Assembly (NCBI RefSeq): GCF_010500615.1 | Contig: NZ_JAAGNX010000003.1 | Location: 186,001-250,000, forward strand | DNA: 64,000 nucleotides | Source: Oceanipulchritudo coccoides | Lineage (GTDB): Bacteria > Verrucomicrobiota > Verrucomicrobiia > Opitutales > Oceanipulchritudinaceae | Direction: 5' to 3' | Part shown: one piece after another, positions 1-64,000 of the stretch | Layout of the letters: each line of letters begins with the position of its first letter | How positions within the stretch are numbered: the first letter of the stretch is position 1 | Notes under the pieces: model-generated | What the model was told of the DNA's origin: nothing | What the model saw: only the letters and a program-made list of their open reading frames with translations | Databases searched by the model: none | Translations under genes and position numbers: made by a program

Positions 1-2
1 AA

Positions 3-119
3 GCTCTCAATGCACCCTTGGACACAACGACACCCGTGGCATGGGTTGCCTTTGCCAACGAGGCCATTGCGGCGCATATTGGGCCTGTATTGAATAAGCT
101 GATACAGGAGATGCTCTAG
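3..119 (+). CDS. C-terminal end of an unidentified protein (partial)
   Basis: An open frame enters from the left edge and stops at TAG 117-119, giving 38 residues ending in NKLIQEML. It has an amphipathic, alanine-rich composition that looks protein-like, whereas the other two plus frames close early. The stop overlaps the stop of the convergent anti-sigma gene by two bases. Too little is visible to name a family. It could also be a chance open frame, since only the end is seen. Confidence 0.4.
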   Translation, partial: ALNAPLDTTTPVAWVAFANEAIAAHIGPVLNKLIQEML

Positions 120-592
120 ATGCCCACCGGATCCTCATCCTCAAGCACCCAGACAACGGTCCAGCCGCTGGGTTGGTCCAGATAGACGACCGGGGTCACG
201 CCCTCCAAGTCGGTCTCCACCATTTCCACGGAATTGACCATGAGTTCAGGCTGCGCAGTGCTCTGGCTGATGCTGGCCTGCCGGAAAGGAATCCAGAGGG
301 CCATTCCCAGAACCATGACAGCCGCCACTGCGCCGAGCGCGCGGGGGAAGGTCAATAGCCTGAAAGGCTTTTGTGACGCATCCTCATCCAGGCGGGCCTG
401 CACACTCGCCCACTCCGGGACCGGATGGTTTGACTGCGTGTGTGCGCCCGCGAGGGCCTCGCGCATTTGTTGAAGCTCTTCAATGTAGGCACGCGCTTTG
501 GGATCCTTTTCAAGAAGGGCCTCAATGCCAGCATCGGCGGGCAATTCCCCATCGAACCAGGCGGTCAAGCGATTGCGTGTCTCTTCATTCAT
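116..592 (-). CDS. anti-sigma factor, single-pass membrane protein
   Basis: A 158-residue protein. The N-terminal 60 residues (MNEETRNRLTAWFDGELPAD, then an acidic helical region) match the style of anti-sigma factors that begin with a short helical sigma-binding domain. One hydrophobic segment at about 85-103 (ALGAVAAVMVLGMALWIPF) separates this cytoplasmic part from a C-terminal part of about 50 residues outside the membrane. It is the last gene of the minus-strand group that starts with an ECF sigma factor at 2257, which supports the role of holding that sigma factor inactive. No HxxxCxxC zinc motif is visible, so it is not a classical ZAS protein. A terminator-like hairpin separates it from the preceding gene, so its expression may be partly uncoupled. 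Function is inferred from architecture and context. Confidence 0.7.
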   Translation of the reverse strand: MNEETRNRLTAWFDGELPADAGIEALLEKDPKARAYIEELQQMREALAGAHTQSNHPVPEWASVQARLDEDASQKPFRLLTFPRALGAVAAVMVLGMALWIPFRQASISQSTAQPELMVNSVEMVETDLEGVTPVVYLDQPSGWTVVWVLEDEDPVGI

Positions 593-610
593 CTGACTAT
601 CCTCAAAGTA

Positions 611-645
611 AGCAGAAAGAGGACGGGCCGTCCAGACCCGTCCTC
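611..645 (-). terminator. hairpin with short T-rich tail, possible attenuator before the anti-sigma gene
   Basis: A perfect 9-bp stem (GAGGACGGG 619-627 with CCCGTCCTC 637-645) with a 9-base loop. On the minus strand it is followed by TTTCTGCTT. It lies between the secreted-protein gene ending at 661 and the anti-sigma start at 592, so it could lower expression of the anti-sigma factor relative to the upstream genes. The T-tract is imperfect, so termination is probably partial at most. Confidence 0.45.
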
Positions 646-660
646 GCTCCAGTCTAGTTT

Positions 661-1149
661 CTACCCACGAAACCAGCGTTCCTTGCGGCTTGAGTAATCC
701 TTTTTATAATCCCGGTCCCGGTCGCGGCCATAATGGCGGCCATGATCACGGTCGTGCTTACCACATCCACGATCCCGGTAGCTGACCCAGACGCGGTCTT
801 TCCGGTAAGTGTAGTGACCACTTTTCCAGATGCGGACCCGATCGCCGCAACGGCTTACCCGGACGTCCCAATACCCGGGGACCCAAACCTTGACCTTCCG
901 GATTTCCCAGCGGCCGTGGTCGCGTCCGTGATGGATCGAGCAACTCTTACGGCATGAATGGTCATGTCCGTAACGGGCGCCCACGGAAACATGGACATTG
1001 TCACTATGGTCCTCGATAATTGCGCCGGTAATCATTCCGAGAACAAAGCCCCCGATGGCGGCTGCGGCATCGTCGCCAGCCGTCGCACGGCCGGTATTAA
1101 GCCCAATGGCAAGAACGGTGATAAGGGTGATTTTGATGATGTTTTTCAT
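661..1149 (-). CDS. secreted His/Arg/Asp-rich protein with glycine-zipper segment
   Basis: 162 residues with a signal peptide (MKNIIKITLITVLAIGLNTG, cleavage near TATAG). A short glycine-zipper-like hydrophobic stretch (AAAAIGGFVLGMITGAII) follows, then a region very rich in His, Arg, Asp and Tyr. The middle holds a PGYWDVR motif of the YxxxGYW kind seen in small envelope proteins of many bacteria. The C-terminus is an Arg-Asp-Tyr-rich tail. It is the third gene of the ECF sigma operon, 59 bases after the preceding gene. It is likely periplasmic or outer-membrane associated. The His-rich content could bind metal, but no function is known to me; RcnB-like proteins are a loose comparison only. 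Confidence 0.6.
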   Translation of the reverse strand: MKNIIKITLITVLAIGLNTGRATAGDDAAAAIGGFVLGMITGAIIEDHSDNVHVSVGARYGHDHSCRKSCSIHHGRDHGRWEIRKVKVWVPGYWDVRVSRCGDRVRIWKSGHYTYRKDRVWVSYRDRGCGKHDRDHGRHYGRDRDRDYKKDYSSRKERWFRG

Positions 1150-1158
1150 GTCGGTCTT

Positions 1159-1182
1159 TCGTTGAATTCACCCGTTCAACGA
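1159..1182 (-). other. inverted repeat in the leader of the 661-1149 gene
   Basis: Perfect 8-bp arms, TCGTTGAA and TTCAACGA, with an 8-base loop, directly upstream of the start codon at 1149 and inside the presumed operon transcript. There is no T-tract, so it is not a normal terminator. It could be an RNA processing site, a stability element or an operator. Confidence 0.35.
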
Positions 1183-1208
1183 AGGGCCCCCGACATTTAT
1201 TCAAAAAA

Positions 1209-1664
1209 TTATTTCAACTGCAGGATCAGCAGCCATGTCCCGTCCTTGCTTCGCGGGCCACCCAGCACCGCCGGACTGCCCCTGCGGAGATTTATACGCG
1301 TATTGAGCAGGCTCTTTGATCCACGCTTCCAGCTGATCTCGGCCTTGAGCCCGCTTCCCGAGCCACCCCCTGAGCGAATGGTCAACTTCTGTCCACCGGC
1401 CAGGGAAACCGAGCCCTCGCCGGGCACGGAAAGTCGCAGCGTCTGGCGACTGCTTTGCTTGTAGCTTTTGAATCGAAACAGCCGCTCAAGGTTGCCCGCA
1501 TACTGCCGGAGCGCCTTGTCCACGCCTCCCTCACCGTTACCAGCCTGGACAAGAATCACCTGGACCCTCGCCTCGTCTTCGGCGGCCTCGGCGGTGCTCA
1601 ATCCCATGCAGGAAAGGCCGCAGAAAAGGACGAAAAGTAAATGCAGTTGTTTAGATGTTTTCAT
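1209..1664 (-). CDS. secreted protein of unknown function in ECF sigma operon
   Basis: 151 residues from the ATG at 1664, which overlaps the sigma factor stop codon as ATGA and so fixes the start; a longer frame to 1742 would run deep into the sigma gene. There is a clear signal peptide (LHLLFVLFCGLSCMGLSTAEA). The mature part begins with a helical stretch (about 40-70, GVDKALRQYAGNLERLFRF) and then turns into a Gly/Ser-rich beta pattern ending in TWLLILQLK. I do not recognise a named family. Translational coupling to the sigma factor suggests a product needed in proportion to it, perhaps an envelope sensor or co-regulator. Confidence 0.65.
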   Translation of the reverse strand: MKTSKQLHLLFVLFCGLSCMGLSTAEAAEDEARVQVILVQAGNGEGGVDKALRQYAGNLERLFRFKSYKQSSRQTLRLSVPGEGSVSLAGGQKLTIRSGGGSGSGLKAEISWKRGSKSLLNTRINLRRGSPAVLGGPRSKDGTWLLILQLK

Positions 1665-2257
1665 GACAATTCTTTCTTCAGTCGGACTTGTAGTTTCTGA
1701 CGGGCCAGATGCAGGCGTGACATAACCGTTCCAATTTTGCAATTAACGACTTGGGCGATTTCCTCGTAACTATACCCTTCATATTCCCGGAGGACAAGAA
1801 CGGTTCGCTGGTCTTCCGGCAGGTCGGCGACGGCTTGCTCGATAGTCTTTCCCAGCTCCTTGTCGCGCAGATGCTCCTTCGGGGTTCGCGCTGTATCAGC
1901 CGCCATGTCCAGTGTGCCCGATTCACTGGAGCCCGAAAAGACGCGCAGGAAGCGCTGTCCGAGCCGCTTGCGCTTCCGCAGGGCATCGAGAGCGCTATTG
2001 ACGGCAATCCGGTGGATCCAAGTCGAAAACGCCGATTCAAAGTTGTATCGATCCCGACGCTTCCATGCCTTGATCCATGCCTCCTGGCAGACATCGTGGG
2101 CCTCGCTCTCGTCCCCCAGCATGCCCCAGACGGTCCGGTGGATACGTGCGTAAAGAAGCTTGAACAATTGGCCAAAGGCGGCCCGGTCACCGGCACAAGC
2201 TGCGCGGGCAAGGTCCAGCTGCCTCTCTGCTTCCAACTGTTCGTCTGTTTCATGCAT
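1661..2257 (-). CDS. ECF-family RNA polymerase sigma factor
   Basis: 198 residues from ATG 2257. Sigma region 2 is at about 25-100, with the typical DVCQEAWIKAW core-binding helix and the FSTWIHRIAVNSALD -10 recognition segment. Region 4 is at about 140-195 (LPEDQRTVLVLREYEGYSYE, then EIAQVV and GTVMSRLHLARQKL, the helix-turn-helix for the -35 element). Regions 1 and 3 are absent, as is usual for ECF sigmas. It heads an operon with two exported proteins and a membrane anti-sigma factor, so it probably answers an envelope signal. The upstream ATG at 2320 adds residues with no sigma homology and was not chosen. Confidence 0.93.
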   Translation of the reverse strand: MHETDEQLEAERQLDLARAACAGDRAAFGQLFKLLYARIHRTVWGMLGDESEAHDVCQEAWIKAWKRRDRYNFESAFSTWIHRIAVNSALDALRKRKRLGQRFLRVFSGSSESGTLDMAADTARTPKEHLRDKELGKTIEQAVADLPEDQRTVLVLREYEGYSYEEIAQVVNCKIGTVMSRLHLARQKLQVRLKKELS

Positions 2258-2452
2258 CCGCCGTGCTGTAAATGTCCTTTGGGCCACCTCGCCTGTCAAG
2301 GCAAGCCATCCGCCGACCATTCGCGAAATTCACGGGTCGGTAATCATCCATTTAACGATATTCTCGCCGATATATTCAATTTCATGCTCATTCGCAGGAA
2401 AAGATATGTGGCGAGCGAGTTTACCCCGCGATTTCGCGATCCTGTAAATCCA

Positions 2453-2484
2453 AATAAAAAGGGCCCCGGTGATAACCGGGACCC
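2453..2484 (-). terminator. intrinsic terminator of the PEP-CTERM gene
   Basis: On the minus strand a 10-bp stem (GGGTCCCGGT with ACCGGGGCCC, one G-U pair) closes a 4-base loop and is followed by TTTTTATTT. It lies 33 bases after the stop codon of the gene ending at 2518. Confidence 0.85.
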
Positions 2485-2517
2485 TTAAAAGGATAATTTA
2501 AAATAGAGCTACAAACT

Positions 2518-3303
2518 TTAGGCCTTGCGGCGGCGAACCATCACCAACCCAAGGGCCAGAAGGCCGATCAAAGCGGCGTAAGTTGACGGCTCGGGGACGA
2601 CAGCACCGGTGATAACGAGGTTATCGACAGTGATTGTCTCGTTATTGGAGGAGTCTGACTGACGCAGAGCGAAGGAGTCCAAGTTCTCTCCCAAAAAGAT
2701 CCCGGTTCCGACGATCGTTTCCGCTCCAACTGTCAATGAACCAATACCTGTGTCCAGATCGAACGCCAAGGTCACCGTGACGGGCGTGTTGAAGCTGAAG
2801 TCGGTGGTAAGGGTGGCCTCGGCGGTGCTACTGCCGGAGGCAATTCCAAGCGTGTAGTCACCCGCTCCAGTCGGCGCCTGAACATCCACTCGGGAGCGGA
2901 AGTTAAAAGACCCTTCCGTCATGAAGTGGGCGAAATACTCAAAATCAGTGCCGCCTATGACGGCATCGTCATTCACAGAAATATCGAATACGGCAGAGAG
3001 TACACCCGTGGATTGTGCAGCGAAACGAATGTGCGTATCCTCCGAAGGAACACCATGCTGAACAACGGCCGCCCCAGACGAAATCAATAAGTCGCCAGCA
3101 GTTCCGCTGTGGCTGGTCCAAACACTCCCTGGACCCGGCGTGGGAGAAGATGCTGTGAGAGACCCGTCCGCACGGTCAAAATTGTCAGCTGCGATTGTAA
3201 ATTGCGCCGAAGCAAGGTTTGCAAATAGAGAAACCCCGACAAAAGCGACCGCTATCAGCTTAAAGTACGGATTCATAGAGAGAACAGTTTTCTTCAATTT
3301 CAT
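2518..3303 (-). CDS. PEP-CTERM anchored exported protein
   Basis: 261 residues from ATG 3303, or 252 from ATG 3276; neither has a strong ribosome binding site. The signal peptide ends near FANLASAQ. The body is a beta-rich, Asn/Asp/Thr-rich domain of about 200 residues resembling lectin/laminin-G-like sandwiches (AADNFDRADGSLTAS near the start). The C-terminus is a textbook PEP-CTERM sorting signal: VPEPSTYA, a hydrophobic helix, then RRRKA. Known PEP-CTERM proteins are processed by an exosortase and released to the surface or matrix; no exosortase gene lies in this window. It is monocistronic, with its own terminator. The specific ligand is unknown. Confidence 0.8.
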   Translation of the reverse strand: MKLKKTVLSMNPYFKLIAVAFVGVSLFANLASAQFTIAADNFDRADGSLTASSPTPGPGSVWTSHSGTAGDLLISSGAAVVQHGVPSEDTHIRFAAQSTGVLSAVFDISVNDDAVIGGTDFEYFAHFMTEGSFNFRSRVDVQAPTGAGDYTLGIASGSSTAEATLTTDFSFNTPVTVTLAFDLDTGIGSLTVGAETIVGTGIFLGENLDSFALRQSDSSNNETITVDNLVITGAVVPEPSTYAALIGLLALGLVMVRRRKA

Positions 3304-3470
3304 GGTTATCAGTATGGTTGTGTGCGTATATGAGAAGATCGAACCTTTTACGGTTATTAAAACTTTAGAAGTCATTTGCTCCGTGTCCACAGCAAATTTG
3401 TTAAGATTGTGAAACACTGGGCCAAATTTCCCAGATTGCCCATGGCAAGCGGGCTAGAGGGCGAAAAAAA

Positions 3471-5567
3471 TTATTCCCACTCGACACGCCAAAAGCGCTT
3501 CGAGCCTGGAGAGAGAGCCGGTGTAGCATACTCAAACTCCGTGTAGGTCCCTGAGGTAGTGGGGGTAGCGTCAATTTCCCAACCCGGCACCGTGGCCCAG
3601 CTCCCGGGGAGGAGCGTTGTACTGCTTTGGAGCTGAAGCTGCTCCGTAACGAGGTTGCTGACCGGCTCGTAAAAGTGCAGGATAACATTGCCCGATCCAT
3701 CCTGCGCGAGCTCGACCGGACCCATCCCAACACCGATTGGTGAAGTATTGGTCAGAAAATGGAAGTAATTGGGCTGTCCATCGCCATTCAGGTCCGCATC
3801 CGGTCCCCAGACCGCGGGATTGAGCAGCTGCTCAAGGGTGAAGGTCTCAACCGCCCATTTCTCGTAACTGGTCTCCCCTGCCGGGAGCCAGATGGCATCG
3901 GCGAATTGATGAAAATCTGAAAACGGGTTGCGGTTACCCTGGGCGTAGATGGTGCTGCCGACCTGAACCCCGTTCTGGATGGCATCGCTGCGGGCGCGCT
4001 CGTAATCGGTCGGGGGAAAGAGCCGGTTCCATTCAAGCAGCGTTGTGAGGACGCCCATTTCGCTACCGGAAATGCCACTGTCGGCCAGCACAAGATTCGT
4101 AGTCGAGGAGTCCGATCCATCATAGCGCACCGCCATGTAGAGAATTGCTCGGGCAACAAGCCCCTTGTCACGATCGAGGGGTTCCCATGTGTCGGCACTT
4201 AAATCGTGGGTTGTTTCCGGGGCGAACGGATCGAAATCGAAGCTGCCCGTGGTATAATCAAAGGGGTAATTCGCGCGCTTGGAATTGACCCCGCTCTCGC
4301 AGGGGAACAGGTGATGGATATCGGAATTATCCGGCCCGGAAGAGTCCACCCCGCGTGACCGCGGCCAGACGTGCTCTTTATTCCAACTGCCGGAGCTTTT
4401 GGGAAGCTCGGCATTTGAGTACAGCAGGCGAATGTCGTTCGGGTCATTCTCCGACTCGTCGATAACCTCCATGATCTCGTTCAGATCGCTATATGAGATC
4501 ACCGTATGGTTATCGATCAGGTTGTGTAACGTCGTTCGCAAGGTGATGCCGCTCAGCCCCTCGATTCCCGTGTAGTAGGCAAGGACCTCATTCGACGGAG
4601 GGGCGGGACCCGTGTCAGTTGTGAAATTCCATAGCGTCGTGCCGGTCAGCCCGCCGAAGGGATTGCTGGCAAGGTCGGCGACTGCCCCATTAGGAATTTG
4701 AATATAATAGGCCGTGCCCTCGGCAAGCTCCGCAACCGGGTCGATTATCAATGCATTGCCACTGACGCTGGCATTCGCAGAGCCCACTGTGAGCGATTCA
4801 ACAATGGCATTGTTGCTGCCGAGATGGATGGTGATGTTGCCGCTTCCCGGCTGAATCAGCTCGGTGAAGGTGGCTGTCAGGTTGGAATCAACGGCGATCC
4901 CTGTTGAGTTATCCAATGGATCCAGACTGAAGATGCTGGGTGGAGTCAGGTCAGGCCCCCCGCCGCCCGTGGTGACCGTTCCGCTGATCCGCAAAGCAAC
5001 TGAACCATCAAAGGCTTCCATGTCCAAACTCCCGCCGGTGCTCTCCGAATTAAAGGCAGCCAGCCTGAAGACAACCGAGTCGCCCGTGGAAACTGTCCCA
5101 ATTACCCCGAGGCTCACATTGAGAAAATCCACTCCGCTTGCTGCATCCCCGTAATCGTGGGTCAACAAGGTCACTTCAACCCCGCCATTCACAGAGGCAC
5201 GAATCTCAAAGTCATCGGGGCCGCTGCTGGAGCGGTCCAGTCGGATATCCATGGCAGTCAGAGCTATCTGCCGGTCGGGTGTTGTGATATCAAAGCCCCA
5301 AGTCCATACTTCGTTGTCGGCGACAGCATCCGCATATGAGGTATTGGACGGTTCCCAGCCTATGAAGTTGAAGGTGCTGCCGTTTGAGTTGAGATTGACT
5401 CCGCCGCCTGCGTCCAAGTCATCACCAGAAACGACCGCATTCACCACAGAAGGAGTAATGGGTGCAGTGAGAGCAGTGCCGTATTCGAGAATTACTTCAG
5501 CGTTAAGGAGGAATGGATTGAGGAATGCGAGAACAGCCGCAACCCGGAGAGGGTATTGAATTTTCAT
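3471..5567 (-). CDS. secreted endonuclease I-type nuclease with Ig-like domain
   Basis: 698 residues. Signal peptide 1-23; a jelly-roll-like beta domain at about 24-198; a Gly-rich linker; an SbsA-type Ig-like (Big_5) domain at about 208-317 (starting TPPSIFSLDPLDNSTGI); an endonuclease I (EndA/NucM) domain at about 325-570 with the active-site segment NKEHVWPRS (His399) and GPDNSDIHHLFPC. A C-terminal domain ends in KRFWRVEWE, a common end of exported planctomycete and verrucomicrobial proteins. EndA-family enzymes cut DNA and RNA non-specifically outside the cytoplasm, so a role in nutrient scavenging or extracellular DNA turnover is likely. It is about three times longer than E. coli EndA because of the added domains. 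It appears monocistronic. Confidence 0.85.
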   Translation of the reverse strand: MKIQYPLRVAAVLAFLNPFLLNAEVILEYGTALTAPITPSVVNAVVSGDDLDAGGGVNLNSNGSTFNFIGWEPSNTSYADAVADNEVWTWGFDITTPDRQIALTAMDIRLDRSSSGPDDFEIRASVNGGVEVTLLTHDYGDAASGVDFLNVSLGVIGTVSTGDSVVFRLAAFNSESTGGSLDMEAFDGSVALRISGTVTTGGGGPDLTPPSIFSLDPLDNSTGIAVDSNLTATFTELIQPGSGNITIHLGSNNAIVESLTVGSANASVSGNALIIDPVAELAEGTAYYIQIPNGAVADLASNPFGGLTGTTLWNFTTDTGPAPPSNEVLAYYTGIEGLSGITLRTTLHNLIDNHTVISYSDLNEIMEVIDESENDPNDIRLLYSNAELPKSSGSWNKEHVWPRSRGVDSSGPDNSDIHHLFPCESGVNSKRANYPFDYTTGSFDFDPFAPETTHDLSADTWEPLDRDKGLVARAILYMAVRYDGSDSSTTNLVLADSGISGSEMGVLTTLLEWNRLFPPTDYERARSDAIQNGVQVGSTIYAQGNRNPFSDFHQFADAIWLPAGETSYEKWAVETFTLEQLLNPAVWGPDADLNGDGQPNYFHFLTNTSPIGVGMGPVELAQDGSGNVILHFYEPVSNLVTEQLQLQSSTTLLPGSWATVPGWEIDATPTTSGTYTEFEYATPALSPGSKRFWRVEWE

Positions 5568-5675
5568 GGGGAGCCTAAAACGATTAATTATGTGCCTGAA
5601 AAAGGCCTAAGATAGTTGGGATTGAGATCAAAGGGATTCCGCCATGTCAATCTTCGCATTGGAACCGCACCACCT

Positions 5676-5783
5676 ACCCAGGCATCCGTCCCCGCGTTGC
5701 GGGCGCTACCCACCCAGGCATCCGTCCCCGCGGTGCGGGCGCCACCCACCCAGGCATCCGTCCCCGCGGTGCGGGTCCGTCAA
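5676..5783. repeat. 36-bp tandem repeat, three copies
   Basis: Units start at 5676, 5712 and 5748, each beginning ACCCAGGCATCCGTCCCCGC and continuing with GC-rich sequence; units differ by only one to three bases. Being 36 bp, they keep frames open in both directions, which creates false ORFs. The third unit is also the left arm of the palindromic element that follows. Confidence 0.85.
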
Positions 5784-5894
5784 CCTGGGCTACATCCTCC
5801 GGCCCGTTGGGCCATCTTTGAACATAGCCGCCCGAAGGGCTGGCATATCTAGCCCAGGTTGAGGGTTCCGCATTGCGGAGCCCGATGCCTGGGT
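5748..5894. repeat. 147-bp nested palindromic (MITE/REP-like) element
   Basis: Outer arms ACCCAGGCATC (5748-5758) and GATGCCTGGGT (5884-5894) are perfect inverted repeats. Inside them AACCTGGGCTA (5782-5792) and TAGCCCAGGTT (5850-5860) form a second perfect pair. Between the pairs, and in the centre, are small GC hairpins such as CCCGC-GGT-GCGGG, GCCC-GTT-GGGC and GCCC-GAA-GGGC. A related half copy lies at 10450-10527. The whole gene-free stretch 5568-6019 holds only these repeats and the pckG terminator. Confidence 0.75.
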
Positions 5895-5909
5895 GGCGGG
5901 GCGGAGCCC

Positions 5910-5962
5910 AAAAAAAAGGCCCCGGCACCATCCATCGCATAGGCGGGGACTTTGCCGGGGCC
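5910..5962 (-). terminator. intrinsic terminator of pckG
   Basis: On the minus strand TGCCGGGGCC (5953-5962) pairs with GGCCCCGGCA (5918-5927) and is followed by eight T. It lies about 60 bases after the pckG stop. Confidence 0.9.
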
Positions 5963-6019
5963 TCAGGGGGGCTAATGTTTCTCTCTAACCAATAAACAAA
6001 CTACTAAGCTGAAATCGTT

Positions 6020-7888
6020 TTAGTATCGTGCAATGAGGAGGTCGCGTTGCCAGAGGAGCTCCTTCGGCAGGTGATCCCACAGTTTGAGGAACAGCTCCTC
6101 GTGGCCAAGGGTTTGCGTGAGCAGCGTCTCACTGTCGATTTTCATGAGCTCATCCCAATCCTCATCAGAAAATTCGAGTCCCTCCCAATCGAGGTCATCC
6201 TTGCGGGGCATCCAGCCAAGCGCGGTCTCCATTGCATGGCCATCGCCATTGACGCGCTGGACAATCCACTTGAGGACGCGGGTATTTTCGCCAAAGCCGG
6301 GCCAGAGCCACTTGCCGTCTTCCGTCTTGCGGAACCAATTGACGTGGAACATACGCGGCGGCTCGTTGATCGTCTTGCCCATCTTGAGCCAGTGACGAAT
6401 GTAATCGCCCATGTGGTATCCACAGAAGGGAAGCATGGCAAACGGATCCCGGCGCATCGAGCCGACCTTGCCCTCCGCCGCAGCGGTCTGTTCCGAACCA
6501 ACGGTTGCCCCGAGGTAAACCCCGTGCTGCCAATTGAAGCTCTGGAAAACCAGCGGGATCGTGGTCATGCGACGTCCACCAAAGACAATCGCACCCACTT
6601 CGACACCGGCCGGATTTTCCCATTCGGGATCAATGACCGGGCAATTGCGAGCCGGTGCGGTAAAGCGGCTGTTCGGGTGGCTTGAAAGGACCGGTTTGCC
6701 GTTGGCATCCTTGGTCCCCGGAGTCCAGTCGTTCCCTTTCCAGTCGATCAGGTGCTTCGGCGTCTCGCCGTCCATACCTTCCCACCAGACATCGCCATCA
6801 TCTGTCAGGGCCACATTGGTGAAAATCGTGTCGCGGCCGCAGGATTCCAACGCCATCGGATTGGTCTCCATGCTGGTGCCCGGGGCTACCCCGAAAAATC
6901 CAGCTTCCGGATTAATTGCCCGCAACTTGCCTTCTTCGTCCGGCTTGATCCAGGCAATGTCGTCCCCGATACAGCTGACTTCCCAGCCTTGGTCCTTGAG
7001 CGGCTTTGGCGGGATGAGCATCGCGAAATTGGTCTTTCCACAGGCACTCGGGAAGGCGGCGGTGACATAAGTCTTGCGACCCTGTGGATCCTTCACACCG
7101 AGAATAAGCATGTGCTCGGCCATCCAGCCCTCGACGCGGGCAATCGTACTTGCAATCCGCAGGGCAAAGCACTTTTTCCCGAGCAGGGCGTTGCCACCGT
7201 ATCCCGAACCAATTGAGAGAATGGTCTTATCTTCCGGAAAGTGCGCAATATAGGTGTTTTCCGGGTTGCAAGGCCATGGCACGTCATCTTCCGGCTTGTT
7301 GATCGGCGAGCCGACCGAATGGATACACCGGACATAGTCGCGGCTGTCACCAAGGACATCATAAATGCCCTTCGAGACGCGCGTCATGATGCGCATATTG
7401 ACGACCACGTATGCAGAATCGGAGATTTCAATACCGATTTTGGAAATGGGTGATCCGACCGGCCCCATGCTGAAGGGAATGATATACATCGTGCGGCCCT
7501 TCATGCATCCGTCGGACAGCTCGTTCATCTTTTTCTTCATCTTCTCCGGATCCATCCAGTTGTTGGTTGGTCCGGCATCATCCTTTGAGGGTGAGCAGAT
7601 AAAGGTGCGGCTTTCCACGCGGGCCACATCCTTCGGGTCGGAACGGAAAAGGTAACTGTTGGGGCGCTTCTCTTCGTTCAGCTTGATGGCATGGCCCTTG
7701 GAGACCATCATCTTGAAGAGGGCCTGGGCTTCTTCCTCGCTGCCGTCCACCCAATGGACTCGATCCGGCTTGAGGAGGCGGGTAATGCGGTCAACCCAGC
7801 GGAGGACGTCCTTGTTTTCTGTAAGGGGCGTCGCGTTGAGGGGGTAATCGCAGCCGGGGGCGATTGTTTCTTTGGTCGTGTCGCTCAT
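6020..7888 (-). CDS. pckG: phosphoenolpyruvate carboxykinase (GTP)
   Basis: 622 residues, the normal size for the GTP-dependent enzyme, which converts oxaloacetate and GTP to phosphoenolpyruvate, CO2 and GDP at the entry to gluconeogenesis. The kinase-1 loop FPSACGKTN is at 279-287 with the reactive Cys283; [16 protein letters not shown] (about 225-240) and the nearby substrate and metal sites follow the family. The ATP-type enzyme lacks this pattern. It is a single gene with a strong terminator. The leader (7889-8015) contains a TTGACA-like element and a perfect 7-bp inverted repeat that may be an operator. Confidence 0.97.
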
Positions 7889-7930
7889 TGTACTTTTGGG
7901 TTTCGAATTTGGAGTGAATAGAAAAGGAGC

Positions 7931-7948
7931 GTTAATTCTTAAATTAAC
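7931..7948 (-). promoter_or_regulatory. AT-rich inverted repeat, candidate operator in the pckG leader
   Basis: GTTAATT and AATTAAC form perfect 7-bp arms around CTTA, 43 bases upstream of the pckG start. Further upstream on the same strand TTGACA (7996-8001) with a weak -10 (TAAACG, 7973-7978) at 17-base spacing could be the promoter, placing the repeat just after the transcription start, where a repressor could act. Confidence 0.35.
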
Positions 7949-8015
7949 ATTACTAATCCTGAAGCTGCATTTCGTTTAGAAATACTAATCACCCCTGTCA
8001 AGCCCATTAGGAATT

Positions 8016-8288
8016 TTAGGCCCCTGAATTCTCTTTTCGCTTATGTGCCTGGACCACCAGGGCCACAAAGCTGATTCCCGGTGCCCAGATGAGAGCGAGA
8101 AAGCCTCCGTCAAAGAGCCCGTTGCGGATCAATTCGCCAAGCGTGAAATCCATATTCCAAAGCATACCGACCAAAACAAATAGCACCGCTCCACAAAGCG
8201 CTCCAGCAAGCGTGATGGCAGCTGTGAGGAGCAGAAACCGGATGAGGATGTTCAAGGCAAGGCCGGCGTATGACAACAGCCCCTTCAT
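8016..8288 (-). CDS. small integral membrane protein
   Basis: 90 residues with two long hydrophobic stretches (about 9-45, which can form two helices, and about 60-80), then a short charged tail (KRKENSGA). The start at 8288 overlaps the aroK stop as ATGA, so it is translationally coupled to shikimate kinase. No recognisable family. Coupling to aroK need not mean a shared function. Confidence 0.6.
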   Translation of the reverse strand: MKGLLSYAGLALNILIRFLLLTAAITLAGALCGAVLFVLVGMLWNMDFTLGELIRNGLFDGGFLALIWAPGISFVALVVQAHKRKENSGA

Positions 8289-8818
8289 CTTAACCGCAAT
8301 TCACGCCGATAGATCCGGGTGATGTTACTGACAACCTCGGCGATGCCTCTTCCATCCGTTGTGACCCCAATTCCCGTCTTCATATAAATTGGCTCCCGCT
8401 CGGCCATTAGTTCCGTGATGCGCTCCTCGGGATTTTCCACATTCAGCAAGGGGCGCTTTGGATTGCCGATGGTTCGGGCCATGATGGTTTCCGGGCGAGC
8501 AAAGAGACAGACCACAACCCCTTTTTGCTTCAGTAAATCGCTCATGCCCGGCTGGACCGGAAGGCCGCCTCCACACGCCACGACAACCCCGGTCTCCGGA
8601 TGCCCCGTTTCGACAAACTCCCGTTCGAGTTCACGGAACCGGGCCTCCCCGTCTTCCTTAAAAATCTTTGAAATGGATTTTCCAGCGACTTGCTCGATGG
8701 CCCAGTCCGAGTCAATAAACTGCATCCGCATCGCCCGGGCCAGATTACGCCCGACGGCGCTCTTGCCGACTCCCATGAAGCCGATCAGATAAATATTGGG
8801 CTGGCCTTTGCCTTGCAT
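8285..8818 (-). CDS. aroK: shikimate kinase
   Basis: 177 residues from ATG 8818, preceded by a CAGGAA site nine bases away; the longer open frame to 9163 runs antisense through the next gene and is not real. Phosphorylates shikimate with ATP in the chorismate pathway. The P-loop GFMGVGKSAVG is at 13-23, the shikimate-binding D-S-D is at 36-38, and ACGGGLP and RPLL (nucleotide lid side) are present. The pathway's first enzyme is encoded separately at 14012. Confidence 0.96.
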   Translation of the reverse strand: MQGKGQPNIYLIGFMGVGKSAVGRNLARAMRMQFIDSDWAIEQVAGKSISKIFKEDGEARFRELEREFVETGHPETGVVVACGGGLPVQPGMSDLLKQKGVVVCLFARPETIMARTIGNPKRPLLNVENPEERITELMAEREPIYMKTGIGVTTDGRGIAEVVSNITRIYRRELRLR

Positions 8819-8912
8819 ACGAAAATTCCTGAGGGAGAGCTGCCCATCCTTCAAGCGTCTTTTCTGCATCACTCGCTTGCGTCTACAGGGCAACCTGCCA
8901 TATAACTGATGC

Positions 8913-9356
8913 ATGGATAATGATGTAATCAAGGTCACCATTAAAGGGGTCATGCCGACCTCCAACGGCTGTGCCTTGTTTATTGGCCCGGAGGAAAAGA
9001 CATTTATCATATATGTCGATTCCCAGATCGGGAACACCATCTCCATGATCATTAACGATGTCGACCGCGAGCGTCCCATCACCCATGACCTGATCAGCAA
9101 TGTTTTCGTGGCCCTCGGGGTCAGCCTGCAGCGTGTTATTATCAATGACGTCAAGGACCGCACCTTCTACGCGCGCATGATTTTGAAAATGGAGAATGAG
9201 CTCGAGGCGAAAATCTGCGAGATTGATTCACGTCCGAGCGATGCCATTGCCCTCGCCCTGCACGACGAGCGCCCCATTTACGTATCGCATAAGGTTCTCG
9301 AATCCGAAGAGGACATGACCGAGCTACTTGAGCGGATACTCAAGGAACAGGGCTGA
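8913..9356 (+). CDS. DUF151 / bifunctional nuclease domain protein
   Basis: 147 residues matching the DUF151 (BFN) family over nearly the whole length, with the conserved SRPSDAIALAL segment at about 107-117 and an acidic C-terminal helix. Characterised relatives have weak RNase and DNase activity in plants, and the bacterial members are common in actinobacteria, Thermotoga and the PVC group, with unclear roles. The stop is five bases from the dus start, so the two genes are probably co-transcribed; aroK is divergent. Confidence 0.88.
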   Translation: MDNDVIKVTIKGVMPTSNGCALFIGPEEKTFIIYVDSQIGNTISMIINDVDRERPITHDLISNVFVALGVSLQRVIINDVKDRTFYARMILKMENELEAKICEIDSRPSDAIALALHDERPIYVSHKVLESEEDMTELLERILKEQG

Positions 9357-9361
9357 TCCGG

Positions 9362-10423
9362 ATGTCGCACCCGCTTCCCCTGCCCGACCCTCTCGAGCCC
9401 GGTAGCCTGCCAACCGCCCTCGCCCCTATGCAGGATGTGACTGATCTCACATTCATGCGCCTTCTGGGACAATACGGGGTGCCCGATTATTTTTTCACCG
9501 AGTATTTCCGGGTACACGGGCACTCCACTCTCGACCAGCCGATTGTTGATTCCATCCTGCACCACGACACCGGTCGCCCGGTTTTCGCCCAAATGATTGG
9601 CGAAGACACCTTCCACTTGAAAAGGACCGCGCAGGCCCTGCAGGACTTGCCCATCGCCGGGGTTGATCTCAACATGGGGTGTCCCGCACCGAAAATTTAC
9701 CGGAAAAATGTCGGCGGCGGCCTGCTGCGGGATCCCGATTCTGTAGAATCAATCTTTGCCACCCTGCGGGAAACCTGCAAGGGGCGCTTCACCGTCAAAA
9801 TGCGGATCGGTTTTGAGGATGATCGCCACTACAAGGCAATCCTTGACCTGGTGAATGAATATGGAGTGGACGCCCTCAGCATCCACGGCAGGACAGTTAA
9901 ACAAATGTACCGGGGTGATGTGGATTACGAGCGGATCCAGCTCGCCGTGGAACACGTGAATTGCCCCGTTTTTGCCAATGGAAATATTTTCTCTGCGAAA
10001 AAGGCGAAGCGGGTCCAAGAGAGCACCGGTTGCCACGGAGTCATGATCGGGCGCTCGGCCATCCGTAATCCATGGATTTTCCGGCAGATCCGCGAAGACG
10101 GGACTAAACCCACATTCACCCCTCTCCTGCGGGATGTGCGGGCCTATATTGATGACCTGTGGAAAGCAGCTGAACGACCGGGACTACCCGATCGCAACCG
10201 CCTGAACCGAATGAAGAAATTCCTCAACTTTGTCGGTCAGGGTGTTGATCCCGATGGACGCTTTCTTCATGAGATGCGACGGGGTCGTGAAGTGAAGGAC
10301 TTTTTCGATATTTGTGATCGCCACCTCCTAATCGATGGTCGCGGAGAGCAGCCCTTCGCTGCCGAACCATACGAGGGGGTGCACGCCCGCCCAAATCACG
10401 AGGACGAATCCTGCCGACTCTGA
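9362..10423 (+). CDS. dus: tRNA-dihydrouridine synthase
   Basis: 353 residues. FMN-dependent reduction of uridine to dihydrouridine in tRNA D-loops. APMQDVTD near the start is the flavin-binding edge; NMGCPAPKIYRKNVGGGLL (about 102-120) carries the catalytic Cys; later KMRIGF, HGRT and NGNIFSA are the usual TIM-barrel flavin and phosphate contacts. The C-terminal helical tRNA-binding domain is present. Closer assignment to DusA, B or C was not attempted. Confidence 0.94.
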   Translation: MSHPLPLPDPLEPGSLPTALAPMQDVTDLTFMRLLGQYGVPDYFFTEYFRVHGHSTLDQPIVDSILHHDTGRPVFAQMIGEDTFHLKRTAQALQDLPIAGVDLNMGCPAPKIYRKNVGGGLLRDPDSVESIFATLRETCKGRFTVKMRIGFEDDRHYKAILDLVNEYGVDALSIHGRTVKQMYRGDVDYERIQLAVEHVNCPVFANGNIFSAKKAKRVQESTGCHGVMIGRSAIRNPWIFRQIREDGTKPTFTPLLRDVRAYIDDLWKAAERPGLPDRNRLNRMKKFLNFVGQGVDPDGRFLHEMRRGREVKDFFDICDRHLLIDGRGEQPFAAEPYEGVHARPNHEDESCRL

Positions 10424-10449
10424 ATTGCTACGCAGGGTCCATCATCACC

Positions 10450-10527
10450 ACCCAGGCATCCATCCCCGCGCTGCGGGTCCGTCAGCCTGAGCTACGTATT
10501 CTGGCCCATTGCGCCATCTCTCAATCC
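10450..10527. repeat. half copy of the 5748-5894 palindromic element
   Basis: Begins with the same ACCCAGGCATC and continues with the CCCCGCGCTGCGGG hairpin, GTCCGTCAGCCTGAGCTAC, and a diverged TGGCCCATTGCGCCATC corresponding to the central hairpin. It lacks the right half. It lies between the convergent dus and yggS genes. Confidence 0.7.
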
Positions 10528-10534
10528 GTAAGCC

Positions 10535-11233
10535 CTATTCCCGCGCCCCGAATAATGCCGTACCGACCCGGATCAGCGTGCTGCCTTCCTCAATGGCCCA
10601 CTCCAGATCGCCTGTCATGCCCATGGAGAGAACGGGCAAGGCCAGACCGCTTCCGGCAGATAACCGGTCACGCAGTTCACGCAAGCGGCTGAAGGTGCAA
10701 CGAATGCGAGCCTCCTCCTCCGTCAGCTCACCGATTGTCATGAGCCCCTCAAGCTCAAGGTGCTGAGTCTGCTGGATGGCCTCGACAAGGGAAGCTGCCT
10801 CGGCCACCTCACAACCATGCTTGGCCGGATCCTCACCCACATTCACCTGCAGCAAGACCCGCAAGCGCGCTTTGCCCAAGTCCGCGCAATGGCGCTCGAA
10901 GGCATTCACGAGCTTGAGACGGTCCAAGGTCTGGATCCGGTCAGCATGCTCGACAGCAAGGCGGGCTTTGTTGCTTTGCACCGGACCAATCAATTCCCAG
11001 CAGGCGGAAGGATCATCGACCTGCGGATGCTTGCGGGCAAGCTCCTGCACCCGGTTTTCCCCCAGATGCTTCAACCCCGCTTCCAGGGCCCAGTGCGTCG
11101 CTTCCAGCGGATGTGTCTTCGTCACAGCCATTAGCGATACTTCTTGCGCGGACCGTCCACAGCGCTGGCAGGCCTTGGCCATCCGCTCAAGGACCTGCTC
11201 TGTATTCATTATGAACTGCTTACGTGACTCCAT
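10535..11233 (-). CDS. yggS: PLP homeostasis protein, YggS/PLPBP family
   Basis: 232 residues from ATG 11233; an internal ATG at 11209 fits the usual family N-terminus better and would give 224. A TIM-barrel fold type III protein that binds pyridoxal 5'-phosphate on the Lys of LMAVTKTHP and has no known enzyme activity; it buffers vitamin B6 and affects amino-acid metabolism. Supporting motifs are GENRVQE, LIGPVQSNK, LQVNVGEDPAKHG, GLMTIGE and LSMGMTGDLEWAI near the C-terminal phosphate site, followed by RVGTALFG. It is a single gene. Confidence 0.95.
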   Translation of the reverse strand: MESRKQFIMNTEQVLERMAKACQRCGRSAQEVSLMAVTKTHPLEATHWALEAGLKHLGENRVQELARKHPQVDDPSACWELIGPVQSNKARLAVEHADRIQTLDRLKLVNAFERHCADLGKARLRVLLQVNVGEDPAKHGCEVAEAASLVEAIQQTQHLELEGLMTIGELTEEEARIRCTFSRLRELRDRLSAGSGLALPVLSMGMTGDLEWAIEEGSTLIRVGTALFGARE

Positions 11234-11315
11234 ACTTCAATAAATATCATTAAATTGTTGCGATAAGTAAAATTAATATTTACAAAAGTAATCTACTCCA
11301 ATATCAGAAAAATTT

Positions 11316-12269
11316 ATGCACATTGAAAACTTTAAGATTTTTTCGGATCTGGTCGAAAGCCAGTCATTTTCCAGAGCGGCAAAGCTCAACGGGGTGACCC
11401 AATCCGCGGTCAGCCAGCAGCTCCGTGCCATGGAAAAGCACTTTGCGGTGCTCATCGTTGACCGGAGCCAGAAGCAGTTTCGCCTCACGCGTGAGGGCCA
11501 TAAACTGTACGACAGCGCAAAGGAAATCCTGCACCGGTATGACAAGCTGACTTCCGAGCTCCAGGAAATGAAGAAGGTCATAAGCGGGACCATACACATC
11601 TCCACAATTTATAGCATCGGATTGCACGAGTTGCCACCCTACATCACAAAATTCCTCAAGGAATACCCATCCGTGAACGTGCGTGTGGAATACCGCCGCT
11701 CAAATCTTGTCTATGAGGATATTATCCATAATTCGGTAGACCTGGGCCTGATCGCCTACCCCAACAAAACACGGCAATTGGATGTGATCCCCTTCCTCGA
11801 AGATCGATTGGTGCTCATCTGCAATCCAGACAATCCTCTCAGCAAGAAGAAGACTGTCACAATCGAAGACCTCGCAGGACAAAATTTCATTGGTTTCGAC
11901 CAGGACATCCCGACCCGAAAGGCCACCGACCAGATGTTCCGTGACCACAAGGTCGATGCCGAGCCGGTGATGGAGTTTGACAATATTGAAACCGTCAAAC
12001 GGGCCGTTGAGATCAATGCCGGTATCTCCATCGTCCCATCGGCAACGGTTAAGCAGGAAGTGAAACAGGATCTGCTCAAAGCTATTCCCATCAAGGGGAC
12101 CAATGTGGTCCGCCCTCTGGCCATTATTCACCGAAAAGGCCGGGTGCTCACCCCTGCCATGAAGAAATTCATATCCACCTTGACCGGAAAGCCCTACAAG
12201 GATGAATCCGAAACCAAGGAGAAGGCATCGAAGCCAAAGGCCGATAAGAAGGCCAAGGCCGCTTCCTAA
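11316..12269 (+). CDS. LysR-family transcriptional regulator
   Basis: 317 residues. The winged helix-turn-helix is at about 1-60 (FSRAAKLNGVTQSAVSQQLR), with a periplasmic-binding-like effector domain at about 88-285. The effector domain has the look of the CysB/CbbR/OxyR group, but no residue fixes the ligand. The last 30 residues are a Lys/Ala/Glu-rich tail (KEKASKPKADKKAKAAS) not normal for LysR proteins. The gene is monocistronic with a strong terminator, and its upstream region (11234-11315) is very AT-rich. Neighbouring genes give no clear target. Confidence 0.9.
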   Translation: MHIENFKIFSDLVESQSFSRAAKLNGVTQSAVSQQLRAMEKHFAVLIVDRSQKQFRLTREGHKLYDSAKEILHRYDKLTSELQEMKKVISGTIHISTIYSIGLHELPPYITKFLKEYPSVNVRVEYRRSNLVYEDIIHNSVDLGLIAYPNKTRQLDVIPFLEDRLVLICNPDNPLSKKKTVTIEDLAGQNFIGFDQDIPTRKATDQMFRDHKVDAEPVMEFDNIETVKRAVEINAGISIVPSATVKQEVKQDLLKAIPIKGTNVVRPLAIIHRKGRVLTPAMKKFISTLTGKPYKDESETKEKASKPKADKKAKAAS

Positions 12270-12313
12270 GACAGCTTGAAAAGCAAAACGCGGCATTGGC
12301 CGTAGTAATTTAA

Positions 12314-12352
12314 AAGCCGGTCGGGTACCCCATCCCGACCGGCTTATTTATT
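12314..12352 (+). terminator. intrinsic terminator of the LysR gene
   Basis: AAGCCGGTCGGG (12314-12325) pairs perfectly with CCCGACCGGCTT (12334-12345), followed by ATTTATT; 45 bases after the stop. Confidence 0.85.
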
Positions 12353-12451
12353 ACCCCAATATAGTATGTAACCAAACCAATGTTACACCCGATAGATTAA
12401 GCATTGGCCGTGCCAATTACCTCGGTCCACGAGAAATAGACAGCATGGCAC

Positions 12452-12482
12452 AAAAAAAGCCCGTGGGGGGGTAACCACGGGC
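12452..12482 (-). terminator. intrinsic terminator of the HU gene
   Basis: On the minus strand GCCCGTGG (revcomp of 12475-12482) pairs with CCACGGGC (revcomp of 12459-12466) and is followed by seven T (12452-12458). Confidence 0.88.
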
Positions 12483-12510
12483 CTTTGAAATGGTGTCTTA
12501 GGGAATTAGA

Positions 12511-12786
12511 TTAAATCTTTTCCTTGAGGCTGGCACCAACCTTGAACTTGACCGTCTTGCTGGCCTTGATCTTGATTTTTTCGCCGGACTGCGGATTGAT
12601 ACCCATGCGGGCAGCGCGCTTGGCCACCTTGAAGGTGCCAAAACCAATGAGCTGGACTTCCTTGTCCTTCTTCAGTCCTTTTTCGATGCCATCAATGACA
12701 GCGGCAACAGCGCGTTCGGCGGCTGCTTTGGATGTGTCACCACCCAGCGTTTTTTGTACGGATTCTACCAATTGAGCTTTATTCAT
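12511..12786 (-). CDS. hup: HU-family nucleoid DNA-binding protein
   Basis: 91 residues, the standard HU size. MNKAQLVESVQ start, dimerisation helices, GFGTFKVAKRAARMGINPQ (about 48-66, the DNA-inserting arm with the conserved Asn-Pro) and a basic end. A good AAGGA site stands seven bases upstream of the ATG. It bends DNA and compacts the nucleoid. Single gene with its own terminator. Confidence 0.95.
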   Translation of the reverse strand: MNKAQLVESVQKTLGGDTSKAAAERAVAAVIDGIEKGLKKDKEVQLIGFGTFKVAKRAARMGINPQSGEKIKIKASKTVKFKVGASLKEKI

Positions 12787-12849
12787 TTAGGTTCCTTTTT
12801 CGTATGTTATTGATTACGGAGTGAACAGGCTCAACCAATTAAGAAAGTG

Positions 12850-13040
12850 TCAATTCGTCAACGGAATTTTTTGCGAAATGAGCATTTTTTTAAAGCGGGG
12901 GTTCTCCCCTATCCCTTTTGTGATGCGGAATCGCTCGCGACGGGGTGCCCGAAAGCTTTGACTATGGGGTGCTCAGGACGCCGCACGGCCTCAGCCTTTA
13001 AGGTTTCGAGCCTCGGGCGGAGTGGTCTTTTGGCTTTCCG
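12850..13040. other. gene-free stretch with GC-rich, possibly structured sequence
   Basis: Between the HU promoter side and the ygfZ stop there is no convincing ORF. The sequence is GC-rich, with short complementary blocks such as GGCCTCAGCC and GGTTTCGAGCCTC. It could be an unannotated small RNA or decayed sequence; I could not match it to a known RNA family. Confidence 0.25.
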
Positions 13041-13042
13041 GA

Positions 13043-13921
13043 TCACGAGGAAGCAAGGGTGGAAACCTCCAGATTGAGGCCACCCATGCCAAGTCGCCCA
13101 TCCTCATAACGTGACTTGAGCCATCCGATACCCTGAAAGGTGTCGTGACTTTTCACTACAGAGGTAATTGCGCCGATCTCCCGTCCGTTGTCCTCCAGCA
13201 TGAATGGTACACGGGGAGCAGCTCCACGGCCGGATACGGCAATAAACCGCCTGGAGAGACGCCCCAAACGATGCACACGGGCAACAACCTCTTGTCCGAG
13301 GTAACAACCCTTGTCAAAGGAGAGCGGCGAAATGAGGTTTGCTTCAAGCGAATTAAACTTTCCCGGTGTAATATCCACAGGCAAAAAAGGGATGCCCGAC
13401 TTGATGCGGATTGCTTCGACATCATCTTCATAAACCTCCTCTACCTCGAATGGCAGTGCCACGGTGGAAGGGATGAGGCAATCCACCGTAACTGGACCGC
13501 ATCGTCTGCCTGGATAGAAATATGAACCGGATTCCTCATTGAAAACATTGTCTTCTTCCCCGGGCATGCAGTCGCGGGGGAGCAAAGCTATCGAGTCAGG
13601 CAAGACCGAGAGGAGATTCCATTTATCCGTTTCATCAGCTATTTCAACATCGTCGGCGATGATGTGCCGGTCAAATTTGCTCACCAGATCGACAGCAGGA
13701 GTCAGGTAGGAAATAAGCAGGCACTCCTCGGCGGAGACTTTCAGGACATGGGAATCTCCATGGATCAGGCCCTTGTGGTCAAGCCATAGGGTGTAGCGAC
13801 AAATTCCTATCGGCCCACGCAGGTCGGCGGTCCCCTGACTTTGAAGAAAATCAACATGGTCCTCACCGGTAAAACGGAGAACAGCAGATGGCTTGGTTAA
13901 ATAAGCACGAATCAATTCCAT
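13043..13921 (-). CDS. ygfZ: folate-binding YgfZ/GcvT-like protein
   Basis: 292 residues. The diagnostic YgfZ signature KGCYLGQEVVAR is at about 204-215, in a GcvT-like fold. YgfZ proteins bind tetrahydrofolate and help maintain certain [4Fe-4S] enzymes; the Cys of the signature is essential in E. coli. Upstream residues (RFTGEDHVDFLQSQGTADL) match the N-terminal domain. Divergent from DAHP synthase with 90 bases between. With an iron-sulphur-rich hydrogenase and HypD nearby a role in cluster repair would make sense, though ygfZ is a general gene. Confidence 0.92.
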   Translation of the reverse strand: MELIRAYLTKPSAVLRFTGEDHVDFLQSQGTADLRGPIGICRYTLWLDHKGLIHGDSHVLKVSAEECLLISYLTPAVDLVSKFDRHIIADDVEIADETDKWNLLSVLPDSIALLPRDCMPGEEDNVFNEESGSYFYPGRRCGPVTVDCLIPSTVALPFEVEEVYEDDVEAIRIKSGIPFLPVDITPGKFNSLEANLISPLSFDKGCYLGQEVVARVHRLGRLSRRFIAVSGRGAAPRVPFMLEDNGREIGAITSVVKSHDTFQGIGWLKSRYEDGRLGMGGLNLEVSTLASS

Positions 13922-14011
13922 CTATTACTATAGACAAAACAAGGCGGCGCTTCAACCACTAGGGAGAAAATTCGTCTTGCCCGGCGCGCGATCCGACCCA
14001 CCCTACGCCAA

Positions 14012-15076
14012 ATGAGTTCAACTGCCCGACAAGTCTCCGATGTCAATATTCTCGACAGTGCGGTCCTGCCCGCTCCCGAGTACCTCTGCCGCGAGCTACC
14101 CCGTAGCGCGGAAACTGCCAACTTTGTGGCATCTGCCAGGGAGGCCATCCACAAGATCCTGTTTGGCGATGATCAGCGCCTTCTCGTCATTGTCGGGCCT
14201 TGTTCTATCCACGACCCGGAGGCTGGGCTGGAATACGCCCGGAAGCTCGTCAAGCTGAAGGAGGAACTGCAGGACCGCCTTTATATCGTGATGCGAGTCT
14301 ATTTTGAAAAGCCGCGAACAACCGTTGGCTGGAAGGGCCTGATCATGGATCCCGATCTGGACGGCAGTTGCAACCTCCCAAAAGGATTGAAGACGGCACG
14401 GCAGTTTCTCAATGATGTTCTTTCCTTGAATCTGGCCACGGCAACGGAGCTGCTGGATCCGATCACCCCGCAATATATCTCCGACCTGATCTGCTGGTCT
14501 GCCGTGGGCGCACGGACGACTGAGTCGCAGACACACCGTCAGATGGCCTCCGGCCTTTCCATGCCATTGGGTTTTAAAAATGCAACCAGCGGGGATACCA
14601 CAGTTGCCATCAACGCCATTCGTGCTGCCTCCCAGTCACAGACTTTTCTAGGCATCAGCCATCAGGGGCTCGCCTCGGCCCTGACGACCCGGGGAAATCC
14701 AAATTGCCACCTCATCCTGAGAGGGGGTAATGGACTGACCAATTACGACGAGAAATCAATCCACTCCGCAACGGAAGCCCTTCAGAAAAATGGCCTGCTG
14801 CCGTGCATCATGGTCGACTGTAGCCATGACAACAGTGGAAAAGACCCGAACAAGCAACCGGATGTGATGCAATCGGTCACCCGTCAGGCGGTCCAACCGG
14901 AGTCCCCGATCATGGGTGTCATGTTGGAAAGTAATCTCATTGGAGGAAATCAGGCCTTTCCACGACCGCTGGATGAACTCACTTATGGCCAATCCATTAC
15001 AGATGGCTGTGTTGGATGGGACGCGACTGAGGAAACTCTCAGAAAGACCTATGCGGCCCTGAAAGAGCGCTTCTAG
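14012..15076 (+). CDS. aroG: 3-deoxy-7-phosphoheptulonate synthase (class I-alpha)
   Basis: 354 residues, type I-alpha DAHP synthase like AroF/G/H of E. coli. Condenses phosphoenolpyruvate and erythrose 4-phosphate in the first step of aromatic amino acid synthesis. Motifs: VGPCSIHDP (metal Cys at about 63), RVYFEKPRTTVGWKGLI, ATELLDPITPQY, GARTTESQ, GFKNATSG, LRGGN and VDCSHDNSGK. The N-terminal extension that carries feedback control in E. coli is present, but which amino acid inhibits it cannot be read. The closing AACCC-ATAG-GGGTT hairpin (15086-15099) is too weak to call a firm terminator. Confidence 0.96.
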   Translation: MSSTARQVSDVNILDSAVLPAPEYLCRELPRSAETANFVASAREAIHKILFGDDQRLLVIVGPCSIHDPEAGLEYARKLVKLKEELQDRLYIVMRVYFEKPRTTVGWKGLIMDPDLDGSCNLPKGLKTARQFLNDVLSLNLATATELLDPITPQYISDLICWSAVGARTTESQTHRQMASGLSMPLGFKNATSGDTTVAINAIRAASQSQTFLGISHQGLASALTTRGNPNCHLILRGGNGLTNYDEKSIHSATEALQKNGLLPCIMVDCSHDNSGKDPNKQPDVMQSVTRQAVQPESPIMGVMLESNLIGGNQAFPRPLDELTYGQSITDGCVGWDATEETLRKTYAALKERF

Positions 15077-15187
15077 CTTCGTTTCAACCCATAGGGGTTT
15101 TCTTGGAAAATTGGCTCAATCTGCAGATTGAAAGCGGGCTGCATCTTGTATTGCAAAAATCCGCCCGCCAAATTTCAATTCACCCGT

Positions 15188-17329
15188 ATGTCCAATGTCC
15201 GCCTGTCAAAACCCCTGCTGATTGCGATAGCTCTGCTTGTTCTCTCCACCGTTGGTATCCTTTTTTATTATAGCCCCGACTCGTCCGTCTCGGAGGCCCC
15301 GGAAGTAGAGGCCATCCTGACACAGTTTGATTCACCCGGTAAACTTCACGCGGACCCCGCCAACTGCATCGAATGCCATCGGGAAATCACGGAGGCATGG
15401 GAGACTTCTCATCACGCATTGGCGAATGCTCCGCTGTCCGATGTCGACAGGGACCGTCTCCTGAATGTGTCAGACGAACTTGTCCAGGCGCGGGGCATCA
15501 ATTGGAAATCGCAAAAGAGCCTGCCCATTATGGAAGAACCGGGCCTTCCGGAATACCCCGTCATTGGCTCCATCGGCCTGACTCCTCTCATCCAGTATCT
15601 CCATCTCGCTCCTGACGGACGCCTTCAAGCGCATGACGTGGCTTGGGATGTGGAGAAAAAGGAGTGGTTCTCTGTCTTCGAGCTTGATGACAAGGACGAG
15701 GAAACCCCGCGCATGAGCGGCGAATGGGGACATTGGACCGGCCAGGGAATGAATTGGGACGCCAATTGCGCCTACTGCCACATGACAGAGTACCATAAAA
15801 AGTACGATGTGGATGAGAACATTTACAAGCGCAAATGGTCACATATGGGGATCACGTGTGCGCAGTGCCATCCAAATATGGATGTTCACATGGATCAAAT
15901 TCATAATGGTAACAATGCATTCGTGGAAACCCTCTCGCCTGAGCAAATCATGGAAACCTGCGCCACCTGCCATGCACGGCGTGAAGAACTGACCAAGGAA
16001 GGCTTCCGACCGGGTGATGAATTCGAAGATCACTACGAACTCACCCTCGCCAGTGTTCCCGGCATTTACCATCCAGACGGACAGGTCATCGGGGAAAACT
16101 ACGTCTACGGCTCCCTTATGATGAGCAAGATGGGGCACGCCGGCGTGACCTGTATGGATTGCCATGATCCACACACCAATGGACATATCCTTCCTTTTGA
16201 AAATAATGCGCTCTGTATGCGTTGCCACGGCAGCGGCCTCAACGATGCCCCTAAAATCAACCCGACGGCCCATAGTCGACACAAGACTGACTCAACGGGC
16301 AACCAATGTGTGGAGTGTCACATGCCGGTCACCTATTTCATGGGGCGTGACGGTCGTCGCGACCACTCATTCAGTAATCCTGATCCGCAATTGACAATCG
16401 AGATGGGAGTCCCGAATGCCTGCACACAGTGCCACAACACTCAATCCAACGAATGGGCAAAGCGTTATACCGACGAGTGGTACGGACCGGAGATGAACGC
16501 CGACAGGCGAACCAAGGCCGCTCTCATGCGGGACTTGTTTGCTGGGACAACCGGCGCGGACGCACGCCTCCGGGCAGCTATCGATACCGAGAAAAACCGG
16601 TTCTGGAAATCGACCTTTATCTCCATGCTTCAGTACACCCCACCCGATCAGGAAAATTTCCAAGTACTCGTGGGTGCAGTATCAGATCCCGACCCCATGG
16701 TCCGCTCAACCGCTGTACGCACAGTCGGATTGGATTCCTTGGGCCCGGAAACCGGCCAGTCTCTCATGACAGATCCGTCCCGCTCTGTCAGGATTTCCGC
16801 TGCCATTTCAAACGGTGGCATGCGGACGGCAACACAGGATCATGAAGCCGAATTAAAGGAATATCTTGAACACACTGCGGATTCCCCAATGGGAGCGCTG
16901 CGGCTTTCCGGCTATTGGCAAAGCCGTGGGAATATCGATAAGGCCGCCATGTTCGCCCGTCGGTCAACAGAATTTGAACCTCTCAATCCGGAAGTCTGGC
17001 GTGTTTCGGCAGTTGCCTTACATGGAATGGGCAAATCGGCCGAGGCTGTGGAGTCCCTTGAGAAAGGTCGGACGATAGCTCCGGAGAACCCCGATATCCT
17101 CTTCAACCTCGGATTGATTCATTATGAACTGGGAGACCCCAACAAGGCGCTTTCCCACCTCAACGCTGCTGTTGAGGCAGATCCGCAGTTTGAGTCAGCG
17201 TGGTACAATATGATCCTCCTGTACTGGCAACTTGAGGAACGGGAAACCGCAATGGCAAAGCTACAGGGCGCCCTCGAGGCAATCCCGCAGGGCCAACGCC
17301 TGCGCCAGCTTGCTGGATCACTGCGCTGA
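15188..17329 (+). CDS. octahaem c-type cytochrome fused to HEAT and TPR repeats
   Basis: 713 residues from ATG 15188. An N-terminal membrane anchor (LLIAIALLVLSTVGILFYY) is followed by a periplasmic part with eight CxxCH haem sites between about residues 60 and 415 (CIECH, CAYCH, CAQCH, CATCH, CMDCH, CMRCH, CVECH, CTQCH). Residues of about 470-560 resemble HEAT-like repeats (VSDPDPMVRSTAVRTVG), and about 575-705 carry TPRs (NPDILFNLGLIHYELGDPNKA). The arrangement suggests a membrane-tethered electron carrier with a protein-binding tail. Similar fusions occur in planctomycetes and verrucomicrobia, but substrates are unknown to me. An upstream ATG at 15128 lacks a signal-like start and was not chosen. 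Confidence 0.9.
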   Translation: MSNVRLSKPLLIAIALLVLSTVGILFYYSPDSSVSEAPEVEAILTQFDSPGKLHADPANCIECHREITEAWETSHHALANAPLSDVDRDRLLNVSDELVQARGINWKSQKSLPIMEEPGLPEYPVIGSIGLTPLIQYLHLAPDGRLQAHDVAWDVEKKEWFSVFELDDKDEETPRMSGEWGHWTGQGMNWDANCAYCHMTEYHKKYDVDENIYKRKWSHMGITCAQCHPNMDVHMDQIHNGNNAFVETLSPEQIMETCATCHARREELTKEGFRPGDEFEDHYELTLASVPGIYHPDGQVIGENYVYGSLMMSKMGHAGVTCMDCHDPHTNGHILPFENNALCMRCHGSGLNDAPKINPTAHSRHKTDSTGNQCVECHMPVTYFMGRDGRRDHSFSNPDPQLTIEMGVPNACTQCHNTQSNEWAKRYTDEWYGPEMNADRRTKAALMRDLFAGTTGADARLRAAIDTEKNRFWKSTFISMLQYTPPDQENFQVLVGAVSDPDPMVRSTAVRTVGLDSLGPETGQSLMTDPSRSVRISAAISNGGMRTATQDHEAELKEYLEHTADSPMGALRLSGYWQSRGNIDKAAMFARRSTEFEPLNPEVWRVSAVALHGMGKSAEAVESLEKGRTIAPENPDILFNLGLIHYELGDPNKALSHLNAAVEADPQFESAWYNMILLYWQLEERETAMAKLQGALEAIPQGQRLRQLAGSLR

Positions 17330-17356
17330 TCCATTCGATATCCCGAAACAAAACAA

Positions 17357-17743
17357 ATGCCACGGCCCAAAAGTTACTCCGCTGATGATTTTGAGGTCCG
17401 TAGATCGACAATTCCGGGCGCGGGCCTGGGGCTCTTTTCCAAGGTTCATATCGGATTGGAGGAAACGATCGGGCAATACACCGGCGAGATCATCACATGG
17501 GATGAATTGTTGGCGGGTAAGTATTCAGGATCCCACTACATCATGGCCTTGACTTCGAAGTTCCTTGTTGTGGGGGAAGGACCGAAAGCCAACTACACAC
17601 GCTACATCAACCACTCAACCTCCCCCAATGCCACCATGATCATTTCCACCCGCTGGAAATCCGCCCGCATCGAGGCTGTTGAGCCTATCTCCCCGGGCGA
17701 GGAGATCTTCTTCAACTACGGAGAGGATTATTGGTCGGCTTAA
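17357..17743 (+). CDS. small SET-domain protein (putative lysine methyltransferase)
   Basis: 128 residues, almost only a SET domain. RRSTIPGAGLGLFS (about 15-28) is the SAM-binding opening; NYTRYINHSTSPNA (about 79-92) matches the conserved R-x-x-NHS-x-xPN knot; GEEIFFNYGEDYW (about 114-126) supplies the catalytic Tyr and closes the pseudoknot. No pre-SET or post-SET zinc region. Bacterial SET proteins of this size occur in chlamydiae, Legionella and other PVC members; some modify histone-like or ribosomal proteins. It lies 27 bases after the octahaem gene, so it may be co-transcribed. The substrate is unknown. Confidence 0.88.
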   Translation: MPRPKSYSADDFEVRRSTIPGAGLGLFSKVHIGLEETIGQYTGEIITWDELLAGKYSGSHYIMALTSKFLVVGEGPKANYTRYINHSTSPNATMIISTRWKSARIEAVEPISPGEEIFFNYGEDYWSA

Positions 17744-17759
17744 TGAGTCATACTCAATG

Positions 17760-17892
17760 GAGTCGGGCCTTTCAGGCCCGGTTACGCCGCTACCGGCGCT
17801 GAAGCGCCGACTCAAAACCGCACTCAATGCACCCAATAGAGTCGGGCCTTTCAGGCCCGGTTCCGCTGCTACCGGCGCTGAAGCGCCGACTC
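17760..17892. repeat. REP array, two 54-bp copies, left of the RAYT gene
   Basis: Copies at 17760-17813 and 17839-17892, 79 bp apart (54-bp element plus 25-bp spacer). Each runs from GAGTC to GACTC and folds into two hairpins: CGGGCC-TTTCA-GGCCCG and CGGCGC-TGAA-GCGCCG. They follow the SET gene and could also end its transcript. Confidence 0.9.
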
Positions 17893-17988
17893 AGGACCAC
17901 GATGTTCCATCCTTCTTAATTACATCATCTAGTCGAATTCAGGCAATTAATCCAGTTGCTTGACCCGTCTATATGCCTGCGTTTTGAA

Positions 17989-18594
17989 ATGATGTACAAC
18001 TGGAAAAGTTATACTCTCCAGGAAAAACAACACATCTTAAAATTGCGTATGCTTAGCGGGTATCCTGCCCATGAAATTCCGCATTTTCACGATGGATGTA
18101 GCGGATATTTTTCCATTACCAGCAGTAACTATTTTCACCAAAAAATCATGGGAAGTTCATCTAAACGAATGACAGAATTTCTTGATGAATTATTCCAATG
18201 TGTTTCAGCAGTCGACTTTCAGATACACGCTTACTGCCTCCTTCCAAACCATTACCACCTTTTGGTTGAGGGAGATCGGGTTGAAAGACTTCGAAAGTCA
18301 ATTGGATTGCTGCACGGAAGGAGTTCCTACTATTGGAATGGTGAGGATAATACACGAGGGAGAAAAGTCTGGTACCGCACTTTTGACCGGCTGATCCACA
18401 CGCAGAGACACTTTTATACAACCCTGAACTATCTTCACTACAATCCTGTTAAGGACGGCTATTGCACTAAAATGACAGAGTGGCCGTGGTCTAGTGTGAA
18501 GGCATTCGTCAAGGAAGTCGGCCGAAAGAAAGCAGCCGAGATTTGGCAGGCCTACCCTCCTGCAGAAAGCCATCTAAAGGAACTATTACAATGA
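17989..18594 (+). CDS. rayT: REP-associated tyrosine transposase (RAYT)
   Basis: 201 residues from ATG 17989. Y1 (IS200/IS605-like) HUH fold: CLLPNHYHLLVEG (about 79-91) carries the His-x-His metal site, and the KSIGLLHGRSSYYWN helix (about 100-114) carries the candidate nucleophilic Tyr. A conserved LNYLHYNPVKDGYC-WPWSSVK region follows, typical of RAYTs rather than IS200. Known RAYTs bind and cut REP hairpins as single strands. Its codon use looks more AT-rich than that of the neighbours, hinting at acquisition. A TTG at 17956 could extend the N-terminus by 11 residues. Confidence 0.9.
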   Translation: MMYNWKSYTLQEKQHILKLRMLSGYPAHEIPHFHDGCSGYFSITSSNYFHQKIMGSSSKRMTEFLDELFQCVSAVDFQIHAYCLLPNHYHLLVEGDRVERLRKSIGLLHGRSSYYWNGEDNTRGRKVWYRTFDRLIHTQRHFYTTLNYLHYNPVKDGYCTKMTEWPWSSVKAFVKEVGRKKAAEIWQAYPPAESHLKELLQ

Positions 18595-18606
18595 GTCGGG
18601 GCAACG

Positions 18607-18818
18607 GAGTCGGGCCTTTCAGGCCCGGTCACCCTGCTACCGGCGCTGAAGCGCCGACTCAAAACCGCACTCAATGCACCCAATAGAGTCGGGCCTTTCA
18701 GGCCCGGTCACCCCGCTACCGGCGCTGAAGCGCCGACTCAAAAACGCACTCAATGCACCCAATAGAGTCGGGCCTTTTAGGCCCGGTTACGGAGCTACCA
18801 GCGCTGAAGCGCGGACTC
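18607..18818. repeat. REP array, three 54-bp copies, right of the RAYT gene
   Basis: Copies at 18607-18660, 18686-18739 and 18765-18818, again with 79-bp period. The third copy is the most diverged (GGCCTTTTAGGCC, and GCGGACTC instead of GCCGACTC at its end). Its last bases overlap the stop codon of the hydrogenase protease gene. Confidence 0.9.
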
Positions 18819-19284
18819 AGGGTAGCACTTCGTTTAAAGCGAGGAGCTGGCGTACCTTCTCACAAACTTGGGGAACTGACGCCTTCACAGCTGGAGACAG
18901 CTCCAGTTCCATGGGTTTGAGCTCCTCAATGGAGACAGTGACTACGGTCATTTGTGGAAGGGGTCCAGTCAGCGCGGCGGCGCCAATAAGATCCTTCAGC
19001 CCGATATCATGAGCCCCCAGGCTTGGTGGAAAGTCAGACGGAAGCCTCGGGGTGAACTCTTGTATTGTCCCGACCCGTTCCCCGTCACGGGTGGCATCGA
19101 TCAAAATGATCCGTTTGTAATCGCTGAAATAGCTGAGCAGATGAAAACCGCCCGTACCACCATCAAGCAGGTGAACATGTTCCGGCCACTCCATCTCCTC
19201 AAGGGCTCGAACCACATGCACGCCGACGCCCTCATCTCCTACAAGCAAATTTCCCACCCCGAGAATGAGGATGGGTTCAATCAT
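18817..19284 (-). CDS. hyaD: [NiFe] hydrogenase maturation endopeptidase
   Basis: 155 residues of the HyaD/HupD/HybD protease family, which clips the C-terminus of the large subunit once nickel is inserted. LILGVGNLLVGDEGVGV (about 5-21) carries the nickel-sensing Glu; LDGGTGG (about 40-46) and DIGLKDLI, with the Asp and His ligands (HDIGL), follow. Its start overlaps hyaC by eight bases. The stop codon TGA (18817-18819) lies at the edge of a REP copy, so the insertion may have set the present C-terminus. Confidence 0.94.
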   Translation of the reverse strand: MIEPILILGVGNLLVGDEGVGVHVVRALEEMEWPEHVHLLDGGTGGFHLLSYFSDYKRIILIDATRDGERVGTIQEFTPRLPSDFPPSLGAHDIGLKDLIGAAALTGPLPQMTVVTVSIEELKPMELELSPAVKASVPQVCEKVRQLLALNEVLP

Positions 19285-20041
19285 TTTTTGGCTTCTTGAT
19301 CAGCGGCGATTTCCTCACCACTTCGACCTCGTCATCTTCATCTAATTCGAGAAATTTCCATCCACCGACCATCGAGGACATGATACCATGCCCTTCAACA
19401 TAATCGTGATAGAAAACCAGATACACATGGATCAAGGTGAAGAGAATAAAGAACCACATGGCGATGTAATGCCATTGCCTCAATGCATAATCACTGCCGA
19501 AGAGGGTGACCACCCATGTGAAGAGTTGGGGAAACCAGGCATTGCTCATTGGCGCGTACAGCCCAAAGCCGCTGATCACTTGAAACAGGAATACCAGAAA
19601 CATCACGAAGTAGGTAAAGTATGCCAGCTGGTTGTGTCCCATGGCATGAATTGGCCGATTTCGTGACTGGAAAATATCGACCAGGAGAACTCTCCACACC
19701 TTTTTGATCTGCATGGTGCTGTGGGGGATAAAATGCTTCCAGTTGGCGTACTGGTTACCCACAAACCCCCAGTAGATCCGGAAGACAAAGTTGAAGAAGA
19801 ACACATAAGCCGTGGCAAAGTGGATGAACCGTGTCGTCCCAAACCAGTAACTGTAGGATGCCTCCGCCGCACTGGTAATTGCCGGTGGATGCGCAATCAG
19901 GATTCCGGTCAAGGTAAGAACAAGTATACACAAGGCATTGATCCAGTGGAACCATCGTACAGGCAACTCCCATACATAGACACGCTTGTAGCCATGGTCA
20001 TGGTCGTACCCGTGTGAGGTGAGTGAATTTGCGTGGGCCAT
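19277..20041 (-). CDS. hyaC: Ni/Fe-hydrogenase cytochrome b subunit
   Basis: 254 residues with four transmembrane helices (about 27-48, 70-95, 138-160 and 190-212). Conserved His in VRWFHWINAL, FIHFATAYVFF, and WHYIAMWFFILFTLIHVYLVF ligate two haem b groups. It anchors the hydrogenase dimer to the cytoplasmic membrane and passes electrons to quinone. A long acidic then basic C-terminal tail (DEDDEVEVV...KKPKND) is unusual. It lies 24 bases after hyaB, in the operon hyaABCD. Confidence 0.94.
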   Translation of the reverse strand: MAHANSLTSHGYDHDHGYKRVYVWELPVRWFHWINALCILVLTLTGILIAHPPAITSAAEASYSYWFGTTRFIHFATAYVFFFNFVFRIYWGFVGNQYANWKHFIPHSTMQIKKVWRVLLVDIFQSRNRPIHAMGHNQLAYFTYFVMFLVFLFQVISGFGLYAPMSNAWFPQLFTWVVTLFGSDYALRQWHYIAMWFFILFTLIHVYLVFYHDYVEGHGIMSSMVGGWKFLELDEDDEVEVVRKSPLIKKPKND

Positions 20042-20065
20042 GCTCTTCCTCCTTTCGTCGATTCA

Positions 20066-21793
20066 TTATACCCCTGCAGGGCTCGTGCTCACTTCCGACA
20101 AGGAATTCTTCTTGTCATCATACAGGTGCACCGCACAAGCGAGGCACGGATCAAATGAGTGAATGGTCCGGAGAATCTCCAGAGGTTGCTCAGGATCGTG
20201 GACAGGGGTCCCGACCAGTGACGCTTCATAAGCAGAACGCTGACCCTTGGAATCCCTCGGTGAGGCATTCCATGTGCTAGGAACGACCAGCTGATAATTC
20301 TCAATTACCTGGTCCTTAATTACCAGCCAATGCGCCAAGGCTCCGCGCGGAGCCTCTGAGGCCCCGACTCCCCTCGCCTCTTTCGGCCAGGTTTCCGGTT
20401 CCCATTTCTCATTGGTGAAGGTCCGTGAATCGCCGTTCCTGATATTGGCCAGCAACTGATCATAAAATTGCTTTGCCCAGCGTGCGATTAGACGGGTTTC
20501 CAGACCGCGGGCTGCTGTGCGTCCGAGGGTCGAGAACAAGATGGTTGCCGGGGCATCCAACTGCTTGAGGGCAGCCCCAACGACTTCCTTGTATTCATCA
20601 ATTCCAGACGCATAACCAACCAACATCCGGGAAAGAGGACCCACTTCAACCGCATGACCCTTCCAGCGTGGTGTTTTCAGCCAGGAATACTTCTGGTCCA
20701 CGTCCAAATGCTCGTAGGGCGGCTGCGGGCCGGAATACTTGAGCTTGGTCTCACCATCCCACGGGTGGAGACCGGAAGTGTCGCCATTCTTGTATTCATA
20801 CCAGGAATTGGTCACTTCTTCCTGCACCCCGGTGGGATCCTTTGGATCCACCTCGTGAACTTCATTCAAGTTTCGTCCAAGGATGGCCCCTCGAGGGAAC
20901 TTGAATCCGGAAACATCCGCAAATCCGTTCTGCGGCAAGTCACCGTAACAAAGGTAATTCTCCAGACCGCCTCCAATATTTGTCCAATCCAGATAATTCG
21001 GAGCAATCGCCATCAGGTCGGGAATGTAGACCTGCTCGACAAAGGTTGCGGCATCGGCCAGCAGTTTGCCAACCATGGCAAGGCGTTCCGCATTGATTGC
21101 ATTGGCTTCCTCAATATTGACAGCACAGGGAACCCCACCGACAAGGTAGTTCGGGTGAGGATTCTTCCCGCCAAATATCGTGTGTACCTTCACAATCTCC
21201 TTCTGCCACTCGAGTGCTTCGAGGTAATGTGCCACACCGATCAAGTTAACTTCCGGAGGAAGCTTGTAGGCAGGATGTCCCCAATAGGCGTTCGCAAATA
21301 TGCCCAGCTGGCCGCTCTCGACAAAAGTTGTCAGCCGTTTTTGGAGGTCACTGAAATAGCCGGGTGAGCTCTTGGGCCATGAAGAGAGCGACCGGGCAAT
21401 TTCAGATGTTGCCTTGGGGTCTGCCTTCAGGGCACTCACTACGTCGACCCAGTCGAGGGCGTGCAGGTGGTAGAAGTGCACAACATGGTCCTGCATGTAC
21501 TGCGCGCAAAACATCAGGTTGCGGATCAGTTCCGCGTTCGGCGGAATTTCAATTCCAAGGGCGTCCTCCACTGAGCGCACCGAGGCGAGTGCATGCACAG
21601 TCGTGCAGACTCCACAGACGCGCTCGGCAAAGGCCCAGGCGTCTCGCGGGTCACGGCCCTTCAGAATAATTTCCAGGCCGCGGACCATCGTGCCGGCACT
21701 CCAGGCATCTGTAATGATGCCATCCTTGACTTCCGCTTCAATGCGAAGGTGCCCTTCAATTCGTGTTACGGGATCAACTACAATTCGTGACAT
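20066..21793 (-). CDS. hyaB: [NiFe] hydrogenase large subunit, group 1
   Basis: 575 residues. The nickel ligands are in RVCGVCTTVHALAS (Cys60, Cys63) and DPCLACAVH (Cys550, Cys553). A 19-residue tail after His556 is the piece removed by the HyaD-type protease. RIEGHLR at the N-terminus, the SRMLVGYASG region and the overall length fit membrane-bound H2-uptake enzymes of group 1. It splits H2 at the Ni-Fe(CN)2CO site on the periplasmic side; the pair is exported by Tat via the small subunit. Confidence 0.97.
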   Translation of the reverse strand: MSRIVVDPVTRIEGHLRIEAEVKDGIITDAWSAGTMVRGLEIILKGRDPRDAWAFAERVCGVCTTVHALASVRSVEDALGIEIPPNAELIRNLMFCAQYMQDHVVHFYHLHALDWVDVVSALKADPKATSEIARSLSSWPKSSPGYFSDLQKRLTTFVESGQLGIFANAYWGHPAYKLPPEVNLIGVAHYLEALEWQKEIVKVHTIFGGKNPHPNYLVGGVPCAVNIEEANAINAERLAMVGKLLADAATFVEQVYIPDLMAIAPNYLDWTNIGGGLENYLCYGDLPQNGFADVSGFKFPRGAILGRNLNEVHEVDPKDPTGVQEEVTNSWYEYKNGDTSGLHPWDGETKLKYSGPQPPYEHLDVDQKYSWLKTPRWKGHAVEVGPLSRMLVGYASGIDEYKEVVGAALKQLDAPATILFSTLGRTAARGLETRLIARWAKQFYDQLLANIRNGDSRTFTNEKWEPETWPKEARGVGASEAPRGALAHWLVIKDQVIENYQLVVPSTWNASPRDSKGQRSAYEASLVGTPVHDPEQPLEILRTIHSFDPCLACAVHLYDDKKNSLSEVSTSPAGV

Positions 21794-21808
21794 GATATTC
21801 TCCTAAGA

Positions 21809-22948
21809 TTATGCGTTGGACTCTTCCTGCTCAGCTTCCGTCTCGGTCTCACCAGGTTGTTGGCCGATGGTCTTCCTTTTGCGGATGTTTGTCATCGTCG
21901 CGTGGGCGGCTATGCCGACTGCTGTTGCCACGCCAAGGCCCACGCCGATCTTGTCCGCCGTTGTCTCAATTCCAAAACCGGGGAACCCGGCCAATCTCTT
22001 GTAGAATGGACTCTGGTCCCAGAAGCCTTCCTCAGAACACCCAATACAGCCATGGCCGCTTTGTATCGGAAAACTTGTCCCATTGTTCCACCGGATGATT
22101 CCACAGGAATTGTAGGTTGTCGGCCCGCGACAGCCCATCTTGTAAAGGCAGTACCCGCGCTTGGCGTTTTCGTCATCAAAGGATTCCACGAACAGCCCGG
22201 CATCGTAATAGGGTCGACGGTAACAGGTGTCGTGCACCCGGCGTGAATAAAACGCCTTTGGCCTGCCCAATGCGTCCAGTTGCGGGATGCGCCCGAAGGC
22301 CAACAGGTGGACGACCGTCCCCGCCATCACTTCCGCAATCGGTGGACAGCCCTGAACGTTCACGATCGGTTTGTTCTTGATAAGGGACTTGATGGACCTT
22401 GCCCCGGTTGGATTGGGATTTGCCGATTGCACACAACCCGCACAGGCACAATTCCCCCATGCCACAATGGCTTTTGCTCCAGCTGCTGCTTCCTCGAGAA
22501 TCTGCTGCGCGCTTTTCCCGCCGATACAACAGTAAACGCCGTCCTCTTCCATTGGAACGGAACCCTCCACCATCAGAATGTATTCCCCGTAGGATTCCTT
22601 CATCGTCTGCTCCTTGATGGCCTCAGCCTGATGCCCGGCTGCCGCCTGAAGGGTCTCCGTGTAATCGAGTGACACCTTGTCCAGAAGGATGTCCGCCACG
22701 ATCGGATGCGAGGACCGGATAAAGGACTCGCTGCAACAGGTGCATTCCTGGAAGTGCAGCCAGATTATTGGAATGCGCTTGTTCTTTTCAAGCGCCCGCG
22801 CCACCTGCGCCACACCTGAAGATTCTAGCCCCATGTAGGCCGCCATCCATGTGCAGAATTTTATGAAATCTCGACGGGTCACTCCTCGGGCGCGCATTTC
22901 CTCCCAGAGGGTTTGGTCAGTCTTCGGGGTTGGAGTATCTATCATCAT
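21809..22948 (-). CDS. hyaA: [NiFe] hydrogenase small subunit, oxygen-tolerant type
   Basis: 379 residues. Twin-arginine signal VTRRDFIKF (23-31). Proximal cluster ligands Cys69, Cys72, Cys167 and Cys201, plus the two supernumerary cysteines of oxygen-tolerant enzymes, Cys71 (ECTCCSE) and Cys172 (CACAGCVQ, five after Cys167), equivalent to Cys19 and Cys120 of E. coli Hyd-1. Medial and distal clusters are in the HDTCYRR and CLYKMGCRGPTTYNSC regions. A C-terminal membrane helix (ETTADKIGVGLGVATAVGIA) precedes a charged tail. An AAAGGT site stands six bases before the first of two ATGs. Transfers electrons from the active site to HyaC. Confidence 0.97.
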   Translation of the reverse strand: MMIDTPTPKTDQTLWEEMRARGVTRRDFIKFCTWMAAYMGLESSGVAQVARALEKNKRIPIIWLHFQECTCCSESFIRSSHPIVADILLDKVSLDYTETLQAAAGHQAEAIKEQTMKESYGEYILMVEGSVPMEEDGVYCCIGGKSAQQILEEAAAGAKAIVAWGNCACAGCVQSANPNPTGARSIKSLIKNKPIVNVQGCPPIAEVMAGTVVHLLAFGRIPQLDALGRPKAFYSRRVHDTCYRRPYYDAGLFVESFDDENAKRGYCLYKMGCRGPTTYNSCGIIRWNNGTSFPIQSGHGCIGCSEEGFWDQSPFYKRLAGFPGFGIETTADKIGVGLGVATAVGIAAHATMTNIRKRKTIGQQPGETETEAEQEESNA

Positions 22949-23185
22949 CTGGTGACCTTTCTTTTAGAGAACGTTGCCCCGGCACTCTCTCCGGTATTCG
23001 GAATCGTTTCGGGACGCGAATTGCTGCGAGGGCCACAGTCTGTGAAATCCAGACCACTTTTTCAACGAATTTCCACGGGAATTTTGTGCTTATTTAGGGT
23101 AATATTTTAACAGTTATGCATGTATTAAAGTGTTGATTTTATGATCGCCCGGGAGCGTTGGGGGGATATCGTAAGATTCTGGACG

Positions 23186-23533
23186 ATGCATGAACTGGGA
23201 ATAGCCGAATCCGCTCTCAAGGCGGCCATTGTGGAGATGGAAAAGCAGAAAGCCATCCGGATCCTCTCCCTCACCCTGCGCATTGGAGAACTTGCTGCGG
23301 TTGATCCGCAGGCGATGGAATTCGCCTTTAAAACTGTCACATTGGGGACTCCGGCCGAAGGGGCCACGCTTGAGATTGACCACGTTGCGCCGATTGCCTG
23401 GTGCAGGGACTGTAGTGAATCATTCAGCACGGACTCCATTGCTTTTTTCAAATGCCCGCGCTGTGGAAACTACTCGGGTGAACTAAAACAGGGTCGGGAG
23501 ATTGAACTTGCCCGGCTTGAACTTGATTCATAA
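23186..23533 (+). CDS. hypA: hydrogenase nickel incorporation protein HypA
   Basis: 115 residues from ATG 23186; the family invariably begins MHELGIAESAL with His2 as nickel ligand, so the longer frame from 23141 is not used. Zinc site CRDC...CPRC at about 74-94. Delivers nickel to the large subunit with HypB. First gene of the plus-strand maturation group, divergent from hyaA across a 237-base intergenic region that must hold both promoters. Confidence 0.95.
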   Translation: MHELGIAESALKAAIVEMEKQKAIRILSLTLRIGELAAVDPQAMEFAFKTVTLGTPAEGATLEIDHVAPIAWCRDCSESFSTDSIAFFKCPRCGNYSGELKQGREIELARLELDS

Positions 23534-23542
23534 AAAAAAGAG

Positions 23543-24331
23543 ATGCATCACCTTCATCACGATTTCACGACACCTCGCGACCATGAGAAACCGGCCCGCG
23601 TCAATCCCGGAGAAGTGGGCACCGTGGATGTGCGTCCGGACGATCCGGTTGATCTCCCACCGCCGGGGGATTTCCGGAAGCAAACAGGCCGTAGCATCGA
23701 GGTAAACATCCCCCTGCTTGCGGAAAACAACCGCCTTGCTGCGGAGAACCGTGAACACTTCAAATCGCACGGGCTCAAGGTTATCAATCTCGTTTCCGGT
23801 CCTGGCGCCGGCAAGACGACTCTCCTTGCCCGTACCTTGAAGGAGTTGGCAAACAGCATTTCCTGCGGGGTGCTGGTCGGGGACCTTGAAACCGACAGCG
23901 ATGCCCAGCGCTTACGCCACGATGCGGTTCCGGTGGCCCAATTGACGACAGGGAGCGCCTGTCACCTTGATGCCCACATGATTGCACATGGCTTCGAAGC
24001 CCTGCACATGCACAATCCCCAGCTGCTTTTTATTGAGAATGTGGGGAATCTCGTTTGCCCGGCCGAATTTGATCTGGGAGAAACCGTGCGCGTTGCGCTC
24101 TTTGCCTGTACTGACGGGGAGGACAAGCCCCTGAAGTATCCCCCCATTTACAGGAGTTCCCATTTGGTCCTCATGACCAAGGCTGACATTGCGGAAGCGT
24201 GTGGATTCGACCGGAAGCAGGCTCGGGAAAACCTGAAGAAGGTCTGTCCGAAGGCCGAGGTTATTGAGTTGTCTTCGAAGACGGGTGACGGCTTTGAACA
24301 GTGGTTGGAATTCATACGCGGAATTCTCTGA
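23543..24331 (+). CDS. hypB: hydrogenase nickel incorporation GTPase HypB
   Basis: 262 residues. SIMIBI-class GTPase: P-loop SGPGAGKTTL (about 85-94), GDLETDSDA, ENVGNLVCPAEFDLGE and TKADI. The N-terminus is only modestly His-rich (MHHLHHD), short of the long His stretches of nickel-storing HypB. It lies nine bases after hypA. GTP hydrolysis drives nickel transfer to the apo-large subunit. Confidence 0.96.
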   Translation: MHHLHHDFTTPRDHEKPARVNPGEVGTVDVRPDDPVDLPPPGDFRKQTGRSIEVNIPLLAENNRLAAENREHFKSHGLKVINLVSGPGAGKTTLLARTLKELANSISCGVLVGDLETDSDAQRLRHDAVPVAQLTTGSACHLDAHMIAHGFEALHMHNPQLLFIENVGNLVCPAEFDLGETVRVALFACTDGEDKPLKYPPIYRSSHLVLMTKADIAEACGFDRKQARENLKKVCPKAEVIELSSKTGDGFEQWLEFIRGIL

Positions 24332-24343
24332 ATTCCCCAGGGA

Positions 24344-26692
24344 ATGGATACCAAGCTCCCAGGGAAAGAATTCCATGAGGTCCTGATATATATCCGCGGA
24401 ACAGTACAGGGCGTGGGCTTCAGGCCATTCATAGCGAGACTGGCCGATCGCTATTCAATTTCCGGCTGGGTCCGCAACGATGGCAGGGGTGTTACCATCG
24501 GTGCCCGCCAAACCAAGGAGAACATACGCTTATTCACAGACGCCCTCCTGACTGAATTGCCGGGTCCGGCCAGGATAGATGACTGGCGTGTTGAAAATCC
24601 TGATACAGGATCAATTGACCCCACCAACGCGGAATTCAAAATCCTTGAAAGCCCCTTGTCCGGGGAAAGTCCGATTGTCCCGGTGACTCCGGATCTGGCA
24701 ATCTGTCCTGACTGCCGCAGCGAACTGATGGATCCCGACAATCGGCGGTACCACTACCCATTCATCAACTGCACAAACTGCGGGCCCCGTTATTCCATTG
24801 TCGAATCTCTTCCGTACGACCGGGAGCGAACCACCATGTCTGCTTTCACGATGTGCCCCTCCTGCATGGAGGAATACAGCAATCCACTTGACCGCCGTTT
24901 CCACGCACAGCCCAACGCCTGTCCGGATTGCGGGCCACAACTGTCTTTGGTTGGAATGGATGGGGGCCTGCTTGCCGGGCAGGAAGGAGCTGTGGATCAG
25001 GCATGCGACGCCCTGCGCTTGAAGGCAATTGTCGCGGTCAAGGGCCTCGGTGGATTTCACCTCTTCGCTGATGCCTCCTGCGCGGAAACAATCCAGCTTC
25101 TGCGAAGGCGCAAGCACCGTGATCAAAAGCCGTTTGCCGTCATGTTCCCGGACATTGAAAGCCTCCGCTCACATTGCCATGTCACAACGGCGGAGGAAGC
25201 CTTGCTGAATTCCCCGGCTGCGCCCATTGTCCTGGTGAGGCAGCGGACTGATTCAAAAGTGGCCGTGGAAGTTGCACCGGGTAACCCATGGATTGGGGCA
25301 ATATTACCATACACTCCTTTGCACATCCTTCTGATGAGCAAATTCGCAGGTCCGCTGGTCGCTACTTCGGCAAACCTTTCCGAAGAACCGCTTTGTTCAG
25401 ATAATGCAGAAGCGATCAAGCGTCTTGCGGGAATTGCCGACATGGTTCTACAACACGATCGTCCGATTGCCCGTGCCGTGGACGACTCGGTCCTGCGGAT
25501 CAGTTCCCATGGATCGATAGTTCTACGGCGATCCCGTGGATACGCTCCAACTCCATTACGCTTGCCTGAAAACATCGGTTGCACTGGTGCGCAACTGTCG
25601 GTCGGTGCGCACTTGAAGAACACCATCGCCATCGCGATGGAGAAACAAGTCGTTGTGAGTCCACACATTGGCGATTTGTCGAATAACAAATCCGTAAAGG
25701 CCTTTGAGAGAACAATTGACTTGCTCAGCCGACTTTATGGAGGAACGGCTGACAAAGTGGTCTGTGATCTTCATCCGGATTACATGTCAACCCAGTTTGC
25801 CGAGTCGCTTGGTATTCCGATTGTACGTGTCCAGCATCATCTGGCCCATATTTTTTCCTGTCTTCTGGAGCATGGCGGGGGACCGGAAAAGGTCCTCGGG
25901 GTCGTCTGGGATGGCACAGGATACGGCGAAGACAAAACAATCTGGGGTGGAGAGTTCATAATCGTAGATAAAGGGAATGGCACCGCACGCAGAGTCGCCC
26001 ATTTGAAACCTTTTCCACTTCCAGGCGGCGAAGCAGCTGTTCGCCAGACCGGGCGCAGTGCCGTGGGATTGCTTTATGCCGCCAATTTCCTTGGCGATCA
26101 CCCAATGCGTGAACTTGTTTCAAGGGCCCTTGGAGAAGAAGCATCCAACCTCCCACTTTTGGTCAAGGCACTCGAGAAAAACCTGAATGCTCCAGTTACA
26201 ACAAGCGCAGGACGGCTCTTTGACGCGGCGGCAGCTTTGCTCGGACTCAGCGACAGGAACACGTTCGAAGGACAGGCTGGAATGGCCATGGAATTTGCCG
26301 CTGCAAAGAGCACCTCCAGTCCAAGCCCTCTGCCATGGAGGGTGGATGACTCACATCATCAAGCGGGAGCCCTCGAGGTAGACTGGGCCCCAATGATCCT
26401 GAACCTCTGCACTCAGTTTGTTTCCGGCAACGATCCAAATCAACTTGCCATGGATTTCCACAAGACTCTTGCATCAATGATCCTTGATGTGGCCCAGCGC
26501 ATCGGGGTCGAAAGCGTTGTCTTGAGCGGCGGATGTTTCCAAAACGCCATCTTGAGCGATTTTACAACCGACTTGCTGAAGGATTCAAATTTCAAAGTCC
26601 TTCTCCATCATCAATTGTCACCGAACGACAACTCCATTTCCGCTGGTCAAGCCCTCGCGGCCCTGACCGATATAACCCGGGTCAAAAGTTGA
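24344..26692 (+). CDS. hypF: carbamoyltransferase HypF
   Basis: 782 residues, full length. Acylphosphatase domain at about 12-100 (RGTVQGVGFRPFIARLA); two zinc-finger-like modules at about 122-205 (CPDCRSELMDP, INCTNCGPRYS, CPSCMEEY, CPDCGP); YrdC-like domain at about 215-400 (KGLGGFHLFADA, LVATSANLSEEP); Kae1-like domain at about 410-780 with VQHHLAHIFS and SGGCFQN. Makes carbamoyl-adenylate from carbamoyl phosphate and loads it on HypE for cyanide ligand synthesis. Placed between hypB and hypC. Confidence 0.97.
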   Translation: MDTKLPGKEFHEVLIYIRGTVQGVGFRPFIARLADRYSISGWVRNDGRGVTIGARQTKENIRLFTDALLTELPGPARIDDWRVENPDTGSIDPTNAEFKILESPLSGESPIVPVTPDLAICPDCRSELMDPDNRRYHYPFINCTNCGPRYSIVESLPYDRERTTMSAFTMCPSCMEEYSNPLDRRFHAQPNACPDCGPQLSLVGMDGGLLAGQEGAVDQACDALRLKAIVAVKGLGGFHLFADASCAETIQLLRRRKHRDQKPFAVMFPDIESLRSHCHVTTAEEALLNSPAAPIVLVRQRTDSKVAVEVAPGNPWIGAILPYTPLHILLMSKFAGPLVATSANLSEEPLCSDNAEAIKRLAGIADMVLQHDRPIARAVDDSVLRISSHGSIVLRRSRGYAPTPLRLPENIGCTGAQLSVGAHLKNTIAIAMEKQVVVSPHIGDLSNNKSVKAFERTIDLLSRLYGGTADKVVCDLHPDYMSTQFAESLGIPIVRVQHHLAHIFSCLLEHGGGPEKVLGVVWDGTGYGEDKTIWGGEFIIVDKGNGTARRVAHLKPFPLPGGEAAVRQTGRSAVGLLYAANFLGDHPMRELVSRALGEEASNLPLLVKALEKNLNAPVTTSAGRLFDAAAALLGLSDRNTFEGQAGMAMEFAAAKSTSSPSPLPWRVDDSHHQAGALEVDWAPMILNLCTQFVSGNDPNQLAMDFHKTLASMILDVAQRIGVESVVLSGGCFQNAILSDFTTDLLKDSNFKVLLHHQLSPNDNSISAGQALAALTDITRVKS

Positions 26693-26761
26693 TAATTGCC
26701 ATCCCTCATTGAATCACATAAGTAACTCATCACCTTATTTAACCCCTATCCCCCTCCCCCC

Positions 26762-27031
26762 ATGTGCCTTGCTGTTCCAGGAAAAATCGTAGAAGTCATC
26801 GGTGACGATCCAATCTTCCGCTCAGGAAGAGTCAGTTTTGGCGGTATTATCAAGCAGGTCAGTCTCGCTTGCGTCCCGGATGCCGTGGTTGATGATTATG
26901 TACTGGTGCACGTGGGGATGGCGCTCTCCAAAGTAGATGAAGAAGAAGCCAAGGAGGTCTTTTCCTACCTTGACCAGATGGGGGAGCTGGAAGAGTTGAA
27001 CCCCGAGGAGATGGATAATCCGGGCTCATGA
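26762..27031 (+). CDS. hypC: hydrogenase assembly chaperone HypC
   Basis: 89 residues. N-terminal MCLAVPGKI with the essential Cys2; [14 protein letters not shown] and [21 protein letters not shown] are typical. The acidic C-terminal tail ([13 protein letters not shown]) is common. Carries the Fe(CN)2CO unit with HypD to the large subunit. The stop overlaps the hypD start as ATGA. Confidence 0.96.
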
Positions 27032-28128
27032 AATTCGTCGACGAGTACAGGGATGCAGGGGCCGTCAAAAAGCTCGCTGAAGCCATCCACAAGTCCACGC
27101 ACAATCCCTGGACAATCATGGAAATCTGCGGAGGTCAGACGCACAGCATTGTCAAATTCGGGATTGATCAACTTCTGCCGGAACAAATCCGGCTGGTCCA
27201 CGGTCCCGGTTGCCCGGTTTGTGTGACCCCGGTCGCCCTGATTGATGCGGCCATTCATCTTGCCCGGCAGTCAGGCACAAGCCTCTTTTCATTTGGAGAT
27301 ATGCTAAGAGTTCCCGGGAGCGATGTTGATTTGCTTACGGTAAAGGCCGAGGGAGCCGATGTGCGCCTCGTGTACTCGCCTTTGGATGCTGTCGCTTTTG
27401 CGGCCCAGAACCCCGACCGGGAAGTCGTTTTCTTCGCGGTTGGATTTGAAACAACCGCACCAGCCAATGCCATGGCAGCCTTGCAGGCAAAGAACCTTGG
27501 CCTTGAGAACTTTTCCCTCCTCGTATCACACGTGACAGTTCCCCCGGCAATTGAAGCCATTCTATCATCCCCTGATAACGAAGTTCAGGGCTTTCTTGCT
27601 GCCGGGCATGTTTGCACAGTCATGGGAACAACCGAATACCCGGACCTGGCCTCCAAGTTCGAGGTGCCAATTGTCGTAACGGGTTTTGAACCAGTTGATA
27701 TTCTAAAGGGAATCCTTCGCTGCGTCCAGTTGTTGGAAGCAGGAGAATATGTAGTGGATAATGCATACAAACGTGCTGTACAGGAGGCGGGTAATGCCAA
27801 GGCGCTGCAACTCATGCGGGAAGTCTTTAAACCAGTTGACCGGGATTGGCGGGGAATTGGAACCATTCCGAAGAGCGGATTGGCCCTGCGAGAGGAAATG
27901 GCACAATTCGATGCCGCGAAGCGTTTTATCCTCCCGGAAAACCCGGTAAAGGAATCCCCGGAGTGTATCAGTGGACTCATCATGCGGGGCGCAAAAAAAC
28001 CGCATGAGTGCCCCGCCTTCGGCAAGAATTGCACCCCGGACCGGCCCCTCGGCGCCCCAATGGTATCAAACGAAGGAGCCTGCGCCGCCTATTATCGTTA
28101 TCGTCTGCGTGAAAGCGTGAGCCAGTAG
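27028..28128 (+). CDS. hypD: hydrogenase Fe-cofactor assembly protein HypD
   Basis: 366 residues. Cys motifs [17 protein letters not shown] and the C-terminal iron-sulphur region with [16 protein letters not shown] and [16 protein letters not shown] (about 141-147) is also conserved. Contains one [4Fe-4S] cluster and, with HypC, HypE and HypF, builds the Fe(CN)2CO group. It is the last plus-strand gene and converges on hypE with only one base between the stops. Confidence 0.97.
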
Positions 28129-28129
28129 A

Positions 28130-29203
28130 TCAGCAAATCCGCGGCAACTGCTCACCACTGGGACGATCAAGAATCCGTTCGACCCCAATCAGGCTTTTCA
28201 AGAGAACCGTCCCGCGGTCGTTGGGACCAACTGTCCCAATGATTGAGGCACTGTTTCCACCGGGCGCGTGGGCCTTCAGGATTGCCAGGGCTTTCTCGGC
28301 TTCGGCCCCCGGAAGGATGACCGCAAATCGTCCTTCATTGGCGACGTGCAAAGCATCGAGTCCCAGCAGTTCACACGCGCCAAGAACTGCCTCATCCACG
28401 CTGATCGATGCTTCGTCCAGAAGAAACTCATGGCCGGATGCAGTGGAAATTTCGTGCATGGCAGCGGCCAGGCCTCCACGGGTCAAATCCCGCAGGCAAT
28501 GCAGGTCTAATTGTGCCTCAATGAGGGCCTCGACCGCCGGCCACAAGTGGGCGGAATCACTCTCGATGGTCGTTTCAAACTCAAGCCCTTCCCGATGGGC
28601 CATAATGGCCATGCCGTGACGGCCGATATCACCACTTAATAGAATGGCATCGCCTTCACGAACTGTGGCTGGACCAATCGGTTTTGAAGCTTGCATCTCA
28701 CCAATCCCGGCGGTGTTGATATAAATCGAATCCCCTTTGCCCCGCTCGACAACCTTGGTGTCGCCCGTGACAATCTGGATTCCCACTTCATCTGCAGCGT
28801 GCCGCATCGAAGCGACAATCTCCCTGAGCTGAGCGATGGGAAGACCTTCCTCCAGAATGAACCCGGCACTCATCCAACGCGGCTTCGCCCCGCACATGGC
28901 AAGGTCGTTGGCAGTCCCGTGAATAGCCAGACTCCCGATATTGCCTCCGGGAAACTCAATCGGGCGCACAACATGGGAATCTGTCGAAAAAGCAAGGGAT
29001 CCGGACGGCGAGGCAATCACTGCCCCATCGTGGGCGGCCTTCAGTGCAGGATTGGAAAACGCCGGAATAAAGAGCGTATCAATCAATTGCTGGCTCAGAC
29101 GCCCTCCCCCGCCGTGTCCGATTTGGATCTCCTTGGGAGATCCCAGAGGAAGCGGACACTCAAAGGAGGTGACATTTCTGGGAGTGGATTCCTCGTTCGG
29201 CAT
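28130..29203 (-). CDS. hypE: carbamoyl dehydratase HypE
   Basis: 357 residues of the PurM/ThiL fold. GHGGGGRLSQQLI near the start, AHDGAVIA, FSTDSHVV, GTANDLAMCGAKPRW, GDTKVV, LSGDIGRHG, LRDLTRGGLA and the strict C-terminus PRIC, whose Cys receives the carbamoyl group and is dehydrated to thiocyanate. It is on the opposite strand from hypABFCD, so it must have its own promoter in 29204-29260 or be read from further upstream. An AGGAGGT-like run near 29164-29170 is inside the gene and irrelevant. Confidence 0.97.
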   Translation of the reverse strand: MPNEESTPRNVTSFECPLPLGSPKEIQIGHGGGGRLSQQLIDTLFIPAFSNPALKAAHDGAVIASPSGSLAFSTDSHVVRPIEFPGGNIGSLAIHGTANDLAMCGAKPRWMSAGFILEEGLPIAQLREIVASMRHAADEVGIQIVTGDTKVVERGKGDSIYINTAGIGEMQASKPIGPATVREGDAILLSGDIGRHGMAIMAHREGLEFETTIESDSAHLWPAVEALIEAQLDLHCLRDLTRGGLAAAMHEISTASGHEFLLDEASISVDEAVLGACELLGLDALHVANEGRFAVILPGAEAEKALAILKAHAPGGNSASIIGTVGPNDRGTVLLKSLIGVERILDRPSGEQLPRIC

Positions 29204-29261
29204 GCGACACTATATAAAAGGGTTCAGGCCGGCCTAATCGAGCAAAAAGCCTTCCTTCTGA

Positions 29262-29356
29262 ACCGGCGCTGAAGCGCCGACTCAAGGTGCCGCTGGAGCG
29301 CCGACTCATGGTGCTGCAAGGGCGTCGACTCATTGTCCCGCTGGGGCGTTGACTCA
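29262..29356. repeat. 24-bp tandem repeats beginning with a half REP
   Basis: ACCGGCGCTGAAGCGCCGAC (29262-29281) is identical to the right half of the 54-bp REP near the RAYT gene. After it GACTCA recurs exactly every 24 bases (29279, 29303, 29327, 29351) with decaying copies of the GCGCC part between. It lies between hypE and the end of cfa. On the minus strand it keeps a spurious 109-codon frame open. Confidence 0.75.
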
Positions 29357-29359
29357 TTG

Positions 29360-30493
29360 TTATGTCAGGGCGCTGAATGCCGGACGTTTGTATCCGGCGG
29401 TTAGCCCCTTTGGCGAGAGCACCCACTGCCACAATTGCACATGGCGTGCACGGAAGGCGCCAGCACAGGAGAGCAGGTAATAGCGCCACATGCGATAAAA
29501 GCGGTCATCGTACATGTGGGACCCCCGCCGGATTTCCGGCCAGGCCTTGCGGAATCTGGCCTCCCATTCCATGAGGGTCCGGTCGTAGTTCACCCCGAAA
29601 TTGTGCAAATCCTCCATGACAAACTTTTCCTCAATACTTCGGCCGATTTGGGCAATCGAAGGAATATGTCCGTTAGGAAAGATATGACGGGTGAGCCATG
29701 TATAGGAGTTCCCATAGCTCTGATTGGATCCAATTGTGTGCAGAAGAAATAGTCCCTCTGGATCAAGGTTGCGCCGGGCCACATCCATGAAAGTCCGGTA
29801 GTTCTTTGGACCGACATGCTCGAACATGCCGATCGAGACAATCCTGTCGAAGCACCCGATGAGGGAACGATAATCCTCAAGGCGAATCTCCACTGGAAGA
29901 TCCGCACAAGCCTCGCGGGCAACAGCTACTTGCTGGCGCGAAACCGTCACCCCAACCACTTCAGCCTGGTAATTTTCCGCCGCGTATTTGCAGAAACTTC
30001 CCCATCCGCATCCAATATCGAGGACTTTCATTCCCGGTTGAAGTTGGATCTTGCGGCAAATCAACTCCAGCTTGTCACGCTGGGCATCCTCAAGGGTAGC
30101 CGCACCACCGTCCCAGTATCCGCATGAGTACACCATGCTCTCCCCGAGCATTCTCCGATAGAGCCCGTTCCCGATATCGTAGTGGCGCTCGCCAACTTGA
30201 AAGGCGCGTGAAAGGCGCTGCAAATTGAAGATTTGGCAGACCAGGCTACCCCAGAGTTGATGGAGAAAATGTCCCCGCGCCACAGTGCGACTGTGCCTCA
30301 AAAGCCGGTTGACCAGCTCGTCAACTGCCTTTGATGTCCACCAGCCATCCACATAAGCATCACCAAACCCAATCCCCCTGGTCAGCGCCACGCGTCGCCA
30401 GAAGCGCTCATCGAGCACCTGTATATCCCACGGCTGGTCCCCGTTAACCTCGATTCCAGCACCGTTGAGCACATCCAAAAGTTGCTGCTTCAC
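29360..30493 (-). CDS. cfa: cyclopropane-fatty-acyl-phospholipid synthase
   Basis: 377 residues, starting with GTG at 30493. Adds a methylene from S-adenosylmethionine across double bonds of membrane phospholipid chains. An N-terminal domain for lipid recognition (about 1-95), then the SAM-binding methyltransferase: ERHYDIGNGLYRRML, MVYSCGYW, VLDIGCGWGSFCKYAAENY (about 155-173), VSIGMFEHVG and HTIGSN with the bicarbonate-binding region. It lies 54 bases downstream of the sugar permease on the same strand and may be read through from it. A neighbour of the SAM-cycle only in function, not in position. Confidence 0.95.
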   Translation of the reverse strand: MKQQLLDVLNGAGIEVNGDQPWDIQVLDERFWRRVALTRGIGFGDAYVDGWWTSKAVDELVNRLLRHSRTVARGHFLHQLWGSLVCQIFNLQRLSRAFQVGERHYDIGNGLYRRMLGESMVYSCGYWDGGAATLEDAQRDKLELICRKIQLQPGMKVLDIGCGWGSFCKYAAENYQAEVVGVTVSRQQVAVAREACADLPVEIRLEDYRSLIGCFDRIVSIGMFEHVGPKNYRTFMDVARRNLDPEGLFLLHTIGSNQSYGNSYTWLTRHIFPNGHIPSIAQIGRSIEEKFVMEDLHNFGVNYDRTLMEWEARFRKAWPEIRRGSHMYDDRFYRMWRYYLLSCAGAFRARHVQLWQWVLSPKGLTAGYKRPAFSALT

Positions 30494-30547
30494 AACATGA
30501 CTTGTATAGCGAAATTTTCGCCGTATGTAAAGTCCCGCCTCAGAAAC

Positions 30548-31435
30548 TCACCCCTTCACTGCACCGCCGGTCAAACCGGTTATAAATTCCTTTTGCAGCA
30601 GGAGAAAGATCACCATCACCGGGGCAATGGAAACGATTGTACCGGCCGAAATCATGCCGTAATCCGTGCTGTAGATACCCCGTAGTTGGGCGATCGCTAC
30701 AGACAATGGAAATTTCGACTCATCCTGCAGGATGACTTGGGGACCGATGAAGTTGTTCCATGTTCCAAGAAAAGTGATCAGTAGAAAGGCACCGATCATT
30801 GGACGAACAATGGGAATGACAATTGAGAAAAAGATGCGGAACTCTCCGCACCCATCAATTCGGGCTGCTTCCAGCATGTCTATTGGAACTGCGTTCAGCA
30901 TGGCCTGACGAAAGAGGAATATCCCAAATGCGGGACCCATGGCGGGAAGGATCAGGCCGGTATAGGTGTTGAGCAGGTCCAAATGATAAAGGAGGTCATA
31001 AATTGGGGCGATCAACAGTGGACCGGGAATAATGATCGCGGCAAGAACCAGTGCGGTAATTAGCCATCTTCCCTTAAAGCGGAACTTGGCCAAGGCATAT
31101 CCACCGAGGGCCGCAACAAAAGTCGCCAGTGCACTTGTCACTGAGGCGAGGAATATTGAATTCATGACGTAGTTGCCAAATTCCAATTCGCTGAAAAGTT
31201 TCCAGTAGTGGGCAAGGGTTAACCGGTCCCATGCCACGCCGAAGAGGCCTTCTCCAAGAGGAAGAAACAAGTGCCCGAAAAAATCCTCATTGGTCTTGAA
31301 CGAACCAACAAGCAACCAGGTGATTGGAATCAGCGTGAGGATTCCAAAGGTAATCAATGCCCCGTAGGTCAGAATTAAGCCGAATCGGCGGAAGTCTGAA
31401 GACTTGATCGCGGGGTTGGTGGCCAATCTGTCCAT
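30548..31435 (-). CDS. sugar ABC transporter permease (MalG/CUT1 type)
   Basis: 295 residues, six predicted transmembrane helices. The cytoplasmic EAA loop is MLEAARIDGCGEFRIFFSIV (about 190-209), which contacts the ATPase. The long first periplasmic loop and the C-terminal ELITG-like end fit carbohydrate-uptake class 1 permeases. Third gene of an SBP-permease-permease operon, one base from the preceding gene. The ATPase is missing, as is common where one shared MsiK/MalK-type ATPase serves many transporters. Confidence 0.9.
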   Translation of the reverse strand: MDRLATNPAIKSSDFRRFGLILTYGALITFGILTLIPITWLLVGSFKTNEDFFGHLFLPLGEGLFGVAWDRLTLAHYWKLFSELEFGNYVMNSIFLASVTSALATFVAALGGYALAKFRFKGRWLITALVLAAIIIPGPLLIAPIYDLLYHLDLLNTYTGLILPAMGPAFGIFLFRQAMLNAVPIDMLEAARIDGCGEFRIFFSIVIPIVRPMIGAFLLITFLGTWNNFIGPQVILQDESKFPLSVAIAQLRGIYSTDYGMISAGTIVSIAPVMVIFLLLQKEFITGLTGGAVKG

Positions 31436-31436
31436 C

Positions 31437-32321
31437 TTATATTCCCTCCGTTCGACTTAAACGTCTTTGGATGATCGCCAGTCCGATGAGGATGATGGCC
31501 AATATCCAGCCAATGGCGCTGGCGTAGCCCAGATCGCCCGTCTCAAAACCAGTCTGGTAGAGATACATGACGATGGTTAACCCTTTGTTCTCCACACCAG
31601 CCGAATTATTGAGCAGCAGGTAAGGCAACTCGAACAATTGAAAACTTCCAATAATTGACAGCAAGACAACAAACCCCGCAACCGGCCTGATAGCGGGCAG
31701 AGTGACATGTATGAAGCGATCCCATGGCCCTGCCCCGTCAATCTTGGAGGCCTCCTCAAGGTCCTTGTCGACATTCTGCAAGGCGGCCAGGAAATAAATC
31801 ATATTGAAGCCAGTCCACATCCACAGGGAAGCCAGTATCAAGGAAACCATTACATATTCCTGTAACCATGGAAAATCCAGGTTAAACCCTATCAGCCGAT
31901 TCAGAACAATATTCAGAAGCCCAGTCCGCTTGCCGAAAATGATGCCAAACATGACTCCGACAAAGACCGCCCCGACAAGCGAGGGAGAGAAGAAGATCAA
32001 CCGGAAAAATGCCCGGCCCCGGATATCAGGCCGGTTTAGAAAGAGGGCCAATCCGAGGGACAGGGGCATCTGCACAAGCACCGAGGCCCCCGAAAAGATG
32101 GCCGTGTTCATAAGTGCCTTAAAAAAGAGCGGATCCTGCAGAAGCTGGCTGAAATTATGAAAGTAGACAAAGGTCTTGTGCTGGGGCCCGAAGGTTTGCT
32201 CCAACGATAAAATAACCGATTGAAGAAGGGGATAGACCAGAAAGACCGCGAAAACGACAAGGAATGGAGCTAAAAAGGCAAAAGGCGTCCAAAGGGGGTA
32301 TGGGCTGAAAGGACGTTTCAT
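31437..32321 (-). CDS. sugar ABC transporter permease (MalF/CUT1 type)
   Basis: 294 residues, six helices. The first helix (PFAFLAPFLVVFAVFLVYPL) and EAA loop LEEASKIDGAGPWDRFIHVT (about 189-208) identify the MalF-like partner. Separated by one base from both the binding-protein gene and the second permease, so the three are translated from one message. Confidence 0.92.
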   Translation of the reverse strand: MKRPFSPYPLWTPFAFLAPFLVVFAVFLVYPLLQSVILSLEQTFGPQHKTFVYFHNFSQLLQDPLFFKALMNTAIFSGASVLVQMPLSLGLALFLNRPDIRGRAFFRLIFFSPSLVGAVFVGVMFGIIFGKRTGLLNIVLNRLIGFNLDFPWLQEYVMVSLILASLWMWTGFNMIYFLAALQNVDKDLEEASKIDGAGPWDRFIHVTLPAIRPVAGFVVLLSIIGSFQLFELPYLLLNNSAGVENKGLTIVMYLYQTGFETGDLGYASAIGWILAIILIGLAIIQRRLSRTEGI

Positions 32322-32322
32322 C

Positions 32323-33720
32323 TCATTCAGCTCCTTCCACCGAGGTTAGAAAGACACTCCTGTTCATCTGGAGCTCAACATTCTGCTGGGCGGTACGAAG
32401 CAACTCAGTTGCCTCTTCCATCAATTGTTCAGGATCATCGATCTGTCTTTCGTTCGCGTACCGGATCAGGATTGACAGTGCATTTCCCACCTCACGTAAG
32501 ACAAGCGGTTGAAACGGGGATGAACTCCTTACTGGGACGTTCTCTGCCTGGTCGATAAAAAGGCGCCCCTTGCGCTGATTGGAGTAATAGGCGTTGGGTT
32601 CCTCAAAGACTGGATCATCCCACAACTCCTTGACCGGTGTGAGCACCCCCACCTTTCGCCAGACTTGGACGGCCAGCTCCCTCGACAAGTACAGCCGCTT
32701 GGCAAATTCCCAGTTCTTGTCAAAATTCCCAGCTGACTTCGGAAAACCGAGCATGGTTCCTCCCCAACAGGAAGTTCGCCTCCCTCCGGGTTTCCATGCC
32801 GGCAAGGGCATCAGCTTGAGCTTCCCGGCGAGTGAAGGAATATATTGCTCCATCTGGATGGAACGCCAATCGGGAACAATCCATGAAAGGACAAACCCCT
32901 CCGAGCGTAAACGATTACCGGCGCCAGTGTATAAATCACAATCACCCGTCAATTTGTTGGGGCTGGATGCCCAATTGCCCAGCTTTGCCAGGACTCCGAT
33001 ATTGGCCAGGTTGTCGAGGATTGGCCGCCCGTTCTCGTCAAAAAAACCGGGCCCGGCCTGTAGCATTAAAGCAGTTATGACGCTCCCCTCAGTCTCCTGC
33101 AACTCAAAGGGATACTGATCCATCGAGCCATCTCCGTCAAAATCCTTTGCCAAGATCGCGGTGGCCTCGAAGAACTTGTCCCAGGTATCCAGCTCATTCA
33201 CATCAATACCGGCCTCCTCGAAGATATCGGCCCGGTAACAGAGCAATATGGGATGTACATCAGCCGGAAGGCCAAAAATCTTTCCCCGGTTGGTAAAGGG
33301 TGAAAAGGAGGGGCGGTTAATGCGCTCGAGCAGACCGTCCTTGCGAAGACGCTCCGTCAAGTCGACAAAGCCCACCGCTTCGAGGGGACCTCTCCATGTT
33401 GCTGATGACATCGTCCGCTCAACCTCGACAATATCCGCCAGTGGAGTACCGGAGAAAAAACCGGATTGCAGACGGCGTTGAAGAGCTGAAAATTCGACCA
33501 ACTCAACCCGCATGTCGTCCTCTCCTTCCAAACCCATACCAGCGATTATCTCCTGATAGATTTCGGGCCTCTCTCGGACAAAGGTCCACATGACTCGTCC
33601 TTCAGTATCCTTTTGTGGACGGAAAAGAACATAAACTGATGAAACACCGGCAAGGACAAGAATCACCAGAAGGCCAATTGGGATCTGTTCACGAAGTCGT
33701 TCCAGAAGTAGCCGGGGCAT
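32323..33720 (-). CDS. sugar ABC transporter substrate-binding protein
   Basis: 465 residues. The N-terminus is a single membrane helix (IPIGLLVILVLAGVSSVYVL) without a clear lipobox or cleavage site, so it may stay anchored. The remainder is a two-lobe extracellular solute-binding fold (cluster 1), with GKIFGLPADVHPILLCYRADIFEEAG, DTWDKFFEATAIL and a late SSSPFQPLVL. Ligand is probably an oligosaccharide, by family. First gene of the operon, divergent from plsC. Confidence 0.88.
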   Translation of the reverse strand: MPRLLLERLREQIPIGLLVILVLAGVSSVYVLFRPQKDTEGRVMWTFVRERPEIYQEIIAGMGLEGEDDMRVELVEFSALQRRLQSGFFSGTPLADIVEVERTMSSATWRGPLEAVGFVDLTERLRKDGLLERINRPSFSPFTNRGKIFGLPADVHPILLCYRADIFEEAGIDVNELDTWDKFFEATAILAKDFDGDGSMDQYPFELQETEGSVITALMLQAGPGFFDENGRPILDNLANIGVLAKLGNWASSPNKLTGDCDLYTGAGNRLRSEGFVLSWIVPDWRSIQMEQYIPSLAGKLKLMPLPAWKPGGRRTSCWGGTMLGFPKSAGNFDKNWEFAKRLYLSRELAVQVWRKVGVLTPVKELWDDPVFEEPNAYYSNQRKGRLFIDQAENVPVRSSSPFQPLVLREVGNALSILIRYANERQIDDPEQLMEEATELLRTAQQNVELQMNRSVFLTSVEGAE

Positions 33721-33853
33721 ACACTATGAAAATTTATTGGGCCGCCATGGGTCAATTACAAAGGAAACCCTTGCATCTTCAGCAGAGGAATATCCCTTTT
33801 CTGCTCGCATTATTTGTCTTCCTAATGGGACAGCTTTGTGACAATTTATTACA

Positions 33854-34483
33854 ATGCGGGCACGGGAAGCAGGATTGCAATTGATAGCGTCTTTCATCCG
33901 TTTGGTATGCGGTGTACGCCCCCTGACCGGTAACAGCTTACCACCGGGGCCCAAGGTCTTTTACGCCAATCATACTTCCCATTTGGATTTCACCTTGATA
34001 TGGGCAGTCCTCCCACAGGCCGAACGCCTGATTACCCGCCCCGTCGCGGGTAAGGATTACTGGATCCGTAACAAGGTCACCCGCTTTGTCGGATGTGACA
34101 TTTTTAATGCCCTCCTGATCGAGCGAAAGCATATCACCCGGGCCAACAACCCGATTGAGCAAATGCACCGAGTGCTTGAATCCGGATTGTCCTTGATCGT
34201 TTTTCCTGAGGGAACGCGGGGAACAGAGCCAGTCCCTGCAGCATTCCGGAGCGGACTGTATCACCTGTCCATGGCTTGTCCTGATATCCCCATGATTCCG
34301 GTTTACCTTGAAAACTTGAATCGGATGTTACCGAAAGGAACCATCCTTCCGATTCCCCTGATCAGCCGAATCACGGTGGGCTCACCGCTTCCATTCAAGG
34401 CGGATCATGGCCAGCGGGATGAATTCCTCACAGAGGCCCGGCAAGCCTTGATTGATCTCCCTGAATTAGAATCCCATGAATGA
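33854..34483 (+). CDS. plsC: 1-acyl-glycerol-3-phosphate acyltransferase (PlsC family)
   Basis: 209 residues. Catalytic NHTSHLD (HX4D, about 39-45), FPEGTRG (about 118-124) and a following IPVYL block are the lysophosphatidate acyltransferase motifs. Converts lysophosphatidate to phosphatidate at the membrane face. It overlaps the next gene by eight bases, so it is coupled to a CdsA-like enzyme that would use its product. Confidence 0.9.
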   Translation: MRAREAGLQLIASFIRLVCGVRPLTGNSLPPGPKVFYANHTSHLDFTLIWAVLPQAERLITRPVAGKDYWIRNKVTRFVGCDIFNALLIERKHITRANNPIEQMHRVLESGLSLIVFPEGTRGTEPVPAAFRSGLYHLSMACPDIPMIPVYLENLNRMLPKGTILPIPLISRITVGSPLPFKADHGQRDEFLTEARQALIDLPELESHE

Positions 34484-35414
34484 TCCCGGCATACATTATC
34501 TCGTCGGAGGTGTCCTGATATTCCTGACACTGGCCTCCTTGATTACTGCTCTCCTCTGGAGGCTGTCCCCTGCTCCAAAGGAAAAGCCAGTCCTGCAAAA
34601 CCTCGCCTCGAGGATTCGCGCCTGGTGGGTGATGGTTATTGTCTTTGCCATTGCCATCCTCATTGAGCCGATGGGAACAATCCTCCTCTTCGCCTTTATC
34701 TCCTTTCTTGCCCTTAGGGAATTCATCACCCTGACCCCCACCCGCGCGGCCGACTACAAAGCGCTCGCTCCCGCCTTCTTTTTGGTCATCCCGGTAAATT
34801 ACCTTCTCATCTGGATTGAATGGTACGGGTTCTATGTGATCTTCATTCCGGTCTGGGTCCTCGCCTTTATTCCTCTTCTTTCGGCAATCGGAAACGATTT
34901 GGATGACTTCCTCGAGCGGTCATCCGAAATCCAATGGGGCATCCTGGTCTGCATTTACTTCCTCAGCCATGTGCCCGCCTTACTCATCCTTGACTTCCCC
35001 GGATATGCCGGATCGACGAGCAAGCTACTCCTATTCTTCGTCATCATCGTGCAGGCAAGCGACGTCCTCCAGTACATCTGGGGAAAGTCCCTCGGGAAGC
35101 ACGCCATTGTCCCTAAACTCTCTCCATCCAAGACTTGGGAAGGCTTTATAGGTGGTGTCGGCTCCGCAACCCTACTCGGCACCCTCCTCTGGTGGGCCAC
35201 ACCGTTTGAGTGGTGGCAGGCCAGCATTCTCTCTTTCACTATCTGCCTTTTCGGTTTCTGGGGTGGCCTGATCATGTCCGCCATCAAGCGTGATCGTGGC
35301 ATCAAGGATTATGGCGGCATCCTTGGCGGACATGGAGGCATCCTCGACCGGGTCGATTCGCTTTGTTTCTCAGCACCGATTTTCTTTCACCTCGTCCGGT
35401 TCTACTTTACCTGA
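34476..35414 (+). CDS. cdsA: phosphatidate cytidylyltransferase (CdsA family)
   Basis: 312 residues, about eight transmembrane helices. The signature is near the C-terminus: SPSKTWEGFIGG (about 218-229) and SAIKRDRGIKDYGGILGGHG (about 268-287) followed by GILDRVDSL, with the Asp residues that bind metal and CTP. Makes CDP-diacylglycerol from phosphatidate and CTP. Its pairing with an acyltransferase and a CDP-alcohol transferase resembles YnbB in the E. coli ynbABCD cluster more than the housekeeping cdsA setting. Confidence 0.92.
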   Translation: MNDPGIHYLVGGVLIFLTLASLITALLWRLSPAPKEKPVLQNLASRIRAWWVMVIVFAIAILIEPMGTILLFAFISFLALREFITLTPTRAADYKALAPAFFLVIPVNYLLIWIEWYGFYVIFIPVWVLAFIPLLSAIGNDLDDFLERSSEIQWGILVCIYFLSHVPALLILDFPGYAGSTSKLLLFFVIIVQASDVLQYIWGKSLGKHAIVPKLSPSKTWEGFIGGVGSATLLGTLLWWATPFEWWQASILSFTICLFGFWGGLIMSAIKRDRGIKDYGGILGGHGGILDRVDSLCFSAPIFFHLVRFYFT

Positions 35415-35422
35415 TTCCAATC

Positions 35423-36025
35423 ATGAAAGTTCCCACGGTTTACCAACTTAAACCCGCCTTTCAAAATTTCCTCCGGCCCATTTGTTCAAGCTTGGTGGGG
35501 CGTGGTGTAACCGCCAACCAGGTCACGGTCTTTGCGATGGTCCTCTCCATCCTGCAAGGCATCTGGATCTATTTCCAGCCAACGAGTCCGGCCGCCCTCC
35601 TTTGCCTGCCGCTTGTCCTTTTCATCCGCATGGCCCTCAACGCCATCGATGGCATCATGGCACGCGAGTTTGACCAGAAATCCAAACTGGGCGGGATCCT
35701 CAATGAGCTCGGCGATGTCGTCAGTGATGTCGCCCTCTACCTGCCCTTTGCCATGCATCCCGCCTTCTCGCCCGAGCTGGTGGTCGTCTTTATCCTCCTC
35801 GCCATCCTGACCGAGTTTACCGGTGTCGTGGCCGTGGCAGTCGGCTCAACTCGCCGTTACGACGGTCCCATGGGGAAAAGCGACAGGGCTTTGCTATTCG
35901 GGGTGATCGGCTTTGCCGCCGCAGTCGGTGTTCCTCTCGAGGCATGGATCAACTGGGCGCTGGGCGCCGCAATTGTGCTTTCCCTTCTGACAGTGGTTAA
36001 TCGGACCCGTAAGGCCACGAATTAA
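35423..36025 (+). CDS. CDP-alcohol phosphatidyltransferase family protein
   Basis: 200 residues from ATG 35423, nine bases after the CdsA stop. Helical membrane protein with the CDP-alcohol motif DGIMAR followed by a run containing LGGILNELGDVVSD. The first Asp of the usual D-x-x-DG is Asn here (LNAIDG), and Glu-Leu-Gly-Asp precedes the last Asp pair; both features occur in the YnbA-like subgroup. It would transfer a phosphatidyl group from CDP-diacylglycerol to an unknown alcohol. Together the three genes form a short pathway from lysophosphatidate to a phospholipid. Confidence 0.88.
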   Translation: MKVPTVYQLKPAFQNFLRPICSSLVGRGVTANQVTVFAMVLSILQGIWIYFQPTSPAALLCLPLVLFIRMALNAIDGIMAREFDQKSKLGGILNELGDVVSDVALYLPFAMHPAFSPELVVVFILLAILTEFTGVVAVAVGSTRRYDGPMGKSDRALLFGVIGFAAAVGVPLEAWINWALGAAIVLSLLTVVNRTRKATN

Positions 36026-36030
36026 GGGAC

Positions 36031-36774
36031 TCAGCGAAGGCGGCGACGAACCAGAACCAGGCCCAGTGTTGCAAAACCCGCCAGCAACGCATAGATCGAG
36101 GGCTCGGGAACGAGTACTAAACTCATGTTGTCCGTTCTGGTGAAAAGCGTTCCGCTGTTGGCGCTGTCATCGTTTGCGCTATCCCAGACCATCACGAGGT
36201 CGCCCGTTCCGTCCCAGTCGAAGGTGACAGTTAAACCTGTTCCTTCATCAGCTTTTACAAAAGTGACATCGATGAGATTGGTTACTCCCCCTGTGCCGAT
36301 TGAAGTATGCGTCAGCTCAGCACCTGCTGCACTTAACAAATCGATTCCGTAGGTGTTGGTCTCGGGATTAGAGCCGTCGGCATCGCGCGTTCCATCCAGA
36401 AACTGAAGGTTCAGTTCGGCGGAATTAAACATCGATACTAGATCGAAGGTGAATTGGTAGTATTTGCTGACGTCACCTGTGGTGTCAATCACCCCGGGGT
36501 GATTAACAGCAGCGAAGGCTCGGACCAGGCCCCGGGTCTGGCTGCCGCCGCCCGACAGCAACTGAAGCACATTACTCGAACCCAAATCAAATATGCTCGC
36601 TGTTCCGGCACCAAGCCATGCATCATCACGGCCATTGTGCATATCGACAGGATTCGGTGCTGGGTCAAAAAATGTGTTAGGTGACTCAAAATCATTTTGC
36701 CAGATTGTAAGCTGGGCAGTAGCAACGTTAGCAGCAGCCAGAGCCGCCGAAAAAATGAGTAATTTCTTGTTCAT
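36031..36774 (-). CDS. PEP-CTERM anchored exported protein
   Basis: 247 residues. Signal peptide MNKKLLIFSAALAAANVATA, a beta-rich body of about 200 residues (WQNDFESPNTFFDPAPNPVD onward) and the sorting end VPEPSIYALLAGFATLGLVL followed by RRRLR. Similar in plan to the gene at 2518-3303 but with little sequence in common outside the anchor. Function unknown. The stop is five bases from the stop of the convergent phosphatidyltransferase gene. Confidence 0.8.
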   Translation of the reverse strand: MNKKLLIFSAALAAANVATAQLTIWQNDFESPNTFFDPAPNPVDMHNGRDDAWLGAGTASIFDLGSSNVLQLLSGGGSQTRGLVRAFAAVNHPGVIDTTGDVSKYYQFTFDLVSMFNSAELNLQFLDGTRDADGSNPETNTYGIDLLSAAGAELTHTSIGTGGVTNLIDVTFVKADEGTGLTVTFDWDGTGDLVMVWDSANDDSANSGTLFTRTDNMSLVLVPEPSIYALLAGFATLGLVLVRRRLR

Positions 36775-37017
36775 AATCTCTTTAGGGTTTGGTATTTATA
36801 AAATGTTTGGGGTTGCCTGTTTGTTGGATCAGCCGATGTCGGATTATCAACTAACACTTTATAGATTTAAGGCAGACTTGGTTAGCAGATCCGTAACAAA
36901 GTGCTTTGTCAAACGTATCACATGACGTAATTTGGGAGTGTTTTACAGATAAACGCCTGAAAACGCCGTCTCCCGGTTTTTGTTGCCGACCCCGGGCTGT
37001 AGACCCGTACTAGGTTG

Positions 37018-37056
37018 CCATCCGAAGCTCTGAGCGCAGCGAGGAGCGAAGGATGG
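37018..37056. repeat. imperfect hairpin abutting the tRNA-Gly 3' end
   Basis: CCATCC (37018-37023) and GGATGG (37051-37056) pair around CTCTGAGCGCAGCGAGGAG, which itself folds. The right arm includes the encoded CCA of the tRNA. It could act in 3' processing or be a short dispersed repeat; it lacks a T-tract. Confidence 0.4.
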
Positions 37057-37127
37057 TGCGGGCGGAGAGAATCGAACTCTCACTTCAAGCTTGGGAAGCT
37101 CACGTACTGCCACTATACTACGCCCGC
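37054..37127 (-). tRNA. tRNA-Gly (anticodon CCC)
   Basis: 74 bases including an encoded CCA. Acceptor stem GCGGGCG/CGCCCGC, discriminator A, T-arm GAGAG-TTCGATT-CTCTC, anticodon stem TGAGC/GCTTG with loop TTCCCAA, giving anticodon CCC for GGG codons. Confidence 0.95.
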
Positions 37128-37182
37128 TTGAAAGAGGAGGAGCGAAAGGGAGGGAAACCAGCTTGGCAAGCCCGAAGTCGGG

Positions 37183-38694
37183 CTACTGCAGGGCGCCGGT
37201 ATGGCAATCACTGCAAAGGAGGCCCTCGACATCTCCATCCGGGTGGGCAAATTCCAGTCCGACCGGATTGAGGGTGAGCAATTCATCCCCGGCACCTTGT
37301 GCAATGATGGTATGGCAGGAATTGCAACCGGTAGCGGCCATTGGTTCCTCGGTCTCCACATTGTAATGCTCTCCGCCGTGGCATCGGAAACAGCCAGGCC
37401 AGTTCTTGTGACCAATATTGTTCGGGTACTTGGACCAGTCAGCCTGCATGTAAGGGAAAAAGTTGGTATCGTAGATCTGGATGATTTCGGTAATTGTATC
37501 CTCCACTCCATCGACCTCTTCATATTCGCCCAACAATCCATCGCGAATCGCGGCATGTGCCTCCTCACGTGTTTCATAACCTGCAGATAGAAGGTCAACT
37601 GCGACGTATTTTAAATCGGAATAGCCTGTATCGAGCCGGCCAAGTGTGAATGCCCGGTCAATGGCATCATTCGGGCTCAGCATGACGTGGGCTGGCCGGT
37701 TATGGCAATCGATGCAATCCATGGTCCGGATCTCATGCTTAGCCAGTTCATCCATGTCATCAAATCCATCACGCATGAATACCGTATCCTCCTCATCTCC
37801 CTCGCGACTGAGGCGAACCCAGGGGACGTCCTGACGCTTCTCGTCCAAGGCAATGTATTCGACTTTGTTTGCCGGATCGGTGTGCCAATGGATTCCTTCC
37901 ACGCGTCCCATACGGGAATCCCCTCCCCCGACCTTCATGATGAGTCGCGTTGTGAAGGGGGTGTTATCAGAATCAGCCATGTAGCGCTCGGCCATGCGAT
38001 CGAGGTTGCCTGTAAAAACCTGCGGCCAATGGCACTTCTCGCATGTGTCCTGCGCCGGACGCAGACTTTCGATAGGAGTCGGAACCGGCCGTGGAAAGGT
38101 ATCCGCAAGCGTTGCGTATACCTGATACAGTCCATCGAGCTTTGCCTTTACATACCAAGTTGCCCCAGAACCGATATGGCACTCCACACAAGCCACACGG
38201 GCGTGGGGAGACTGCTTGTAAGTGACATACTCCGGCTCCATGACCTTGTGACAAACTTCTCCGCAGAATTCATTGGATTCGGTCACGTGGTAAGTCCGGT
38301 AACTGCCAAGAGCTGTGAGGAAAAGAAAGATGCTCGCCCCGGCACCAAAAATGATAAACTTCCGCCGTTCGACGGGATTTCCAAAGTCCAGGGAAAAGGC
38401 AAGGAATGAGGACGTGTGGCCCGTCTTCTTCAGGTACCACTTGTCAAAAAGCCACCCCGCGAGGATCAGGAATAACCCGATGACCAGAAAGGCCGGGGCG
38501 ACAATGAATGTCAGAATGCCCAGATACGGACTCCCCTCGGGAGTGATCGTGTCCAGGGCGAACAACAGCAGGAAAGCAAACAGACTTCCCAGGGCAATAA
38601 CGGCCCCGCTGGCTGAAATCCAGTTATTGAACTGCGAGAAGAGCGATCTCCGTCCTTTCGCAGGACGGGGATTGGGGGAATCCTGGGAGGTCAT
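37183..38694 (-). CDS. membrane-anchored heptahaem NapC/NirT-like cytochrome
   Basis: 503 residues. Three hydrophobic helices (about 31-48, 59-82, 112-131) precede the periplasmic domain. The NirT-like first site is CGEVCH (144-149), a CX3CH variant, followed by CVECH, CEKCH, CIDCH, CFRCH, CNSCH and CSDCH. The SPHARVACVECHIGSGATWYV stretch and PIESLRPAQDTCEKCHWPQ match NapC/NirT relatives found in PVC bacteria and myxobacteria. Such proteins oxidise membrane quinol and pass electrons to periplasmic partners, as CymA does in Shewanella. Last gene of the conduit cluster. Confidence 0.9.
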   Translation of the reverse strand: MTSQDSPNPRPAKGRRSLFSQFNNWISASGAVIALGSLFAFLLLFALDTITPEGSPYLGILTFIVAPAFLVIGLFLILAGWLFDKWYLKKTGHTSSFLAFSLDFGNPVERRKFIIFGAGASIFLFLTALGSYRTYHVTESNEFCGEVCHKVMEPEYVTYKQSPHARVACVECHIGSGATWYVKAKLDGLYQVYATLADTFPRPVPTPIESLRPAQDTCEKCHWPQVFTGNLDRMAERYMADSDNTPFTTRLIMKVGGGDSRMGRVEGIHWHTDPANKVEYIALDEKRQDVPWVRLSREGDEEDTVFMRDGFDDMDELAKHEIRTMDCIDCHNRPAHVMLSPNDAIDRAFTLGRLDTGYSDLKYVAVDLLSAGYETREEAHAAIRDGLLGEYEEVDGVEDTITEIIQIYDTNFFPYMQADWSKYPNNIGHKNWPGCFRCHGGEHYNVETEEPMAATGCNSCHTIIAQGAGDELLTLNPVGLEFAHPDGDVEGLLCSDCHTGALQ

Positions 38695-38712
38695 TGCTTT
38701 GGGGTAAGTAGG

Positions 38713-39042
38713 TTACTTCACCATGGCTCGCATGTAAGCGACCAAAGCGGTGATTTCGTCATCAGAAAGCTTTTTGCCGTAACCCTTCATCTTGGTGCCG
38801 TCGACTCCGTCCTTGGTCATGGTGAAAAGGTCTTCGTCAGAGAATTCAGCAAGGACCGCGGCATCCGTGTAGTCCTTGATCTCGAGCTTTTCACCAATCT
38901 TGGTGGCACCCGAGCCATCTTCAGCATGGCATTTCTTACAGTGGCGGTCCCAGTTGGCTTTTACTGGATCCGAATCATCACCGAGAAGATTCAAGTTCAA
39001 AAAGAATGCCGAAACGGCGATTAGAGTCAGTGCTTTCTTCAT
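38713..39042 (-). CDS. small periplasmic monohaem cytochrome c
   Basis: 109 residues. Signal peptide ends near LNLLG-DD; single haem site CKKCH (35-39) and a likely axial Met in GTKMKGYGKKLSDDEI. Class I cytochrome c of the cytochrome c5/c553 kind. It sits 18 bases upstream of the NirT-like gene and would be suited to shuttle electrons between that protein and the MtrA-like cytochrome. Confidence 0.92.
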   Translation of the reverse strand: MKKALTLIAVSAFFLNLNLLGDDSDPVKANWDRHCKKCHAEDGSGATKIGEKLEIKDYTDAAVLAEFSDEDLFTMTKDGVDGTKMKGYGKKLSDDEITALVAYMRAMVK

Positions 39043-39071
39043 ATTTAATTAGTCTTTCTATTTTTTGGGGG

Positions 39072-41225
39072 TTAGAATTTTAGCTGCAAACTGCCTTGGA
39101 CCAGATGGGCGGTATAATTACGGAATTCGCCCGAAGATGGCTCGTCCCGCTTATAGTAGTTATAACCGATCCTTGCCCGCGTGAAATCATTGATATGAAA
39201 CACAAGCTGGGCTGACCCATGGTGCTGTTCCAAATCAGAGCCGACCGGAACTGTCTTTGCAGATATATCCATGTAATTACTCATTTCGGTATATTGGTAT
39301 CCGAGCTGAATATCAATAAGTTTCGAAAGAACATAATAGAGATTACAATCAACCTGCCAGTAATCGTTGGGTAGATTCACAACGATTCCGGAGAATGTGC
39401 CCTCCAGCTCGGCAGCACCTGATTCGGTCAGGTCCTCAACATAACTGTATGAAGCCGAGAGGAAGAACCGGGTATGGGGTGTCCAGGTAAGGGATTGGTT
39501 GAAGACAAGGCGCTCACGTTCAGAACTGTCGATAGCGGCATTCACGCGATCCTGACTCTCAATCGTGGTCTGCTGGACATCAATCCGGGTCACGCTCTTA
39601 AGTGATGAAAACGGACGGAAATAAATCCGTGCATTCACATCTTTGGTTTCCAGACTTTGCTCATCTATGTAACCGGGATAAAGGGTGTAGTCGGCAACAG
39701 GTTGTGTGATTCCGGCCCAGCCGTATCCGTTTTCACGAAGTTTCAGATAGCCTTCCAAGGACAGACGCAGGCCCGCTTTGGGATAGTAGTTCATCCCGAC
39801 TTCCCAGAATGCCATCTGGCGATCGAAGCTGGTCATGCGACCCAGAAGATTAACCGGCGATCCGGAATCCGGAGTCAGCTCCTGACGATTCCAAGCCTCG
39901 TCGAGGTCACCGTCCTGGCTGGCCAGCTCAACGCGGCTGTAGAGAAGGATGTGTTCAAAGCCTGTGTAACGACCCTCGAGGAATGCGGAAAAATCAATGG
40001 CTGTCTTTTCCGACTCGACGGTTGTGGCAGCCTCCTCGACCTGAAAAGCACGGGCCTGCCAATCAACCGTACTGTAGGTGTCCAGATAGGAACTGAAAAG
40101 TTCGGTCGCCAATCGTTCCAGGCGAAGACCGGTGATCCAACGAACGGTTTCAGATGGAGTATAGACGAGATTCGCGTTAAACAAGTACTGCTGAAGTTTA
40201 CGACTGCTATCGAGATCAAGAAATCCACGGTCCTCAAGTTGCAGGGCCGGGAAGTCGATATCGTAGGAAGCCTCCGGCGCTGCACCAAAAATTCGGCTGC
40301 CGGTGATTTCGCCGTCGAGGCGGGTGTACGAAAACCCGAGAGAACCCATCATTGTATCCGAAAGTTCAGTCCGGTTGTAGCCAGAAACTGAGAACAAATC
40401 ATCTGTCGATTCCTCGCTTTGTGTGCTGAAGCGGTTGGCTGAGGCTTGCTGTGCGGCACGCTCGGTAACCCGGGACCGGTCGACCGTCCTGCGTTGATAA
40501 TGCAGGCGCATGCCAGTCCTGTCGATTCCGTCTTCACGACTTACTTTTGCATCCACGGTATGAACCGTCTCACTGCCATCAATTAGGGCAGGAATGATAT
40601 TGCGGGAACGGATCCCCGTAGCTTGGTATTGGAAATCATCACCAAAGCGCGTCGAAAGGCTCGATCCTTTGCGTTCGAAAAATGTGTAGGAAAGCTGGAT
40701 ACGCCCGGTGTCACTGGTATGCATGCGCAGCGTGAGCTTTAATTTGTTGATTTCCTTTTCCAGGGCTTCGGATGACAGAACGGCAAATGTGTTTCTCGGA
40801 GGATATAAAACCCCGCTGCCAAATTCATACTCCTTCCAACTGTAGAAATCCAAATCGATGAAGATGGATTCATCCCGGTTGATTTCCAAACGGATTGCAA
40901 AGTCGTCCGGATCAAACAGCAAACGACCGTCCAAATAGAAACGCCAGTCCCCGTCTTCGCCAGCTTGCAGATACAAACGCTCGATCCCGCCGGTTTCCCC
41001 GTCTTCAAGACCCGTATCATCACGCAGTTGCAGAGCGCTCTCATCGTCATCGATCGATACATCCCCATAACTGACAACGATCTCAGAGGTCAATGGTTCG
41101 GGCTCTTCGGTCTCGGAGGTGTAGAGCTGCACCGCCAACGACTGGGAAGTCATGAGCGAAGCGATGGCGATAAGCCCAAGCACGTTACGGCAGGGGCGGT
41201 CTGTTCTAAAAAGCGGCTTTTTCAT
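39072..41225 (-). CDS. outer-membrane beta-barrel, MtrB/PioB-like porin of a cytochrome conduit
   Basis: 717 residues. Signal peptide cleaved near MTSQSLAVQ. The rest shows repeated alternating aromatic/polar beta strands with charged turns through to the C-terminus, and it ends in Phe (SLQLKF), as expected of Omp85-assembled barrels. About 26-28 strands would fit the length, like MtrB (a 26-strand sheath). No N-terminal CxxC pair, unlike Shewanella MtrB. It is two bases from the end of the MtrA-like gene, strong support for a porin-cytochrome pair. Confidence 0.8.
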   Translation of the reverse strand: MKKPLFRTDRPCRNVLGLIAIASLMTSQSLAVQLYTSETEEPEPLTSEIVVSYGDVSIDDDESALQLRDDTGLEDGETGGIERLYLQAGEDGDWRFYLDGRLLFDPDDFAIRLEINRDESIFIDLDFYSWKEYEFGSGVLYPPRNTFAVLSSEALEKEINKLKLTLRMHTSDTGRIQLSYTFFERKGSSLSTRFGDDFQYQATGIRSRNIIPALIDGSETVHTVDAKVSREDGIDRTGMRLHYQRRTVDRSRVTERAAQQASANRFSTQSEESTDDLFSVSGYNRTELSDTMMGSLGFSYTRLDGEITGSRIFGAAPEASYDIDFPALQLEDRGFLDLDSSRKLQQYLFNANLVYTPSETVRWITGLRLERLATELFSSYLDTYSTVDWQARAFQVEEAATTVESEKTAIDFSAFLEGRYTGFEHILLYSRVELASQDGDLDEAWNRQELTPDSGSPVNLLGRMTSFDRQMAFWEVGMNYYPKAGLRLSLEGYLKLRENGYGWAGITQPVADYTLYPGYIDEQSLETKDVNARIYFRPFSSLKSVTRIDVQQTTIESQDRVNAAIDSSERERLVFNQSLTWTPHTRFFLSASYSYVEDLTESGAAELEGTFSGIVVNLPNDYWQVDCNLYYVLSKLIDIQLGYQYTEMSNYMDISAKTVPVGSDLEQHHGSAQLVFHINDFTRARIGYNYYKRDEPSSGEFRNYTAHLVQGSLQLKF

Positions 41226-41227
41226 CT

Positions 41228-42022
41228 CTAAAACCTCAGTGAACCGTTAACATGTGACCCATGAACTGCCTCGTGGCAGCCTGCCGTCCAGCAAGTTCCC
41301 TGCTGGATAAACCCGAAACCGGTATGATCCACACCGCCAATCATAAGCGCATTACTGCGCTGTTCAGTGAAGTGACACTGGAGACACAGGTTCGCGTTTC
41401 CAACCTTGAGCATCTTTGCGTTCACACTCCCGTGCGGATCATGACAGACGGTACAGCCGTCGCGACCTGCCTCGTGCTCAAAGACAAAAGGTCCCGACTG
41501 GGCCGGATGACATTCCGTACATGACGCCATTTCCGGCATAAGAATTCCATCAGCCATCAATTCAGCGTCACTGTCGCCATGGGGATCATGACAGTCTACG
41601 CAAGTCACCTGACCCCCGGCAACCGGATGGCTGTGCGGCAGGGCCAACTGACCCTGGACATCCATGTGACATTGCAGGCAGGTCTCCGCGTTTCGCCTTG
41701 GATTGTGAATCAGGTGACGCCCCTCGCCTTCCATCGAATGCAGGCTTCCGGGGCCATGGCAGGACTCACATCCCAGCTCGAGGCCGGTATCTTCATCCAC
41801 CATCAGGCGCGCATGCGCTGTAGTGGAAAAGTTGTGGCCCACGTCTTCGTGGCAAAGCAGGCAGTCCTCAGACCCAACAAACTCCGCCCCGGCCGTTTGC
41901 GGCACCGTGAGTACTGTCCGGTTTATCGACTGGCAGGCCAGAAAACCAACCAGGATAGCACTCAGGGTGATCCACAAACGGGCTGTGGAGGGTATGTTCG
42001 CAAGGAGCTGTCTGCTTTTCAT
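41228..42022 (-). CDS. MtrA/DmsE-like octahaem periplasmic cytochrome
   Basis: 264 residues. One N-terminal hydrophobic segment (about 16-30, ending FLAC, a poor lipobox). Haem sites at Cys54, 85, 115, 141, 168, 190 and 213 (CLLCH, CESCH, CLQCH, CVDCH, CTECH, CTVCH, CLQCH), plus CWTAGCH at 244-250, a CX4CH type. GCESCHGPGSLH and HEAVHGSH are typical of the DmsE/MtrA family, which normally has ten haems; here I count eight. Within the porin it would form the electron wire across the outer membrane. Confidence 0.88.
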   Translation of the reverse strand: MKSRQLLANIPSTARLWITLSAILVGFLACQSINRTVLTVPQTAGAEFVGSEDCLLCHEDVGHNFSTTAHARLMVDEDTGLELGCESCHGPGSLHSMEGEGRHLIHNPRRNAETCLQCHMDVQGQLALPHSHPVAGGQVTCVDCHDPHGDSDAELMADGILMPEMASCTECHPAQSGPFVFEHEAGRDGCTVCHDPHGSVNAKMLKVGNANLCLQCHFTEQRSNALMIGGVDHTGFGFIQQGTCWTAGCHEAVHGSHVNGSLRF

Positions 42023-42064
42023 AAGACATTCAGGATGAGGTCAGGGGGGTTAATGTGCAAATCC

Positions 42065-44167
42065 TTATTTCGCCATGCTCCACTTTCCAGTGGCGAAGTT
42101 GTAGAATGTACGATCATCTGAATACTTTCCACCATAGTAGACCCATGTGCCATCGGCCGGGACATACATGATCGGATAGAGCTCAGGCGTTGTGTAGCGC
42201 CAGGTCTTGGTATTGAGATCGTAGATCCAGATGTTACCATCCTCACGGGCTTCAATCTTCAGGTAGCCATGCTCGTAGTGGTAGACCCATCCTTCCCACT
42301 GCGTGGGGGCGTAGAACTCAAACCACTGTGAGTAGAACCATTCACCACCGACCGGGATATTGACCCCGCTGAGGACGGCGTTGAACGGATCAGACAGGTC
42401 ATTGATGGAAGCCTGGAGGATACCCGAGATATACTTGGGGTTATGCATCCCAAAACTGCCGTCTTCCTCGGCACACATGTAATTGAAGAGAGCCTTCTTC
42501 TCAGCATCCGAGTAATCGTATTTACCTGAATCACGTTCCACCTGGGGTGAGCCGTACGGCGGAAGCTTCAACGCCAGTGCCTCAAGAAGGTGATGAATTT
42601 CTTCCTGGATGGGACCAGCATGTCCGTCGTAATCAAAGTCAGCCGTGAAATCATCGAAACTCGTGACATTGCCGTGGCAATCCACGCAGGCACCGACCAT
42701 GTCGACATCATCTGAATGGTTTTCTGGAGTACCATTGTCCCACACCATCTTGAAGGTGTGGTCACCAGCCATGTTGGCCGCATCACCAGAGACAGACTGC
42801 ATGTGGCAACTGGCACAACTGTTTTCCAACGCATAGAGGTGACCGGAGGGCTTCGAGGGAACCTTTCCGTAATCGATAGCGTTCGTTCCATTGAACAGGT
42901 CACCGGCAACACCATAGTGCGGACCAAAGTGCCGGGAAACGTTACCCTGCACATACTCGACTGCGTTGCGGCGGCCCTTGTGGCAATTCATACATAGTTT
43001 GCCGGTTCCACCTTCTGTCACAACGTGTCCGTTATTCAATTCAATATCGGCCATGGTCCGGACCTGGTGTTCATTCTCAGCGCTATGCGGATCATGACAG
43101 GCCGCACAAGTGATCGCCTCGTAATCAGTGCTCTTTTCAGCAACACCGTCCATCTCCTCAATGAAACCGATTCCACTGTGACACTCGACACAGGATCCGC
43201 GGCCAGGGCCAGTCGGGTAGCGTGTGGCAACCGCATGACCTGAAAGGTCCCACTGGCGGTTACGATTGTGATAAGGTTCCTCGTCGTGACACTGCGCGCA
43301 GTCGCCTGAACTCAGGCTGACAGAAATTGTGCTTTTAATACCGTGGTGCTCACTGCCAGCTCCATGGCAATGCTCACATTGGATGTTGGCCATCGCCTGA
43401 AGCTCGTCCGGCATGCTCGCCCAGTTGCCCGGCTCAAGCACTTCCGGGAATGTCCAGCCAACCTGATTGGCAACATCAAAGAAGCTGCCATTCATGTCAC
43501 CGGGGCCCTTGCCCAGAACATGGCAATCAATGCAGTTTTCGTTGTAGTGCGAGCTCTTCAGCCCGTCGATTGCCAGCTCGAACATCGAAGCGTGGCCAGT
43601 AGCCATATAATCGACAGCTTGACCCGGGTGGCAAAGCGCACATTGCGGGTAAGTCGGGGAGGAAAAGTCCATTGTGCCAACACCGACATAGAGGGCGCCG
43701 GTCACTTGGGCTTCGAGGGCGATCGGACCATCGGTGGTCGAGATAACGGCCTTTACCATGTAGACACCTTCCACATCCGGCACCAGAAGCGCCCGGCCGG
43801 CGACATCCAGAATTTCACGGTCACCCACCGAATAGATTGGCATTTCTCCGGGAAGCGGGGAATTCATAATTATGGCTGTTGAGGCCGTTGAAGGAGTTGA
43901 TTCAAGGCTCCAGACTACTCCGCTGGTCACCGTGCCCTTCGGCACCTGTGCTTCCAGGTAAACTGGTTCACCAATCCCGACGGTCATGAGTCCGCCTGAA
44001 GAGATGGTTCCCTCAGGAAGGCCATAATCATGGATTTCCTGTGGGGTCAGGGGCCGTGCACCAATTTTCTGTGCTTCGGCAGTGGTGGTGCCTGCTAACA
44101 AAAACAAGGCGGCGATGACGGAAAGACAGGTCGCCTGCAGTTTAATGGTCTGGATCAGCTTATTCAT
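42065..44167 (-). CDS. secreted nonahaem cytochrome c, putative outer terminal of the conduit
   Basis: 700 residues. Signal peptide ends near TTTAEAQ. An N-terminal Ig-like beta region (about 55-165) precedes nine CxxCH sites at Cys176, 212, 264, 290, 326, 354, 392, 451 and 494. The last 90 residues are a Trp/Tyr-rich domain (GGEWFYSQWFEFY, GWVYHYEHGYL, IWIYDLNTKTWRY, GTWVYYGGKY) seen as a C-terminal module in exported verrucomicrobial proteins, possibly for surface contact. First gene of the cluster, with a good promoter and AAAGG site. By position it plays the part of MtrC/OmcA, though it is not homologous by eye. Confidence 0.88.
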   Translation of the reverse strand: MNKLIQTIKLQATCLSVIAALFLLAGTTTAEAQKIGARPLTPQEIHDYGLPEGTISSGGLMTVGIGEPVYLEAQVPKGTVTSGVVWSLESTPSTASTAIIMNSPLPGEMPIYSVGDREILDVAGRALLVPDVEGVYMVKAVISTTDGPIALEAQVTGALYVGVGTMDFSSPTYPQCALCHPGQAVDYMATGHASMFELAIDGLKSSHYNENCIDCHVLGKGPGDMNGSFFDVANQVGWTFPEVLEPGNWASMPDELQAMANIQCEHCHGAGSEHHGIKSTISVSLSSGDCAQCHDEEPYHNRNRQWDLSGHAVATRYPTGPGRGSCVECHSGIGFIEEMDGVAEKSTDYEAITCAACHDPHSAENEHQVRTMADIELNNGHVVTEGGTGKLCMNCHKGRRNAVEYVQGNVSRHFGPHYGVAGDLFNGTNAIDYGKVPSKPSGHLYALENSCASCHMQSVSGDAANMAGDHTFKMVWDNGTPENHSDDVDMVGACVDCHGNVTSFDDFTADFDYDGHAGPIQEEIHHLLEALALKLPPYGSPQVERDSGKYDYSDAEKKALFNYMCAEEDGSFGMHNPKYISGILQASINDLSDPFNAVLSGVNIPVGGEWFYSQWFEFYAPTQWEGWVYHYEHGYLKIEAREDGNIWIYDLNTKTWRYTTPELYPIMYVPADGTWVYYGGKYSDDRTFYNFATGKWSMAK

Positions 44168-44187
44168 GAGTTTTACCTTTTGGAGCT

Positions 44188-44216
44188 ATTATAGGATTTA
44201 ATTAAATGCATGTGCA
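44188..44216 (-). promoter_or_regulatory. sigma-70 type promoter of the cytochrome conduit operon
   Basis: On the minus strand TGCACA (-35, 44211-44216), 17 bases, then a perfect TATAAT (-10, 44188-44193). The start would be about 13 bases before the ATG at 44167, leaving room for the AAAGG ribosome binding site. The spacer holds a palindromic TTAATTAA. Confidence 0.5.
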
Positions 44217-44313
44217 TTATAACCAAATCGAATAGCTTCGTAGCGAGCTTAGGTGCTCAGCTTTGGTATTTTTTTAACACTCAGCCCCTCACAGGGGAGC
44301 TCTTCCACTGAAT

Positions 44314-45492
44314 CTAGAGAATATGTGTTTCCCGATATTTCGCGGGAGTCACATCCTTGTAACGGCGAAAAACCTTGGAAAAGTAGCTCTGGTCGCAGAA
44401 TCCCGTCTCACTGGCAATTTGAGCCAAGCTGTGGGAGGAGCGGACAAGCAGGCTGCAGGCCCGCTCAATGCGGTACTGGTTAAGCAAATCGGTAAAGGTA
44501 CGACCCTTTTTCTCCCGGATCAGGCGCGAGAAGTGGCTGGGGCTGATTCCGACTGCCTTGGCCACGGATTCTCGGGTTAATTCATCCCGAATGTGCTTTT
44601 CCAGGTATGTGGTTGCCTTCTCAATCAGGTGATCGTCCGGATCCTTGGACTTTTGTTTGGAAAGGAGGACGAAGCGCTTGAGGAAGCCTTCGAGGATAGC
44701 TTCGATCTGCTGGGACGTGCGGGCTTTGGAAATCGATTCAATCAGGGTACCCGCTTCGGAGGAACAGGCATAAGCGTCCATGCCTGCTCCAATAAACTGT
44801 TGACGTGCCTGGAAGACCAGATCGCCGACAAGGCCGCGTATCAGGTCCAGCGGCAGGTCGGCATTATTGCGAAACGCATCGCGAATCTTCTCAAAATGCT
44901 TTTCGGCCTCTTCAAACTCAGCATTTTTAAGACAGCGGATAAAGGGTGTACCGTATTCCCCAAGTTTCTCACTCAATTCATTGAACTGGTTCCTGAAAAC
45001 AAAGCGGTGAACATCCTGAAAATTACTCTCATGGATATCGTGTGAATCTGACAACAATTGGTGTTCATGCATGAGTCGGTAAAGCTCGCGGCAGGCGGCC
45101 TTGAAGCGATTATTCTCCTGATGAAGGTCCTGTTCACCCCCAATAACAATGAGGCCACCACGGATGACGCCGTCGACACTGAAGGGCAGTCCCCAGAGGA
45201 TATAGCCCTCATGGCAGGCATCCACACAGACTTTGCCGGTCCTCAAGGCCTCACTGACAATCCTTTCCCGGCATTCCCGACAAGTCCGCATACAGGGAAA
45301 CTTGTCGCAATCGGGAAGCCCCATCTGGATGCTCCCGTTTACATCGGAAAGAACAAGATTATAGCCCGTTTTGGCCCGGTAAAGATTTTGCAGATAATGA
45401 AAAAATCCCGGGTTAAAAGTCCCGTTGAGCATGGGCTTCAGGTCCTCACTTGCGGAGGATTCCGGAGTAAAACTGGAAAAGCCCTTGCTCAT
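44314..45492 (-). CDS. PocR-domain AraC-family regulator
   Basis: 392 residues. A PocR ligand-sensing domain at about 25-190, with the Cys-rich segment CDKFPCMRTCRECRERI (about 62-78) and VCVDACHEGY; a linker helix region; an AraC-type double helix-turn-helix at about 285-390 (TRESVAKAVGISPSHFSRLI, FCDQSYFSKVFRRYK). PocR domains bind small organic molecules and the clustered cysteines could hold a metal or sense redox state. Directly upstream of the conduit operon on the same strand, so it is the obvious candidate activator. Confidence 0.92.
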   Translation of the reverse strand: MSKGFSSFTPESSASEDLKPMLNGTFNPGFFHYLQNLYRAKTGYNLVLSDVNGSIQMGLPDCDKFPCMRTCRECRERIVSEALRTGKVCVDACHEGYILWGLPFSVDGVIRGGLIVIGGEQDLHQENNRFKAACRELYRLMHEHQLLSDSHDIHESNFQDVHRFVFRNQFNELSEKLGEYGTPFIRCLKNAEFEEAEKHFEKIRDAFRNNADLPLDLIRGLVGDLVFQARQQFIGAGMDAYACSSEAGTLIESISKARTSQQIEAILEGFLKRFVLLSKQKSKDPDDHLIEKATTYLEKHIRDELTRESVAKAVGISPSHFSRLIREKKGRTFTDLLNQYRIERACSLLVRSSHSLAQIASETGFCDQSYFSKVFRRYKDVTPAKYRETHIL

Positions 45493-45496
45493 AAAA

Positions 45497-47293
45497 TCAA
45501 ATTTTCTTCACGCGAACGGGAATCAACCATTCAACACCGATGAATAATAACTGCGACAACCAGAAGATGACCAGCCAGAAAAACGCGCTGTCCATGAAAC
45601 CGTATGAATGAAGCCCGACTCCGAGCATATTGGTCCCGAACCAGGACCAGGCCGTGATCATGTTACCGCCGATGGCCAGATTGACCAAACCACGCGTCTT
45701 GAACATGCCACACCGTAATCCATGAATGATCATGGTCGTCCAAAGGACCAACATAAGGGCGCCATTCTCCTTTGGATCCCAGCCCCAGAAGCGGCCCCAG
45801 GATTGGTCAGCCCAAATCCCGCCCAAGACAGTCCCGATGAAACTGAAAAGGAGGGAGAAGCAGATAGCCCCAAAGATCATCCGGTGAAAGGACTTTTGCA
45901 TTTCCTTATCGAGCCCTCGCCGGAACCAACCGTACAGGATATAGATTAACCCAAGAAAACCGGCCAGGAAAGTGGCCCCGTAGCCCATGACGATTGTAAT
46001 GACATGCGTGCTGAGCCAGAAATTGGAATTCAAAACGGCCCGCATCTTTTCCATCGTATCCCCGCTGTCGGAGAGGTGATGGGCAACCAGAAGGGTTAGA
46101 AAGCCGACGGTCGCCGCAGCCAGTGAGCCAACGCCCTTTCTCTGGAAATATTCAAAGCCGACACTGAGCAAGACCGCGACCCAGCCTGTGAAGACAGCCG
46201 AGGAATAGAGGTTGGTCACTGGGGCATAGCCAGTAATGATCACGCGAAGGATTAATCCCACGGTATGAATGACCAACCCGAGGAGAAGAATCCCATAGGC
46301 CGAGGGAAGAAACAGACTCATTGAGAACTGCCAGCCAAGGAAGACCAGAAGCGCAACAAAGACATACAGCCCCAGCGAGACAATAAATGGCTGGCTTTGG
46401 TTGAAGTAATATTCAACCCCCGGATTTGCGTCTACTTGATCGGGGCCAAAGGAAGTGAGTTGGGCCACTGCTTCCGCAAAGGCCGACTCATCCCCATTCT
46501 GGCGGGCATCTGCCGCGCTGGCCAAGGCCGTTAACTGATCCGGTAAAACGCCTGCTTCACCAACGGCACTTTGAAGCAATTCGGAGGGCTTTATCCAATC
46601 TCCGTCATGGAACAACAGGAAAAGCGGCGTACGCCCCATGAAGTCAAGTTGCTGCATGTGGATACGCATCAGCCGAGATTTGGCAGGATCCGGTATGACG
46701 GGGGAATCCCCTCCCATCAACATGCGAGATTCAAGAATACTCCCAGCCACCGCATTATAGAATACTGGCAAGCTGTCCCGCAATCGTAGCGGATAGACCG
46801 TCTGGCTCAGAAGCTGATATTGCATCAGGTTCCCAAAGAGCTGATTGATGGCCTTTTCATAGGGACCGCGCAGATCCGAATTCTCACTGACCTGCCGGGC
46901 CTGCTCCTGGATTCTGGAAAGATACGGCTCAAGCTCGGCATAGCTGAAATACTTCTTGGTTCCAGCCTCGAGGCCGAACATTCCGAGAATATTGGGATGA
47001 TCAATACGGAAAACGGGCATATCCGCCACAGCGTCACGATTCAAAAGAAGATCGGTGAACCACTCCGTCGCAGTGACTTTACCCGATTCAGTGCGGATGG
47101 ATTGCTTGCCACGGAAAAGCAGAAGCGTCGACCGGGCCACCGAATCAAGCGGTTTGACCCGCCCGCCCTCAAGGACACTCATCTGCCCGAGACTCGCCTC
47201 GGGAGAATCCGCCTTGCGCACAAGGGGTTTAAAAACAGGCCAGACCAGCGAAAGAGCGATCAACCAGAATATGACAGGGAAAACGCGTTTCAT
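45497..47293 (-). CDS. ccsA: cytochrome c biogenesis protein CcsA/ResC (System II)
   Basis: 598 residues. An N-terminal soluble region of about 280 residues follows one helix, then eight or so membrane helices. The tryptophan-rich WWD loop DQSWGRFWGWDPKENGAL (about 503-520), with flanking His residues (VIHTVG, HHLSDSG, STHVITI and IHGLRCG), identifies the haem-handling core. With CcsB it attaches haem to CxxCH sites outside the membrane. Overlaps ccsB by one base and lies four bases upstream of the PocR-AraC gene, placing haem attachment in one unit with the conduit. Confidence 0.93.
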   Translation of the reverse strand: MKRVFPVIFWLIALSLVWPVFKPLVRKADSPEASLGQMSVLEGGRVKPLDSVARSTLLLFRGKQSIRTESGKVTATEWFTDLLLNRDAVADMPVFRIDHPNILGMFGLEAGTKKYFSYAELEPYLSRIQEQARQVSENSDLRGPYEKAINQLFGNLMQYQLLSQTVYPLRLRDSLPVFYNAVAGSILESRMLMGGDSPVIPDPAKSRLMRIHMQQLDFMGRTPLFLLFHDGDWIKPSELLQSAVGEAGVLPDQLTALASAADARQNGDESAFAEAVAQLTSFGPDQVDANPGVEYYFNQSQPFIVSLGLYVFVALLVFLGWQFSMSLFLPSAYGILLLGLVIHTVGLILRVIITGYAPVTNLYSSAVFTGWVAVLLSVGFEYFQRKGVGSLAAATVGFLTLLVAHHLSDSGDTMEKMRAVLNSNFWLSTHVITIVMGYGATFLAGFLGLIYILYGWFRRGLDKEMQKSFHRMIFGAICFSLLFSFIGTVLGGIWADQSWGRFWGWDPKENGALMLVLWTTMIIHGLRCGMFKTRGLVNLAIGGNMITAWSWFGTNMLGVGLHSYGFMDSAFFWLVIFWLSQLLFIGVEWLIPVRVKKI

Positions 47294-48486
47294 TATGCAG
47301 CCCTCCTGATGGAACGGTAGGCAACCCAGCCAAACTGGTAAAGCAGACCAATTGAAACAAGAATACAGGCGATGTAGGGCAAGAGTCGACCCGGGTTACG
47401 CACGACCTGAAACATGGAGGCCGTGTCCTGTTTTGCGAAGGAGGCCTGATAAAATGTCAGCCCCTCGTAGCGAAGCGGATTGTTCATGAAAACTGTCACT
47501 TCCTGATCCTCTCCCTTTCCAGGATGCTCCACACGCACCTTGCTCGAAAAATTCATGGGAATATTCGTTCCCGGATACCGGTCGTGCTTGAAATCCAGCA
47601 GGGTGATTGTGAATGGAAGATAAGTTTTCTTGAAGCGCAGGCCCACCTCGATATTTGATCCATCGACCGAGGCCGTTTGCCCGGGAAACCGTTCCTCGAA
47701 TACGTTCGAGACGAGATAGGTCCCGAGGCTCTGCCCGTCGTCCAGGAGCTCGACCACAGCTGTGCGCACATCCCGCTGGTCGCTGCTGTTGAAGGATGGT
47801 ATTTCCTTCACGAACAGATTAAATTGCGCCCCGATGCCTTGGTTGACGCCGGTCGGGGACATCCCCTGCCCCGTCTCGCCACTCTTGATCTCCGCATTTC
47901 GGAAGACTTCCTTAACCGAAATCTGCACCGGAAAATTGATAGGATCAATCAACTGGCCGGCTTCCAGATCTTCGAAAGGGAATGAGAAGACGGCCAAGGT
48001 GCCATCAGGATTGTTCTGCGAGAGATACAGCTCATCCTTATGGAAGCTGCGGAGAAAATTCGCCTGGTCGCCTTCGTCCAACCACATGTAGGATTCCTCC
48101 TGCGTGAGGTTGGTCACCAATTGCCCGATGAGCAACATCAGGACACCCGCGTGAATAAGGGAGATCCCGGCGATATTCCAGCGGAGGCGGAAGTGCCGGA
48201 TATGGGAGAAGACCAGATTGAGGGCAAGTAAGGGACCGATGAGATAGCCACCCGGCACAGGCAGCGGAATTTTGCTCAAAAATCCCCCCATAGGCCAGGA
48301 CTCAGGATACTGCCAGAAGGCCAGAAGGCTCTCAAAGTAGATTTCCTGTGCACCACGAATGCCAATCCTTACCTGGTCCAAAGTCCCGAAAAAGACGAGG
48401 ATGACCGAGAAGGCTAGCAGATAAACGGTAAGCCTGAGCGAACCAAGGGTCCGACCGAGGCTGCGAAGAAAAGACATGGCAGACAT
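47293..48486 (-). CDS. resB: cytochrome c biogenesis protein CcsB/ResB (System II)
   Basis: 397 residues. Three N-terminal helices (LTVYLLAFSVILVFFGTLDQ first; then two around about 75-90 and 105-130), a large periplasmic beta domain and a final helix (about 365-385), the ResB plan. LTFYQASFAK near the end is the usual conserved block. Partner of CcsA in haem export and ligation. The start could also be the ATG at 48477. Confidence 0.92.
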   Translation of the reverse strand: MSAMSFLRSLGRTLGSLRLTVYLLAFSVILVFFGTLDQVRIGIRGAQEIYFESLLAFWQYPESWPMGGFLSKIPLPVPGGYLIGPLLALNLVFSHIRHFRLRWNIAGISLIHAGVLMLLIGQLVTNLTQEESYMWLDEGDQANFLRSFHKDELYLSQNNPDGTLAVFSFPFEDLEAGQLIDPINFPVQISVKEVFRNAEIKSGETGQGMSPTGVNQGIGAQFNLFVKEIPSFNSSDQRDVRTAVVELLDDGQSLGTYLVSNVFEERFPGQTASVDGSNIEVGLRFKKTYLPFTITLLDFKHDRYPGTNIPMNFSSKVRVEHPGKGEDQEVTVFMNNPLRYEGLTFYQASFAKQDTASMFQVVRNPGRLLPYIACILVSIGLLYQFGWVAYRSIRRAA

Positions 48487-48491
48487 GGACT

Positions 48492-49106
48492 TTAGAATTG
48501 AACCGAATCAATAAACGTGCCGTAGGATTCCAATTCCTCCCGCACGGAAGCCTCATTCCCGCTGAGCTTGAAAAACCAGCTTTGCTCGTTGTGAAAAACA
48601 ACCGAGACGACCACGCGACCAGCCGGATCACCGGGGCCAGTGAAATCGACCTGCCAGGCATCCATGCCCGAAATTTTCAGTTCCTGGACGAATGAATCCG
48701 CCACTTCCTCGGTCGTGGGTCCAAGGCCCACTTGCCGGCGCCAGCGATTGATGTTGGCAAGGCGGCCGCCCACATCGCCCGGAAATGCGCTCACGGCACA
48801 CTCGGCCATCAACTCGGGAGGCGTTCCAGCCTTGAAGGAGAGCAGTTTCATTTGGGAAGGCGGTTGCTGTGTCCAGTCTTCCGGGATGGAAAAGGTAAAG
48901 CCCAATCCTTGCGGTGCGGCTTCGGCATGCGCGTGTGCCTCATCCATCGCGTGGTTGTGACCGCTGTGATCTTCCACCTCTGCAGGCGGAGTCTCGACAT
49001 TCTTGACCACCACAAATTCAGGCTCGCTCTTGCCACAACCGGACAGGAGGGCGAGGCAAGCAGGAATGATTATTAGGGTTTGTAACTTCGATAATTTTGG
49101 GGACAT
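48492..49106 (-). CDS. lipoprotein with His-rich linker, in cytochrome maturation operon
   Basis: 204 residues. Lipobox LLSGC (Cys24) after a short signal. Residues about 47-63 are His-rich (HSGHNHAMDEAHAHAE). The remainder is a compact alpha/beta domain (FSIPEDWTQQPPSQMKLLSF to the end), similar to domains found in small exported proteins next to ResB genes. It lies five bases upstream of resB. It may bind metal or haem and hand it to the maturation complex, but this is a guess. Confidence 0.75.
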   Translation of the reverse strand: MSPKLSKLQTLIIIPACLALLSGCGKSEPEFVVVKNVETPPAEVEDHSGHNHAMDEAHAHAEAAPQGLGFTFSIPEDWTQQPPSQMKLLSFKAGTPPELMAECAVSAFPGDVGGRLANINRWRRQVGLGPTTEEVADSFVQELKISGMDAWQVDFTGPGDPAGRVVVSVVFHNEQSWFFKLSGNEASVREELESYGTFIDSVQF

Positions 49107-49173
49107 GTGGGGGAGTTAAAAAGTCTCCTCAAGCCGAGTCAAGATCAGCCGAAATTTCCGAAGCAGATTCCAC

Positions 49174-49770
49174 TCAGTCGTAACTGCGACGGCCATCGAG
49201 GGCACTTCGCAATGTGGTGGCATCCGCGTAGGGAATTCCTCCCCCACTCGGCAATCCAAAGCCAATACGGCTCACCGGGATCTGTAGCGGCGAGAAAATC
49301 TCCTCCTGCAGGTAGTGGCATGTGGCCTCCCCTTCAATATCGTTCGAGAGGGCCAGAATGACTTCCTTGAAGCCGTCCGCTTCAAGGCGCGACTTCAACG
49401 ATTCAAGGTTGAGGTGCTCTGGGCCGACCCCGTGAATCGGGGAAAGTTTCCCTTGGAGGACATGATACCGGCCGCGGTAAGCGCCTGCCCGTTCCATCGA
49501 CCGCAAGTCGGGAACCGTCTCTACAACACACAGGAGGTCCGGATTACGGGAGGTGTCCGAGCAGATATCACAACGCTCGCCCTCGCACAAATTGCCGCAA
49601 GCTGGGCAAGCATGGACTGAATTCACTGCTTCCTTGAGCAGTTCAATCAACTCCGTCCCGGACTCTGGTTTTTCAACCAGCAAATGCAGGGCGAGGCGCT
49701 CTGCCGAGCGATATCCGAGGCCGGGCAGCCGTTTCAGGGATTGCTGCAATCGCTCAAAGGCACTCAGCAT
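49174..49770 (-). CDS. recR: recombination protein RecR
   Basis: 198 residues from ATG 49770, the usual RecR size; the longer frame from 49851 runs into ebfC. Helix-hairpin-helix LKRLPGLGYRSAERLALHLL, zinc finger CPACGNLCEGERCDIC (about 55-70) and a Toprim domain (VVETVPDLRSMERAGAYRGR, then SNDIEGEATC). Acts with RecO and RecF in loading RecA on gapped DNA. Typical neighbour of ebfC. Confidence 0.97.
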   Translation of the reverse strand: MLSAFERLQQSLKRLPGLGYRSAERLALHLLVEKPESGTELIELLKEAVNSVHACPACGNLCEGERCDICSDTSRNPDLLCVVETVPDLRSMERAGAYRGRYHVLQGKLSPIHGVGPEHLNLESLKSRLEADGFKEVILALSNDIEGEATCHYLQEEIFSPLQIPVSRIGFGLPSGGGIPYADATTLRSALDGRRSYD

Positions 49771-49789
49771 CGGGTAAAGCTGTGGTTCA

Positions 49790-50125
49790 TTACATGCCGC
49801 CCATGCCGGGCACCTGGAATTCCGAAGTGACCGCCTGCATGGCTTCCTCACTTTTCGCGCCAGCCTGCTTCAGGGCATCTTGGACTGCCTCAAGAATGGT
49901 TTCCTGCACGAAACCAACGTCCTCTTTCAGGAATTCCGGATCCAGCTTGATGCCTTTTACTTCCGACTGGAGCGATACCGTTACCGTAACGGCACCTCCA
50001 CCACTGGATACTTCAAGATCCTGTTGGGCCAATTCTTCCTGCAGAGCGGTCATTTTCTTCTGCATCTTGGCCATCTGTTTCATCATTTTGCCTAGTCCTG
50101 CCATAAGACCGGCAAGGTTCTCCAT
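49790..50125 (-). CDS. ebfC: YbaB/EbfC-family nucleoid-associated protein
   Basis: 111 residues. Met/Lys-rich N-terminal helix (GLGKMMKQMAKMQKKMTALQ), a central sheet (GGGAVTVTVSLQSEVKGIKL) and C-terminal helices. Forms dimers that bind DNA. It stands 19 bases before recR, a conserved pairing. Confidence 0.95.
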   Translation of the reverse strand: MENLAGLMAGLGKMMKQMAKMQKKMTALQEELAQQDLEVSSGGGAVTVTVSLQSEVKGIKLDPEFLKEDVGFVQETILEAVQDALKQAGAKSEEAMQAVTSEFQVPGMGGM

Positions 50126-50149
50126 ACCGCCTCGAAAGTCAAGTCCGCC

Positions 50150-51382
50150 TCAGGTCTTCCAAAGACGGGCAAACTGCAAAGCGGTCTCCACGTGCAGGCG
50201 TATCCCGTCCGCGAGAAGATCATCATTAAAATCGAAGGACGGATGATGACAGCCATGCACGCTGTCCTGATCCACCGGACAAGCCGGAAGGAAATAGAAA
50301 AAGCCCGGGACCTGACGGGCAAAATAAGCAAAGTCCTCCCCGCCCATGTTCGGCTGGACCTCGACCATGCGGTCGGCTTGTCCAAGCTCTGCAAGGACTC
50401 TGCGGAAGGTGTCTTCCGCTTTGGCATCATTCACAAGGACGGGATATCCAAGCTCACAGCGAATCCTTACCTCGGCCCCGTGCGCACGAGCCACTTCCGT
50501 CGCCCGCTTCGTGATAGTCTCCTGGAGCATTTCGAGAATGGTCCTGTCAAGCGCCCGAAAGGTACCGCGCAAAACCGCCTTTGAGGGAATAATGTTGTAA
50601 GCGGATCCAGCCTCGAAGCGGGTCACCGTAATCACCGCGGATTTGATCGGGTCAATCATGCGGGAAACGATTCCATGGAGCTGCTCAACAATGCAGGCCC
50701 CCACGTATACCGGATCAACGCAGCGATGTGGAAAGGCCGCATGCCCGCCCGAACTCAACACTTCGATATCAAAGGTCCCCGTACCAGCCATGGCCGCACC
50801 GGAAGTGTAGGCAAGTGACCCAATTTTCATGGATGGATCCGGCAAATTGTTATGAAGCCCGAAAATGGCGGACACAGCCGGATCCTTCAGGACGCCTGCC
50901 TCGCACATCGCAAGCCCACCGGCGCCACCTTCCTCTGCTGGCTGAAAAATCAACTTAACCGGTCCCTGTAACGAGTCTACATGGCGAGAGAGGATGCGGG
51001 CCGCACCCGCCAACATCGCGGTATGCCCGTCGTGTCCACAGGCATGCATTTTACCCGGAACGGTTGATGACCATTCCACACCGCTCTCTTCCTCCATCGC
51101 AAGGGCGTCCATGTCCGCACGCAAAGCTACGCAAGGGCCCTCGATTTCCTTGCCGAAAAGAACGGTCATGCCCGTTCCGCCTATTCCGGTCTGGATTTCC
51201 GCACCGGTCAGGCTGCCCATAAAGGCCTTCACCCTCGCGACCGTTTCATGCTCCTCGTACGCAAGCTCGGGGTGCCGGTGTAGATCATGCCTCAGCGCCC
51301 TTACCTCATCCACAATGGCATTAATCTCTGCTGCTATAGTATCCACTATTGCCTGCGTAGACGGGAAGGCTTCCCCATGCAA
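50150..51382 (-). CDS. M20-family amidohydrolase (hippurate/N-acyl amino acid type)
   Basis: 410 residues from TTG 51382, which has an AGGAA site six bases upstream inside the end of the regulator gene; the ATG at 51427 would overlap that gene by 44 bases. Metal-binding HACGHDGHTAML (about 108-119), ADMDALAMEE and PAEEGGAGG, and the dimerisation domain in the middle. Relatives cleave N-acyl or N-acetyl amino acids and indole-acetyl amino acids. The substrate is not evident. Confidence 0.92.
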   Translation of the reverse strand: MHGEAFPSTQAIVDTIAAEINAIVDEVRALRHDLHRHPELAYEEHETVARVKAFMGSLTGAEIQTGIGGTGMTVLFGKEIEGPCVALRADMDALAMEEESGVEWSSTVPGKMHACGHDGHTAMLAGAARILSRHVDSLQGPVKLIFQPAEEGGAGGLAMCEAGVLKDPAVSAIFGLHNNLPDPSMKIGSLAYTSGAAMAGTGTFDIEVLSSGGHAAFPHRCVDPVYVGACIVEQLHGIVSRMIDPIKSAVITVTRFEAGSAYNIIPSKAVLRGTFRALDRTILEMLQETITKRATEVARAHGAEVRIRCELGYPVLVNDAKAEDTFRRVLAELGQADRMVEVQPNMGGEDFAYFARQVPGFFYFLPACPVDQDSVHGCHHPSFDFNDDLLADGIRLHVETALQFARLWKT

Positions 51383-51383
51383 T

Positions 51384-52049
51384 CTATTCCTGCATCTGCC
51401 GGCGCTCAATCTGCGGGCCCGTGACAAAGCCGTTGCGGATTGACCAGATAATCAGCTCAGGAGTACTCCTGACGCCAGCCTTTGCCATCACATTACGGCG
51501 ATGGCCCTGTATCGTGGCCACCGATAACCCAAGTCTTGTTGCGATCGCCTCATTGTTTTCGCCCAGACCGAAGGCTTTCACCAGTTCCTCCTCACGGGGA
51601 GACAGGGTTTTATAGAAGGCCTTCCCCTCGCAAATCACCTTCCGGAAGGTCCGCTCTACACGGTCCGTGTAGTAGGTTCGCCACGACTCCACCGCCTCGA
51701 AAGCACGCCGGAGTTCCTCCCCGCAGGTTGATCCCTTGTCGAGGACGCCCATCACCCCGCTGCGCTTGAGCTTCGTCACGGGATAGTTCCCCATGTGCGC
51801 CGTCAGGACAAGGATGCGCGTCGTTGGCTGGCGCATCATCTGCCGCTCCACATAGTCCATTCCGTGGCCGTCCGGAAGGTCCATGTCCAGCAAGACCAGA
51901 TCCATCGGCAGCTCCTTGCTCATTCGCTCCGCCTCTTCCAGGCAAGCCGCCTCACCCACCACCGTGTAGCCTTCACGCACAAGCCAACCGACCAGAAACT
52001 CACGGAACATTAGCTCGTCCTCCACCACCAATACGTTCTTTATACTCAT
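51384..52049 (-). CDS. NarL/FixJ-type response regulator
   Basis: 221 residues. Receiver domain at about 1-120, with the acidic pocket Glu10-Asp11 and phospho-acceptor Asp55 (LLDMDLPDG), Thr in VLTAH and Lys in VLDKGS. LuxR-type helix-turn-helix at about 148-205 (TLSPREEELVKAFGLGENNE, AIATRLGLSVATIQGHRRNV). No cognate histidine kinase is adjacent, so it is an orphan in this window. Confidence 0.93.
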   Translation of the reverse strand: MSIKNVLVVEDELMFREFLVGWLVREGYTVVGEAACLEEAERMSKELPMDLVLLDMDLPDGHGMDYVERQMMRQPTTRILVLTAHMGNYPVTKLKRSGVMGVLDKGSTCGEELRRAFEAVESWRTYYTDRVERTFRKVICEGKAFYKTLSPREEELVKAFGLGENNEAIATRLGLSVATIQGHRRNVMAKAGVRSTPELIIWSIRNGFVTGPQIERRQMQE

Positions 52050-52096
52050 AACGTATTTTAGATTAGCCTCATTGGAGGCGGATCAAGAAAAATCTC

Positions 52097-52112
52097 TACC
52101 TGAATTCAGGTA
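52097..52112. other. 16-bp perfect palindrome
   Basis: TACCTGAATTCAGGTA, 48 bases upstream of the response-regulator start and downstream of ahcY. It could be an operator for the regulator gene; its palindromic form suits a dimeric factor. Confidence 0.4.
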
Positions 52113-52123
52113 GGTGGGTGTGG

Positions 52124-52193
52124 ACCGCCCGAAGGCGGAACTCCAACGCAAGATTAAGACCGCCTGAACGCGGGACTCCAACGCAAGATTCCG
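52124..52193. repeat. 35-bp direct repeat pair with small hairpin
   Basis: Two units starting at 52124 and 52159, each ACCGCC(C/T)GAA(G/C)GCGG(A/G) followed by ACTCCAACGCAAGATT. The first half of each folds as a GAA-loop hairpin, the same loop used in the other REP-like families here. It ends at the ahcY stop. Confidence 0.65.
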
Positions 52194-52194
52194 A

Positions 52195-53619
52195 CTAGTA
52201 GCGGTAATGCTCGCTCTTGTAGGGGCCCTCGGGCTTGACGCCGATGTAGCTGGCCTGTTCGGGGCTGAGCTTGGTCAGCTTGGCACCGATCTTTTCAAGG
52301 TGCAGGCGAGCCACTTCCTCATCGAGATGCTTTGGCAGAATGTAGACACCCGGAGTGTACTTTTCGAGGTTCTTCCAAAGCTCCACCTGCGCCAGCACCT
52401 GATTGGTAAAGCTGTTGGACATGACGAAGCTCGGGTGACCCGTGGCACACCCCAAATTGACCAACCGGCCTTCGGCGAGCAGGTAAATGGAATTACCTGC
52501 CGGGAAGCGGTACTGATCGACCTGCGGCTTGATATTGATATGCTCGACACCCGGGATCTGTTTCATCTTGTCGACCTGGATCTCGTTATCGAAGTGGCCG
52601 ATATTACAGACAATCGCCTGATCGGCCATTTTCTGCATGTGGTCCATTGTAATGATATCCTTATTACCTGTGGTGGTAACGTAGATATTACCCCAGCCGA
52701 GAGTGTCCTCGATTGTAAGGACGCGGAATCCCTCCATGGCGGCCTGCAAGGCGCAGATCGGGTCAACTTCCGTAACAACAACCTGGGCACCCTGGGCCTT
52801 CAAGGCTGCGGCACAGCCCTTGCCAACATCGCCGTAGCCACAGACAACGGCAACCTTGCCGGAAATCATGACATCGGTGGCGCGCTTGATTCCGTCGACG
52901 AGGCTTTCCCGGCAACCGTAAAGGTTATCGAACTTACTCTTGGTGACAGAATCATTCACATTGATTGCCGGGACAAGCAGCTTGCCACTGTTCTGCATTT
53001 CATAAAGGCGATGGACACCGGTGGTTGTTTCCTCGGAAACCCCTTTCCAGTCCTCGACCACGTTATGCCAGTGAATCGGATCCTCCGACTTGACCTTGCG
53101 CAGCAAATGCTTGATGACGGCTTCTTCCTCACTCTCGGATTCTGTATCGATCCAATCACTACCGTCTTCCAGCTCATATCCCTTGTGGATGAGCAGGGTC
53201 GCATCACCGCCGTCGTCAACGATCAGCTGCGGGCCCTTTCCGTCCGGCCAGGTCAGCGCTTGATAAGTGCACCACCAGTATTCTTCCAATGTCTCACCTT
53301 TCCAGGCAAAGACCGGAACCCCGAGGGCGGCGATAGCTGCGGCAGCGTGGTCCTGGGTGGAGAAAATGTTACATGAGCACCAGCGGATATCGGCACCGAG
53401 ATCACGCAGGGTCTCGATCAACACCGCTGTCTGGATTGTCATGTGCAGGGAGCCCATGATCCGCACGCCGGCCAGAGGCTTCGAGGCGGCGTATTTTTCC
53501 CGTGTGGCCATAAGGCCCGGCATTTCATGTTCCGCGATGGAAATTTCCTTGCGCCCGAAGTCGGCCAATCCGATATCGGCCACCTTATAATTGAGGGCTT
53601 CTTGTGTCTGTGTACTCAT
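52195..53619 (-). CDS. ahcY: S-adenosylhomocysteine hydrolase
   Basis: 474 residues. Splits S-adenosylhomocysteine to adenosine and homocysteine, relieving product inhibition of methyltransferases. NAD-binding [13 protein letters not shown] (about 257-269), the [14 protein letters not shown] active-site block, DDGGDAT, and the C-terminal KSEHYRY that closes over NAD. Contains the extra insertion (about 150-190) found in many bacterial forms. It lies 57 bases downstream of metK on the same strand, making a small methyl-cycle unit. Confidence 0.98.
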
Positions 53620-53676
53620 AATAAATCTTTCGAATTTGTATCTGATTAAAGAAAGGGGATCCTGATGTTTCCGCGC

Positions 53677-54840
53677 TTAGCCGTTGATGGCCGCTTTCAA
53701 CGCGTCCACCTTGTTGACTTCCTCCCACGGCATGCCCGCCTTGCCAAAATGACCATAGTGCGTGCTTTCACGATAAATCGGGCGGAGCAGGTCCAGCTGG
53801 CTGATAATTTCAGCAGGCTTGAAGCGGAAAACCTTCTTGATGGCCTCGATGATATCGGCGTCAGGATGTTTTCCCGTATCGAAGGTTTCAATATGGATGG
53901 AGGTCGGGTTGGGATAACCGATGGCGTAAGCAACCTGAAGTTCACAAATCTCAGCCAGTCCGGCAGCGACAACATTCTTGGCTACCCAGCGGCACATGTA
54001 AGCTGCTGACCGGTCCACCTTGGAAGGATCCTTTCCGGAGAAAGCACCGCCACCGTGACGGCCCCAGCCACCATAGGTATCGACAATAATCTTACGCCCG
54101 GTCAGGCCGGCATCCCCGGCCGGGCCGCCAATGACGAAATTTCCGGTCGGATTGATAAAGTATTCTGTATTGTCGCCCAGCAGCTCGGCGGGAAGCACTT
54201 TCTTAATCACTTCCTCAATAATGTAATCCTTGATTTGATCGTGATTGACTGTGTCACGGTGCTGGGTCGAGACGACAACATTGTCGATGTGCGTGATCTT
54301 GCCGTCCTCGTAGGAGATAGCCACCTGGCTTTTCGCGTCAGGACGCAACCAGTCAACAGCCTTCGCCTTACGCAGCTCAGCCAGTTTGCGAAGAATACGA
54401 TGGGCAAACATAATGGCCGCCGGCATCATTTCGGGAGTCTCATCACAAGCATACCCAAACATGATCCCCTGGTCGCCAGCACCCTGCTCGTCGGTGTCTT
54501 TTCCTTCGGCCGATGCCGCATTCACGCCTTGCGCAATATCAGGACTCTGGCGCGTCAGGTAATTATTGATGAAAACATCATCCGCATGGAAAACTTCATC
54601 ATCGTCCTGCGAAATGTACCCGATATCCCGGATCGCTTCCCGGATGACCGCGTTATAATCAAACTTTGCCTCGGTGGTGATTTCACCGGCCACCGTTACC
54701 ATGTTGCTCTTGACCAAAGTCTCGCAGGCAACCCGGCTTTTAGGATCCTGTTCCAGACAGGCATCGAGGATGCTGTCCGAAATATAATCCGCTACTTTGT
54801 CGGGATGACCCTCCCCGACTGACTCTGAACTGAACTTCAT
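53677..54840 (-). CDS. metK: S-adenosylmethionine synthase
   Basis: 387 residues from ATG 54840, which a GGGA stretch precedes; ATGs at 54852 and 54891 are possible but less likely. Makes S-adenosylmethionine from methionine and [32 protein letters not shown] (about 112-126) and [16 protein letters not shown] (about 267-282, P-loop-like) are all present. Supplies the cfa, SET and AhcY reactions among others. I saw no known SAM riboswitch fold in the leader. Confidence 0.98.
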
Positions 54841-54913
54841 TGTTAATCCCATAGTAATTGAGAACTGTGCCCAGCTTCGAACGCTGCGCAAGTCAAAACA
54901 TCATGTTATCCTG

Positions 54914-54919
54914 ATTATA
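54914..54919 (-). promoter_or_regulatory. candidate -10 element of metK-ahcY
   Basis: TATAAT on the minus strand, about 75 bases before the metK start, with no good -35 at the proper spacing. The long leader leaves space for RNA control, but no known riboswitch pattern was seen. Confidence 0.3.
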
Positions 54920-54977
54920 TGATGCGTATATCCATCAAGAACTTGAAAACCCGGCAACTGTCCGCTAGGAATAGAGG

Positions 54978-55454
54978 ATGGAGAGCGGTTTGCGGATAGT
55001 ATTTTACGATGGTCAGTGCCCATTTTGCGTCGGTTGGATAAAATTCCTGCTGGATCGTGATGCGAAGGACCACTTGCGCTTTGCCAGCCTCCAGAGCGAT
55101 TGGAGCAGTCGCTTTTTCGAGCGGAACGGGCTGGACCAGCCGGCAATGGACAGCGTTCTCGTCTGGGACGGGCAATATTTGCATGCCCAATCGGAGGCCA
55201 TCATTTCCATAGCGGAAATTCTGCCAGGCATATGGCATGGAGGACGATTCATTGGGAAGCTCCCGCCGCGAATCCGGGATGGGGCCTATACCTTCATTGC
55301 CGAACGGCGGCATGATTTATTTGGGAAGAAAGAAAAATGCTGGCTACCGAGTGAGGATTACCGGCGTAAATTCCTCGATTTATCCGATCCTGTTTACAAA
55401 AGTGCGCAGGATGGAGATCTGCCAGAAGACAATACAGCTCCGGACAACCGGTAA
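54978..55454 (+). CDS. DCC-family thiol oxidoreductase-like protein (DUF393)
   Basis: 158 residues. YDGQCPFCVGWIKFLLDRD near the N-terminus gives the DxxCxxC motif that names the family; the fold is thioredoxin-like. Function is mostly unknown; some members are linked to oxidative damage or to membrane carotenoid proteins. Divergent from metK; its end overlaps the next gene by 44 bases. Confidence 0.9.
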   Translation: MESGLRIVFYDGQCPFCVGWIKFLLDRDAKDHLRFASLQSDWSSRFFERNGLDQPAMDSVLVWDGQYLHAQSEAIISIAEILPGIWHGGRFIGKLPPRIRDGAYTFIAERRHDLFGKKEKCWLPSEDYRRKFLDLSDPVYKSAQDGDLPEDNTAPDNR

Positions 55455-55830
55455 AGGCACCTATGAACTCAGTTCCGATCTGGAGGCCATGCTTGCCGAA
55501 TCAGGACTGAAGGACGGCATGATGACCGTGTTCTGCTGCCACACGAGCTGCAGTCTCGTCATCATGGAAAACGCTGATCCAAGTGCGCGCAGGGATCTCG
55601 AAGCCTGGCTGGAACGCCTTGTTCCGGAAAAGGACCGTCTTTTCACGCACACCCATGAAGGGCCCGACGATATGCCCAGTCACATCAAGATGGCCCTGAC
55701 CCGAACATCGGAATCTATCCCCTTTTCCGGTGGCAAGCTGGCTCTTGGCACTTGGCAAGGGTGCTTTCTCTGGGAGCACCGCTCAGCGCCGCACTCCCGA
55801 AGCTTGAAAATGACCCTGATGGGCCACTGA
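55411..55830 (+). CDS. UPF0047/YjbQ family protein
   Basis: 139 residues from ATG 55411. The family core is HTSCSLVIMENADPSARRDL (about 42-61) plus HTHEGPDDMPSHIKMAL and GTWQGCFLWEHR. YjbQ-type proteins form trimers and show weak thiamin-phosphate synthase activity, whose biological meaning is debated. It overlaps the DCC gene by 44 bases, so it is probably translated from the same message. Confidence 0.92.
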   Translation: MEICQKTIQLRTTGKGTYELSSDLEAMLAESGLKDGMMTVFCCHTSCSLVIMENADPSARRDLEAWLERLVPEKDRLFTHTHEGPDDMPSHIKMALTRTSESIPFSGGKLALGTWQGCFLWEHRSAPHSRSLKMTLMGH

Positions 55831-55837
55831 GAGGCTC

Positions 55838-57055
55838 CTAAAAAGTGTGCACGAAAAAACCGCTCCGCAGCTTCGGCTCAAACCAGGTACTTTTCGGAGC
55901 CATGATCTGGCCGGCATCGGCAATCTCCATCAACTGTTCGACACTCACCGGATACATTGAAAAGGCAATCGCTCCCTTTCCCGCATCCACCTGCTCCTTC
56001 AGGTAAGCCGTGCCGCGGATTCCTCCGACAAAATCGATATCGTCGCTGGTCCGCGGGTCATCAATTCCCAGAATCGGGCTAAGGATGCGGTCCTGCAACA
56101 TGCTCACATCGAGTTTGCTGACCGGGTCCGCCCCCTCTTCCGGGCTAAGCTCGATACGGTACCATTTCCCATCGAGATAGAATCGCACATCGCCCACTTC
56201 CTTCGGCGTATCGGTATCCGCTTCACAGACGGAAGAAACCTTGTTGATGCGTTCCAGGCAATCCGCCGCGCTCAACCCGTTAAGTGTATGGACAATCCGG
56301 TTGTAGGGCAGGATCTTGAGCTGGTTGCCCGGGAACAGGACCGTCAGGAACCAATTGTAATCCTCTTCGCCGGTGTGGTTGGGGTTGGCATCCTGCCGCT
56401 CCTTGCCCACACGGGCGGCAGAGGCCGCGCGGTGGTGGCCATCGGCAACATAGGTGCAGGGAACATCGGTGAAGGCCGACATGACAGCCTCTCCTCCTTC
56501 GATTTTCCAGACGGTGTGGCGAATGCCATCATCAGCAACAAGATCGTAAAGGGGTGTGCCGCCCGAGGCCTCTTGCATCAGCCGGGTCAGCTCGGGGACT
56601 TCGTTGTAGGTCAGAAATACCGGTCCCGTATTGGCGCTCATCTCGGAGGTCAACCGGGTGCGATCGTTCTCCTTGGCCACCCGGGTTTTCTCATGCTTCT
56701 TGATGAGGTCCTTTTCATAATCATCAACGTGGGACAAAGCGACGATCCCCTGCTGGGTGTGGTCACCCATTTGCTGCTGATAAACATAGACACTGGGACC
56801 AGACTCGCGGACAAGGTGGCCCTCGGCCTGCAGCCGGAGGAAGTTTGCCACCGCCTTACCGTATACTTCATCCGAGTACGGATCGGTTCCTTCTGGAAAA
56901 TCAATTTCCGCACGCACGACATGCAGCATGCTCACGGGATTCCCGGCCGCCAGGGCACGGGCCTCTTCCGTGCTCACGACGTCGTAGGGAAGTGAGACAA
57001 GCTTGTTGACGGAGTCAGATGAGGGGCGAAGGCCCTGAAAAGATCGAATTCGCAT
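55838..57055 (-). CDS. DUF1015 family protein
   Basis: 405 residues from ATG 57055 (MRIRSFQGLRP, the family start). Full-length DUF1015 with SLPYDVVSTEEARALA, an R-T-R-x-x-SEMSANTGPVFLTY block, and the conserved ADGHHRAASAARV (about 218-230). The biochemical role is unknown to me. In several bacteria it lies next to serine/glyoxylate-type aminotransferases or phosphoglycerate dehydrogenase, and here it is divergent from a class V aminotransferase. Confidence 0.9.
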   Translation of the reverse strand: MRIRSFQGLRPSSDSVNKLVSLPYDVVSTEEARALAAGNPVSMLHVVRAEIDFPEGTDPYSDEVYGKAVANFLRLQAEGHLVRESGPSVYVYQQQMGDHTQQGIVALSHVDDYEKDLIKKHEKTRVAKENDRTRLTSEMSANTGPVFLTYNEVPELTRLMQEASGGTPLYDLVADDGIRHTVWKIEGGEAVMSAFTDVPCTYVADGHHRAASAARVGKERQDANPNHTGEEDYNWFLTVLFPGNQLKILPYNRIVHTLNGLSAADCLERINKVSSVCEADTDTPKEVGDVRFYLDGKWYRIELSPEEGADPVSKLDVSMLQDRILSPILGIDDPRTSDDIDFVGGIRGTAYLKEQVDAGKGAIAFSMYPVSVEQLMEIADAGQIMAPKSTWFEPKLRSGFFVHTF

Positions 57056-57240
57056 GGGATATGGTGAGAACAGATGCGGAACACAGGGGCAAGGATTTGA
57101 TGGAAAAAGTTCGGAAGCCCCCATTGATCGGAGATCGGGCCACGGTTTTCGGCAAAGTTCCTTGACGGGTTTGCATCTGCCCTCTTTACAGGCAATTCGT
57201 CAATTCGACAGACCGACCAAAACATCACGCATTGAGCAAA

Positions 57241-58329
57241 ATGTCCTATAAACTTTTTATTCCCGGCCCAATTGAGGTTTCTGAAAAGACCTACAAGGCC
57301 ATGACAACGCCGGTCTTCGGACACCGAAGCCCCGATTTCGTCGAGCTCTACCAGTCTGTTCAGCCGGGCTTGCAGGAGCTCTTCTACACGAAGGATCCGG
57401 TATATTTGTCAACAAGCTCAGCTTGGGGCGTTATGGAAGGCGCCATCCGCAACCTTGTTCATAAAAAGGTCCTCAATGTCTGTTCGGGCGCCTTTTCCGA
57501 CAAATGGCTCGATGTCTCCAAGCGCTGTGGGAAAAACGCTGAAGCCCTCCAATACGATTGGGGCACCCCGGTCGATCCGGCCGATATCCGCCAGAAGCTG
57601 TCCACCGGCGAATTTGATACGATCACCTTGATCCACAACGAGACCTCGACGGGAACCATGAATCCGATCGCCGAAATCATGGCAGTGATCCGTGAATTCC
57701 CCGATGTCATTGCCGTGGTCGACAGCGTCAGCTCATTCTCCGCGGTGAAGATCGACAAGGACGCATTGGGGATTGATGTCCTCCTCACCGGCAGCCAGAA
57801 GGCACTCGCCATGCCACCTGGACTGGCGCTCCTGAGTGTCTCTGAGCGGGCCCGACAACGCGCCGCCACCATGCCCGATCGCGGCTATTATTTCGACTTT
57901 CTGGAATTCCACAAGAACCACGAAAAGGGCATGACCCCCTCCACCCCGGTCATCCCGCTCATTTTTGCGCTTCGCTCAAAACTGGAGGATATTTTTGCTG
58001 AAGGGCTGGAGGCGCGCTATGCCCGCCACGAGCGCCTCAACAAGCTCGTTCACGGCTGGATGGACAAATACGGGCTCGAAACCCTGCCGCCGCGCAGCCA
58101 TGCTTCCAAGTCGTTGTCCTGCATTAAAAACAGGTACGATTGGGACTTGCCCGCCCTGAATGCCCACCTGAAGACTCATTACAAATGTGTGATCGATGGC
58201 GGATATGGAAAGATCAAGGGCAAGACCTTCCGCATCTCCAACATGGGAGACGAGACGGATGAAACAATTTCCGAATTGTTGACAAACCTTGACGCCTCCC
58301 TTGAGGCCCTCAGCTTCACACGCTCTTAA
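57241..58329 (+). CDS. class V aminotransferase (serine/alanine-glyoxylate or phosphoserine type)
   Basis: 362 residues from ATG 57241; a TTG nine bases earlier is possible. PLP enzyme of fold type I: IPGPIEV near the start, FGHRSPDFVELY, HNETSTGTMNP, VVDSVSSFSAVKID (metal/cofactor Asp), and TGSQKALAMPPG with the Schiff-base Lys187. It belongs to the small-subunit-type family that includes serine-glyoxylate aminotransferases and the Thermotoga-type phosphoserine aminotransferase; with a DUF1015 neighbour a role in serine synthesis is plausible but unproven. Confidence 0.9.
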   Translation: MSYKLFIPGPIEVSEKTYKAMTTPVFGHRSPDFVELYQSVQPGLQELFYTKDPVYLSTSSAWGVMEGAIRNLVHKKVLNVCSGAFSDKWLDVSKRCGKNAEALQYDWGTPVDPADIRQKLSTGEFDTITLIHNETSTGTMNPIAEIMAVIREFPDVIAVVDSVSSFSAVKIDKDALGIDVLLTGSQKALAMPPGLALLSVSERARQRAATMPDRGYYFDFLEFHKNHEKGMTPSTPVIPLIFALRSKLEDIFAEGLEARYARHERLNKLVHGWMDKYGLETLPPRSHASKSLSCIKNRYDWDLPALNAHLKTHYKCVIDGGYGKIKGKTFRISNMGDETDETISELLTNLDASLEALSFTRS

Positions 58330-58356
58330 TTTCCAACTAATAGAAAGACCCCCATT

Positions 58357-60903
58357 TTGCCAGAATCCAAGAAAACCCTGATCATAGCCGAGAAACCAAG
58401 TGTCGCCCAGGACATTTCCAAGGTCCTCGGGAAATTCAAGAAAGTCGGCGATGCCTACGAAAATGATGAATACGTCATTTCCTCGGCGGTCGGTCACCTC
58501 GTCGAGCTCTACATGCCCGAGGATATTAACAAGAAGGAGTATGGCTTCTGGCGCCTCGGAAGCCTTCCCATCATCCCCGAGAAGTTTGAGCTGAAAGCGA
58601 TCAGCGACAAGCGCAGCAAGGAGCGCTTCATGATGCTGAAAAAGCTGATGGCGCGCAAGGATGTGGGACAGATCTACAACGCTTGTGACGCCGGACGTGA
58701 AGGGGAGTTGATTTTTACCTACATATACGAGCTGGCCAAGTGCAAGAAGCCATACGAACGCGTCTGGATGCAATCCATGACGCCGGCTTCCATCCGCGAG
58801 GCCTTTTCAAACCTGCGCGCTCCGGAAAAGATGCAGGGCCTGAAGGATGCAGCGCGAAGCCGCTCTGAGGCAGACTGGCTCATCGGCATTAACGGGACCC
58901 GCGCCATCACCAAGCGGATGTTTGGCCGGAGTAAGGGCGTCGCCACTGTCGGGCGCGTACAGACCCCAACCCTTTCTATTGTCCTCGAACGGGAGTTTGC
59001 CATCAGGAATTTCGAGCCGCGGGCTTACTGGCGTGTGGAAGGCCAGTTCTCCGTGACAGAAGGAACCTACACCGGCTTGCTGCAACGAAGTGACAAGGTC
59101 AACAAGGAGGATTCCGAGGACAAGACCGACCGGTTCTGGTCTGAAGAGGAAGCCAATGCGCTGGTTGCCCGTCTGAATGATTTGAAAGGCGGGATTGCCC
59201 ATGACGAGAAAAAGCGAACGCGCCAATCCTGCGGTCGCCTCTATGACCTCACGTCCCTTCAGCGGGAAGCCAACGGCCGCTTCGGATACTCGGCCGCCCG
59301 GACCTTGCAGATTGCTCAGAGCTTGTATGAAAAGCATAAGCTCCTGACCTATCCGCGAACTGATAGTCGCGCCCTTCCCGAGGATTACATTCCCACCGTC
59401 AAGGCCGCCTTGGGTAACCTCACCGGCCCCATCTCGGATCACGCCAAGATGGTCCTTGAGAATGACTGGGTGAAGCCCAACAAGCGCATCTTCAATAACG
59501 CGCAGGTCAGCGATCACTTTGCCATTGTCCCGACCGGGGAAAGCCCGAAACGGCTGAGCTCCGAAGAGGAACGGATCTTCGAAATGGTTTCACAACGATT
59601 TGTCGCCATTTTCTTCCCGCCCGCGGAATTTGATGTCACGACACGGACCACCGCCCTGGAAGACCTGTCTTTCAAGACCGAAGGGAAGGTGCTTGTAAAG
59701 CCCGGCTATCTCCAAGTCTACGGTAAAGCCGGCACCAAGACTGAAATGCCCGCCCTCGTCGAGGCAGACAAGGATCCGGAGTGGCTCAAGGAAGCAAATT
59801 CGCCTGACCTCGCCAGCGCGGAAGGCTTCAAGGCCCAATCCGCTTCAATCGAGTTGCAGGAGGAAGCGACCAAACCACCTGCGCGTTTCACGGAAGCCAC
59901 TCTTCTTTCCGCAATGGAAGGGGCTGGAAAACTCGTCGAAGATGACGAGCTGGCTGATGCCATGAAGGAAAAGGGGCTGGGCACACCGGCCACACGGGCC
60001 AATGTCATTGACCACCTGATCCGTGAGAAATACATGGAACGGGAAGGCCGCAACCTTCTCCCCACAACGAAGGCGGAAGGCCTCTGGGAGTTTCTCCAGG
60101 CCGTCAAAGCCGAGGCACTCACCCAACCTGCCCTGACCGGTGACTGGGAATACCAACTGCGACAGATGGAAACCGGCAAAACCACCCGCGACCAGTTCAT
60201 GGGGGGAATCATCGAGCTCACCAAGACCATCGTCGACCGGGTCAAGACTTTCGAGGAAGACGAAAAGGCCGCTCCTGATTCATCGGTTATTTCACCGACG
60301 GATGAGAAGCCCATGAAAAGCATGTTGCGGGCTTTCAAGTCACAGGACGGTGAACTTACCATCTACAAGACAATTTCAGGCAGGAAACTGACCGAGGAAG
60401 AGGTGCAGACCCTCGTCAAGGAGCGCGTTGTGGGCCCGCTTGACGACTTCCGCTCCAAGGCCGGCAAGCCGTTTTCGGCACTTCTCCGGCTCGATGCTAT
60501 GAACAAGGTCAGCTTTGACTTTGGCGACAATGGTACAAACGGGAATAATGAAGACCTCAACCTCGATGAGCTGCCAGTGGTGGGTAAGTTCAAGGAATCG
60601 GGAGCCACGGTCTACGAGACGCCCAACGCCTACGCCTGCCAGCGCACCCTTCAAAATGAACCGGGCGACACATTCCGTCTTTCCCGCACGATGCTTGGGA
60701 AGACGCTTCCCCGTGAGGAAGTGGTGAAATTGCTGGAAACAGGAAAGACCGGCCTCATCAAGGGCTTCAAGTCAAAGCGTACCGGCCGGCTCTTCGATGC
60801 CTTCCTCTTCTTGAAACCACGGGGCGGAATTGGCTTCGAGTTTCCTCCAAGGAAAGCCGCCGCCAAGAAGACAACGACTAAAAAGGCTGCCAAAAAGGAC
60901 TGA
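58357..60903 (+). CDS. topB: DNA topoisomerase III-like type IA enzyme
   Basis: 848 residues, apparently starting with TTG at 58357 (PESKKTLIIAEKPSVAQDIS follows). Toprim Glu at EKPSVAQ and acidic triad at DAGREGELI (about 112-120); catalytic Tyr in LLTYPRTDSRALP (about 330-342). Usual TopB length is about 650-700; the extra C-terminal 200 residues contain repeat units typical of topoisomerase zinc-ribbon-derived tails without cysteines, and end in a Lys/Ala-rich tail (KKTTTKKAAKKD). Relaxes and decatenates DNA at single strands. Confidence 0.94.
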   Translation: MPESKKTLIIAEKPSVAQDISKVLGKFKKVGDAYENDEYVISSAVGHLVELYMPEDINKKEYGFWRLGSLPIIPEKFELKAISDKRSKERFMMLKKLMARKDVGQIYNACDAGREGELIFTYIYELAKCKKPYERVWMQSMTPASIREAFSNLRAPEKMQGLKDAARSRSEADWLIGINGTRAITKRMFGRSKGVATVGRVQTPTLSIVLEREFAIRNFEPRAYWRVEGQFSVTEGTYTGLLQRSDKVNKEDSEDKTDRFWSEEEANALVARLNDLKGGIAHDEKKRTRQSCGRLYDLTSLQREANGRFGYSAARTLQIAQSLYEKHKLLTYPRTDSRALPEDYIPTVKAALGNLTGPISDHAKMVLENDWVKPNKRIFNNAQVSDHFAIVPTGESPKRLSSEEERIFEMVSQRFVAIFFPPAEFDVTTRTTALEDLSFKTEGKVLVKPGYLQVYGKAGTKTEMPALVEADKDPEWLKEANSPDLASAEGFKAQSASIELQEEATKPPARFTEATLLSAMEGAGKLVEDDELADAMKEKGLGTPATRANVIDHLIREKYMEREGRNLLPTTKAEGLWEFLQAVKAEALTQPALTGDWEYQLRQMETGKTTRDQFMGGIIELTKTIVDRVKTFEEDEKAAPDSSVISPTDEKPMKSMLRAFKSQDGELTIYKTISGRKLTEEEVQTLVKERVVGPLDDFRSKAGKPFSALLRLDAMNKVSFDFGDNGTNGNNEDLNLDELPVVGKFKESGATVYETPNAYACQRTLQNEPGDTFRLSRTMLGKTLPREEVVKLLETGKTGLIKGFKSKRTGRLFDAFLFLKPRGGIGFEFPPRKAAAKKTTTKKAAKKD

Positions 60904-60953
60904 TTTCCGTCCTCCCGCTTTTCTTTTTCGGCGATTGGTGACATACTGCCCCC

Positions 60954-63900
60954 ATGGCGGAATTGAATGCGATCCGGCTACGCGGTGTTCGGCAAAACAA
61001 TCTCAAGGGGATCGATCTAGACCTCCCGATTGGCGACCTGATCGTAGTCACAGGCTTGAGCGGGGCGGGTAAATCCTCGCTCGTTTTCGATGCCCTGCAT
61101 GCGGAGGGCAATCGGCGCTACGCGGAGACATTCAGCCCATACACACGCCAATTCATGGAGCTTCTCGACCGGCCCAAGGTCGACTCCATTGAAAACATCC
61201 GGCCCTCGATTGCCATCGAACAAGGCAATACGGTCAAGACGTCGCGTTCAACCGTCGGCACGATGACCGAACTGTGCGATTACTTTAAAGTCTGGTTTGC
61301 CAATTGCGCGCAACTTCATGATCCGGAAACCGGTGAAGTGATCACGACGGATACGCCACAGACAATCTGGAAGAAATCCCTCCAGCAATTTCGAAACGAG
61401 AACGTCCTCCTGACATTTGCCGTGCACCGGCCCGGCAAGCTTGACTGGAGCACCATTCTCAACTCGGTATCCGGTCAGGGATACACGCGCGGAATACTGA
61501 ACCAGAAGCTGGTCCGGCTCGATGAGCTCAAGCCGGAAACCCTCGCCCCGGAAGATGAGCTCCATGTCGTCCAGGACCGCGTTTCCATCAAGCCAGCCTC
61601 ACGAGGCCGCTTTATCGAGTCTGCACAGACCGCCCTCCATTTTGGAGATGGGCAGATGAGCCTCTTCAATACAAAGGCAAAGCTCCTGCACGTATTCAGC
61701 GAAGGGCTTCACCGGCCCGGCAGCACGCGGCGATTCCGCGCAGCATCGCCCAATCTGTTCTCTTTCAATTCACCAATCGGGGCCTGTCCCCTGTGCCGAG
61801 GCTTTGGACGGGTCATTGAAATTGACGATGGGCTGGTCATACCGGATCACAAACTGTCCCTCGAGGACGGAGCCATCAAGGCGTTTAGCGGGGCCGTGTA
61901 TTCTGAAAGCCAGCGTGACCTTCTCAAGGCCTGCAAGCGCTTCAAGATCCCGACAAAGACCCCGTGGAAGAAGCTGGCAAAGAAACACCGTGACTTTGTC
62001 CTGTACGGGGAACCGGGCTACGGATCCGATGGGAGTAAATGGCCGAAAGGTTGGTATGGCGTTCGCCGTTTTTTCAAGTGGCTTGAGGAGAATACCTACA
62101 AGATGCATGTGCGCGTCTTTCTCTCGCGATACCGTTCCTATGTAAAGTGTCCCGACTGCGAGGGGACGCGCCTGCAACCCGAATCGCTTTGCTGGAAATG
62201 GAAAGGTTTCACACTTCCCGACCTCTATGAAGTTCCGGTCAGCGAGTTGGTCTCCCAGATGGGGAAGTCCACTTCCTTACCCGATGAACCGCAGGCCGAC
62301 CTTGCCCGCCAGGCCATCCAGACGCGTCTTTCCTACCTTGAAGCGGTAGGCCTTGGATACCTGACCCTGAACCGTTCATCCCGTTCCCTTTCCGGCGGCG
62401 AAACGCAACGTGTCAATCTCACGTCCTGCCTCGGGACCTCCCTTGTCGATACACTTTTCATTCTCGATGAGCCGTCGATCGGTCTGCATTGCCGAGACAT
62501 CGACCGCTTGATCAAGATTCTCAGGAAGCTGACGGACATGGGCAACACGGTGGTCGTGGTTGAGCATGATGAAGGAATCATGCAGGCGGCTGATACAATT
62601 ATTGAAGTTGGCCCGGCACCGGGCAAAAACGGAGGTGAGATTGTCTATGCGGGCCGCCCCAATGGCCTTAAACGACTCCGAAAGTCCCCCACCGGACAGT
62701 TCCTTTCGGGCAGGCGCTTGATCAAACCACCAAAGGAGCGACGCCCGGTCACCAAGGACACACCCTTCGTGCGCATGCGGGGTGTGCAGAAACATAATTT
62801 AAACGGGCTTAATGTGGACATTCCGCTACGGCGTTTTGTCGTCCTGAGTGGGGTCAGCGGTTCGGGCAAATCGACCCTGCTGCACAACGGGCTCTATCAA
62901 GGCCTGCTCTCCAGGAGTGGAAAGGCCTGCGAGGATCCAGCCCGGATTGAGGAGTTGTCGAGCGAGCTTGGCTTCGGGGAAATTCTATTGGTCGATCAAT
63001 CTCCGGCCAGCAAGACACCTCGATCCAATCCCGCTCTCTTTGTCGGGGCATGGGATGGCATCCGGCAGGTGTATGCCCGCACAGAGGATAGCCGGCGGGC
63101 CGGTCTCACGCCATCTGCCTTTTCCTTCAACAGCGGGGACGGACGCTGTCCGCACTGCCAGGGTCTTGGCTTTGAACGGGTGGAAATGCAGTTCATGGCG
63201 GATGTCTACGTCCCCTGTCCGGTCTGTGAAGGGAAACAGTTTCGCGATGAGATTCTCGCCCTTCAATGGAACGGGCGCTCAATTGCAGATATCCTCGCCC
63301 TGACAATAGACGAGGCGATTGAGGTCTTTGAGGAGCATAAGCCAATTGTCCGCAAACTCCGCGCACTTGAGGAAGTGGGCCTCGGCTATCTTCCCCTTGG
63401 ACAGCCCTTGAACACGCTCTCCGGTGGCGAATCACAGCGCCTCAAACTGGTTCGTTACATGGGTTCGTTGAGCAATGAAAAAAATCCCGCCCTGCTCCTT
63501 CTTGACGAACCGACAACCGGGCTTCACAAGGCTGATATCGAGCGCCTCCTCGGCGTCCTCCAACAGCTGGTCGATAACGGCCATTCGCTGGTGGTCATCG
63601 AGCACCATCCGGACGTCATTCGCGCCGCGGACTGGTTGCTGGAGCTGGGCCCCGAGGCAGGTTCTGCCGGAGGAAAACTGGTTTTTGCCGGAACCCCTGA
63701 CTCAATCGGAAAAAACGCCACCGCAACCGCCCCCTATGTTCTGGAGGATAGCCCGTCCAAAACAGCTTACACGACACCCAAAAGGAAAAGGGCCTCTGGC
63801 AAGTCCCGGGCAACCTCCACCCTTCAACTGACCGGGGCCCGCGAGCATAATTTAAAGAACATATCCGTGAGTATCCCCCGGGGTGCGATGAGCGTCGTGA

Positions 63901-64000
63901 CCGGGGTCAGTGGCTCGGGCAAATCCACGCTTGCCTTCGATATTATATTTGCCGAGGGACAGCGACGCTTCATGGAGTCCATGTCTTCCTGGGCGCGCCA
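60954..64000 (+). CDS. uvrA: UvrA-family protein with tandem modules (5' part, runs off the window)
   Basis: An uninterrupted frame of 1015 codons from ATG 60954 to the edge. First UvrA-like unit: P-loop GLSGAGKSS (34-42), zinc pairs at Cys278/281 and Cys399/402, signature SLSGGETQ (478-485), second P-loop GVSGSGKST (633-641), second zinc pairs Cys732/735 and Cys755/758, signature TLSGGESQR (821-829). A third module then begins ([17 protein letters not shown]-loop 984-992), looking like the start of an ordinary UvrA. Ordinary UvrA is about 940 residues, so this is a tandem or double UvrA, known from chlamydiae. Functions in nucleotide excision repair are inferred; the second half is outside the window. 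Confidence 0.93.

Follow-up and report, generated by a model that had tools for sequence, protein, structure and literature searches.

A probable REPtron in Oceanipulchritudo coccoides with local tandem growth of REPIN-like units around its RAYT gene

In Escherichia coli, BIMEs are mosaics assembled from a small set of common modules. One third of RAYTs (REP-associated tyrosine transposases) are directly associated with BIMEs, which in E. coli are positioned on both sides of the gene (Nunvar and colleagues, PMC2817692). The genome of Pseudomonas fluorescens SBW25 contains tandem clusters of REPINs that include flanking DNA, and one such cluster is located beside each of its RAYTs (Bertels and Rainey 2011, PMC3116915). 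In the REPtrons Ma and Mb of Marinomonas, the REPs are multiplied near the gene, which has been interpreted as recent arrival and local multiplication (PMC8266576). REPs with a GTAG tag have been described in Opitutus terrae and other PVC bacteria (Di Nocera 2013, PMC3733652).

The 64,000-nucleotide stretch of the O. coccoides genome that was analysed, hereafter the window, contains a locus that is very probably a REPtron, that is, a single RAYT gene together with the REPs cognate to it, in which dispersal of REPINs was followed by their local tandem duplication. Five 54-bp units with two hairpins each are located on the plus strand around the gene. Units L1 (17760-17813) and L2 (17839-17892) are to the left of it, and R1 (18607-18660), R2 (18686-18739), and R3 (18765-18818), the most diverged of the five, are to the right, starting exactly where a sequence-only reading of the locus had placed them. 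In L1, the inverted REPs GAGTCGGGCCTTTCAGGCCCGGT and inverted GAGTCGGCGCTTCAGCGCCGGT are connected by the 9-bp linker TACGCCGCT. Read from both ends, each unit appears to be an inverted pair of REPs with a 9-bp join, which is how REPIN and BIME units are built. Both hairpins, which such a pair of inverted REPs should be able to form, are predicted in all five units when folded as single-stranded DNA, with minimum free energies of -13.8 to -16.4 kcal/mol and, for every unit, a predicted z-score of about -3 relative to shuffled sequences. The units of the locus have the loop TTTCA, which is TTTTA in the last one, and the other copies in the genome have the four-base loops TTCA or TTTA. Outside the RAYT locus, the five-base loop is found in at most one weak half-element, at position 519801 of contig C1.

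The RAYT gene (17992-18594, plus strand) encodes a protein of 200 amino acids with a full-length Y1 transposase domain (Pfam PF01797, E 2e-7). The protein contains the motif H87-x-H89 and Y147 within the sequence NYLHYNPV; the three residues are conserved in at least 90% of 31 sequences, and Y147 is, judging from its motif, the probable catalytic tyrosine. The HxH motif and the probable single catalytic tyrosine are those that characterize Y1 HUH transposases. The nearest curated model, NF047646, matches the protein with 75.8 bits, narrowly below its cutoff of 80, compared to 17.1 for the IS200 model. The best PDB match, and the sole credible relative with a solved structure, is E. coli TnpAREP (4er8, E 0.0012). 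Both comparisons place the protein nearer to RAYTs than to the transposases of IS200/IS605. As is usual for RAYTs, the gene is present in the genome in only one close copy; a second match has 19% identity (E 4e-4). It is bordered by REPs that are also present elsewhere in the genome. By analogy with characterized RAYTs, the protein may be active. Two properties speak against the assignment of the locus as a REPtron. One is the score of 75.8 against the cutoff of 80; two of the six homologues tested pass the cutoff, and some also score below it. The other is the tag at the 5' end of the REP, which is TGAG(T) and not the canonical GTAG of the GTAG superfamily. The repeat is nevertheless a REP by its structure and its association with a RAYT, and a variant in its tag.

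Upstream of the left array is a gene encoding a SET domain (17357-17743, plus strand; Pfam PF00856, E 8e-16), the stop codon of which is 16 bp away from the array. The hycI gene (18817-19284, minus strand) converges on the right array. The TGA stop of RAYT (18592-18594) is located inside the REP-head-like sequence CAATGAGTCGGGG, and the last bases of R3 contribute to the TGA stop of hycI (18817-18819). Both stops are within TGAGT/ACTCA ends of REP-like sequence, so that the stop codons of adjacent genes overlap with the ends of REPs or are provided by them.

The period of the array is exactly 79 bp on each side of the gene. The 25-bp spacers between L1 and L2 (17814-17838) and between R1 and R2 (18661-18685) have the identical sequence aaaaccgcactcaatgcacccaata, and the spacer between R2 and R3 (18740-18764) differs from it by one substitution (aaaaAcgcactcaatgcacccaata); all three are on the plus strand. 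The sequence-only reading, according to which the same 25 bp separate all units, holds within each side but not across the gene, where L2 and R1 are 714 bp apart with the RAYT gene between them. Since five units with one loop variant and one spacer span both sides, the gene occupies the position of a spacer, and RAYT and the array share one history. The private loop variant shared by the five units indicates that they probably derive from one local founder on both sides of the gene. REPINs are known to insert beside REPINs in other genomes (PMC3116915); however, the origin of the five units by independent insertions is extremely improbable, given the exact period and the private loop variant, and this explanation was rejected because the identity of the spacers contradicts it. 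The earlier proposal that a unit of REP plus spacer was amplified in tandem is supported and fits the data best.

Copies of the REP were counted by pattern searches of the 3.52-Mb genome, and the numbers are therefore lower bounds. The first half-element, GAGTCGGGCCTTTCAGGCCCGG, has six matches with up to three mismatches, and the reversed control pattern has none, which excludes chance. The pattern of a single REP, also with up to three mismatches, has 36 matches, compared to one for the reversed control. The five half-elements of the RAYT locus with TTTCA or TTTTA loops contain an extra base that places them outside this pattern, and adding them gives a total of about 41 copies at about 15 places. 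The REP is thus present elsewhere in the genome; its absence there had been named in advance as evidence against the proposed amplification. Clear tandem arrays are present at four places: the RAYT locus, with five units and a period of 79 bp; C3:826922-827241, with four units and a period of 89 bp; C1:1187961-1188093, with two units and a period of 82 bp; and C1:519801-519976, with a period of approximately 58-59 bp. A fifth, degenerate array at 29259-29355 of the window (plus strand) consists of a lone REP of the RAYT-locus family and, after it, three decaying copies of a single hairpin at distances of about 25 bp (GCGCCGACTCA), and is apparently a second, older tandem growth of half-units.

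The arrays differ in spacer and period, with spacer lengths of 25, 31, 36, and 36-37 bp. Spacers are 0.84-1.0 identical within loci and at most 0.61 between loci, and the 25-bp spacer of the RAYT locus is found at none of the approximately 14 other REP places. The spacer therefore does not travel with the REP, a point that the sequence-only reading had raised, and each array has a private one. For the C1:1188k and C1:520k arrays, the spacer is similar to the DNA that follows the last unit, which would be expected had the unit been copied along with its right flank. In the unique sequence next to the RAYT array, the spacer of this locus has no clear counterpart, and the founder duplication is therefore not directly readable there.

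The arrays at C3:827k and C1:1188k fill gaps between converging genes, and the right array of the RAYT locus is positioned between RAYT and the converging hycI. It is conceivable, but unlikely, that the array is kept as a bidirectional terminator or mRNA end between converging genes, with RAYT as a passenger. Such a role would be compatible with local tandem growth, but insertion at these sites may simply be tolerated, and the structure of the spacers would be left unexplained. Two other arrays, at L099:2413-2752 and L100:1955-2093, occupy the entire gap between genes that converge, which suggests a preference for, or a tolerance of, shared 3' ends.

In the REPtron explanation, the REPIN-like units would have entered the lineage with RAYT or soon after. 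By analogy to E. coli and other TnpAREP proteins, RAYT would recognize the REP hairpin in single-stranded DNA, cleave and rejoin it, and so disperse REPINs to about 15 places. At several of these, the unit was then probably duplicated in tandem together with adjoining DNA, by slippage or unequal exchange. Copying a unit with its adjacent DNA would result in a spacer that is constant within an array and different between arrays. Tandem growth of this kind would need no transposase, but cleavage by RAYT may have had a part in it. Because spacers are private to their arrays and the loop variant to the RAYT locus, dispersal between places and tandem growth within a place are separate steps.

Homologues of RAYT are sporadic across the phylum, with matches at or below 1e-15 in 48 of 387 genomes. 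The nearer ones are 34-43% identical and others are more distant. A scan of named genomes with the single RAYT protein as a query, which reaches less far than an alignment would, identified only a distant Microbulbifer locus. Flanks were compared at 31 loci, namely 30 homologous RAYT loci and that of the window. A sequence is repeated between both flanks at 25 of the 31, and at least five of the 30 homologous loci (L026, L062, L063, L080, and L086) share an array of one period between their left and right flanks. At 26 of the 31 loci, a hairpin resembling a REP was recognized, its head ending in GT and its loop being of the TTCA or TTTA type. The stems of the REPs vary from genome to genome. 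The heads are GTAGT at 14 loci, and GGAGT, TGAGT, or AGAGT at 11 loci together. When mapped on the RAYT tree, the two classes of heads require three changes, compared to a mean of 8.4 and a minimum of five in 500 shuffles. The class of the head follows the RAYT tree, and the sequences thus indicate that REP and RAYT co-evolve. Homologues paired with a different repeat had been proposed as evidence against the sequence-only reading, and literally such pairings exist, since stems and heads differ; however, they do not refute it, because co-evolution of RAYT and REP predicts a different repeat.

Two further observations were made at the homologous loci. Genomes G333, G242, and G251 contain five to eight RAYT homologues each, which is unusual for a gene that is normally present once. 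The homologue at L080 has 118-bp units on both sides, in an array larger than that of the window, and about five 166-bp units to its right (L080:2097-3130; genome G207, contig C2, near 855337).

Complete direct copies of the unit lie on either side of the RAYT gene of the window, and direct copies of at least one REP border the gene at six homologous loci (L026, L063, L071, L086, L087, and L088). This arrangement would be compatible with a circle of the gene plus one unit entering an array. It is possible, but rather unlikely, that RAYT and one REPIN unit formed such a mobile cassette and integrated at a unit of an array that already existed, which would give the order U-s-U-[RAYT-U]-s-U-s-U. 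It concerns the order of events and is compatible with local tandem growth. The low G+C content of the gene (43%, compared to 54% for the window), its patchy distribution, and the multiple homologues in G242, G251, and G333 are in line with a cassette. However, no gene-free array is known to have the spacer of the RAYT locus, the same order results if an array grows around the gene through exchange and gene conversion, and a 2021 study reports no evidence of tnpAREP mobility (PMC8266576). It is rather improbable that this clade of RAYTs homes into its own tandem arrays as gene-plus-unit circles and is still mobile rather than domesticated. If it did, a shared array period to the left and right of a gene would mark past RAYT integration.

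The REPs and RAYT were also searched for in 17 genomes of the family, one per species, three of which are from the same genus. Neither a REP of the RAYT-locus kind nor a RAYT was found in the three genus mates, the assemblies of which are 84-96% complete, and one further family genome has a single weak REP match. The genes for nitroreductase and KDPG-aldolase, which are separated by a two-unit array in the studied genome, converge in genus mate G005, where their stops are no more than a few bases apart and the site is empty. In genus mate G007, the hydrogenase genes are retained, but hycI is followed by another gene, and this genome therefore provides no clean empty site with which to compare the RAYT locus. 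For the array at C3:827k, no locus with both flanking genes was found in the genus mates. The absence from the mates, the empty site in G005, and the low G+C content of the gene fit a recent arrival of RAYT and REPs by transfer. Alternatively, the pair may have been lost in the three mates.

The locus adds a clear example from beyond the proteobacterial models, which have been studied well. In it, the dispersal of REPs, recorded in their shared sequence, is separable from tandem growth, recorded in private spacers; the principle of separating the two has already been published. The small number of REPs makes an early stage of invasion readable place by place and helps to date the arrival of RAYT. 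As in SBW25, inverted doublets of REPs are repeated in tandem with flanking DNA next to a RAYT, but the genome contains about 41 REPs instead of more than 1000, belongs to another lineage, and has the head TGAGT. The flanking of RAYT by arrays of paired REPs on both sides is shared with E. coli TnpAREP (yafM), which has BIME-2 on both sides, and with REPtrons (PMC2817692, PMC8266576). Unlike in E. coli BIMEs, each array has its own spacer. REPs are concentrated near the RAYT gene as in the Marinomonas REPtrons, but most REP places are far from the gene, and local multiplication is recorded in tandem spacer copies. With the REPs of Opitutus terrae and other PVC bacteria, those described here share the form of palindromes with a short 5' tag and of dimers reiterated in tandem with flanking DNA, and they differ in the tag, which is TGAG(T) here and GGAG or GTAG at homologous loci. 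All main features of the locus have precedent in Pseudomonas, E. coli, and Marinomonas, and only the TGAG(T) tag and the sparse invasion, readable place by place, are particular to it.
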